NCBI GenBank assembly: GCA_902793635.1
Contig: CADBEA010000027.1
Coordinates: forward strand, 1-35,883
Direction: 5' to 3'
From: an uncultured Erysipelotrichaceae bacterium
Lineage (GTDB): Bacteria > Bacillota_I > Bacilli_A > Erysipelotrichales > Erysipelotrichaceae
Length of the DNA: 35,883 nucleotides
Part shown: piece after piece, positions 1-35,883 of the stretch
Layout: every line of letters begins with the position of its first letter
Numbering within the stretch: the first letter of the stretch is position 1
Notes under the pieces: generated by a model
Databases searched by the model: none
Seen by the model: only the letters and a program-made list of their open reading frames with translations
What the model was told of the DNA's origin: nothing
Translations under genes and position numbers: made by a program

Positions 1-1
1 C

Positions 2-244
2 CTGGTCAACATGCAGACGAATATTGCAAAAGACACAATTGAATCCGTGAAAGAAACTTTCGGAAAGCATATAAAAGTATATGAATCGTATATCCCGATC
101 GCCACGAAGGTTTCCGAATCCGCTATCCATGGGAAATCCATCTATGATTTTTCTTCTGATTCCAAAGCTTCGCTGGCTTATGAGGAGTTCACAAAAGAAT
201 TCCTGAAAGATCATCGTGAGAAGAAAAAAGACCTGGAAAGATGA
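2..244 (+). CDS. parA: ParA-family partition ATPase, C-terminal end (5' cut by window edge)
   Basis: Open reading continues to the left edge, so only the last ~80 residues are present. The segment with IPIATKVSESAIHGKSI followed by a Ser/Lys-rich stretch and AYEEFTKEFL matches the C-terminal end of ParA/Soj ATPases, where a conserved Ile-Pro and a GKSI motif precede the last helix. The Walker motifs would lie outside the window. ParA ATPases act with ParB to segregate plasmids and integrative elements. The stop lies 8 nt before the parB start, with GAGGTG between them, so the two form a partition operon. Assigned from the C-terminal signature and the adjacent parB. Confidence 0.75.
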   Translation: MVNMQTNIAKDTIESVKETFGKHIKVYESYIPIATKVSESAIHGKSIYDFSSDSKASLAYEEFTKEFLKDHREKKKDLER

Positions 245-252
245 GGTGAACC

Positions 253-1307
253 ATGGCAAACAAGTTGAACCTTCCCAGTTACGAGAGCCTTCTCCAGTCC
301 GGAGAACAGGCCAGAGATAACGGCGCAGAGAAAGTAATTACCATTCCTATAGATCAGATCAGAGACTTTGAAGGTCATCCCTTCCACGTCTCTCTTGATC
401 AGGACATGCTGAAGCTCATTGACTTCATTCAGGAAAACGGACAGATGGTTCCGGTATTTGTTAGGCCATCAAAAGATAGTAACGGCTATGAGATGATCGC
501 TGGACACCGCCGCAAGTTCGCATTCCAGCAACTTGGAATGACTGAGATTCAGGCAATCGTCCGTGATCTGGATGATGATCAGGCAACGATCCTTATGGTC
601 GATTCCAATGTTCAAAGAGAGAATATCCTACCAACAGAACGCGGTTATGCATATAGGATGCGAATCGAGGCAATGAAGCATCAAGGAAGCTGAAGACAAT
701 GGGATCGTTAATGAGCTGGAAGACGTTCTGGACTATGTCAGCAACGAAAACAAGACAAATCAGAAATACTACGTCACTGGCATCAATTGTAATCCAGACA
801 AAGCAGCCCAGGAGTTTGAAGAGACAAAGAACGGATGGGAAAAGACTGACGGTGTTCTTGCCTTCCATGCCATCCAATCCTTTAAGCCCGGTGAGATCGA
901 TGCTGCCATGACACATAAGATTGACATATCTAATTGAACCGATTCAGCAGATGATTGATGGGACTCATGAATACAACATGAGAATGGCCTTCAATCCGGC
1001 TACAGAAATTAGTTTTCTCTCGGAAGAAGAACAAGGCCTGTTATACCAATCCATGCTGGAAATGCAGGCAACACCGACTCTCCAGCAAGCCCAACAGCTC
1101 AAGAAACGCAGCCAGGAAGGAAAACTGGATGAGAGCTTTATTGACGGCATTCTGGCAAGCGAAAAGCCAAACCAGAAAGAGAAACTGAGTTTCAAGAATG
1201 AGGAAATCGATTATTTCTTTCCAAGGAGTTACACACCGAAGCAGAAGAAAGATGTCATCATCAAACTGCTAAGTGCCTGGAACAAAAAGCGTGAGGTGGA
1301 ACGGTAG
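253..1307 (+). pseudogene. parB: parB, interrupted: middle replaced by a relaxase fragment
   Basis: The first part (253 to about 687) encodes a ParB/RepB/Spo0J N-terminal domain, including the GHRRKFAFQQLG box and the NVQRENILPTERGYAYRMR segment. It then runs into TGA at 691. ParB sequence resumes at about 918-921 (RLTYLIEPIQQMIDG) and continues to the end (PNQKEK, YFFPRSYTPKQ, LLSAWNKKR). The expected DNA-binding helix-turn-helix between these halves is absent, and a ~230-bp piece of a mobilization relaxase stands there in another frame. The N-terminal fragment has its own RBS (GAGGTG) and may still be translated, but it would lack the helix-turn-helix. I read this as a recombination-damaged gene. 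An assembly chimera is the alternative. Confidence 0.8.
680..917 (+). pseudogene. Relaxase (MobA/VirD2-like) internal fragment inside parB
   Basis: In frame 680, a different frame from parB, about 78 codons read through ending at TAA 915-917 or nearby. They contain YYVTGINCNPDKAAQEF and, further on, AFHAIQSFKPGEI. These match the N-terminal nuclease region of Firmicutes MobA/relaxase proteins, where a VSG/VTG-x-NC segment and an FxxxQSFKPGE segment are typical. Neither the start of the relaxase nor the HxH metal site is present. It has no start codon or ribosome site of its own and is flanked on both sides by parB sequence, so it is a non-functional insert. Confidence 0.65.
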
Positions 1308-1490
1308 TCAAAAACAAATCGTTTGCACTTCAGGAAACCGGTTCTTCCCCCTAAAACCCCCTTTTCACCAACCGAAAGAAATATTCACTGTTTAGCTATT
1401 AGTCTAGTTACTTAGATTTACATGTTAGTAGCAAATATAGCAGTAGAAATAAACTCTAAGTAAGAATATACAGAAACGGAGTTACAGAGT

Positions 1491-2174
1491 ATGAAGACAA
1501 TCAGAATTGCTACAGTAGTGGCAGTCCTCTTCTGCATGACCGGATGTACGGCAACACAGGCTATGCAGGAAACACCGTCACCTACATTTTCTTCGGCTGG
1601 TAAAGAAGTCATCTCAGTCACGAAGAAAGCTACAGAGACGATTCAGAAAGAAGCAGACAAAGCTGCCGGTAAGCTTCATCAGGAAGAAAACAGTCCGGAT
1701 GATCCAAAAACCGAAAAGAAACCACAGGACAATAGTAATTCAGGTACTGCAACATCCAGGTCTTCCGGACAGCAGGAAGTGCCAACAGCAACCCCTGTTC
1801 CTCAGCAAACCACAGTACCTGATCCAACTCCTGCACCTACTCCAGAGCCGGAGCCAGAGCCAGTCTATGAAGAACCTGTTTATCAGGAACCGGAGCCAAC
1901 ACCTGCTCCTGCCCCTGCTCCATCTCCCCAGGCATGTCCTGGAGGAAAGAATCCGGATCTGGCATGTGATGTCGTACTGGACAGCAATTATTATCGAGAA
2001 ACCTTCGGCAGCTATAACGAAGCCATGGCCAGAGGCCAGTACTACATGGATGAGGTCATGCATATCGGTGATATCGAAATCACCAGCTATTCCGTACAGG
2101 AGGTATATCGGAATGATCATTCCATTGCCTACTACGGCTTAAATCTTTGGTCCAGCGGATCTTTGATCCAATGA
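1491..2174 (+). CDS. Proline-rich surface lipoprotein
   Basis: A 227-residue protein with an N-terminal hydrophobic segment ending in the lipobox MTGC (Cys about residue 19), so it should be lipidated and anchored outside the membrane. Residues ~40-95 are charged and Gln/Ser-rich. Residues ~95-150 are a low-complexity stalk of Pro, Glu, Ala and Thr with repeated PEPEPEPVYEEPVYQ-like units. The last ~75 residues form a compact domain with two Cys (ACPGG, DLACDV) and no family I recognise. GGAG lies upstream of the ATG. A terminator follows at once, so it is a single-gene unit. Its place beside parA/parB suggests a surface protein carried by the mobile element, but the function is unknown. Confidence 0.75.
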   Translation: MKTIRIATVVAVLFCMTGCTATQAMQETPSPTFSSAGKEVISVTKKATETIQKEADKAAGKLHQEENSPDDPKTEKKPQDNSNSGTATSRSSGQQEVPTATPVPQQTTVPDPTPAPTPEPEPEPVYEEPVYQEPEPTPAPAPAPSPQACPGGKNPDLACDVVLDSNYYRETFGSYNEAMARGQYYMDEVMHIGDIEITSYSVQEVYRNDHSIAYYGLNLWSSGSLIQ

Positions 2175-2183
2175 CCATATAAC

Positions 2184-2205
2184 GGGAACTTCGGTTCCCT
2201 TTTTT
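2184..2205 (+). terminator. Intrinsic terminator after the lipoprotein gene
   Basis: GGGAAC and GTTCCC form a perfect 6-bp stem around a TTCG tetraloop and are followed by six T. It begins 10 nt after the lipoprotein stop codon. Confidence 0.9.
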
Positions 2206-2227
2206 CATGAAGGGAAGAGAGGAAAAC

Positions 2228-2458
2228 ATGATTAGAAAGCTTTTTAGAACTTTACTCACCTTGCTGATCGCAGTCTCTTCTTTCTCCGGCATGGGCAGTC
2301 ATACTGTTCACGCTGAAGAGAATGAAGAGATTCCTTACAGTGAGGACCCAATCGACACGGTGACCGAACTTGGTCCGCTTTATGAAGTATTCCCACAGAC
2401 CAAACCAAAAGAGATTAAACCTGGAAATGAGATGCTCAAACAGGATGAAGACATTTAA
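2228..2458 (+). CDS. Small secreted protein (76 aa), unknown function
   Basis: Start chosen at 2228 because AGAGG lies just upstream of this ATG. An upstream in-frame ATG at 2207 has no ribosome site and overlaps the terminator tail. Residues 1-27 form a signal peptide: MIRKLFR, a hydrophobic core, then a probable cleavage after HAE or VHA. The mature ~50 residues are acidic and Pro-rich (PYSEDPIDTVTELGPLYEVF) with no Cys and no recognised domain. It ends 22 nt before a strong terminator. It follows the lipoprotein and may belong to the same mobile-element remnant. Confidence 0.65.
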   Translation: MIRKLFRTLLTLLIAVSSFSGMGSHTVHAEENEEIPYSEDPIDTVTELGPLYEVFPQTKPKEIKPGNEMLKQDEDI

Positions 2459-2480
2459 AATCAAAGCATACATAAGCGAA

Positions 2481-2510
2481 AGAAGATTCCAACCACAGGA
2501 ATCTTCTTTT
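2481..2510 (+). terminator. Intrinsic terminator after the small secreted protein
   Basis: AGAAGATTCC (2481-2490) pairs with GGAATCTTCT (2498-2507) across a 7-nt loop, then a run of T. It separates the element remnant from the first repeat module. Confidence 0.9.
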
Positions 2511-2527
2511 GCTTACTAGTCATGCGG

Positions 2528-2547
2528 TATAATACTTCCAAGGAGGT
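2528..2547 (+). promoter_or_regulatory. Promoter -10 and SD of repeat-module copy 1
   Basis: TATAAT at 2528-2533 is followed at 2540-2547 by AAGGAGGT. A start about 7 nt after the -10 would fall almost on the Shine-Dalgarno, so the leader is very short. The same TATAAT/AAGGAGGT spacing recurs before copy 2, and a slightly diverged form before copy 3. No clear -35 box is visible in any copy. Confidence 0.6.
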
Positions 2548-2652
2548 ACTACATGAACGGTAAATACCAGCCCGGACAGAGAGTCTTTCTGACTGGAGGA
2601 AACAAGAATCTGATAAAGGAAGCGACCGTTCTGAAGTACACTGGAGATTCCT

Positions 2653-3588
2653 ATGATCAATGAACTGTTTACTGCCATCACTCCGGAAGAAGCAGCGACG
2701 TTTTCCCATAGAAAACCGTTTCTTCCTTATCAGCCGAACCCCGTCATTTCCAAACTTCCGAAAAACGGAACCCTGCAGCCGATTGAACCTTTGAAGGTCT
2801 TTGATAATGTTTACTGGATGGGGTCACGGGCTGTCGGTGTTCTTGTAATCGATACCGGCGAAGGCTTTGTCATGATCGACAGCGGCAGCAATGACACAGA
2901 AGCCGCGCACATTGCCGGAAGCTTTGCCCGGATGGATCTGAATGCCGCGGATATTCGACTCATCGTCATCAGTCATGAGCATTTTGACCATTACGGAGGA
3001 GTGCCTTATTTCCTTAGAGAAGTTTGCCCGGATGCCATGGTTGCCATAAGCCGCACTGGCTGGAATCTGTTACAGACAGTTCCCACAGAATTCGCATTCA
3101 CCCAACCGCGGCCGCAGAAAGCCGATATCCTGATGGACGACGGTCTATGCATGAAAGTCGGAAATACAAGACTGCTGTGCATTTCCACACCCGGACACAG
3201 TGCCGGATGCATGTCCTTCATATTCAATTCTTCGTTTCACGGCGAGGATCTTTCTGTCGGTGTGATGGGCGGCTCGGCAGTCTGGCCGAATTTCCCGGAA
3301 GCCCGTCTCTACGAGAATTCGATCGAGTATTTCAAGCTTTATACCGATTCTGCCGGATGCAATGCATTTTCCGCTGTTCACCAGAACGAAGCAGAACTTA
3401 ACAAAGTCAGAGATCACTGGAACAAGGGAACAGAGCATCCCTGGGTATGCCGGAAGGAAGAATTTGACAGTGCCTGTCTGCAGGAATTCCGCAACAAGGC
3501 ACAGAATACGATATACAGCGGCAGAATGCAGCCGTATATGATGCCGAACGGCACTGAGGAAGGAAGTCCCCTGCCGCCAAGAAAGTAA
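2653..3588 (+). CDS. Metallo-beta-lactamase-fold hydrolase, B3-like
   Basis: A 311-residue cytoplasmic-looking protein without a signal peptide. It carries the zinc motif SHEHFDH (H108, H110, D112, H113) and STPGHSAG (H182), and the stretch FDNVYWMGSRAVGVLVIDTGEGF resembles the opening of subclass B3 beta-lactamases and their relatives. A later His for the second zinc is likely in AVHQNEAE. True B3 enzymes are exported, so without a leader it may act on another substrate such as a lactone or thioester. The ATG sits 6 nt after GGAG, and that GGAG is part of the interrupted repeat gene. The gene lies wholly inside repeat copy 1 and ends at a hairpin, so it looks like a recent cargo insertion. 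Confidence 0.8.
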   Translation: MINELFTAITPEEAATFSHRKPFLPYQPNPVISKLPKNGTLQPIEPLKVFDNVYWMGSRAVGVLVIDTGEGFVMIDSGSNDTEAAHIAGSFARMDLNAADIRLIVISHEHFDHYGGVPYFLREVCPDAMVAISRTGWNLLQTVPTEFAFTQPRPQKADILMDDGLCMKVGNTRLLCISTPGHSAGCMSFIFNSSFHGEDLSVGVMGGSAVWPNFPEARLYENSIEYFKLYTDSAGCNAFSAVHQNEAELNKVRDHWNKGTEHPWVCRKEEFDSACLQEFRNKAQNTIYSGRMQPYMMPNGTEEGSPLPPRK

Positions 3589-3593
3589 CTTAC

Positions 3594-3611
3594 GGAAAGG
3601 GTATCCTTTCC
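3594..3611 (+). terminator. Hairpin after the MBL gene
   Basis: GGAAAGG and CCTTTCC form a perfect 7-bp stem with a GTAT loop 5 nt after the MBL stop codon. No T-tract follows, so termination may be weak and transcription could continue into the next genes. Confidence 0.55.
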
Positions 3612-3752
3612 GGATCATAATGCATACACAACTGGAGACAAGGTTTCTATACGATCCGCTTTGAAAACGGTGGTGGTGTCAAAGTGAGAGAGTCCAGGAT
3701 CTACTCTTCCCGGGAAGAAGCAGAGGCAGCGATCATGAACAGAAAGAAATAA

Positions 3753-3905
3753 ACAAATCGGAGCTTACTTTATGAAGAATATAGTATTTGTCATTCTGAA
3801 CAACTTAAGGAAATAAGAAAGTCTGGCCAAATTTCGATGCAGGAGCTTCTAAACAAATTAGATGCAGCTCTGGTAAATAAGTTGAAGAATAAGATGGATT
3901 TTTAG
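3753..3905 (+). pseudogene. C-terminal fragment of an unidentified gene
   Basis: Directly after repeat copy 1, one frame stays open from 3753 to TAG 3903-3905. It reads as an amphipathic, Lys-rich tail containing EQLKEIRKSGQ and MQELLNKLDAAL. There is no start codon with a ribosome site, so it looks like the end of a deleted gene. It separates the ACAAATCG motif after the repeat from a GGATTTGACGAGG motif that is adjacent to such a motif in copy 2. I do not recognise the family. Confidence 0.35.
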
Positions 3906-3933
3906 GATAAATTCGGATTTGACGAGGTGGATC

Positions 3934-4308
3934 GTGAATAACAAAGAAATAGTTAAATACTTTTATGAGGATGTGGTTTCAAAAAACCTGATTGACGAGG
4001 CTGCGCATTTTCTGTCAGCAGAGGATGTGGAAGAAATGTGTCAACATCTTATAGCTGTCCGAAATACATATCCTGATTACACAATGAGTATCACCCGACA
4101 ATTTGAAGATGGCGAATATGTTGTTTCAGAGTTTGTCATGCGAGGCACTCATAGTGGTGAGTTTTTAGGAATAACGCCAACCAATAAGACCATAGAAATC
4201 AAAGGTGTAAATATAGATAAAATAGTAGATGGAAAAATCACCGAACATAGCGGAGTGGCAAACACTTTTGAAGCCTTTTGGGAAAATGGTTTGATTAAGT
4301 CAGTATGA
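3934..4308 (+). CDS. SnoaL-like/NTF2-fold protein
   Basis: A 124-residue protein starting at GTG 3934, preceded by GAGGTG. An in-frame TTG at 3919 is possible but lacks a ribosome site. The pattern of an N-terminal helix (EIVKYFYEDVVS), a YPDYTMSITRQFEDGEYVVSEF strand pair, RGTHSGEFLGI and the closing GKITEHSGVANTFEAFWENGLI is that of the SnoaL/polyketide-cyclase branch of the NTF2-like fold (ester cyclase-like). These bind or isomerise small hydrophobic molecules, and the substrate cannot be read here. Its stop overlaps the next start (ATGA), so the two are co-translated. Confidence 0.75.
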   Translation: MNNKEIVKYFYEDVVSKNLIDEAAHFLSAEDVEEMCQHLIAVRNTYPDYTMSITRQFEDGEYVVSEFVMRGTHSGEFLGITPTNKTIEIKGVNIDKIVDGKITEHSGVANTFEAFWENGLIKSV

Positions 4309-4613
4309 CAAATATTGCGTATCTTGTTGTTCTGAATTTGAATATCTATACGGACCGGGCAATGATGCCCACCGGAGAGGTACGGGAATGGCATCGCAGC
4401 CCGATAACAAGACTAAGTATTGCAGATCAGTCCTTCCTGATATATCTGCAAATTGTTCTTGCCGCTGTCAGTGTTATAACAAGTGTCCTGTTTCTGTTTG
4501 GAGTTCGCAACAGAATGATCAGAATAATACAGTTGGTCAGCGTAATAGGATCTACGATCGTATTTATTATCATCATGATTGTAACCTCTGATTCTCATGC
4601 TAAGTATGCATGA
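4305..4613 (+). CDS. Small membrane protein, two to three TM segments
   Basis: A 102-residue protein whose ATG overlaps the stop of the SnoaL-like gene by 4 nt, indicating translational coupling. It has hydrophobic stretches at about residues 3-14, 42-66 (FLIYLQIVLAAVSVITSVLF) and 74-93 (IRIIQLVSVIGSTIVFIIIM), separated by charged residues (RNRMIR). No conserved catalytic motif is visible and I do not recognise the family. A terminator follows 40 nt after the stop. Confidence 0.55.
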   Translation: MTNIAYLVVLNLNIYTDRAMMPTGEVREWHRSPITRLSIADQSFLIYLQIVLAAVSVITSVLFLFGVRNRMIRIIQLVSVIGSTIVFIIIMIVTSDSHAKYA

Positions 4614-4654
4614 GGTGGACAATTACAAATTCCAGTTTCGTCGCTGACGCATCC

Positions 4655-4680
4655 AAGGCTCTTATCCAAGAGCCTTTTCT
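4655..4680 (+). terminator. Terminator opening repeat-module copy 2
   Basis: AAGGCTCTT (4655-4663) pairs with AAGAGCCTT (4668-4676) around ATCC, followed by TTCT. The same hairpin and following bases recur before copy 3 (6685) and in diverged form before the copy 5 remnant (21003), so the terminator is part of the repeated module. Confidence 0.85.
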
Positions 4681-4694
4681 CTTCCCGAATTACA

Positions 4695-4750
4695 TACTGC
4701 AGACGGATACCGACGGTAACCTGCATGCAGTATAATATGTCCAAGGAGGT
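4695..4750 (+). promoter_or_regulatory. Inverted repeat, promoter and SD of module copy 2
   Basis: TACTGCAGACGGATACC (from 4695) pairs with GGTAACCTGCATGCAGTA (to about 4732) as an imperfect dyad that runs into TATAAT at 4731-4736. AAGGAGGT at 4743-4750 precedes the ATG at 4756. In copy 3 the outer arms read TACCGC/GCGGTA instead of TACTGC/GCAGTA, so both arms changed together. This supports a conserved operator or recombination site over chance symmetry. Confidence 0.65.
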
Positions 4751-4755
4751 ATCTC

Positions 4756-4959
4756 ATGAACGGTAAATACCAGCCCGGACAGAAAGTCTTTCTGACCGGA
4801 GGGAACAAGAACCTGATCAAGGAAGCTACCGCTCTGAAGTATACCGGAGGTTTCTACACGATCCGCTTCGAGAGCGGCGGTGGTATCAAAGTAAGAGAAT
4901 CCAGGATCTACCCTTCTCGAAAAGAAGCAGAAGCAGCGATCTTGAATAGAAAGAGATAA
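4756..4959 (+). CDS. SH3/KOW-like small protein of the repeat module (intact copy 2)
   Basis: A 67-residue basic protein beginning MNGKYQPGQKVFLTGGN and containing GGFYTIRFESGGGIKVRESRIYPSRKEAEAAI. The PGQKVFL start, alternating hydrophobic strands, Gly turns and a short C-terminal helix suggest a single SH3-like or KOW-like barrel, a fold often used to bind nucleic acid or ribosomal partners. The family name is not recognised. It is preceded by a strong SD and its own promoter and followed 27 nt later by the next gene. At least four other full, split or eroded copies lie in the window, so this is the reference copy of a multi-copy module. Confidence 0.75.
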   Translation: MNGKYQPGQKVFLTGGNKNLIKEATALKYTGGFYTIRFESGGGIKVRESRIYPSRKEAEAAILNRKR

Positions 4960-4975
4960 ACAAATCGATATTTGT
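4960..4975. repeat. ACAAAT...ATTTGT palindrome at module 3' border
   Basis: ACAAAT (4960-4965) and ATTTGT (4970-4975) flank CGAT right after the stop of module copy 2. Related half-sites follow copy 1 (ACAAATCGG at 3753, GGATTTGACGAGG near 3915) and copy 3 (ATCGGGATTTGTCGA near 6989). It may mark the edge of the mobile module. Confidence 0.45.
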
Positions 4976-4985
4976 GAGGTTAACT

Positions 4986-5969
4986 ATGGGATTCATATCT
5001 TTCAATGAAAACTACTATCGCAGAAAGCTGGAAGATTATGAGAATAAGATTCTTTCCGATGCAGAAATCTGTGAAGCAAAACAGCTCCTGAAAGTTCTGG
5101 ATGATCTGACCGATGAGGGATATACAAATCTGAATGACAGGATGGAAGCAGATTTCTCCTGCTTAACAAGGCTGAGAGCTGTTCTGCACCGATACGGGGA
5201 AGTCCCCTTCCCGATCGATCATGAAAAGTTGTCAGATACCTCTTACGGAAAGAATGAGTATGAACTTGAGGAAGTGCTTGAAAATCTGATTGAAGAAGCA
5301 AAAAAACACAGCAGTGTTTCCGCCAATCCGTTCCTTGAAGAAATATACAGGTACTGTGAATGGATCGGATATGAAGAAGATACTGCCTATGTTTTTCTGA
5401 TGCGGGATGCATTATTGCCGTATATATTCTTTCGCAGCAGAGGCAGAGACAATATCTGCCCCTTGCTGATCAGCCGCCGCTTTCTGGAAGACATCACGGA
5501 AACGGAATATGTGGATGATGATATACGCCTTCCTTTATACGAAGCACTGGAATCCGGTCATGTCCGGTTTGATGATTACTCTGCTTACTGCAGGGAGAGA
5601 ATACTTCCGGTTCTGAATGAATATCCGGAATTGAAAACCATTCTTCTCGATCTTCTGGGTTCGATCAAACAGAACAGGATCGTTGTGATTGAATCTGGCT
5701 ATATGGGAACCATTCCCATGATGCTGAAAGCTCTGGATGACAGAGTGGACTTCAGACTGTTCACGACAGCGCCTTTCCTGTATGAAACCTATCAGGGCAG
5801 AATATTCTGCCGAAAATATGAAGATATCCGCAGATTTGAAACATTATATTCGCAGGATCTCTTCATGCAGTATTCTTCGTATCGCAACGGGAAGTTCTAT
5901 GTGAATGTATCCGCAGAGGAATCGGTGAAGGAAAAAACAATTTCAGAAACAACAAGATTGATGAGGTGA
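4986..5969 (+). CDS. Uncharacterised protein, possible HAD-like/glycan-associated family
   Basis: A 327-residue soluble protein. Start set at ATG 4986 because GAGG stands 6 nt before it, rather than the upstream GTG at 4974. The N-terminal ~110 residues are helical and acidic. In the centre, AYVFLMRDALLPYIFF followed by PLLISRRFL resembles the FLxRDG...YLxxSRR pattern of HAD-like proteins found with surface-polysaccharide genes. Later, IVVIESGYMGTIPMML resembles their second motif (VDxGWxGT). The residues are only partly conserved, so the call is tentative. The stop is 6 nt from the Vat-like gene, so the two share a transcript, probably driven by the module promoter. Confidence 0.5.
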   Translation: MGFISFNENYYRRKLEDYENKILSDAEICEAKQLLKVLDDLTDEGYTNLNDRMEADFSCLTRLRAVLHRYGEVPFPIDHEKLSDTSYGKNEYELEEVLENLIEEAKKHSSVSANPFLEEIYRYCEWIGYEEDTAYVFLMRDALLPYIFFRSRGRDNICPLLISRRFLEDITETEYVDDDIRLPLYEALESGHVRFDDYSAYCRERILPVLNEYPELKTILLDLLGSIKQNRIVVIESGYMGTIPMMLKALDDRVDFRLFTTAPFLYETYQGRIFCRKYEDIRRFETLYSQDLFMQYSSYRNGKFYVNVSAEESVKEKTISETTRLMR

Positions 5970-5975
5970 CCAGAG

Positions 5976-6638
5976 ATGAAAAACGGAAAAAAACCAGACC
6001 CGGATGTGGTCCATCCGATTGCAGGATATGACAAGGAAATTTACGTCAAACCGACATTAAAGAATCCGAATATCATTGTCGGAGATTTTACTTACATTGC
6101 AGACTCAGAATTTGAGAGTCATGTGACAAGCTTTTACCCCTGGAGCAGAGACAAGCTGATCATCGGGAAGTTCTGTCAGATCGCAGCAGGTGTCGAGTTC
6201 GTGATGAATGATGCCAATCACCAGATGAATACTGTAACGACATTCCCGTTCTATACACTTGAAGGATGGGAAATGAACGCTCCCGATCCGTCCGAAATGC
6301 CGTTCAAGGGAGATACTGTGATCGGCAATGATGTGTGGATCGGGCAGAATGCCGTGATCCTTCCCGGTGTTCATATCGGAGACGGAGTCATCATCGGCGC
6401 GAACAGTATTGTCGGCAGTGATGTCGAACCTTATACGATCGTCGTCGGAAATCCCGCAAAACCTTTGCGGAAACGCTTTGATGATGAGTTGATCGATCTC
6501 CTGCTTCGTTTCAAATGGTGGGACAAGAGCATAGAAGAAATTAACCAGCTGATTCCCCTTCTGACCTGCAGTGAATTGGATAAGGTCAAAGATCGATTCT
6601 CCGTTGTTGTGGAAGATCAGGTCATCAATCATCGGTGA
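5976..6638 (+). CDS. Vat/XAT-family acetyltransferase (left-handed beta-helix)
   Basis: A 220-residue protein with RBS GAGGTG before the ATG. It aligns along its length with streptogramin A acetyltransferases: N-terminal PDPDVVHPIAGY, KPTLKNPNIIVGDFTY, DKLIIGKFCQIAAG, the catalytic-His segment NDANHQM (H82), then hexapeptide repeats (VIGNDVWIGQNAVILPGVHI, GDGVIIGANSIVG), NPAKPLRKRF and a final WW-containing helix. This family moves an acetyl group from acetyl-CoA to a hydroxyl on an antibiotic (streptogramin A, or chloramphenicol in the CatB branch). The hexapeptide core is complete, so the enzyme should be active. The substrate is inferred only. A terminator follows 47 nt downstream. Confidence 0.82.
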   Translation: MKNGKKPDPDVVHPIAGYDKEIYVKPTLKNPNIIVGDFTYIADSEFESHVTSFYPWSRDKLIIGKFCQIAAGVEFVMNDANHQMNTVTTFPFYTLEGWEMNAPDPSEMPFKGDTVIGNDVWIGQNAVILPGVHIGDGVIIGANSIVGSDVEPYTIVVGNPAKPLRKRFDDELIDLLLRFKWWDKSIEEINQLIPLLTCSELDKVKDRFSVVVEDQVINHR

Positions 6639-6684
6639 AAATACGTGCGATATCCGTGTGGGATCCGTGAAGCACACTACATAC

Positions 6685-6709
6685 AAGGCTCTTAATCCAG
6701 GAGCCTTTT
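6685..6709 (+). terminator. Terminator opening repeat-module copy 3
   Basis: AAGGCTC (6685-6691) pairs with GAGCCTT (6701-6707) and is followed by TTCTCTT. It matches the copy 2 terminator at 4655 in sequence and in its distance to the promoter. Confidence 0.8.
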
Positions 6710-6725
6710 CTCTTGCCAGATTACA

Positions 6726-6780
6726 TACCGCAGACAGATACCGATGATGATCTGCAGGCGGTATAATATTTTTTATGGAG
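6726..6780 (+). promoter_or_regulatory. Inverted repeat, promoter and SD of module copy 3
   Basis: TACCGCAGACAGAT (6726-6739) pairs with ATCTGCAGGCGGTA (ending 6763), overlapping TATAAT at 6762-6767. A ribosome site (TGGAGGTG) follows just before the ATG at 6788. Relative to copy 2 the arms have paired substitutions that keep the symmetry. Confidence 0.65.
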
Positions 6781-6787
6781 GTGTCTC

Positions 6788-6989
6788 ATGAACGGAAAAT
6801 ACCAGCCCGGACAGAAAGTCTTTCTGACCGGCGGGAACAAGAACCTGATCAAGGAAGCAACCGTTCTGAAGTACACAAGGTTTCTATACGATCCGCTTTG
6901 ACAGCGGTGGTGGTATCAAAGTCAGAGAGTCCAGGGTCTACCCTTCACGTGAAGAAACTGAAGCAGCGATCCTGAATAGATCTCTATAA
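6788..6989 (+). pseudogene. SH3/KOW-like small gene, copy 3, frameshifted
   Basis: The first 31 codons match the intact copy. At the TYR/GLY codons around 6877 two bases are missing compared with copy 2, and the frame then hits TGA near 6899-6901. The rest of the copy, through the EAAILNR-equivalent codons and TAA at 6987-6989, is still recognisable. The indel falls at the same point where copy 1 is split by the MBL gene, and the local sequence (GTACACAAGG) equals copy 1 with its insertion and both direct repeats removed. A longer ORF in another frame here is a shadow. Confidence 0.75.
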
Positions 6990-7029
6990 TCGGGATTTGT
7001 CGAACTCATTTTTGAAGGAGAAGATTGAG

Positions 7030-7509
7030 ATGGTTATCAGAGAGTATACGCAAAACGATATATCAGATATGATTCGGATATGGAATGAAGTAGTTGAGGA
7101 AGGCATCGCTTTCCCCCAAGAAGAGTGTCTGAACATAGAAACGGGCACATCTTTCTTCGCATCCCAAAGTTACACCGGAGTAGCTGAGGAAGAAGGAGTT
7201 ATATTGGGGCTATACATTCTACATCCCAACAACGTGGGCAGATGCGGGCATATTTGCAATGCCAGCTATGCTGTATCGTCAGAGATACGAGGAAGACATA
7301 TTGGTGAGAAGCTGGTTATGGATTGCCTGAAAATGGGCAGAGAACTGGGCTTTCGAGTACTTCAATTCAACGCTGTCGTCGAAAGCAACACCCATGCGCG
7401 GCATCTGTATGAGCGGTTAGGATTTACTCAACTCGGCACAATACCCGGAGGCTTCCGTATGAAGGACGGGCATTATGAAAACATATGCCCTTATTATCAC
7501 GAGCTGTAA
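7030..7509 (+). CDS. GNAT N-acetyltransferase, phosphinothricin-acetyltransferase-like
   Basis: A 159-residue single GNAT domain. Start at ATG 7030 is supported by AAGGAG at 7015-7020; an upstream in-frame codon at 6997 has none. N-terminal MVIREYTQNDISDMIRIWNEVVEEG resembles the Pat/YncA type. The acetyl-CoA-binding loop is RGRHIGEKLV, and the late HARHLYERLGFTQLGTIPGGF segment is typical of motif B. It transfers acetyl from acetyl-CoA to an amine, here unknown. It lies 41 nt downstream of module copy 3 and is probably transcribed from that promoter. Confidence 0.82.
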   Translation: MVIREYTQNDISDMIRIWNEVVEEGIAFPQEECLNIETGTSFFASQSYTGVAEEEGVILGLYILHPNNVGRCGHICNASYAVSSEIRGRHIGEKLVMDCLKMGRELGFRVLQFNAVVESNTHARHLYERLGFTQLGTIPGGFRMKDGHYENICPYYHEL

Positions 7510-7557
7510 TACAACTTCCCGTTTCACTGTGACGACAGAGTGGCTGAAAGAGAAAAA

Positions 7558-7626
7558 ATGATAAGAAAAGTAATGCATCAGGATATCCCTGCCTGTGTCG
7601 ACATAATAAAAAAGAGTTTAATATGA
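7558..7626 (+). pseudogene. N-terminal stub of a second GNAT acetyltransferase
   Basis: An ATG at 7558 opens 22 codons with MIRKVMHQDIPACVDIIKKS, the usual first beta-strand and helix of a GNAT domain, then stops at TGA 7624-7626. The rest of the gene is missing and the ankyrin gene begins 54 nt later. This is a deletion remnant, more evidence of turnover in this region. Confidence 0.55.
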
Positions 7627-7679
7627 TTTGTGAAATTGCCGGAGAAAAAACAAATCATAATTCAGGAAGGTGAAACGAC

Positions 7680-8366
7680 ATGAAAAAACTGTTTACTGCT
7701 ATAAGAGCATCTGACCTTGAAATGGTAAAGCAAATCATTGAAAAGAAACCTGAACTGGTAAATTGTGTTGCAAAGAAGCCGCCTAAGAAGGATGACGGGC
7801 AATCGCCTTTGCAGGTTGCGCTCAAAACGGGAAATACTGCAATCGCCAACTACTTACTGGATATGGGTGCGGATGTGAACTTTATCGAGGATGAGACCTG
7901 CTGCAACGCATGGAGAACGCCGGTGCTTCATGATGCGATCAACTGTGCTGTGATGTCATGCAGGTGGAATACAGATGATAAATATACGGGCTTCCGGGTT
8001 TTCTCGACAAAAGAGAGAGCTGTTGAAGCACTCGCTGTTCTGAAACGAATGCTTGATATGGGAGCAGATGCAAACGCACTTGATTCCTACGGCAATTCAG
8101 GATTAAACCGTTTTGCACTGCAGGCAAAGCAGATATTGCCATCATACAATTATGTGGAACATCGTGAAGGAAAAGATCGGATCTTTACAGAGGAATTGCA
8201 CGAAGATCTCAGAAGTGTGTTGCAGGCATTAAAAGACGCCGGAGCAGACGATTCTTACAAAGCTCCGAATCTCGGTTATTCCGTCAGAGAATTCTGCAGT
8301 GAAGGATCCATTTCGATCCTGTTTGATGAAGTGTTTGGATGCGACATAGCAATTGAGACGATATAG
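7680..8366 (+). CDS. Ankyrin-repeat protein
   Basis: A 228-residue soluble protein with AAGGTG-type RBS before ATG 7680. Repeat units are visible at residues 1-30 (FTAIRASDLEMVKQIIEK), ~43-70 (SPLQVALKTGNTAIANYLLDMGADVN), ~80-90 (TPVLHDAINCAV), ~118-145 (AVLKRMLDMGADANALDSYGN) and ~185-200 (LRSVLQALKDAGADDSY). Ankyrin repeats bind other proteins; no enzymatic domain is attached. AAATCATAATTC and an ACAAATC motif precede its RBS, as after the repeat modules. It is followed by two hairpins. Confidence 0.8.
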   Translation: MKKLFTAIRASDLEMVKQIIEKKPELVNCVAKKPPKKDDGQSPLQVALKTGNTAIANYLLDMGADVNFIEDETCCNAWRTPVLHDAINCAVMSCRWNTDDKYTGFRVFSTKERAVEALAVLKRMLDMGADANALDSYGNSGLNRFALQAKQILPSYNYVEHREGKDRIFTEELHEDLRSVLQALKDAGADDSYKAPNLGYSVREFCSEGSISILFDEVFGCDIAIETI

Positions 8367-8412
8367 ATAGAGTCAGCAAATTCCTGTTTTTCGCTGAATC
8401 ATAGCTTCTATC

Positions 8413-8447
8413 AATCTCCTTTTACATAGCCATGTGGAAAGGAGATT
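8413..8447. repeat. Dispersed CTCCTTTT...AAAGGAG hairpin, copy A
   Basis: AATCTCCTTT (8413-8422) pairs with AAAGGAGATT (8438-8447). The core CATAGCCATGTGG is shared in part with two other hairpins at 16164-16201 and, in inverted form, 35683-35727. The stems are alike beyond what a generic terminator needs, so this is probably a small repetitive extragenic palindrome. Confidence 0.55.
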
Positions 8448-8496
8448 TGAGGAAGACTTCCTGCTCAGGGATTCCATTACGTTATATGTTTTAACT

Positions 8497-8528
8497 GAGA
8501 AGTACTGTACTGAAGTACTTCTCTTTTT
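8497..8528 (+). terminator. Intrinsic terminator downstream of the ankyrin gene
   Basis: GAGAAGTACT (8497-8506) pairs perfectly with AGTACTTCTC (8514-8523), followed by five T. It ends transcription of the plus-strand cassette run. Confidence 0.88.
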
Positions 8529-8593
8529 GATGCTGACTGCAGCGTTGAGGTCCCTCTCATGTACCGTTCACTCTTTAAAGACAAAACCGCATG

Positions 8594-8621
8594 AAAAAGG
8601 ATTCTCTGTCAAAGAGAATCC
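8594..8621 (-). terminator. Intrinsic terminator of the pyrophosphatase gene
   Basis: On the minus strand GGATTCTCT and AGAGAATCC form a perfect 9-bp stem with a 5-nt loop, followed by five T. It lies about 135 nt past the pyrophosphatase stop codon. The rest of the 8367-8755 gap holds no supported gene. Confidence 0.85.
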
Positions 8622-8755
8622 CGCAAATGATATATGTCTGCTTAACCCGGTCAATTTCCACGGCAGTTCTGCTTTTGAACGGGCTGCATACCTGTATTTG
8701 CCGCTATGCTTACTTTACGCAAATATCAACAATCCTGTCGCGCATGAATGCTCGT

Positions 8756-9886
8756 TTATTCGTGTGGATACTGTCCAAGGAAATCGGTCAGTCCCGGCAC
8801 CAGTTTGGTCTTGCGGCCAAGTCCCTGCCGGAAGATATAGGATGTGCCGTCAAACTCATCATAATCCGGGAAGGCTGCTTCAAAGACTTCCTTTGAATGT
8901 TCATCGGCACAGACAATATAGTCAATCTTGACGCCTTCTTCACGGATGCTTACTTCAGCATACATCAGTTCCACATCTTTCTGGCTGTGTCCTTCCGGAA
9001 GTACTTTCGCAAGCCGCTTTGCCAGCTCTGCCGCGTGTTCTTCATCGATTGCGTTGGCCAGTGCAATGCCGAATTTCACGCCGGATGCCTCATAGGACTT
9101 ATAATCAGACAGCAGGATGTCCAGGTCGCTCATTCCTTTATAGGACAGCTTTTCTGCGTATATTGCCTTGTAGAAGCCTGTCGTGTCTTCTACGCCGCAG
9201 ATCCTGCTCAGTGCAGCAACTGCTTCTTTGTCAGCACTGGTGGTGTACGTGGTTGTGAGATTTGCATTGTCGGAAAGGATCGCACCCAGCAGGATATGCG
9301 CTGTAGACTTGTCGATCTCCACGCCGTAGTTCAGATAATTCAGCCAGATGATCGTCGCGGTGGCGCCGATCGGTCTTGCGTTGTAATACACAACATTGCC
9401 GGTCGTAACACTGCCCACGCCATGATGATCAATAATGCCGATGATATGCGCGTCTCTCATACCTTCCGCTGCCTGGCTGTATTCACTGTGGTCTACCAGC
9501 AGGATGTCTTCCCCGGATACATCATCCAGTACCGGCGGTACTTCCACGCCTGCCTGTTCCAGTATATACAGGCTTTCCAGATCCGCTTCTTCTGACAATG
9601 CCGGTTCGGCATGATAGCCGAGGGCATTCATCAGTCTGGCGCAGGCAATGGCACTCACGACAGTATCCGCATCCGGACTTCTGTGTCCGATCACATAGAA
9701 TTTGTCTTTTGTGATATCCAGATGTTCCAGTTCGCTACGGTTCAGCATATGCAGTGCTTCCTGCTCTTTTTCTGCTGTTTCCTTTCCGCTCTGCTGGCCT
9801 TTACTGTAACCAGACGTATAGGATATATAACCGGTTCCCGCCGCCAGCAATACGGCCAGCACGCCCGTAAGTATTTTCTTATTCAT
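8756..9886 (-). CDS. ppaC: Family II (Mn-dependent) inorganic pyrophosphatase with N-terminal membrane anchor
   Basis: A 376-residue protein. The DHH/DHHA2 core is complete: GHRSPDADTV (67-76), DHSEY (131), IGIIDHHGVGS (DHH 152-154), and near the C-terminus QGLGRKTKLVPGL for the Arg-Lys pair that binds substrate phosphate. It hydrolyses pyrophosphate to phosphate using Mn or Co. Members are normally ~310 residues and cytosolic. Here the first ~60 residues are extra: MNKK, a hydrophobic segment at ~5-25, then a hydrophilic linker (SGYSKGQQSGKETAEKEQE). This suggests a membrane-anchored, possibly extracytoplasmic form. A good AAGGAG lies upstream of this ATG, supporting the long start. It is monocistronic. 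Confidence 0.88.
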   Translation of the reverse strand: MNKKILTGVLAVLLAAGTGYISYTSGYSKGQQSGKETAEKEQEALHMLNRSELEHLDITKDKFYVIGHRSPDADTVVSAIACARLMNALGYHAEPALSEEADLESLYILEQAGVEVPPVLDDVSGEDILLVDHSEYSQAAEGMRDAHIIGIIDHHGVGSVTTGNVVYYNARPIGATATIIWLNYLNYGVEIDKSTAHILLGAILSDNANLTTTYTTSADKEAVAALSRICGVEDTTGFYKAIYAEKLSYKGMSDLDILLSDYKSYEASGVKFGIALANAIDEEHAAELAKRLAKVLPEGHSQKDVELMYAEVSIREEGVKIDYIVCADEHSKEVFEAAFPDYDEFDGTSYIFRQGLGRKTKLVPGLTDFLGQYPHE

Positions 9887-10107
9887 ATTCCATTTTCTCC
9901 TTGCTGTCTTTGGATCATTGTATGATTCTGCAGTTCCTGAAACACAGAATTCCGATTCCCTGCTGATTCAGAATGGATAAAACAGAAACCGGAGCTTTTT
10001 TTAGATTCACGATCTGTTTGCAGGCCGTTCATACATCAGAATTCATTATAGTATCCTTTCCTTTTAAGGTCTGCATTAAGATGCAGACAAGACTCCTGTC
10101 CATTGAT

Positions 10108-10208
10108 GATCTGCAGGCGGTATAATATTTCCGGAAGTCATCCTGGAAAAGAACGCAGGATCTGCCCTGCCCGCAAGGAAGCGGCATTCCTGAACAGACA
10201 GAGACAGG
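10108..10208 (+). pseudogene. Repeat-module remnant, copy 4
   Basis: GATCTGCAGGCGGTATAATATTT, with TATAAT at 10121-10126, is near-identical to the copy 3 promoter. The 67-residue gene is then almost wholly deleted: sequence from about 10155 (GCAGGATCTGCC, CGCAAGGAAGCGGC, CCTGAACAGA) matches only its last ~50 bases. The next gene, a GNAT, starts 29 nt later and may use the surviving promoter. The rest of the 9887-10237 gap holds nothing I can identify. Confidence 0.6.
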
Positions 10209-10237
10209 CAAAGAAGAATTTGAAGAGGTAGTGATAA

Positions 10238-10720
10238 ATGCTTCATTTGGAAAAAATAAATGGCAGTAATGTCTGGGATATCCTTAAACTGACCGTATCC
10301 GAATCGCAGAAGAACTATGTTGCGGCCAATGACATCAGCATCATCGAAGCATATACTGCAATTGCTGGAAATGGCTATGCATTTCCGTTTGGTATCTATG
10401 ACGATGAAAAGCCTGTGGGATTTTTAATGATTGGCTTTGACGTCGATGACTATTGGACGGATGCTCCTGAAATCGCAAAAGGAAACTATAATCTCTGGCG
10501 TCTTATGATTGATCAGGCATGGCAAAACAGAGGATATGGGAAAAAGGCGGTTCAGCTTGCACTGGACTTTATTAAATCTATGCCATGCGGAAAAGCTGAA
10601 TACTGCTGGCTGTCGTATGAACCTGAAAATGAAGCGGCACGTCAGCTGTATCAGTCTTTCGGCTTTGCGGAAACCGGTGAAATGGATGGTGACGAACGGA
10701 TTGCTGTTCTGCGTCTCTGA
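10238..10720 (+). CDS. GNAT N-acetyltransferase, BltD/spermidine-acetyltransferase-like
   Basis: A 160-residue GNAT domain. Features resembling Bacillus BltD-type polyamine acetyltransferases are the N-terminal VSESQKNYVAANDISIIEAY, the FGIYDDEKPVGFLMIGFD strand pair, the LWRLMIDQAWQNRGYGKKAVQ acetyl-CoA loop and the final ARQLYQSFGFAETGEMDGDE. It would acetylate an amine, perhaps a polyamine; substrate inferred from family likeness only. GAGGTAG precedes the ATG. It sits directly after a module remnant, as the GNAT at 7030 sits after copy 3. Confidence 0.82.
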   Translation: MLHLEKINGSNVWDILKLTVSESQKNYVAANDISIIEAYTAIAGNGYAFPFGIYDDEKPVGFLMIGFDVDDYWTDAPEIAKGNYNLWRLMIDQAWQNRGYGKKAVQLALDFIKSMPCGKAEYCWLSYEPENEAARQLYQSFGFAETGEMDGDERIAVLRL

Positions 10721-10834
10721 TGCACAGCGCATGCAAAGCAGACTGCCGTTCTGAAATGCACCGTAGGTTTTGTTCGGTTTTTACTCCGCAGATACGTATT
10801 TGCTTATCTATATTGAACAAAGGAGTCACTTCAG

Positions 10835-11584
10835 ATGGAAAACAACACAATACCTGAAAAAAAAGCAGGACTGAGCGGAAATGCACTGAAACTGATTGCC
10901 ATTATTGCCATGACAATCGATCATCTTGCCTGGATGGGAATAGAAACCTATGCTCAGGCAGAAACTCCCGTTCAGATTTCCCTTCATATTATCGGACGTC
11001 TGACGGCTCCAATCATGATTTTCTTTATCGCGGAAGGATATCATTACACACATCACTTCGGAAAATATCTGAAAAGAATGGCAGTGCTGACCGTTATCAG
11101 TCACTTTGCCTTCTGCTATTTCAACCAGTCGGGATTCAATCCCCTGACGAACCTGACATTCAATGCCACCAGCATTGCCTGGCCTTTGATGTGGGGACTG
11201 ATTCTGCTGAAAGTCTGGGATACGGAAAAATGGAATACCTGGCTGAAGGTACTGATCACCATGGCCGGCTGTGTCCTGACATGTACATCGGACTGGAGCT
11301 GCGCCGCACCGCTTGCCATTCTGTTTATGGGGCGTAATTACGGGAACTTCGACAGGCAGATGCTCTGGCTGATGGCTTTCACGGCATTGTATGCTGTTGC
11401 GTTCTTCATCGTACACAGCCACGTCTACGGAATGATCCATATGGCCTGCTGGTTTGCCGTTCCCCTTCTGTATCTTTACAATGGTGAACGCGGAAAATGT
11501 CGGTGGCTGGGCACCTTCTTCTACTGGTATTATCCCGTCCATATGCTGATCATCGGCATCATTTCCCGGCTCTTAGCATCCTGA
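10835..11584 (+). CDS. TraX-family membrane protein
   Basis: A 249-residue multi-pass membrane protein with RBS AAAGGAG. It starts with a short hydrophilic tail then LSGNALKLIAIIAMTIDHLAWMG, the TraX hallmark with the Asp-His pair, followed by IIGRLTAPIMIFFIAEGYHYTH, a set of about seven hydrophobic helices, and a closing TFFYWYYPVHMLIIGII. TraX in F plasmid acetylates pilin; the wider family is related to membrane acyltransferases and is common in Firmicutes chromosomes, where the target is unknown. The His-Asp and Tyr-Pro-His residues expected of the fold are present. Confidence 0.85.
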   Translation: MENNTIPEKKAGLSGNALKLIAIIAMTIDHLAWMGIETYAQAETPVQISLHIIGRLTAPIMIFFIAEGYHYTHHFGKYLKRMAVLTVISHFAFCYFNQSGFNPLTNLTFNATSIAWPLMWGLILLKVWDTEKWNTWLKVLITMAGCVLTCTSDWSCAAPLAILFMGRNYGNFDRQMLWLMAFTALYAVAFFIVHSHVYGMIHMACWFAVPLLYLYNGERGKCRWLGTFFYWYYPVHMLIIGIISRLLAS

Positions 11585-11620
11585 TCGAATGCGTGAATTG
11601 AAAAGAAAAAAGACAGCAGA

Positions 11621-11758
11621 ATGAAAGTGGAAAATGAACATCTGAAGACAATCAGCGGTGACGATGATAGTGGCATTCACGATATCGATGTTCAAAGAGT
11701 ACCCGGCACCCCGGATCTCAGCCTTGATCCTGAACAGAGCCCGATAAATCGGTATTAA
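11621..11758 (+). CDS. Short peptide (45 aa) related to the GG-leader peptide at 15.8 kb
   Basis: ATG 11621 to TAA 11756-11758. It reads MKVENEHLKTISGDDDSG and then IHDIDVQRVPGTPD. This closely matches the protein at 15752-16063 (ELKKEVLKNISGGDDTG, IHEIGVQREP), so both derive from one ancestor. Here the double Gly is Gly-Asp and the zinc-ribbon domain is absent; the gene ends after a Pro/Asp-rich tail. The ribosome site is weak. It may be a decayed or shortened precursor peptide. It lies between TraX and a GNAT. Confidence 0.5.
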   Translation: MKVENEHLKTISGDDDSGIHDIDVQRVPGTPDLSLDPEQSPINRY

Positions 11759-11792
11759 TCTTTCTGCTGACACAAAAATGGAGTTTTATCAT

Positions 11793-12269
11793 ATGATCAG
11801 AAAAGCAGTCAGTCATGATGTATCACGTATTGCAGAAATACTGGTGTTCGTTAAAAGAATCAAATATCGCCCGATTTTTCAGGACGATGATTATTCATTT
11901 GGTGAGCTCCAGGTATTGCCTGTTGCCGCGGAATATTCAGGCCAGGAAATCCTGGATCATATTTGGGTATATGACGACCATGGAATCGTGAAAGGCTTCA
12001 TCCATATAGAAGGAAAAGAAATCAAAGAACTGTATGTTGATTATTTCTTTCAGAACCTGGGGATAGGATCTGAATTGATTGAGTTTGCCAGGAAAGAATA
12101 TGATGTCAGATTCCTATGGGCAATAGAAAAGAATTCAGATGCAATCAGATTTTACGAAGTGCACGGTTTTCTTCTGACAGAAGTGAAAAAGTTCGAAGAA
12201 GGAACTACAGAATATCTTGTCATGATGGAACAGAGAACAGGAAGTCAGTCTTTTAATTCAGGTTTGTGA
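11793..12269 (+). CDS. GNAT N-acetyltransferase
   Basis: A 158-residue GNAT domain. Start at ATG 11793 is preferred because GGAG at 11780-11783 is 9 nt upstream; the in-frame ATG at 11778 overlaps that site. It has MIRKAVSHDVSRIAEILVFVKRIKYR at the N-terminus, a substrate-side WVYDDHGIVKGFIHIEGKEI strand pair, the acetyl-CoA loop QNLGIGSELIEFA and AIRFYEVHGF. Substrate unknown. The next gene starts 8 nt after the stop, so they are likely co-transcribed. Confidence 0.8.
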   Translation: MIRKAVSHDVSRIAEILVFVKRIKYRPIFQDDDYSFGELQVLPVAAEYSGQEILDHIWVYDDHGIVKGFIHIEGKEIKELYVDYFFQNLGIGSELIEFARKEYDVRFLWAIEKNSDAIRFYEVHGFLLTEVKKFEEGTTEYLVMMEQRTGSQSFNSGL

Positions 12270-12277
12270 GGACAACG

Positions 12278-12631
12278 ATGATCAATGAAAGAATACAGAA
12301 CTATATAGATAATCATTCCTTCTGCTCAGAATACCTTTTCAAGGATTGGGAAGCATTCCTGGATTTTCTCTATGAAGAAGGCGGTCGCGTTTCGTCCATC
12401 CTTTGGTGGGAGCACTGTAAAAAGAATTTTCAACATGGATACGGCGGTTATTCCGATCCAGATGATGGGGAATGGATGTATTCTGAGATCTGGTTTCATG
12501 AAGATGGATTTGAAGAAAAATCCCTTGCAGATATAAAGGCTTATATTCATGAAACTAGAGAGCATGGCCTTATTCTTGGTGACAAATACATCAGCCACGA
12601 TTTAGTGCCGTCTTTCTATCTTGCAGACTGA
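12278..12631 (+). CDS. Uncharacterised acidic protein (117 aa)
   Basis: Start at ATG 12278 with GAGG 6 nt before it; an upstream in-frame GTG at 12266 would overlap the previous stop. The protein is soluble, acidic and rich in aromatic residues (FKDWEAFLDFLYEEGG, ILWWEHCKK, WMYSEIWFHEDGFEEKS). No family recognised. It is packed between a GNAT and another acidic aromatic-rich protein at 12655, 23 nt downstream, so the three may form one operon. Confidence 0.6.
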   Translation: MINERIQNYIDNHSFCSEYLFKDWEAFLDFLYEEGGRVSSILWWEHCKKNFQHGYGGYSDPDDGEWMYSEIWFHEDGFEEKSLADIKAYIHETREHGLILGDKYISHDLVPSFYLAD

Positions 12632-12654
12632 CAGATTCCTGTCTGGGAGGAATT

Positions 12655-13554
12655 ATGAAGAAGACGTTGATTTTTTACCGGCCTGAATATGCTGATCTGG
12701 CAATTAAACTGCGCGATAACTATCGTGCACATGATCACGAGGCTGCAGATATTGTTTCAGAAGAGGAACATGGCGATATAGAATACGCCGAAAAAATGCA
12801 GTATGACGAAGCTATTTTTATCGAGGACCGTGATGCCGTTACTGTTCATGATATTGAATCCGGATATACAGACAGACTTCCTGTCTCAGATGTGTTTTAT
12901 AACGATCCAGAAACCGGTTCCCATGAAGGTATCACAAGCAGAGATGCGCTCAACATACTGGCAGATGCCATATCTGATGTAGGATCGTGGTGGTGCTGGT
13001 ATGTGGGTAACGATATGCTTCAACTGGAGTTCTGTGATGTACAGCTCTATGATGAAACAAAAGCCGAAAAAGATACTCATACTACTGATGTTCTGGCTGT
13101 TCGCTTCTATGGTCATGTCTTTGCGGTCTTTCTGGACGATCTGAATGATGAAACCTGGCATGAACGTTTCCGTGATGACGATTCGATCCTTTATCCTGTC
13201 GATACTTATGACATGGCATTCGACGACCATAAAATGGCTGAATCGCTGCTGAATGATTACAGAAACCGCGTTCCCATCAAAGACTTCAAAGGTGCAGAAA
13301 CTCTGGCAGCTTCAAAACACATTCTCTGTGCCCGGTGCGGTGAGGTCAGCTTTATCGTCGGCGGCGATGAAATAGAGATCGCAGGAAAAAAAGGAAAATA
13401 TACGGAAGAAGAAATAGAGCCGTTGTCAAGAAAGTGGTGGGAATACTGGAAAGACTACTGGCGTTTCAGAGGGACGCGTGACGCCTTGCTTAAAGACTAT
13501 GCCTGCGAAGTGACAATTCCTGTGGATAAGAAGGATCCCCAGGGAAACTGGTAG
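12655..13554 (+). CDS. Uncharacterised acidic protein (299 aa)
   Basis: GGGAGG precedes ATG 12655. The protein is soluble and strongly acidic. It begins MKKTLIFYRPEYADLAIKLRDNYRAHDHEA, like a Rossmann-type opening strand and helix. It has a Trp/Cys cluster near residue 111 (SWWCWYVGND), and a CxxC (ILCARCGEVSF) near residue 223 that could bind a metal. The tail is WKDYWRFRGTRD then a short basic end. I do not recognise the family. Confidence 0.6.
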   Translation: MKKTLIFYRPEYADLAIKLRDNYRAHDHEAADIVSEEEHGDIEYAEKMQYDEAIFIEDRDAVTVHDIESGYTDRLPVSDVFYNDPETGSHEGITSRDALNILADAISDVGSWWCWYVGNDMLQLEFCDVQLYDETKAEKDTHTTDVLAVRFYGHVFAVFLDDLNDETWHERFRDDDSILYPVDTYDMAFDDHKMAESLLNDYRNRVPIKDFKGAETLAASKHILCARCGEVSFIVGGDEIEIAGKKGKYTEEEIEPLSRKWWEYWKDYWRFRGTRDALLKDYACEVTIPVDKKDPQGNW

Positions 13555-13620
13555 TACAGAAAGACAGATTCGCGTTTGCCGGGACATCGCTAAATGGACG
13601 TTTGTATGGAAGGATGAATC

Positions 13621-13863
13621 ATGAGAAGAGTCGGAAAGCCAAACGGGAAAGTTACGCTTCTTGATACCTATGATGCAGATCATGACAAACATATCGTGTA
13701 TTCAGTCGGTGTAGACGAAAATGGGCAATACTATTCCGTAGAAGAGCATGAATACAGTATTGGTTCCGCATATTCCGTTGCCAGTGTTTACTTTATTCTT
13801 GAGGATTCCGAGGCAGAAGATCTAAGACGGAAGGCAAGAGTGCTGGGATACTCAAAAGAGTGA
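13621..13863 (+). CDS. Uncharacterised small protein (80 aa)
   Basis: ATG 13621 follows GGAAGGA. The sequence is beta-rich in its first two thirds (KVTLLDTYDADHDKHIVYSVGVDENGQ split over two strands) and ends in a helix (DSEAEDLRRKARVLG). No Cys, no membrane segment and no known family. It is 66 nt after the 299-residue protein and in the same direction. Confidence 0.5.
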   Translation: MRRVGKPNGKVTLLDTYDADHDKHIVYSVGVDENGQYYSVEEHEYSIGSAYSVASVYFILEDSEAEDLRRKARVLGYSKE

Positions 13864-13933
13864 ATCATATTTACAAAGATTCAAGTTTCAGTTTGCAGGG
13901 ACGCAGTTAGATTGGTATTTTCAGGGAGAATAT

Positions 13934-14404
13934 ATGATGCTTACTTTGGTCAAGCCGGCTTTTGATGAGTTGTGGTTCAAAGAAATACTAATGGCAGATG
14001 AAGAGACCATGTCTTATAACGCCAGGTGGGGCGGCACGATCCCATTTCCCGAGGATGCGTGGGAATCCTGGTATGAATCCTGGGTGAGGAATCCTAGAGA
14101 TGATCGGTATTATCGTTATCTGATGAATCCGGAGAATGAATATGTCGGAGAAATTGCGTATCACTATGACAAACTCCGGGATATTTACATCTGTGATGTT
14201 ATTATTCTCGCGCAATATCGTAATCGCGGATACGGAACGGATGCACTGCAGCAATTATGTACAGCGGCAAAAAACAATGGCATTTCGGCGCTTTATGATG
14301 ATATTGCAGCAGATAATCCATCTTATAAACTGTTTTTGAAGAACGGATTCGATATCGAATATCAGAACGAAGAAGTCGTGATGGTAAAAAGAAATATCGA
14401 ATGA
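13934..14404 (+). CDS. GNAT N-acetyltransferase
   Basis: A 156-residue GNAT with GGGAG before ATG 13934; ATG 13937 is equally possible. The N-terminal part carries MSYNARWGGTIPFPEDAWESWYESW, seen in a Firmicutes GNAT group that binds small polar substrates. The acetyl-CoA loop is RNRGYGTDALQQL and the last strand is LFLKNGFDIEYQNEEVVMV. Substrate unknown. It is the fourth intact GNAT within 7.4 kb. Confidence 0.8.
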   Translation: MMLTLVKPAFDELWFKEILMADEETMSYNARWGGTIPFPEDAWESWYESWVRNPRDDRYYRYLMNPENEYVGEIAYHYDKLRDIYICDVIILAQYRNRGYGTDALQQLCTAAKNNGISALYDDIAADNPSYKLFLKNGFDIEYQNEEVVMVKRNIE

Positions 14405-14577
14405 TATGCTGATTACAGATTAATGTTTCTCACTGGTACACAATGCGGACAGAGAAGAAATGATAACGGATCCTGAACGGATACATCATTAATAATACAG
14501 ATGAGAAATGACAGATTACTGGTACAAACAGACCCGGCGGATCTGTATGACGACTTTGATTTTCCGGAGGCAAAGCA

Positions 14578-14832
14578 ATGCGAAGAACAACAGGAACGAT
14601 CATATCGGCCAAAAAACAGTGGTGGCTGAAGATCAATAAAAAACCAATACGAAACGGCGTGCTGGACGGCGCGGCTTTTCCATATATTGTCGAAATCAGG
14701 TATGAGGTAGACGGAAAAGAATATATAAAGAGAAAATGGATCGGAACGGAATACCCTGTACCTGTCGAAGGCAGTACGGTTCAGCTGGCCTATGAAGAAA
14801 ATCAGCCCGGAAAAATAAAGGTGGTATATTGA
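14578..14832 (+). CDS. Small beta-rich protein (84 aa), DUF3592-domain-like
   Basis: A strong CCGGAGG precedes ATG 14578. The sequence GTIISAKKQWWLKINKK, then PYIVEIRYEVDGKEYIKRKW, then PVPVEGSTVQLAYEENQPGKIKVVY has the order and spacing of the extracytoplasmic domain of DUF3592 proteins (strand, GKEY, then GxxVxVxYxxxxP). Here no membrane helices accompany it, so it would be a free domain or a truncated form. The match is by pattern only. Confidence 0.5.
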   Translation: MRRTTGTIISAKKQWWLKINKKPIRNGVLDGAAFPYIVEIRYEVDGKEYIKRKWIGTEYPVPVEGSTVQLAYEENQPGKIKVVY

Positions 14833-14838
14833 ACAGAT

Positions 14839-14919
14839 GCCGGTGACTATTACAATGCATTCAATGCCTTGTCATATATGTACAAATACAGCACATACTG
14901 GTATATTCCAGAGAAATAA
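14839..14919 (+). pseudogene. 3' remnant of a DUF3267-type gene
   Basis: Seven nt after the preceding stop, a frame reads AGDYYNAFNALSYMYKYSTYWYIPEK and ends at TAA 14917-14919. It matches the C-terminal end of the intact DUF3267 protein at 20365-20952 (GDYYNALNAL...NTYWYIPEK) with an internal gap. Only the tail survives, so a second copy of that gene once stood here, about 6 kb from the intact one. Confidence 0.65.
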
Positions 14920-15008
14920 CAGAAGACTGAAATCAGCTGTGGATCAGCAGAAATTCATTCCGGCTTAAGTGAATCCAGATCAGCCGGGACTTGTGAAGGT
15001 ATAAGACT

Positions 15009-15704
15009 ATGAATGACGAAAAGGACTTCAATTTACGTGTCATTTCAAATCAGGTAAGATTCGGATGCGGCTTTAGAACCCTTAACGGAAAAAAGCAGTA
15101 TTTTGCCTGGCACGGATATGCGAACCGTAATGACGATTATTTTACATCCAGTCAGATCACACAGAATGAATATGACCAGATCAACACTGAATATCCAAAG
15201 GAGATCTGTGCTGACAGAGACAGTGCCGAAGTATTCCGGCAAAAATATGTTGACGGGCATCTGATCATCCTGGAAGGATGGAATAAACTGCCGGGAAGAA
15301 GCATACCGAAAGATTCTGCTGCAGGCATCAGAGGACTAAGCTGCGTCTTTCCTGTTCCGAACATCCTGAAAACAGCAGAGTATTATACCGGTAAACTCGG
15401 CTTTACCGCAGTTGGATATCTGGACTGTGATGAGCCGCATGTCTGCTTATACCGTGATAATGTGGAAATCATTCTGCTGCAGGCAAATACAGACAGGATT
15501 CAGACAAACAGAGAACTGTATGGTTATGGATACGATGCCTACCTCTATACTGACAATCAGGAGAAACTGGAGAAAAGGTTTGTATCCAGAGACGTCAAGG
15601 TAGTCAGACCTCTTGCCGTAACCGATTATCAGAACAGGGAATTTGTCATCGAGGATATTGACGGCAGATGGCTGGCATTTGGTCTGAAACAATCTGCCAA
15701 ATAA
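15009..15704 (+). CDS. Two-domain protein with C-terminal VOC/glyoxalase domain
   Basis: A 231-residue protein with GAAGG upstream of ATG 15009. The first ~95 residues form an unrecognised domain with FGCGFRTLNGKKQYFAWHGY. From about residue 105, LSCVFPVPNILKTAEYYTGKLGF, then PHVCLYRDNVEIILLQA, then GYDAYLYTDNQEKL and NREFVIEDIDGRWLAFG trace the beta-alpha-beta-beta-beta units of the vicinal oxygen chelate fold. VOC members include bleomycin-binding proteins, glyoxalases and dioxygenases. Which one this is cannot be told, and the usual metal residues are not clearly complete. Confidence 0.68.
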   Translation: MNDEKDFNLRVISNQVRFGCGFRTLNGKKQYFAWHGYANRNDDYFTSSQITQNEYDQINTEYPKEICADRDSAEVFRQKYVDGHLIILEGWNKLPGRSIPKDSAAGIRGLSCVFPVPNILKTAEYYTGKLGFTAVGYLDCDEPHVCLYRDNVEIILLQANTDRIQTNRELYGYGYDAYLYTDNQEKLEKRFVSRDVKVVRPLAVTDYQNREFVIEDIDGRWLAFGLKQSAK

Positions 15705-15751
15705 TAAAAAACAGTGTGTAAAGCTGTACATATTATCAGAATGACTGTGCT

Positions 15752-16063
15752 TTGGTGAATAAGCCGTGCACAGAGAAAGGAAAAAGAAATATAGAACTGA
15801 AGAAAGAAGTACTGAAAAACATCAGCGGCGGAGACGATACGGGCATTCATGAAATCGGCGTTCAAAGAGAACCCAGTGAACCGAAGCCGGACGTTCCACC
15901 AACACCAGATTCCACTCTTTCATCCCAGCAGTTTGATCCAACCTTGTTTCTTTCGCTGAACTGTCCCAAATGCGGTAATACTGTTTCTTTTGAAATATTG
16001 GAACTTTCCGGTGAACACAAACGTGTCCGCTGTATAGCCTGCAAACATGAATTCAGCTGCTGA
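15752..16063 (+). CDS. GG-leader-like peptide with C-terminal zinc ribbon
   Basis: The open frame starts at TTG 15752 or GTG 15755. The only good ribosome site (AAAGG, 15776-15780) points to a start near 15791, where the codon is ATA, so the start is uncertain and may be mutated. The protein reads ELKKEVLKNISGG, like a double-glycine leader, then DDTGIHEIGVQREP, a Pro-rich linker, and a zinc ribbon (NCPKCGNTV ... RCIACKHEFSC, two CxxC). The leader region is homologous to the peptide at 11621. A zinc ribbon behind a GG-leader is unusual. Export or cleavage is inferred only, and no peptidase-transporter is in the window. Confidence 0.6.
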   Translation: MVNKPCTEKGKRNIELKKEVLKNISGGDDTGIHEIGVQREPSEPKPDVPPTPDSTLSSQQFDPTLFLSLNCPKCGNTVSFEILELSGEHKRVRCIACKHEFSC

Positions 16064-16163
16064 ATTCAGTCTTTTATGCATGGCTATCACATAATCAGGA
16101 GTATTGCCTGAAACAGTTTATTCTGACAGGAAAATGCTTTACGGCAATACAATTACACTGTTG

Positions 16164-16201
16164 CTCCTTTTCCGCAGCCATTAAGGCCATGTGAAAAGGA
16201 G
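16164..16201. repeat. Dispersed CTCCTTTT...AAAAGGAG hairpin, copy B
   Basis: CTCCTTTTC (16164-16172) pairs with GAAAAGGAG (16193-16201), followed by ATTTTTA. The loop holds GCAGCC and GGCCATGTG, resembling copy A at 8413. It could also act as a terminator for the zinc-ribbon peptide gene. Confidence 0.55.
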
Positions 16202-16217
16202 ATTTTTATATACATAA

Positions 16218-16254
16218 AAGGATTGCCGTATTTGAATTACAAGCGGCAATCCTT
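16218..16254 (-). terminator. Terminator of the yjjI-yjjW operon
   Basis: On the minus strand AAGGATTGCCG and CGGCAATCCTT form a perfect 11-bp stem followed by TTATG. It lies 27 nt past the yjjW stop codon. The T-tract is short. Confidence 0.75.
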
Positions 16255-16280
16255 ATCCAATCTGTAATTCAGTATCTGCT

Positions 16281-17126
16281 TCATACAACATATGCTTTTG
16301 AAGCTCCGAGATCCCTTGCCAGCTGCGCGTATTGTTCCGCGTATTTTTCATCTGTCGTCCACTCGCCGAGCAGTTTCTTATTCTCCTCACGGACACCGAA
16401 CGGCCGGTAGCGGATAATCTTGTAAAAGCATCTGTCCTGAATGATTTCAGATACATATTTTACGGTTTCTTCATTTTCCCTGTCGCGGTCCGGGAAGATC
16501 AGCGTCCGGACCTCATACAGTTTGTTTGCCGCCAGCAGGTAACGAAGATTCTTCATTACCATGTCACGGTCTGCACCCGTCAGTGTCCTGTGCCATTCAG
16601 GGTTGGCGGCTTTGACATCCAGCATGACACCGTCACAGTATTCCAGAATACGGGGATCCTGCTCGAAGTCAAAGGATCCGTTGGAATCGATCAGACAGCC
16701 TTTATTGATCTCTTTCACCTTTTTGAACAGTTCCAGCATGAATTCATACCAGATAGTGCATTCCCCTCCGGAACAGGTGATACCGGTGATATACGGGGCA
16801 CTGCGGTGGATCTCCTGCATGACGTCATCCGTTGTCATCCACCGGATCTTCGGGGAAGAACTGTGCGGACATACCTGTATGCAGGTGTCGCAGCTCACAC
16901 ATTGATCCTTATCCCAGACGATCCTTCCCTCCTCATCCCGTGAAATGGCACCGGCAGGACACTTTTCCATGCATATGCCGCAGTTCAGACACAGGTTGAT
17001 CGTTTCCGGATTGTGGCAGAACAGACAGTTGAAGCCACATCCCTGGAAGAATATGGATGTCCGGTTGCCGGGACCGTCGACATTGGAAAAAGAGATGATT
17101 TTGTTGATGGGTGCTTTATTCGCCAT
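16281..17126 (-). CDS. yjjW: YjjW-type glycyl-radical-enzyme activase (radical SAM)
   Basis: A 281-residue radical SAM enzyme. The start is set at the MANKAPINK methionine because the radical SAM part begins there. The CxxxCxxC motif is at C30, C34 and C37 (GCGFNCLFC). Two 4Fe-4S ferredoxin motifs follow (C46-C56, CLNCGICMEKC; C76-C86, CVSCDTCIQVC), an insert typical of glycyl-radical activases other than PflA. SGGECTIW matches the usual GGE SAM-binding motif. It uses SAM to make a 5'-deoxyadenosyl radical that takes a hydrogen from the YjjI glycine. It overlaps the yjjI stop by 11 nt, so they are translationally coupled. Confidence 0.88.
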   Translation of the reverse strand: MANKAPINKIISFSNVDGPGNRTSIFFQGCGFNCLFCHNPETINLCLNCGICMEKCPAGAISRDEEGRIVWDKDQCVSCDTCIQVCPHSSSPKIRWMTTDDVMQEIHRSAPYITGITCSGGECTIWYEFMLELFKKVKEINKGCLIDSNGSFDFEQDPRILEYCDGVMLDVKAANPEWHRTLTGADRDMVMKNLRYLLAANKLYEVRTLIFPDRDRENEETVKYVSEIIQDRCFYKIIRYRPFGVREENKKLLGEWTTDEKYAEQYAQLARDLGASKAYVV

Positions 17127-18624
17127 GTTTCTGGATCCTGCGGTCCAATGCATGCGCACCGTCCTGGGCGCCTTTGCCGAAAACGGTAACGTTGTTCAGG
17201 GACTGTTTTCTCTGATTCAGTTTTTCGATCTCGGATTTCTTGACCAGATAGCCGGTCACGCGGACAACATCGTTGTTTTCAAGATAACCGGAGAAGTAGC
17301 GCAGACCATTTGCCAGAGAACCTTTGATGATCGGCAGAATGGCTTCCGGTGTTTTGATATATGTTTCTTCAAACTTGAAGATATCACCGGTACCGGTCGG
17401 GAAATACTTATGGAATATTTCGTTGACTTCCAGCTGCTCGAGCATCGTCGGCTCAACGCCGATCGGAATACGGGTACCCGGTGAATCCTGCATGCCGTCG
17501 GTATCGATACCGACCTGGGCGTGCAGACGGTAACGGTGGTCAAAGGCATCGCAGTATGGTGCAACATGTTCGGAAACACGCTTTTCAATGGCATCCATGA
17601 TCCGGACACCAAGCTGTGTGGCTTCCCTGTTCAGACCGAAGCCTTTTTTCTTGTCGGTAATGCCAAGAAGATTGTTGCAGCACTCAGCCAGGCCGACGAC
17701 ACCGAACATGCCGGTGAAGTTTTCCTGTTTTACAAATCCTTCCGTGGACAGGAAATTGTCCTTGAAGAACGTGGATTCCTCGACGATGAACCGGACACGT
17801 TTATCCATGTACTCCAGCTGCAGATCGATATAATGCGGCAGCACCCGGTTCAGGAAATCATCTGCGTCACTGGCATCCAGCGAGCATTCATATAACCGCA
17901 TGCGGGGAAGCGTGAATCCTCCCCCTGCTTTTTTCAGACCGTTGTAGCAGGAAGCGATGGCATAGTCTTCTCCCCATTCACTGACGAACATCCTGTGGTT
18001 GGCAAAAGACGGCTTGGCAGTCTTCAGCATGCACCGGATGCAGGCCAGTGCGAAATCGTCGCTGGTACGTTCAGGATCATATTTCAGGGTAATATTCGGA
18101 ACAGCCAGCTGCATTTCCTCGGTCAGTTCCAGAAGCATCCTGGCTGTGGGATTGTCCTCGGGTCCGATATCAAAATGGACAAAGGAATCAGTCAGAACCT
18201 TGTCGATCTGCAATAAAAACAGTTTCAGTACTTTCTTTGCAAAAGCAGGATCTTCCTTTTCCACAAACGGCGTCAGAAGCTTGTCCAGATCACCGAGATA
18301 AACAGGATATGTGGTAATAGACGGAACATGCGCATAGAAGATTTCCAGGGCATTGACAGCTTCCAGAAGATCTGTCGGCGGTTCAATGCCGAGGAATGCG
18401 CATCCCTTTTCAAATAACAGATCATAATCAGGGCAGATATAGCGCGGACGGTAAGGCATGACACCTTCGTTCAGGTCACATAATGCCCCTTTGCGTTTTC
18501 CTTCATAGTATGCTTCACTGTAGCGGATCGTATTATCTGTGCTTTCCCCCAGACGTGCCAGGGCAATGAGTTCCTGACGGTATGTCAGAGTCTCGTCTTT
18601 AATAATATTCAGTGCTTCACTCAT
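17116..18624 (-). CDS. yjjI: YjjI-family glycyl-radical enzyme
   Basis: A 502-residue protein, close to the ~515 of E. coli YjjI. Start at 18624 is supported by AGAGGT; an upstream in-frame ATG lacks a site. The glycyl-radical motif RVTGY is at 455-459 (radical Gly 458) near the C-terminus, followed by LVKKSEIEKL. A probable thiyl Cys pair is in VVGLAECCNNLLG (C315, C316). GREs work only without oxygen and use the glycyl radical to form a thiyl radical on substrate. The YjjI substrate is unknown to me. It is followed by its activase gene, forming a two-gene operon with a terminator after yjjW. Confidence 0.88.
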   Translation of the reverse strand: MSEALNIIKDETLTYRQELIALARLGESTDNTIRYSEAYYEGKRKGALCDLNEGVMPYRPRYICPDYDLLFEKGCAFLGIEPPTDLLEAVNALEIFYAHVPSITTYPVYLGDLDKLLTPFVEKEDPAFAKKVLKLFLLQIDKVLTDSFVHFDIGPEDNPTARMLLELTEEMQLAVPNITLKYDPERTSDDFALACIRCMLKTAKPSFANHRMFVSEWGEDYAIASCYNGLKKAGGGFTLPRMRLYECSLDASDADDFLNRVLPHYIDLQLEYMDKRVRFIVEESTFFKDNFLSTEGFVKQENFTGMFGVVGLAECCNNLLGITDKKKGFGLNREATQLGVRIMDAIEKRVSEHVAPYCDAFDHRYRLHAQVGIDTDGMQDSPGTRIPIGVEPTMLEQLEVNEIFHKYFPTGTGDIFKFEETYIKTPEAILPIIKGSLANGLRYFSGYLENNDVVRVTGYLVKKSEIEKLNQRKQSLNNVTVFGKGAQDGAHALDRRIQKHGE

Positions 18625-18734
18625 AACAGGACCTCTCTGCGTATATCGTAATGCATTCCCGCCTAAGAATAAATCTTTTTGCCGGTAAAAAAAACCGGTC
18701 AATTCACAGTATGAATGCATGATGGCAGCCGTTC

Positions 18735-18745
18735 TGACCAGGTCA
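18735..18745. promoter_or_regulatory. TGACCAGGTCA palindrome upstream of yjjI
   Basis: A perfect 11-base palindrome 111 nt upstream of yjjI. On the minus strand it overlaps TTGACC, a possible -35 element, so it could be an operator. No clear -10 lies at the right spacing, and a second inverted repeat (CCGGT...ACCGG, 18682-18698) lies in the leader. The remaining 18746-18879 stretch shows nothing. Confidence 0.35.
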
Positions 18746-18879
18746 ATGATCCCAGTGATAAAACAGGGATGAGCAATGCTCTTTCAGAGTACCTGTTTTG
18801 CGTCAGCGCCTCCTTCATAATAGGAGATACCGGCAGACCACAAGACGATCCGCAGACAGATTCAGCATAATAAAAAGCC

Positions 18880-18904
18880 GTAACAGCCTGTTTTCAGCTG
18901 TTAC
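18880..18904 (-). terminator. Terminator of the HAD phosphatase gene
   Basis: On the minus strand GTAACAGC and GCTGTTAC form an 8-bp stem, followed by GGCTTTTTATT. It lies just past the HAD stop codon. Confidence 0.8.
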
Positions 18905-18916
18905 AGCCTTTGATCA

Positions 18917-20041
18917 TTATTCAGCAGGTACGTACTGCTGTTCGGCTTTTGTTATGCCTTCCGCATAGATGACACCGAAATCGTTTTTCATGGAAATCGG
19001 CGTATAGCCTTTTTCCGTGTATTCCGCTGACTTCGTGTCCCAGTCCTGTGTGCCCCACTCTCTTTCATTGTCATCGGCGACGATCATATACGCCTCTGCC
19101 TTATACGGATTTCTCGAATCGATCGTATAGTTCATCATGCTGGTATCGCTGCCGCTGTTGCCGAAAGCAAGCACCGGACGCTGGCCGATCTCCTGTTCGA
19201 TGTAGATCGTTTTATTACTGTTCAGGTTCTTCTGCACGAATCCGCCTGTCAGGATGAGTTCGTCTCCGTCCTCGTACTTGTAATTCATATTGGAAGACTC
19301 TTCTTCGTGACCTGCCTGCTTGACTTCGAAATCCGTACCGATTACATGCTCAGGTGTAACGTATTCCTTGATCGGAGAATTCGCTACGATTGCACGGGTC
19401 GTTGTACGTTCTGTTCCGCTGATGACATAGATCGTAAAGCCATTGTCATACAGATATTTGACAAGTTCGACCATCGGCAGATAGAAGTTGTCGATATATC
19501 TCATATTGTTGAAGCTTGCTGTTTTCTTCTGACCGAACGACACAGCATAGTTATAGAACTCTTCAACTGTCATACCGGCATAAGCTTTCGCAAAATTACG
19601 GGCAAGTGTTTCATCCGCTACATAACCCGGCTTGATTGCCGCAGCCACTTCTTTCAGTTCGTCGGATACCTTCTCCGGATGATCATGCAGACAGTATTCA
19701 ATGAACATCATCGTGTCATAATACGTATAGTATGTTTCACATGCCAGTGTACCGTCCATATCGAATACCGCGATACGATCTTCCACAGGGATAAAGTCCG
19801 CGCTGTTTTCGTCAGTCACTGCAGTTACGTAATCGATCAGTTTCTGCTTTGGAACAGATCCTTCTGTCCAGAGCGTCATGGGTTCGGTGACTACTTCACC
19901 AGCAGTATCAGGTGCAGCAGACGGATCAGTCGGTGCTGCCCCTCTTCCGGTCGAAAATGCGATACCAATCACAAGCAGTAAGACGAGTTCGATAATTGCC
20001 GCACACCGCCAGAATTTCAATTGATTTTTAGTGTTTTCCAT
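18917..20041 (-). CDS. Membrane-anchored HAD-superfamily phosphatase
   Basis: A 374-residue protein. Residues ~10-30 form a membrane anchor (CAAIIELVLLLVIGIAF), followed by a Pro/Thr-rich stalk. The HAD core has motif I VFDMDGTL (nucleophile D94, acid D96), motif II VISGTERTTTR, and motif IV FGNSGSDTSMM, with a helical cap between I and II. This is the phosphoserine-phosphatase-like type, hydrolysing phosphate monoesters. Because of the anchor the domain probably faces outward, though the orientation is inferred. Monocistronic, with its own terminator. It shares the anchored-phosphatase design with the pyrophosphatase at 8756-9886. Confidence 0.82.
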   Translation of the reverse strand: MENTKNQLKFWRCAAIIELVLLLVIGIAFSTGRGAAPTDPSAAPDTAGEVVTEPMTLWTEGSVPKQKLIDYVTAVTDENSADFIPVEDRIAVFDMDGTLACETYYTYYDTMMFIEYCLHDHPEKVSDELKEVAAAIKPGYVADETLARNFAKAYAGMTVEEFYNYAVSFGQKKTASFNNMRYIDNFYLPMVELVKYLYDNGFTIYVISGTERTTTRAIVANSPIKEYVTPEHVIGTDFEVKQAGHEEESSNMNYKYEDGDELILTGGFVQKNLNSNKTIYIEQEIGQRPVLAFGNSGSDTSMMNYTIDSRNPYKAEAYMIVADDNEREWGTQDWDTKSAEYTEKGYTPISMKNDFGVIYAEGITKAEQQYVPAE

Positions 20042-20364
20042 ATCTTTATCTCATTCCTTCTTAAATCATCCCCATCATTATTCCACCCCTTTTCAAAAGT
20101 TCAAGTAGTTATTTTCAACGAAAGCCTTTTCATTCAGATATTTTTGAAAAGTAGACAAAAATAACTGTCTTTTTCATGTCCATATGGCCGCAGCAGCCGT
20201 AAAAACGGTCCGTCACGATCCCAACGAAGTACCTGAAAATCGGTTTGCCGGATTCCTATCGAACAGATTCGCGCTTCACCGCTGATAAAAAAAAACGTAA
20301 CAATCTGCTTTTATACAGGCGTATTACCTTGTAAAACTAACAGGAAAAAGAAAGGATTAAGATT
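20042..20364. promoter_or_regulatory. Divergent intergenic region between HAD and DUF3267 genes
   Basis: 323 bp without a supported gene. A minus-strand promoter for the HAD gene may lie at 20077-20104 (TTGAAC, 16-nt spacer, AATAAT). For the plus-strand gene only AAAGGA before its ATG is clear. The run of A near 20287 is not linked to a hairpin. Confidence 0.3.
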
Positions 20365-20952
20365 ATGAGGTTTCATTACGCAGGTAAATACAGCCGCAAT
20401 CCTGATGATCTCCCCTATCGTGAGCATGAACCAGGAGCTGTAATGTTCAAGGAAGCAAGTGATTCAAAACAGCTTGGTAAGATCACGACCATATGGTCGA
20501 TCGTGCTATTTCTGGTTCTTTTCGTAGTCAGCTGTATCAGAGCGAAGGATGTTTTCATTAATTACCTTGGCTTGTTTCTGTATGTTCTTTCAATCATTCC
20601 GCATGAGTTCCTGCATGCCATATGTTTCAGGGAAGATGTTTATATGTACCAGAACCTGAGTCACGGAATGGTATTTGTCACCGGTGCTGAGCGGATGAGC
20701 AAAGGAAGGTTTATCTTCAAATGCATGCTGCCGATTATCGTTCTCGGATTTATTCCATATGCTATATTCCTCATCAAGCCGGAACTGCAGTGGCTTGGAA
20801 CGTTCGGTATGCTGAATATCGCGACAGCTGTCGGTGACTATTACAACGCCCTCAATGCACTGCAGCAGATGCCTGATAGTGCCTGGGCATATATGCATAA
20901 ATTCAATACATACTGGTATATTCCGGAGAAACAGCAAAAGACGAACGGATAG
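20365..20952 (+). CDS. DUF3267 membrane metalloprotease-like protein
   Basis: A 195-residue protein with AAAGGA upstream. Hydrophobic segments at ~43-58, 63-78, ~118-134 and ~143-155. Before the second half stands IPHEFLHAICF, with HEFLH at 80-84: the HExxH zinc-site pattern of the DUF3267 zincin-like family, located in a membrane segment as in site-2-type proteases. Function of the family is unknown. Its C-terminal GDYYNALNAL...NTYWYIPEK is repeated as a remnant at 14839-14919. A terminator follows 51 nt downstream. Confidence 0.75.
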   Translation: MRFHYAGKYSRNPDDLPYREHEPGAVMFKEASDSKQLGKITTIWSIVLFLVLFVVSCIRAKDVFINYLGLFLYVLSIIPHEFLHAICFREDVYMYQNLSHGMVFVTGAERMSKGRFIFKCMLPIIVLGFIPYAIFLIKPELQWLGTFGMLNIATAVGDYYNALNALQQMPDSAWAYMHKFNTYWYIPEKQQKTNG

Positions 20953-21002
20953 TTCATGTCCTGCAACTGGTTTTTACCGACATCAGCATAATTCATATTT
21001 CC

Positions 21003-21026
21003 AAAGCTCTCATCGAGAGCTTTTTT
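21003..21026 (+). terminator. Terminator after the DUF3267 gene
   Basis: AAAGCTCTC (21003-21011) and GAGAGCTTT (21015-21023) form a stem followed by a T-run. The sequence resembles the module terminators at 4655 and 6685, and module remnant copy 5 follows. Confidence 0.85.
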
Positions 21027-21052
21027 CTGCCATACAGTATTTCTGCAAAAAA

Positions 21053-21099
21053 ACCCAGAATCTTCCCTGCCCGCAAAGAAGCGGAAGCGGTGATTCCGG
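21053..21099 (+). pseudogene. Repeat-module remnant, copy 5
   Basis: ACCCAGAATCTTCCCTGCC, then CGCAAAGAAGCGGAAGCGG and TGATTCC match the last ~45 bases of the 67-residue gene (ESRIYPSRKEAEAAI codons). The promoter and most of the gene are gone. It shares CCCTGCCCGCAA with remnant copy 4, so the two form a sub-family. It lies right after a module-type terminator. Confidence 0.55.
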
Positions 21100-21240
21100 A
21101 CTGAAAATGCTGTATAAACCTGCAGGGATATTGATAAAAAGAAAATCGGTAAAGCAAGGAACCCTCTGCATAACAGATGATTTTGGCTGAACGCAGCAGA
21201 TAGAATTCTGCATCGCAGTGCCGGGCAAAAGATGCAGGAA

Positions 21241-21675
21241 CTATGACTGGCTGCCCGGCATTCTTAATGTGAGAACAAGTGAAATCAGATTGCCGATCAG
21301 AAGAACGGCTCCTGCCGCAAGAAACATGCCGAATCCATACTTAATGATATCTGTTATACCCTGATTGAAAACAAACAGGAGAAACAGAATAATCATTGCG
21401 GAAAGAATGGAAAAGATGGATGTCTTTATTTCGTTACTTTTATATAACTCAGGATCTGTATTGTATATCTTCGGATCCTTGATGCCGTTGCGGAAGCACA
21501 GGTAAGCTGTATAAAGGATGAATGCCGACATGATAATCATGATCAGACCAATCAGATTGCCATTGAAAATCAATGACAGAAAGGAAATAAACATGGCTGG
21601 CAGAAGAAGAAAGACACCCAGAACAGCATACAGAATACCGGAAATCAAATGGATCAAATAATTGATTCTGACCAT
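21241..21675 (-). CDS. Membrane protein, four TM segments
   Basis: A 144-residue protein. Start at the MVRINYL methionine because GGGGGA stands 7 nt upstream; the longer ORF start lacks a site. Hydrophobic helices at ~5-25 (LIHLISGILYAVLGVFLLLP), 28-55, 85-105 and 108-135, with a polar loop FRNGIKDPKIYNTDPELYKS between the second and third. No recognised family. The 21709-21843 gap on its 5' side is AT-rich and should hold its promoter. Confidence 0.6.
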   Translation of the reverse strand: MVRINYLIHLISGILYAVLGVFLLLPAMFISFLSLIFNGNLIGLIMIIMSAFILYTAYLCFRNGIKDPKIYNTDPELYKSNEIKTSIFSILSAMIILFLLFVFNQGITDIIKYGFGMFLAAGAVLLIGNLISLVLTLRMPGSQS

Positions 21676-21843
21676 AAATAAATCCCCCAAAAAGTTTATA
21701 TATTCCATTATTCAATAGTTTTTAATATTATCAATAATAATTCATTCAGCAATACAGAGGATAAATGAAATCATAATGATAAAATCAGAATTGTGAAGAA
21801 GTGGTATGATCATGCTTCGGAATAACGCTGTAAGGAGTTTTGC

Positions 21844-22281
21844 TTGAAAAAGATTTATTCATGGGAACCGTGGTTCTTTATATTCTTCGGATTATTTCAT
21901 ATGCATAGAATATGGGCCTTGCTTGATCGGGATTCATATGCGTCTTTCTGGTTGGGAATCCTGGAAGATAAAGGAATCCCCTATTTCCTTATCATGGGCA
22001 TCCTTGCCGGTCTTTGCATTCTGGGAATGATCACATTCTTCCGGGAGCGGAAAAGCAATTATGTCTGGCGATGGATATACTTTTTAGGCGGGGCATATCT
22101 ACTGTTTGACCTGTTTGCCATAGCTACCGGAGTGCCCTTCTGGCATAAACTGCTTGTGTCCATGTTTGATACGGCTTCGCCATATTGGAATGCCGTATGG
22201 GGATTCTTTATTCTCCTTGGTACTGGCGTATTCGCTTTGGGAATAAAGCTGTTATCTCTGAGAAAACAGCAGCATCAGTAA
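21844..22281 (+). CDS. Membrane protein (145 aa), TTG start
   Basis: AAGGAG stands 7 nt before TTG 21844 and no suitable ATG lies nearby, so TTG is the likely start. Four hydrophobic helices are seen (PWFFIFFGLFHMHRIWALL, YFLIMGILAGLCILGMITFF, WRWIYFLGGAYLLFDLFAI, AVWGFFILLGTGVFALGIKLL). Early His-Met-His-Arg and Trp residues lie in the membrane. Family not recognised. The next gene starts 39 nt after the stop with GAGGAAAGG. Confidence 0.6.
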   Translation: MKKIYSWEPWFFIFFGLFHMHRIWALLDRDSYASFWLGILEDKGIPYFLIMGILAGLCILGMITFFRERKSNYVWRWIYFLGGAYLLFDLFAIATGVPFWHKLLVSMFDTASPYWNAVWGFFILLGTGVFALGIKLLSLRKQQHQ

Positions 22282-22320
22282 CATTCAAAACAGATAATAT
22301 GAGGAAAGGACAGATACAGA

Positions 22321-23115
22321 ATGATAGTCAAGACTCTTGGTGATAAACATAATCCTGCAATACTGATGATTCCGGGGATGTTCTGCACATACGAGATGCC
22401 GGCAATCATAGCTGAATATCTGAAAGATGATTATTACATCATATTGCCTACTCTGGACGGACACCATAAGGAAGAACCTGTTTATTATTCAAAAAAAACA
22501 GATGCGAAAAAGATCATCTTCTGGCTTCATGCAAACAGCATTGACCGGATCGCCATGCTGCAAGGCACTTCCATGGGTGCGGAAGTAGCATTGGAAGTTG
22601 CCCGGCAGATCGATATACCCGTCAATCTATATCTGTTTGACGGTGGTCCCTTTTTTCATTTCCCGCGATTCTTCCGGGCAATCATGGCTGCGAAGTTCAT
22701 GTCTTTCATGAAAAAGACCAGAGGAAAAGAAAAAGATCAGGCCATTGATGACCTGTTGAATGATCCTTTTGTAAAGAAGCTCGGAGGAGATTCTCTCGAA
22801 TCCTACCGCGGTCTGATGGGCGGTTTCTGCGAAGTCAGCCAGTGGATCAGCGACGAATCTGTCAAGCGGATCGCTGATACCTGTTACAAATGTGATCTGC
22901 CGGATTTTGATGAAGATACTGTCAGGAGATTTATCTTCCTGTATTCTGAAAAAGAACCTGCCCGCCAGGCCGAAAAACGTGTGAAAAAGAAATATCCCTC
23001 CGCAAGATATATTGTTATGGAAGGATACGGTCACGGCGGTTTTCAGGGAGAACAGCCACAGCAGTATTCAGAGTTTATCAGAGATCTGCTGAAACAGAAG
23101 AACCGCAGTTTCTGA
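22321..23115 (+). CDS. Alpha/beta-hydrolase
   Basis: A 264-residue cytoplasmic alpha/beta-hydrolase. It opens with NPAILMIPGMFCTYEMPAII (oxyanion-hole region). The nucleophile elbow is GTSMGAE (S84), and the C-terminal catalytic His is in EGYGHGGFQ. The acid is probably the Asp or Glu in the YSEKEP or DFDEDT segment. A helical lid lies between residues ~110 and 190. Substrate unknown. It probably forms a transcript with the preceding membrane protein. Confidence 0.8.
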   Translation: MIVKTLGDKHNPAILMIPGMFCTYEMPAIIAEYLKDDYYIILPTLDGHHKEEPVYYSKKTDAKKIIFWLHANSIDRIAMLQGTSMGAEVALEVARQIDIPVNLYLFDGGPFFHFPRFFRAIMAAKFMSFMKKTRGKEKDQAIDDLLNDPFVKKLGGDSLESYRGLMGGFCEVSQWISDESVKRIADTCYKCDLPDFDEDTVRRFIFLYSEKEPARQAEKRVKKKYPSARYIVMEGYGHGGFQGEQPQQYSEFIRDLLKQKNRSF

Positions 23116-23158
23116 GATGCGTATGCATCGTCAGGCTGCGGATCTTTTTTCTTTCTGT

Positions 23159-24001
23159 TCAGATTTCCCGGATCATGAAGCGGGAATAACAGTTGATCGG
23201 TTTTTCAAAGTATTTATCCTGACCTGTCTCTGAGAAGATTTCCGAATAGACGGTCAGCACCATGTTTTCAATGTTGCGGATCTTTCCGGAGATGCAGCTC
23301 ACAGCGGCGAGTTCCCCTTTCCCGTTTATTATAAACAGCATCTGGGGAGTGCCCTGCAAATCATTGAGAATGGCTGTGATCAATTCTTTGTCCGGATGTT
23401 CAACGGTGAATGTTTTGTTTTCATAGGAGGAAAAGAAGATCAGTTTTACAACCTTTTCTTCTTCATACAGTCTTCTGCCTTCCGCGATGATTCTCTCATC
23501 TGCGATATCCTTGTCCCTCAGTTGTGTCAGAATGGAATCCTCAGGTTTTGCCGGTTCGGCTGACACTTCGCTTTCTTCTTTTGTTTCGTCGAAGATCATG
23601 ATATCCACACCGGTTTCATGGGGATGTCCTTCCGAGCGGAAAACCGGTCTGGAAAGAATTCCGCAAAGATATTCTGAATCGGTGATGAACTTCGGCGTTG
23701 CGTCAAAGTAATCCTTCTGTACACCGTCTTTCGGGAAGTAGCCGTTGTTTTCGACAAACAGATGGCAGTGTTTTCCTTTCGCATCCGTGCCTTCAAAGAT
23801 GTACTTTGCACACATATGACGCAAACCGGAAGCGTCGGTCACCTGCACATCCGCCGCACCAGGCATGATCTTTCCCTTGAAAAAGGAAGAATCAACCGTT
23901 CCCCCGAAAGGGATGAAAGTGACTTTGGCGGTTTCCGTTTTCAGCCGGGTGATCTCTGATCTGTCGATCGTGATATGGAATGTCATGATTTTCGCGCTCA
24001 T
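23159..24001 (-). CDS. DUF3237-domain protein with extra C-terminal domain
   Basis: A 280-residue soluble protein. The first ~145 residues match DUF3237: TVDSSFFKGKIMPGAADVQVTD, then YIFEGTDAKGKHCHLFVENNGYF, then PVFRSEGHPHETGVDIMIFD. DUF3237 is a beta-barrel of unknown role, usually ~150 residues. A linker (KEESEVSAEPAKPEDS) joins it to ~120 further residues, with ILTQLRDKDIADERIIAEGRRLYEEEKV and a beta-rich tail. I do not recognise this second domain. Downstream it converges with the alpha/beta-hydrolase gene. Confidence 0.72.
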   Translation of the reverse strand: MSAKIMTFHITIDRSEITRLKTETAKVTFIPFGGTVDSSFFKGKIMPGAADVQVTDASGLRHMCAKYIFEGTDAKGKHCHLFVENNGYFPKDGVQKDYFDATPKFITDSEYLCGILSRPVFRSEGHPHETGVDIMIFDETKEESEVSAEPAKPEDSILTQLRDKDIADERIIAEGRRLYEEEKVVKLIFFSSYENKTFTVEHPDKELITAILNDLQGTPQMLFIINGKGELAAVSCISGKIRNIENMVLTVYSEIFSETGQDKYFEKPINCYSRFMIREI

Positions 24002-24198
24002 GATGAAATATCCTTTCTATGACTCTTACATAATGATACCGTACTTTGATCAGGGAAAGTTCCCTTTCTCTTTCCGTTAAACAGCCGGGTTTCCTTGTTC
24101 AGCTGCCGGCAAAGACAAAACGGCGGACTGACAGACAAAACTTCGAATCTGATTTCAGTTATGGTTTTATAGATGACAGTATTTCCTCTAAAATATGA

Positions 24199-24663
24199 TT
24201 GACGGATATCCGCAGATTCAAATTGGAAAAACATTTGACAGCAGATGATATAAAAAAGACATACATTGCTCATCGCAGTGACTGGAAAACAGAACCCATG
24301 CCGCAGCAGAATGAGACTTTCGTGCTGAACAGGTCTTTCAGCGATGAAGAAATGGCTGTGCTCCGCCACGGCAATGTTCCGCAGGCCATGGAGGATAAAT
24401 GGTTCTGGTATATGGAGGGATCCACTCTCTGGGCACACCGCAGCTGGACCGGCCACTGTATTTACCGAATCGATTTTAAAGACGACAGCAATCATCTTGT
24501 GACCGTCAACCGCGATCCGGAACAGTACAGGTGCACCAGCATCGAAGAAGATATCGAGTCACTGAACAAACTGCTGGACTGGTGGACCGAGAGCCCTTAT
24601 GATCACTACAACGAGTGGCTTTCGGAGACATATGACGCATTGAAGAAAGCAGGCAAAGCATAG
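24199..24663 (+). CDS. Uncharacterised acidic protein (154 aa)
   Basis: The frame opens at TTG 24199 directly after a stop and has no good ribosome site. A later TTG near 24223 is also possible, so the N-terminus may be truncated. The rest reads well as a folded protein: TFVLNRSFSDEEMAVLRHGNVPQAMEDKWFWY, then EGSTLWAHRSWTGHCIYRIDF, and a C-terminal helical LDWWTESPYDHYNEWLSETYD. The Trp/His-rich WAHRSWTGHC segment could be an active site, but the family is unknown to me. Confidence 0.55.
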   Translation: MTDIRRFKLEKHLTADDIKKTYIAHRSDWKTEPMPQQNETFVLNRSFSDEEMAVLRHGNVPQAMEDKWFWYMEGSTLWAHRSWTGHCIYRIDFKDDSNHLVTVNRDPEQYRCTSIEEDIESLNKLLDWWTESPYDHYNEWLSETYDALKKAGKA

Positions 24664-24694
24664 TGTACAGGATCGATCTGTGAATGAGGATAAT

Positions 24695-25018
24695 ATGAGT
24701 GATTTCATCTGGTTTATTTTGATTGGTGTCTTATTTGTGTTTTTAGGTCTGATTTTCATCTGGCTTGGCTGGCAGATCTGGAAAAAGCAGAGAACGGATC
24801 TGATCATCAGTTATCATAATGATAAGGTCAGTGAAGAAAACAGACAGGCATATTACACACTCTTCGGAGCCGGGGTTCTTGTCATGGGAACCGGGTTTAT
24901 CCTTTCCGGCATATGCACAATATTTATCCGGTCCCTTCTCGCCTTTGGACCAATGGCAGCCGGACTTGTACTTGGCATGGCAATGCTGGTGTCAGCAGTC
25001 ATGAAGTACAACCATTGA
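24695..25018 (+). CDS. DUF3784-like membrane protein
   Basis: Start at ATG 24695 with GAGGA just before it; GTG at 24680 is in frame but weaker. A 107-residue protein with a TM helix (FIWFILIGVLFVFLGLIFIWLG), a cytoplasmic basic stretch (WKKQRTDLIISYHNDKVSEENRQ) that is the DUF3784 signature, and two further helices. Function of the family is unknown. It follows the 24199 protein by 31 nt. Confidence 0.68.
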   Translation: MSDFIWFILIGVLFVFLGLIFIWLGWQIWKKQRTDLIISYHNDKVSEENRQAYYTLFGAGVLVMGTGFILSGICTIFIRSLLAFGPMAAGLVLGMAMLVSAVMKYNH

Positions 25019-25146
25019 CAGAACTGCGGATTTTCGTTCCGTTACGCATGCTGCTACGAACTGAAAATCGAGAGAAAAAGAGGAATGATAAACGCAAAAG
25101 ATCATGAAAAACCCGGAAAACCGGATTGTTTGGAAAGTGAGACGAT

Positions 25147-25644
25147 ATGACGCAGCAGATCATTTTGCTGAATGGACCTTCCAGCAGCGGAAAGTCCACA
25201 TTGGCCAGAGCATTGCAGACTCTTATTTCAGATAAGTGTTCGGAACGATATGAAATTGTTTCGATCGATGATTTTCTGAAAATGTCAACGGAAGAACCGA
25301 TCTATGAAGATGATGTTTTCGAAATATCGGATGATCTTTGTTCTAAGGTTCAGGAAATAACAAACGCAGGTACCGGTGTGATCATCGATCATGTGATTAC
25401 CAGTGAACGTATTTTTGAGCATCTGAAGAATCATCTGACATCCAGCCAGATACGGCTGGTGCGCGTCAGCTGCCCTTTGCGGCTGTTAAGGGAAAGAGAA
25501 CTTGCCCGCGGGAACAGACCTCCCGGATCTGCGGAAGCCTCGGAAGAATATCTGTTTCCAAAGAACGGATATGATCTAACTGTCGATACCGGATCGAAAT
25601 CACCTGCGGAGAATGCTCTGCTGATCTTCGAAACTTTTTTCTGA
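25147..25644 (+). CDS. Chloramphenicol-phosphotransferase-like P-loop kinase
   Basis: A 165-residue single-domain P-loop kinase. The Walker A motif is NGPSSSGKST (residues 9-18). A DDF pair follows in VSIDDFLKM, then GVIIDHVIT. The basic LRLLRERELARGNRPPGSA stretch and YDLTVDTGSKSP near the C-terminus match the order of motifs in chloramphenicol phosphotransferase (Cpt) and its relatives. Cpt phosphorylates the chloramphenicol primary hydroxyl; many relatives have other or unknown substrates, so resistance is only a hypothesis. GAAAGTGAG upstream provides a moderate ribosome site. Confidence 0.75.
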   Translation: MTQQIILLNGPSSSGKSTLARALQTLISDKCSERYEIVSIDDFLKMSTEEPIYEDDVFEISDDLCSKVQEITNAGTGVIIDHVITSERIFEHLKNHLTSSQIRLVRVSCPLRLLRERELARGNRPPGSAEASEEYLFPKNGYDLTVDTGSKSPAENALLIFETFF

Positions 25645-25727
25645 CCTGGAATTCTGACTGTTGATATGGATTGAAGTAACAGAGAGGATAAAGGAAACCG
25701 ACGATATCCTCCGTATCCTGCGAGCCG

Positions 25728-26045
25728 GTGCGGATCTTGGGTGCGGATCTTGTATATAAAGAAGATGACGAAGCGAGTTATCCGGATATATTCTCCAATG
25801 GTAAGACAGATGAAGATCCGGAACAGTACCTGGATACAGAGACAATCATCAGATATTTCGCGGTCAATCATTTTCTGATCAGCTACGGCAGATATACGGG
25901 ACGGATGCTGCATAACTATGTACTGTATGAAAATGTCGGCAGACTTGCGGCAGAATCAGAAATGCAAAATGAAAAAGACAGGATCGATGCGTCCAGCATT
26001 CGCATCGAAGATCCTGGATCCGCAGAGAGCCTGCTGAATCAATAA
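25728..26045 (+). pseudogene. CotH-kinase-like gene remnant
   Basis: The frame reads GADLVYKEDDEASYPDIFSNGKTD and then YLDTETIIRYFAVNHFL, SYGRYTGRMLHNYVLYEN. These match the central part of CotH spore-coat/secreted kinases, where a longer spacer normally separates GKTD from the RYFAVHNF-like segment. The N- and C-terminal parts are absent, so this is a fragment with an internal deletion and a foreign tail. Just before it, GGTGCGGATCTTG is tandemly repeated, hinting at a slippage or recombination event. Confidence 0.6.
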
Positions 26046-26075
26046 AAAAACTGATTTCTAAGTCAGGAGGATGAA

Positions 26076-26306
26076 ATGGAAGAAAAGGAAAAGAAACTCT
26101 CAAAAGAACAGACGGAACAGATCGCGGGTGGAACCGCGCAAAAACACGTCTATTACTGCAGCCATTGCGAAGACACCTTCGCGACCGAAGAAGAACTGAA
26201 AAACCATATCGAGAATACGCACGGAATCATCACCTGTCCGATGTGCAAACGGCCGATGAAAAAACACTCCGTGTGTGAGGTATGCGGCTACGCAGATCCC
26301 GCCTGA
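26076..26306 (+). CDS. GG-leader-like peptide with C2H2 zinc finger and zinc ribbon
   Basis: AGGAGG before ATG 26076 gives a strong start. The 76-residue protein begins EEKEKKLSKEQTEQIAGG, a leader of double-glycine type (L-S-K-E... I-A-G-G). The rest is YYCSHCEDTFATEEELKNH plus IENTH, a C2H2 zinc finger, and CPMCKRPMKKHSVCEVCG, a two-CxxC ribbon. It shares its leader style and Zn-ribbon ending with the protein at 15752, though the sequences differ. It could be a metal-binding secreted peptide, or a small regulator whose leader likeness is coincidence. No processing transporter is nearby. Confidence 0.68.
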   Translation: MEEKEKKLSKEQTEQIAGGTAQKHVYYCSHCEDTFATEEELKNHIENTHGIITCPMCKRPMKKHSVCEVCGYADPA

Positions 26307-26366
26307 GTCTGCCGGAAGCGAAAACGCCTCAAAAAACTGTGCTTTATACCTTGAACAGGAGAGAAA

Positions 26367-27422
26367 ATGGTCAGAATTCTCATAAATCTGGCCCTCATCT
26401 TTCTCAGACTGATGCCGCTGGTCGTCCTTTACTCTGCGCTGTACCGGGATCCCTGCCATCAGACACTGAAGAAAGCGGGTTTTACGGAAAAGGATATAAC
26501 CGTTGGTGATGTCCGTTTTCATTATGCTGAATCGGCAGGATCTGATAAACCGCCTCTTCTCCTTCTGCATGCGCAGCTGCTGGACTGGCTTTCCTATCAT
26601 CGCGTCATGATTCCCCTGTCGGAAAAGTATCATGTATTCGCGGTTGATTATCCCGGACACGGAATGACCGGATACCCGGATGATTATGAGATGAGTGCGA
26701 AACAGATCGGCACTTCCCTGGCACAGTTTATTGAAGAAGTAATTGGCAGACCTGTCATTGTCAGCGGAAATTCATCCGGAGGACTTCTGGCTGTCTGGCT
26801 GTCAGCCAACCGGCCTGATCTGATTGAAGCTGCCATCCTGGAAGATCCGCCTTTGTTTTCCTCGGAATACCCTTCCATCAGGAAAACCATTGCATACCGC
26901 ACCTTTGCCATCAGTGACAAGGCGGTTCGGGAAGACAATGAAGGAGACTATCTTATATTCTGGATCAGAAACTCCGAGGCGTTTTTCAAAAACAACGCGT
27001 TCCCCGGAGCACGGGTTGTGATCCGTGTTCTGATATTCCTGTCGAGGATGCTTCACTGGCAGAAAACCGTCGAGATACCCTTTGTATCTCCGCTGATCAG
27101 GGAAATGGTCAGGGGAATGGATCTGTATGATCCGCACTTCGGCAAGGCGTTTTATGACGGCACATGGAATGCCGGCTTCAGTCATGCGGAAGCGCTGCAG
27201 AAAATCACCTGCCCTGTCCTCCTGATCCAGGCCGACACTTCCTTTCTTCCGGACGGAACACTGAACGGCGCGATGTCACAGGAAAACGCGGAGTTTGCCC
27301 TGAGCAGACTGCCGAACGGCAGACTTGTCCATCTTCCGGCAAGACATGTGGTTCATCTGGAAGCTCCTGATGCTTATCTCAGAGAAACCGAAACTTTTCT
27401 GAAAGATATCGCACAGAAATAA
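26367..27422 (+). CDS. Alpha/beta-hydrolase with N-terminal signal-anchor
   Basis: A 351-residue protein with AGGAGAG before ATG 26367. Residues ~4-24 are hydrophobic (ILINLALIFLRLMPLVVLYSA), probably a membrane anchor. The catalytic region has PLLLLHAQLLDWLSYHRVMIPLSE, DYPGHGMTGYP, the nucleophile elbow SGNSSGGLLA (S136), an acid in LIQADTSFLPDG and a late His in ARHVVHLEAPDAYL. This arrangement matches alpha/beta-hydrolases of the HsaD/epoxide-hydrolase-like type. Substrate unknown. It starts 60 nt after the zinc-finger peptide gene. Confidence 0.8.
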   Translation: MVRILINLALIFLRLMPLVVLYSALYRDPCHQTLKKAGFTEKDITVGDVRFHYAESAGSDKPPLLLLHAQLLDWLSYHRVMIPLSEKYHVFAVDYPGHGMTGYPDDYEMSAKQIGTSLAQFIEEVIGRPVIVSGNSSGGLLAVWLSANRPDLIEAAILEDPPLFSSEYPSIRKTIAYRTFAISDKAVREDNEGDYLIFWIRNSEAFFKNNAFPGARVVIRVLIFLSRMLHWQKTVEIPFVSPLIREMVRGMDLYDPHFGKAFYDGTWNAGFSHAEALQKITCPVLLIQADTSFLPDGTLNGAMSQENAEFALSRLPNGRLVHLPARHVVHLEAPDAYLRETETFLKDIAQK

Positions 27423-27466
27423 TAATCTGACATCATATTGACACAGAAGCGAAAGGAGAAAAGGCA

Positions 27467-27955
27467 ATGCAGAACGATCGCTTTATGGAACTTGTGAAAA
27501 AAGAGAAAGGTTTCGAATTCTGTCAGGCTTTCCGCGATGAAACCGACTGGATCATCGGCGGCAAAGAGGATACGTACTGGTTTGCGGTATTAAAGGATCA
27601 GTCGGTCAGGGAAATGTATATCGGAACACTCAAGGACGGTATCTGGACTGACCGTATGATCAAAGGAAAAGGAAAAAAGAGAACCGTAAAGGAAATGCCT
27701 GCCGGAAGCACAATTAAGCGGATAGAGGAAAGAGCGTATTATATGCAGGAAGAGCCATGGGTCGCAAACAGAAAGCCCAGGCTCATTGCGGACGCTCATC
27801 CTCATTACCATTATGTCTACGGGATGGGTGACAAGGCGCTGGACGTATCAGAAGCTTACGGCATAAGCATCGCATACTCGGACCTGAAAGATCCTTCCGC
27901 CGGTTTTCATCTGCGGCATCTTTATACCGGTGAAGGGACGGAGATTCCGGATTGA
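27467..27955 (+). CDS. Uncharacterised protein (162 aa)
   Basis: AAAGGAG before ATG 27467. A soluble, basic-leaning protein with FEFCQAFRDETDWIIGGKED, WFAVLKDQSVREMYIGTLKDG and DAHPHYHYVYGMGD. The His-rich HPHYHYVYG segment may bind a metal. No family recognised. It is 44 nt downstream of the anchored hydrolase and may share its transcript. Confidence 0.55.
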   Translation: MQNDRFMELVKKEKGFEFCQAFRDETDWIIGGKEDTYWFAVLKDQSVREMYIGTLKDGIWTDRMIKGKGKKRTVKEMPAGSTIKRIEERAYYMQEEPWVANRKPRLIADAHPHYHYVYGMGDKALDVSEAYGISIAYSDLKDPSAGFHLRHLYTGEGTEIPD

Positions 27956-28024
27956 TCTGGGACAGATTTCCTGATTCTCCCCTTTTGCGGTATGAAAATA
28001 AGGAAAGACTTTTGATATTTACTG

Positions 28025-28053
28025 CCTGCTGAAAAAGCGGCAAAGACAGCAGG
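28025..28053. promoter_or_regulatory. Inverted repeat upstream of the molybdoenzyme operon
   Basis: CCTGCTG (28025-28031) and CAGCAGG (28047-28053) form a perfect 7-bp inverted repeat with a 15-nt spacer, about 145 nt before the iron-sulfur gene. A candidate -10 (TATAAG) lies near 28095. It may be an operator or a transcribed hairpin. Confidence 0.4.
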
Positions 28054-28196
28054 TCACATCATACGAACTGTGCTGAAAAAACAGATATACTTAGTATAAG
28101 AATGCCCAGGCGGATCATGATCTCAGCCTGCGTATACAATTCCATGCAAGCAAACAATGACCGCTGATGATCGATCCAGCAAAAAAGGAGTTCCCT

Positions 28197-28682
28197 ATGA
28201 AGCGTTTCGGATTTATCTACGACCAGAAAAAATGCATCGGCTGCAATGTCTGCCAGATGGCATGCAAGGACAAAAACAACCTGGAAATGGGACTGTTTTT
28301 CCGCCGCACTGTTACGCTGGAAAGTGATGAGAATCCTCCTAGGTATTTTCATTTTTCCGGTGCCTGCATTCACTGCGACGAGGCGGAATGCATCAGACAC
28401 TGTCCGACCGGTGCCATGTACCGGAAAAGTGACGGAACTGTCGGCCACCGGAAAGAAAAATGCATCGGCTGCGGAATCTGCACCCGGGTCTGCCCGCAGG
28501 CTGCACCGAAACTCAGTTTCCGCGACGGCCGCAGTGCCAAGTGCAACGGTTGTGCCGACTTGCGGGCTATGGGAAAGAACCCGGCATGCGTCGACGCCTG
28601 TCTGACTCACTGTCTGCAGTTTATTGACTATGAAACTCTTGGTGAAAACCGTGAAAGAAAGGCAGAATACCCATGGGAATGA
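28197..28682 (+). CDS. DmsB-like four-cluster iron-sulfur subunit, cytoplasmic
   Basis: A 161-residue ferredoxin-type protein. AAAAGGAG precedes ATG 28197, so an upstream in-frame start at 28167 is not used. Sixteen Cys make four 4Fe-4S sites: C13-x2-C16-x2-C19-x3-C23; C57, C60, C65, C69; C89, C92, C95, C99; C116, C119, C131, C135. The last site (CNGCADLRAMGKNPACVDAC) is the DmsB/NrfC style. No Tat signal and no TM segment, so it acts in the cytoplasm. It overlaps the next gene by 10 nt, and should pass electrons between the flavin and molybdenum parts of that protein. Confidence 0.88.
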   Translation: MKRFGFIYDQKKCIGCNVCQMACKDKNNLEMGLFFRRTVTLESDENPPRYFHFSGACIHCDEAECIRHCPTGAMYRKSDGTVGHRKEKCIGCGICTRVCPQAAPKLSFRDGRSAKCNGCADLRAMGKNPACVDACLTHCLQFIDYETLGENRERKAEYPWE

Positions 28683-31600
28683 AATATGTAATTATCGGCG
28701 GCGGCATTGCCGGTGTAAGTGCCGCGGAAACGATCCGGGCAAATTCTTCCGAAGCGGAAATCTGCATTCTTGAAGCGGGTGAAGACAGACCTTATCTGCG
28801 TCCCCTTCTCAGCAAGACGGACATCAAGTATCTGAATGCCGGAAACATCGCACTTCATCCGACTGAATGGTATGAAAGAAAACAGATTCAGCTGAAGACC
28901 GACTACGCTGTTACTTCCATCCATGCGGATGAGCATTTTGTAACATGCCGGGACGGCAGCCGGATCTCTTATGACAAACTGATCTGCGCCCTGGGTGCTT
29001 TCGCGGCGGTTCCGCCGATTCCCGGTGCGGATCATAAAGGTGTGCATACCGTACGCAGTATTGCCGACATGAAGAGAATCCACCGTGATATGGCCTTTGC
29101 GGAAAATGCTGTCGTGGTCGGCGGCGGCGTGATCGGTGTGGAACTCGCGGAGGAACTGAAGGCAGCCGGTGTGAATGTCACAGTATTGGAACTGGCGCCG
29201 AAACTGCTCGGCCGCTTTATGGACGATGAAAGCGCCGCTGTGTTCAAAGACCGTCTGGAAGCACAGGGAATCCACAGTTTCACCAGCGTTTCGGACATTG
29301 TGATCGAAACCGGTGACGATGACCGTGTCAATACTGTCACAGCGAAGATCAGCGGCGAAAGCAGTTCATTCGCGGCAGATCTGGTGATCCTTTCCTGCGG
29401 CATCCGGGCGGATGTGAAACTGCTGCAGGAAGCCGGTGCCGAATGCGGACGAGGAGTCGTTGTCAATCAGGGCATGGAGACGAGTCTTCCGGATGTACTG
29501 GCAGCCGGTGACTGCATTCAGTGGAATCCGAATCCCGGTCTCTGGAGTTTTGCCGAACAGAGCGGTATCGCTGCCGGTCTCAGCGCTGTCTATGGCGCTG
29601 AATCCGAAGAAGTCAGGAATGCCCGGTTATATAACGGCGGCGAACTGATCTTCTCCGGCCGCCATGTGTTTGTGTATTCCTTCGGCGACGTTTCCGAAGA
29701 AGGAATCAGGACAGTATTCGAACCGGATCACCGTATCCACTATCAGGTCAATCCGGCAAATCCTGCTGAACCATATGAAAAACTCTTTTATCAGAACGGC
29801 AAATTGTGCGGTGCCATCCTGATCGACGCCCCGCAGCATCTTGCTGATATCCGAAACACGCTCTGGGGACAGATGGGCATGACACCGGGAGCGTCGCAAA
29901 AACAGCTGCCGAGATCCGTCTGGCTGCTGGCGGCGGATTTCTTCGCCGACCGTGAAAAAGCAATGCGGCTGCTGAAACTGCTGCCGGAGTGGGCAGAACA
30001 CACAGAAGAAGAATGGCAGCTCGAATACGATTTCCTGTTCCGCGGCTGCGATGCGGATTTCAAGCCGTCTCTGTGGGCTTCGGTCTGCTTTGACGAGCGC
30101 ATTCTGTGCAATCAGACAACACTGGAAGTGATCAAACGATACTATGCCGACGGTTACCGGCCGGTCCGTATGGAAGGCAATCCGCCGGATTATATCGGTG
30201 AACAGTACCGTTATCTCTATTATCTGACCTGTGCCGGAAATCAGAAGCACAGTGATGAATTTGCTGGTGATTACACTCTGGAAAACCAGAAGCTACTGCT
30301 GAAAGAACTGAAAAAACGCGGCACTTTCCAGGCTTTCATCACCATCAGCGATCACCTTCTCCATGTGCTCGGCGGCCGCTGCGATACATCTCTGTCCTCT
30401 TTTGCCAGAGCACTCGGCATTGAAAACAGAACCGCCCAGATCTGGGATATCCTGAAGTCGTCTGCTGAAGAGTTCATTGACATCACCGAGGACGGTCCTT
30501 CCCCTGCCATCGCACTCGAGGAACCAAGAGTTGTTCTGAGTGGCGGCGGCAATAACTGCGGCGGCAAATGCGTGATCCGGCCGACGGTACAGGAAGGCTG
30601 TATCCTGAAGATCGAATCCGATCTTTCCAGCAATGATCCGCAGATCCGCGCCTGTGTCAGAGGCAGAGGCTACCGGAAGACATTCCTTTCTCCGGACCGG
30701 CTGCGGTATCCGATGAAGCGCATCGGCGAACGCGGCAACGGTAAATTCCGCCGCATCACCTGGCAGCAGGCAGCCGATGAAATATCCCGGAAATGGATCC
30801 GTATCCGCGATACCTACGGACCGGGTTCCCGCTATGTCAACTACGCGACCGGTGTCACCGGCGTCATGCGTCCTTCCAGTCTTGCCAAGCGTCTTTTGGC
30901 AGCGGACGGCGGGTATCTGGAATCCTACGGCAGTTACAGTTCCGCCTGTGCTTCCTACATTGCGCCTTATATCTTCGGCGACATATTTTTCGGCAACAGT
31001 CCGGCGGATATCCTGAATACGAATCTGGTCATCTTCTGGGGCGACAATTCCACCGAAACCATCTTCGGTTCGGAAAGAAACTACTACCTTTCGAAGCTGA
31101 AGGAAAAGAATATCCGCATCATCGCCATCGATCCCCGTCTTTCACAGACGGCCATCACATATGCGAACGAATGGATCCCGATCCGGCCGACTTCCGACGC
31201 AGCTCTGGCGGATGCCATGGCATATACGATCTTCCAGGAAGGTCTGCAGGATCAGGCATATATGGACAAATACTGCATCGGCTTTGACGAACAGCATATG
31301 CCGGAAGGTGTCGGGCCGAACGAAAGCTACCACAGTTATCTCTTCGGCCTGCAGGACGGCATCGAACGCACGCCGGAATGGGCGGAACCGCTCACCGGTA
31401 TTCCGGCCGACAAGATCCGCAGTCTGGCCAGAGAATTCGCAGCCGCAAAACCCGCCTGCATCATCAGCGGCTACGGTATACAGCGCACCGGCAATGGTGA
31501 ACAGGCAGTCAAGGGAATCGCAACCCTGGCGGCGATGACCGGCAATATCGGCATCTCCGGCGGCAATGCCGGCGGCTGCGGCATGACCCGTGAACATGCC

Positions 31601-32743
31601 GGCCCGCCAAATGCCATGCCCAAGATCGATAACCCGTATAAAGGTGCGATCTCGATCTTCCTCTGGACGAAGGCAATCGAGCACGGCGCCGAAATGACCG
31701 CCCGCAATGACCGTGTCCACGGCATGGACAAGCTGGATGCCAATGTCCGGATGATCCTGAATCTGGCCGGCAACACACTGATCAACCAGCATTCCAATAT
31801 CGCTGATACGATCCGTATTCTGAAAGATGATTCCAAATGCCAGCTGATTGTCTGTTCGGATATCTTCATGACACCGAGTGCCCGCTATGGCGACTATGTC
31901 CTGCCCGGTACGTCAGTCTTCGAGACGGACAACATCAATGCGCCATGGCGCGGCAGTAACTACCTTCTGCGCAACAACAAGGTCATTGAACCCCTCTTCG
32001 GAACCGTGTTCGAATGGGAGTGGCTGAAAGACATCGCCAGAAACCTCGGTCTCTACGAAACATTCACCGGCGGCCATCCGGAAGCGGACTACTGGCTGCG
32101 AGCAACTTACAACGCACTGCGTAAGAAAGAAAAGGAACTGCCGGATTACGATACCTTCTCCGCCCTTGGCGGCTGGCAGTACAGACAGCCGAAGATCTAC
32201 ATCGCCTTCGAGGAACAGATCAAGGATCCTGAACATCATCCGTTCAAAACACCCAGCGGCAAGATCGAGATCTTCTCCAAAACACTGTATGACATGCATC
32301 TGGAAGATGTCCCGGCCGTGACCCGCTATATCTCCTGTCCGGAAGGACCGGATGATCCGCTGCAGAAAAAATTCCCTCTTCAGCTCATCGGCTGGCATAC
32401 CAGACGCCGTACCCATTCGATGCATGACAACAATGAATGGGAAGACGAAGTTGAAAAACCGGGTCTCTGGATTCATCCGGAAGATGCTGCAGCCAGAGGA
32501 ATCGCCGACGGTGATGATGTCCGCATCTACAATGACCGCGGCACTGTCATCATTCCGGCTGTTGTCACGAGACGGATCATGCGCGGCGTTGTGGCAATGT
32601 CACAGGGCGGCTGGTATACACCTGACCAGAACGGCATTGACCGGCGCGGTTCGATCAATGTCCTGACCAGTTCCGCTTATCCCACACCTCTGGCCAAGGG
32701 AAATCCCCAGCACACCAATCTGGTCGAAGTCACAAAAGCCTGA
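28673..32743 (+). CDS. Triple fusion: NAD(P)H/FAD oxidoreductase - TorD/DmsD-like chaperone - DMSO-reductase-family molybdopterin catalytic domain
   Basis: One 1356-residue ORF. Residues 1-400: FAD GGGIAG (9-14), NAD(P) GGGVIG (150-155), AAGDC (277-281), as in NirB/rubredoxin-reductase-type enzymes. Residues ~410-600: a TorD/DmsD-like helical domain with EYDFLFRGC, STLEV-like TTLEVIKRYY, and PPDYIGEQYRYLYYL (504-518) in place of the PDHIxxELEFxxYL chaperone motif. Residues ~620-1356: a DmsA-type domain with CGGKC (C629, C633) and C661, YSSA (Ser 756/757 as Mo ligand), GWHTRRRTHS and the C-terminal beta-barrel (SQGGWY). The first cluster Cys is Gly. No Tat signal. It follows the iron-sulfur gene with overlap, so NAD(P)H-to-acceptor electron flow is likely. 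Substrate unknown. Confidence 0.85.
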   Translation: MGMKYVIIGGGIAGVSAAETIRANSSEAEICILEAGEDRPYLRPLLSKTDIKYLNAGNIALHPTEWYERKQIQLKTDYAVTSIHADEHFVTCRDGSRISYDKLICALGAFAAVPPIPGADHKGVHTVRSIADMKRIHRDMAFAENAVVVGGGVIGVELAEELKAAGVNVTVLELAPKLLGRFMDDESAAVFKDRLEAQGIHSFTSVSDIVIETGDDDRVNTVTAKISGESSSFAADLVILSCGIRADVKLLQEAGAECGRGVVVNQGMETSLPDVLAAGDCIQWNPNPGLWSFAEQSGIAAGLSAVYGAESEEVRNARLYNGGELIFSGRHVFVYSFGDVSEEGIRTVFEPDHRIHYQVNPANPAEPYEKLFYQNGKLCGAILIDAPQHLADIRNTLWGQMGMTPGASQKQLPRSVWLLAADFFADREKAMRLLKLLPEWAEHTEEEWQLEYDFLFRGCDADFKPSLWASVCFDERILCNQTTLEVIKRYYADGYRPVRMEGNPPDYIGEQYRYLYYLTCAGNQKHSDEFAGDYTLENQKLLLKELKKRGTFQAFITISDHLLHVLGGRCDTSLSSFARALGIENRTAQIWDILKSSAEEFIDITEDGPSPAIALEEPRVVLSGGGNNCGGKCVIRPTVQEGCILKIESDLSSNDPQIRACVRGRGYRKTFLSPDRLRYPMKRIGERGNGKFRRITWQQAADEISRKWIRIRDTYGPGSRYVNYATGVTGVMRPSSLAKRLLAADGGYLESYGSYSSACASYIAPYIFGDIFFGNSPADILNTNLVIFWGDNSTETIFGSERNYYLSKLKEKNIRIIAIDPRLSQTAITYANEWIPIRPTSDAALADAMAYTIFQEGLQDQAYMDKYCIGFDEQHMPEGVGPNESYHSYLFGLQDGIERTPEWAEPLTGIPADKIRSLAREFAAAKPACIISGYGIQRTGNGEQAVKGIATLAAMTGNIGISGGNAGGCGMTREHAGPPNAMPKIDNPYKGAISIFLWTKAIEHGAEMTARNDRVHGMDKLDANVRMILNLAGNTLINQHSNIADTIRILKDDSKCQLIVCSDIFMTPSARYGDYVLPGTSVFETDNINAPWRGSNYLLRNNKVIEPLFGTVFEWEWLKDIARNLGLYETFTGGHPEADYWLRATYNALRKKEKELPDYDTFSALGGWQYRQPKIYIAFEEQIKDPEHHPFKTPSGKIEIFSKTLYDMHLEDVPAVTRYISCPEGPDDPLQKKFPLQLIGWHTRRRTHSMHDNNEWEDEVEKPGLWIHPEDAAARGIADGDDVRIYNDRGTVIIPAVVTRRIMRGVVAMSQGGWYTPDQNGIDRRGSINVLTSSAYPTPLAKGNPQHTNLVEVTKA

Positions 32744-32762
32744 GGCATAACAATTCATTAAA

Positions 32763-32803
32763 AAAGGATCCTGTTCTCAACACCTGGGGACAGGATCCTT
32801 TCT
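32763..32803. terminator. Bidirectional terminator between the convergent Mo operons
   Basis: AAGGATCCTGT (32764-32774) pairs with ACAGGATCCTT (32790-32800) around a loop with TCAACACCTGGGG. A/T runs lie on both sides, so it can serve the fusion gene on the plus strand and the SUOX-like gene on the minus strand. Confidence 0.85.
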
Positions 32804-32831
32804 TCATATTTCCCGGCCATTCATCTGTCAG

Positions 32832-33320
32832 TTATTCGATGATAATTGTTTTCAGACATCTTACCTGCCGTTTGGCATTGGCATCACCGTAAACGACAAG
32901 CTGCGCACCCTGACCGCCGTCTATGCTTTCAATCATTTCATTGTCAGACATAACAGCGACATAAACTTTACTGCCGGTCATGATTTCCACACCGGTCAGT
33001 TCTGCTGTGTAATTGTCTTCCGATACAGCTGTGATTTTTGTGTCTTCCTTGATTTCAATTCCACTGTCATTGAAAAGTGTCAGCAGTTCTGTCCCCTGAT
33101 ATTCATGGTTCGAAGTTTCGCCCTTGCCATTGACGATTTCTCCTGAAAAGACTGTCTGATTGAGATCTTCCCAGCTGACCGTCAATGTGTTTCCATTGGC
33201 TTCAATGATCAGACCGGTTTTTTCCGGCGCATTACCTCTGACTTTTACCGCCAGTATGACCGCAGCGATGACAAGGATCGCAGCGATCACTGCCATGATG
33301 TATTTTGTCTTTTTATTCAT
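32832..33320 (-). CDS. Membrane-anchored SUOX-fold-like small protein
   Basis: A 162-residue protein; start at ATG 33318-33320 because AAAGGA stands upstream and the next residues form an anchor (YIMAVIAAILVIAAVILAVKV). After it, a beta-rich domain has TVSWEDLN, HEYQGTELLTLFNDSGI, ITAVSEDNYTAELTGVEI and QLVVYGDANAKRQVRCLKTIIIE. The order of these segments matches the tail of the oxidoreductase molybdopterin-binding (sulfite-oxidase) fold, but the domain is short and without the cofactor Cys. It may be a non-catalytic relative. It is the last gene of the MobA operon, 29 nt after the ECF-S-like gene. The fold call is by pattern only. Confidence 0.55.
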   Translation of the reverse strand: MNKKTKYIMAVIAAILVIAAVILAVKVRGNAPEKTGLIIEANGNTLTVSWEDLNQTVFSGEIVNGKGETSNHEYQGTELLTLFNDSGIEIKEDTKITAVSEDNYTAELTGVEIMTGSKVYVAVMSDNEMIESIDGGQGAQLVVYGDANAKRQVRCLKTIIIE

Positions 33321-33349
33321 ATAATGATTCCTTTCTGAATGAACTGATG

Positions 33350-33898
33350 TTACTCGGCTATCGTTTTTCGGGTTCTGTACAGCGGCCTGATTCTTTTGTA
33401 AATAACTGCGGAGAGAAGACCACACGCACCGCCGCTGATCAGAGCAATCAGCAGATACAGCGCAAGCACTGCCCCGCGCAGACGGAATACGATGAAGTTT
33501 GCTGTCAAAGCTGCTATCAGGGAACCGGCCGCATTTGCGGATGTCATTGAGATCAAAAGATCCGTATTATATCTTTCAGATAATGCAATGACAAGATCGA
33601 TGACGATGCCCGGCAGGATATAGCCGATCGGTGACATCATTCCCATCGCTCCGGTCATTCCCAGCGACATGGCAAGGATGCACTGGACAAGACTCATCAC
33701 CGTGGCAGAGCCCTTTCTTCGGATCATGCATGCGCCGATGACCAGAAACATCAGGGAAAAAGCCGTTCCGATGCCTCCCGGCACACGCAGAAAATCTGTA
33801 AGGACATTGGCAAACGGTGCGATCAGACGTTTTGAGACGAAACCTATATCGGCGAAAAATGCCAGCAGGATCAGATCCCGTACATTGATTTTTTTCAT
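33350..33898 (-). CDS. ECF-transporter S-component-like membrane protein
   Basis: A 182-residue protein with five or six hydrophobic segments. MKKINVRDLILLAFFADIGF at the start and LRVPGGIGTAFSLMFLVIGACMI, LTGAMGMMSPIGYILPGIVIDLV-like stretches resemble S components of energy-coupling-factor transporters, and more remotely YkoE. S components bind a vitamin or metal and borrow a shared ATPase module, not seen in this window. It overlaps the mobA stop by 4 nt (ATGA), so they are coupled. That suggests a molybdenum- or cofactor-related substrate, but this is inference. Confidence 0.65.
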   Translation of the reverse strand: MKKINVRDLILLAFFADIGFVSKRLIAPFANVLTDFLRVPGGIGTAFSLMFLVIGACMIRRKGSATVMSLVQCILAMSLGMTGAMGMMSPIGYILPGIVIDLVIALSERYNTDLLISMTSANAAGSLIAALTANFIVFRLRGAVLALYLLIALISGGACGLLSAVIYKRIRPLYRTRKTIAE

Positions 33899-35088
33899 TG
33901 CCGGCCCTCTTTCCTGTCCATGTACAGCGTTTTTAACTGTTCATAAACTTCATCGCGGTTTGTTTCATCCAGTTCGATCAGCCGGACATTTTCATGACTG
34001 CGTACCGCTTCCAGAAAAGGTGTTGAAAAGTTTTTGGCTTTGATCGCCGCAAGTACCGGGATATTGCTGTCGAAGGCTGAAAGTACAGCTTTCTGAAACT
34101 GTTCCGCCTTCTCTTCTATAAAACCGATCTCATCCATGATGATCAGTTCCTTTTTGGAAGCGGCGTGAATCAGCTGTGTTCCGTATGTGTCAAATACTTC
34201 TGGGTGCACTTCCTTTACACCGTTCATGGTGATGCCGCACAGTTTTCCGTTTTCCCGGGCAAGCGTATCCTGATCCCCCGGATCATAGATAAATGAGGCC
34301 GGATACATGCAGATTTCTTTGTATCCTTTTTCTTTGTTGAAAACCGCCCGTGTCAGATAACCGCCGGCCGGACACTGTATTTCCTTCACCAGTTTACGGA
34401 TCAAGGAGGATTTTCCCGCTCCTCTTTCCCCCTGCAGAATAATGTGTTCCGGTCTGTATGCCGTTTGTTTTACAAGGGCTTCGTAATCAGCGGGCGTGTT
34501 GACGTTGAACAGCATCCTGTCCTGTTCTGCATTTTCTGTCCGGACAAAGACCGTTTTCAGATTCGGGTGTCTGATCAGAGACATCAGTCTGTAATCATGG
34601 CTATTGATCAGATCTTCTGCTGCATCAATGACACTGGTGCGGTAGTATCCGGTTGTCGGATGCATTCTTCCATCGGAAGACACCAGGATATAAATGTCTG
34701 CATGCGGGCTGGTTTCTGCTGCATTTGCGATCAGCTCAAAGAGTTCTGTTTCAAACAGCGGCAGATCCACAGGAACCGTGTAAATACCGTCCAGTCCGTC
34801 CCTGACACATTGTTTCAGTCCGGTGTAAATTCCTCCCAGCGGTCCGATGAAGCCGCCGCTGTCATCACACACCTCGTCTTTGAGGGCAATAAAGTCTGCG
34901 GGAATCTGCTCGTCCGTGCTTGCCAGCGACAGATACCACGGCATGGTTGTGTGTCTGATCTTCGCGCAGATGATTTCCAGAAAACTCTGATCATGCCAGA
35001 TCAGTTTTGCCTTGTCACGTTTCATGCGTCCGGATCTTCCTCCGCAAAGGATCAGGCATCCGGATTTCTTTCTGTTATTCTCATTCAT
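33895..35088 (-). CDS. mobA: MobA-THEP1 fusion (molybdenum-cofactor guanylyltransferase plus nucleoside-triphosphatase)
   Basis: A 397-residue protein; ATG at 35086-35088 has GGAG 6 nt upstream, and a longer ORF start lies in the leader hairpin. Residues 1-205: MobA, with LILCGGRSGRMKRDKAKL (nucleotide loop), GPLGGIYTGL, VPVDLPLF and NVNTPADYEAL; it adds GMP to molybdopterin. Residues ~212-397: a THEP1-type NTPase with Walker A GERGAGKSSL (220-229), GGYLTRAV and Walker B LIIMDEIGFIEE. In other bacteria MobB, a different P-loop protein, partners MobA; here THEP1 seems to take that place. First gene of the minus-strand operon. It likely matures the cofactor of the fusion enzyme. Confidence 0.85.
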   Translation of the reverse strand: MNENNRKKSGCLILCGGRSGRMKRDKAKLIWHDQSFLEIICAKIRHTTMPWYLSLASTDEQIPADFIALKDEVCDDSGGFIGPLGGIYTGLKQCVRDGLDGIYTVPVDLPLFETELFELIANAAETSPHADIYILVSSDGRMHPTTGYYRTSVIDAAEDLINSHDYRLMSLIRHPNLKTVFVRTENAEQDRMLFNVNTPADYEALVKQTAYRPEHIILQGERGAGKSSLIRKLVKEIQCPAGGYLTRAVFNKEKGYKEICMYPASFIYDPGDQDTLARENGKLCGITMNGVKEVHPEVFDTYGTQLIHAASKKELIIMDEIGFIEEKAEQFQKAVLSAFDSNIPVLAAIKAKNFSTPFLEAVRSHENVRLIELDETNRDEVYEQLKTLYMDRKEGRQ

Positions 35089-35275
35089 GTATTTCTCCAC
35101 CCTGTCCTTTACGGATGACTCTGTAAAAAACAAAAAAGCACCACGTGAAAAACACTTTTGCGGTGCTGTTTTCACGCTCTTTTTTTCAAATACGGAAGGC
35201 TGAAACGTTTCCCTTTCAACCCTTTGGAACAGTGATCCCGGCGCAATACCATGCTGTTTTATGGTTTAGGTATTT
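35089..35275 (-). promoter_or_regulatory. Structured leader with terminator/antiterminator before mobA-THEP1
   Basis: On the minus strand four arms occur in the order A, B, A', B'. CGTGAAAA (35176-35169) can pair with TTTTCACG (35151-35144), and AGCACC (35167-35162) with GGTGCT (35142-35137), the latter followed by six T. The pairs cross, so only one can form: B-B' is an intrinsic terminator, A-A' blocks it. Upstream, AAGGGTTGAAA pairs with TTTCAGCCTT and AATACC with GGTATT. This layout fits a riboswitch or protein-controlled attenuator; a cofactor-sensing Moco-type RNA is an attractive but unproved choice. Confidence 0.6.
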
Positions 35276-35431
35276 TTGCTCAAAGAAGTGAATGTATCGT
35301 TATATGACCCGCAGAGAATGAAACTGTCCGCGGTACAGAAAACAGAAGCGATTCCTGTATCATCATGATAACATGTCGGCACTCTGACATGGATAATAAA
35401 GATCAGTATGCTTCTGTGGCAGATCGGCAAT

Positions 35432-35460
35432 TTGACAAACAGAAGAGGAAGATGTATTTT
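35432..35460 (+). promoter_or_regulatory. Sigma-A-type promoter for the 51-aa membrane protein
   Basis: TTGACA at 35432-35437, a 17-nt spacer, and TATTTT at 35455-35460. The ribosome site GGAGG follows before ATG 35490. Confidence 0.65.
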
Positions 35461-35489
35461 CTTTTCAATATATATTTGGAGGAATTCAT

Positions 35490-35645
35490 ATGAACGGTGA
35501 GGGTAAAAAATATCTGATTCTCGGTGTAGTGTTTCTCGCAATCGGCATCACGATGCTGATGACGGGCATGGTATCAAAGCCTCTGGCATACGGCGACATT
35601 GTTCTTGCATGTGTTTTCTTTGCTTTTGCCGCCCGTGCCAAATAA
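35490..35645 (+). CDS. Small membrane protein (51 aa)
   Basis: ATG 35490 preceded by TTGGAGGAATTC, an excellent ribosome site, and by a good promoter. The product begins MNGEGKKYLILGVVFLAIGI and ends VLACVFFAFAARAK: two hydrophobic segments (about residues 8-24 and 35-47) joined by a short polar loop, like a helical hairpin. It is below usual annotation length limits. Family unknown. A hairpin of the dispersed type follows. Confidence 0.65.
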   Translation: MNGEGKKYLILGVVFLAIGITMLMTGMVSKPLAYGDIVLACVFFAFAARAK

Positions 35646-35682
35646 GTTTTATAAACGACAGATTCACATTTCACAAACTGAT

Positions 35683-35730
35683 AAAATCTCCTTTCACACA
35701 GCTGCGGCTATATGACAAGGAGATTTTTTT
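35683..35730. repeat. Dispersed CTCCTT...AAGGAG hairpin, copy C (also a terminator)
   Basis: AAAATCTCCTT (35683-35693) pairs with AAGGAGATTTT (35717-35727), then more T. The core GCTGCGGCTATATGAC resembles, on the other strand, the cores of copies A (8413) and B (16164). It can terminate the small membrane-protein gene. Confidence 0.6.
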
Positions 35731-35826
35731 ATTGCATCGCTCTTTTCAAAGAATTAGTTGATGTACCTGGCAGTGTACAGCGAATTTCGGGAAAAAGACT
35801 AATCTAAACGCAAAGAGGTAAGGAAT

Positions 35827-35883
35827 ATGCTGATTAACCAGGAATTCATAAACAAGCTGACACCAGTAGAAGTATCTTTTCTC
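35827..35883 (+). CDS. Start of a gene cut by the window edge
   Basis: ATG 35827 is preceded by AGAGGTAAGGA and the frame stays open to the window end: MLINQEFINKLTPVEVSFL. Its opening resembles that of the MBL-fold protein at 2653 (MINELFTAITPEEA), but 19 residues cannot decide the family. Confidence 0.4.
   Translation, partial: MLINQEFINKLTPVEVSFL

Follow-up and report, generated by a model that had tools for sequence, protein, structure and literature searches.

A single open reading frame (ORF) in the window, the whole 35,883-nt stretch of DNA analyzed in this study, joins an FAD/NAD(P) oxidoreductase domain, a TorD/NarJ-family domain and a DmsA-type catalytic domain on one chain (table 1). 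The encoded protein is fairly likely to be a soluble cytoplasmic NADH-linked bis-MGD enzyme of the DMSO reductase family, with its chaperone and its NADH dehydrogenase fused to the catalytic domain. The domains are known ones in a new combination, and an intermediate of the combination was found.

Table 1. Positions of the fused gene, its domains and motifs, and the neighboring features in the window.
Feature	Position (nt)	Strand	Evidence or remarks
DmsB-like ferredoxin subunit, 161 aa	28197..28682	+	Four [4Fe-4S] Cys motifs; 10-nt overlap with the fused gene
Whole fused gene	28673..32743	+	1356 aa; architecture shared by 12 genomes
FAD/NAD(P) oxidoreductase domain, residues 1-395	28673..29857	+	NirB / ferredoxin reductase / rubredoxin reductase type
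TorD/NarJ-family domain, residues ~410-605	29900..30487	+	PF02613, hhalign, dN/dS
TorD signature NPPDYIG, residues 503-509	30179..30199	+	Aligned with EPDDHLG of stand-alone TorD (hhalign)
DmsA-type catalytic domain, residues 623-1356	30539..32740	+	TIGR02166
FS0 cluster motif, residues 625-661	30545..30655	+	G625 for the first Cys; C629, C633 and C661 kept; C643 invariant
Ser756, Mo-ligating serine position (YSS / DYS motif)	30938..30940	+	Alignment
Intrinsic-terminator-like hairpin, 17-bp stem	32763..32801	+	3' of the fused gene
Membrane-anchored small protein	32832..33425	-	Weakly like a sulfite-oxidase-type molybdopterin-binding domain; PF00174 below cut-off
ECF-type membrane component (PF09819)	33350..33898	-	Same convergent cluster, synteny
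MobA-like guanylyltransferase fused to THEP1-type NTPase	33895..35175	-	PF12804 + PF03266; TIGR02665 E 1.6e-25, below cut-off

The Fused Gene Is Conserved in Twelve Genomes

The window comes from a 2.4-Mb MAG that is 95% complete. An initial annotation had proposed the three-part protein at 28673-32743 on the plus strand; the ORF lies exactly there, and domain scans with Pfam and NCBIfam found all three domains where they had been placed. The annotation had also raised the recurrence of the architecture elsewhere and an assembly error as points on which the proposal would turn. The architecture is present in 12 out of 70 genomes of the genus (Solobacterium, ruminant gut), with 73-94% identity over the aligned length; the named records among these genomes are mostly Solobacterium MAGs of goat, sheep and rumen origin. 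Two of the 12 orthologues are cut by contig ends and the other ten span the whole frame without an internal stop, which excludes an assembly error as the source of the ORF. That separate genes were joined by misassembly or a frameshift might be suggested by a distant clostridial genome (locus L076, described below) in which the flavoprotein and the TorD-DmsA part are separate genes, but the same frame without internal stops in twelve independently assembled MAGs, with synonymous divergence up to saturation, leaves this explanation a vanishingly small probability. The fused gene is real because a dozen related genomes share it and a distant genome has a half-fused form.

The dN/dS ratio among the orthologues is 0.10-0.21 for the FAD domain, 0.09-0.22 for the TorD domain (0.04-0.22 for its core, residues 445-525) and 0.03-0.10 for the catalytic domain, and purifying selection acts on every domain of the fused protein. 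Since the nonsynonymous rate lies well under the synonymous rate, the TorD domain is maintained. Separate release of TorD-DmsA from an internal start is not supported, Met404 being a leucine in two of the orthologues (L014 and L015).

The Middle Domain Belongs to the TorD Family

Residues 431-539 match the Pfam family Nitrate_red_del (PF02613, TorD/NarJ family; E 6.9e-7, 29.8 bits against a gathering score of 22.2), and the match is above cut-off in all 12 orthologues. In hhalign comparisons the fused domain matched 14-17 stand-alone clostridial TorD proteins (97.2%, E 4.3e-11, 101 columns) and the TorD part of L076 (99.6%, E 1e-24). The Pfam score above the gathering threshold and the independent hhalign match together bear out the TorD identity that had been proposed for this domain.

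The canonical TorD signature is EPDDHIG. Six residues of the corresponding motif in the fused protein (N503, P504, D506, Y507, I508 and G509) are invariant across all 12 orthologues, and DH is changed to DY. The domain is divergent, and the segment N-terminal of the core motif lacks ~30 residues relative to stand-alone TorD. Because the fused TorD is divergent and shortened, a loss of its chaperone activity is possible. Within the genus, PF02613 was found in 12/12 fusion genomes, always within the fusion, and in 0/58 other genomes (Fisher p 9e-14, for genomes that are related to each other); the scan of the 70 genomes detected no stand-alone TorD.

AlphaFold2 reached a pLDDT of 58 for residues 395-622 and of 41 for residues 395-1356 from shallow alignments in which only eight similar sequences were usable, and the low-confidence model of the TorD region is all-helical. 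A Foldseek search with the 395-622 model (pLDDT 58) gave no PDB match, a result that is not evidence against TorD, and a profile of eight Solobacterium TorD domains matched no TorD when compared with the PDB by sequence.

The Catalytic Domain Is of the DmsA Type and Has an Altered FS0 Motif

The C-terminal part belongs to the DMSO/selenate reductase A family (TIGR02166 dmsA_ynfE, NCBIfam; residues 617-1356, 884.3 bits against a cut-off of 777.7) and contains the Pfam domains Molybdop_Fe4S4 (PF04879, residues 628-668), Molybdopterin (PF00384, residues 676-1123, E 2e-49) and Molydop_binding (PF01568, residues 1236-1348, E 5e-29). Its identity is 44-50% to other DmsA proteins and 60% to L076, and the fused protein is the sole PF00384 protein of its genome. 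Ser756 is invariant in the 12 orthologues and aligns with the serine found in DmsA and in the Rhodobacter-type DMSO reductase; judged from this alignment, it marks an active site of the predicted S/N-oxide reductase type.

The four-Cys FS0 motif of canonical DmsA is incomplete in the fused protein, with G625 in place of the first [4Fe-4S] cysteine. Gly or Ala occupies this position in one DmsA clade (L124, L140, L131, L075 and L076), Tat-exported members included. A loss of the cysteine caused by the fusion was rejected, as the unfused and Tat-exported L124 and L140 of the same clade share it, and because the trait occurs in several such unfused members it does not exclude membership in TIGR02166. 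With the first FS0 cysteine missing, electrons may reach Mo in another way than in DmsA. No S/T-R-R-x-F-L/I motif occurs anywhere in the protein, whose N-terminus is the FAD domain, in agreement with the earlier view that the client has no Tat signal.

A Flavoprotein Domain and a Probable Ferredoxin Partner

The FAD/NAD(P) domain is a full-length match to Pyr_redox_2 (residues 3-298, Pfam, E 9e-59). Both dinucleotide-binding GxGxxG motifs are present (residues 9-14 and 150-155), a CxxC disulphide is absent, and the PDB matches include 3lxd, 3klj and AorC (8c0z_E, E 1.5e-29). An acidic residue, E173, follows the second Rossmann strand in the alignment, and the domain sequence suggests NADH, not NADPH, as the predicted donor.

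The DmsB-like gene upstream has an ATG start behind an AAGGAG site, in an ORF that opens at 28167. Its product matches TIGR02951 (DMSO_dmsB) with E 4e-42, below cut-off; the best PDB match is 2vpw_B, a polysulfide-reductase-type B subunit (E 1e-25), and AorA was also matched. The ORF overlaps the start of the fusion likewise in three related loci (L021, L023 and L027), and the gene is kept upstream of the fusion in the related loci inspected, also in the half-fused relative L076. Because of this overlap and its retention in relatives, the DmsB-like protein is the probable wire between FAD and Mo. The fused enzyme had been expected to take electrons directly from NAD(P)H: NAD(P)H is likely to be the source, but a direct transfer through the enzyme's own domains only is improbable given a DmsB-like partner whose gene overlaps the fusion.

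The hairpin behind the fused gene indicates that the operon probably consists of two genes. Only these two precede the terminator, and no DmsC-like ORF is present among the annotated neighbors in the window. The minus-strand cluster that faces the operon (32832-35175) possibly takes up a pterin or a compound of molybdenum, and its MobA-like member is predicted to supply cofactor. The cluster is kept in L021, L023, L024, L026 and, as far as the contig extends, L022; it is not kept in L027. Elsewhere in the window, positions 25147-25644 (plus strand) encode a chloramphenicol phosphotransferase-like protein (PF07931, E 9e-27).

Cofactor and Quinone Pathways in the Fusion Genomes

The genome that contains the window encodes MoaA, MoaC, a MoCF-domain protein, a MobA-like protein and an XdhC-type factor. 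Across the 12 fusion genomes, G041 and G026 among them, a scan for MoaA (PF06463) was positive in four and negative in eight, although several of the latter are >90% complete; these eight may salvage a cofactor precursor, have a MoaA that is divergent, or be gapped MAGs. A UbiA-family prenyltransferase (PF01040), the sole quinone-pathway marker searched, was over cut-off in 0/12 fusion genomes versus 14/14 control genomes, and its absence makes a quinol-linked reductase unlikely. The lack of an adjacent DmsC, of a Tat signal and of UbiA in the 12 genomes together suggest a quinone-free soluble reductase.

Two further multidomain frames were observed in the same genome. One, adjoining MoaC, combines a MocA-like NTP transferase and a TylF-type methyltransferase domain (L157, C21, 11252-12805, minus strand), and the other combines a flavodiiron protein, a rubredoxin and an NADH:rubredoxin reductase in 840 aa (L002, C5, 1450-3972, minus strand).

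Half-Fused Relatives and the Origin of the Fusion

TorD was found in 78 out of 398 genomes in a sample of one clostridial phylum, nearly always as a stand-alone protein (~170-300 aa) and twice within frames of ~1000 aa. The closest relative of the three-part fusion that was found is one of these, L076 of the distant clostridial genome G870 (6496-11238, minus strand), where a DmsB-like gene, a flavoprotein gene (435 aa) and a TorD-DmsA fusion (957 aa) follow each other with overlapping ends. The other is L075 of the clostridial genome G541 (5495-9121, plus strand), where a 1025-aa protein joins TorD to DmsA, a DmsB-like gene comes next, and no flavoprotein gene adjoins. G541 also carries two stand-alone TorD. 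Among the 20 proteins of the clostridial sample above the TIGR02166 cut-off, L075 and L076 are the only TorD fusions.

In a phylogenetic tree of the catalytic domain (FastTree, 730 columns) L076 is sister to the three-part fusions (support 1.0), and L075 groups with the unfused L124 and L132 (support 0.99). A single origin of all TorD-DmsA fusions was rejected, as L075 is placed away from L076 and the three-part fusion; since L075 and L076 fall apart in the tree, the TorD-DmsA fusion arose at least twice. The flavoprotein of L076 groups with rubredoxin reductases (0.92) but shares with the fusion an insertion (VNP...PY/PH.K.F) that the rubredoxin reductases do not have. From the gene order and the catalytic-domain tree, the L076 arrangement is likely to represent an intermediate of the three-part fusion, which would follow from an L076-like arrangement by the loss of one gene border.

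Outside the TorD-rich Actinomycetota, the survey for fusions extended to plasmid records, the order of G870 and a Pseudomonadota sample. Plasmid records contained separate genes only (<60% identity), the order of G870 yielded no additional case, and among the matches listed for the Pseudomonadota no TorD open frame was long enough for a TorD-DmsA fusion. Of two long Pseudomonadota frames that were checked, one was a TorD continuous with a ferredoxin-type frame upstream of it, and the other was a spurious high-GC frame. In genome G692 a TorD follows, by eye, a receiver-like stretch of ~100 residues in the same frame (L078, 7472-8671, minus strand) and may be another TorD fusion.

Comparison with Known Systems

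The DmsABC and YnfEFGH systems, with their separate chaperone DmsD, likewise combine a TIGR02166 catalytic domain, a DmsB-like partner and a chaperone of the TorD/DmsD family. In contrast to these, the fused system has no Tat signal, adjacent DmsC gene, predicted quinone pathway or first FS0 cysteine, and its chaperone and NADH-type flavoprotein are fused in cis. The L076 operon has the same DmsB-like, flavoprotein and TorD-DmsA components and differs from the three-part fusion in its separate flavoprotein gene. The TorD, DmsD and NarJ maturation proteins, which give the middle domain its family and its likely job, are separate proteins in the known cases.

The N-terminal FAD/NAD(P) domain is shared with NirB-type nitrite reductases and NADH:rubredoxin oxidoreductases, which feed siroheme or rubredoxin and not a bis-MGD enzyme. 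The NAD-linked tungsten aldehyde oxidoreductase AorABC (PDB 8c0z) likewise combines a NirB-like FAD/NAD subunit, a four-cluster ferredoxin and a pterin metal enzyme. In the Aromatoleum enzyme the FAD of AorC exchanges electrons with the four-cluster polyferredoxin AorA, which is wired to the W-pterin, and the cited distance from the FAD to a cluster in AorA is 9.5 Å (PMC10413684). Unlike the fusion, AorABC has the AOR catalytic fold with W-bis-MPT, consists of three separate subunits, lacks a TorD and usually works in the opposite direction.

TorD, which also interacts with MobA, binds the core of apo-TorA and promotes insertion of Mo-bisPGD even when the signal peptide is missing (PMC10609526). 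Members of the family bind the enzyme core as well as the signal peptide, and the decisive contact and the location of the core site are still debated (PMC10609526). The words "fusion" and "fused" are absent from a 2015 survey of the TorD family (PMC4464133), and no natural TorD-client fusion was found in a literature search that covered few subscription journals and is therefore weak evidence of absence. An engineered NapD-NapA fusion also has its chaperone N-terminal to the bis-MGD client; it differs from the TorD fusion in being artificial, in the NapD fold, which is unrelated to TorD, and in a client with a Tat signal (PMC4159696). This laboratory fusion was soluble, apparently with Fe-S, and shows that a bis-MGD enzyme tolerates an N-terminal chaperone (PMC4159696).

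Proposed Mechanism and Alternative Explanations

For the fused enzyme we infer a path from NADH through FAD and 4[4Fe-4S] to Mo-bisMGD without a quinone step. NADH would reduce the FAD of the N-terminal domain, and single electrons would then travel through the four clusters of the separate DmsB-like partner, and possibly an altered FS0, to Mo-bisMGD. The cofactor would take an oxygen atom off a substrate that is presumably an S-oxide, an N-oxide or an oxyanion, and NADH would thereby be reoxidised in a fermenter that is predicted to have no quinone. The TorD domain would occupy the usual place of the Tat signal peptide and its bound chaperone; acting in cis, it would keep the apo-catalytic domain open and protected until the insertion of bis-MGD supplied by the neighboring MobA-like enzyme, and would remain attached in the mature enzyme. 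A more far-reaching version, put forward tentatively, is a self-maturing bis-MGD enzyme that unites loading, quality control and NADH supply on one chain plus one ferredoxin, with TorD as a part of the finished enzyme that contacts the mature catalytic domain and perhaps gates electron entry or cofactor reloading.

The direction of electron flow could be the reverse, with a dehydrogenase that reduces NAD+ instead of a terminal reductase. AorABC, the closest mechanistic analogue of the arrangement of FAD and polyferredoxin, does reduce NAD+ (PMC10413684), but the catalytic domain scores above the DMSO/selenate reductase cut-off and has the Mo-serine position of S/N-oxide reductases, and a soluble NADH sink would benefit a quinone-less fermenter; an oxidative enzyme is thus improbable. 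It is also rather unlikely that TorD was exapted as a scaffold that has no role in cofactor insertion but brings the DmsB-like protein and the FAD domain into contact with the catalytic domain. Such a role would agree with the position of TorD exactly between both redox domains and with its shortened N-terminal part and diverged motif. It agrees less well with L076, where the TorD-DmsA chain has no FAD domain, and L075, which has no adjoining FAD gene, since both retain a fused TorD; moreover, the genus contains no other TorD for the chaperone job, and the core of TorD ranks with the more strongly constrained regions of the protein.

A simpler explanation, which has some probability although well short of an even chance, is that TorD acts once and co-translationally, like any TorD, and that the fusion merely fixes a 1:1 ratio in an already overlapping operon. 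The genes of L076 overlap end to end, so that the loss of a stop would suffice for a fusion, and the TorD-DmsA fusion occurred more than once. Retention of the fusion down to 73% identity does not require a selective advantage but fits one. This explanation differs from the preferred one solely in the contribution of the fused state.

With a client that has neither signal peptide nor export and a chaperone that is kept, the fusion would represent a natural separation of the cofactor-loading role of TorD from Tat proofreading, and it gives a natural test for the mode of action of TorD-type chaperones. The chaperone is held at a fixed 1:1 ratio and in a fixed geometry, and a chaperone-client structure is a realistic aim with the cis complex. 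For the ruminant-gut fermenters that carry it, the fusion suggests a variant of the DMSO reductase family that is linked to NADH and free of quinone, and a possible soluble electron sink.
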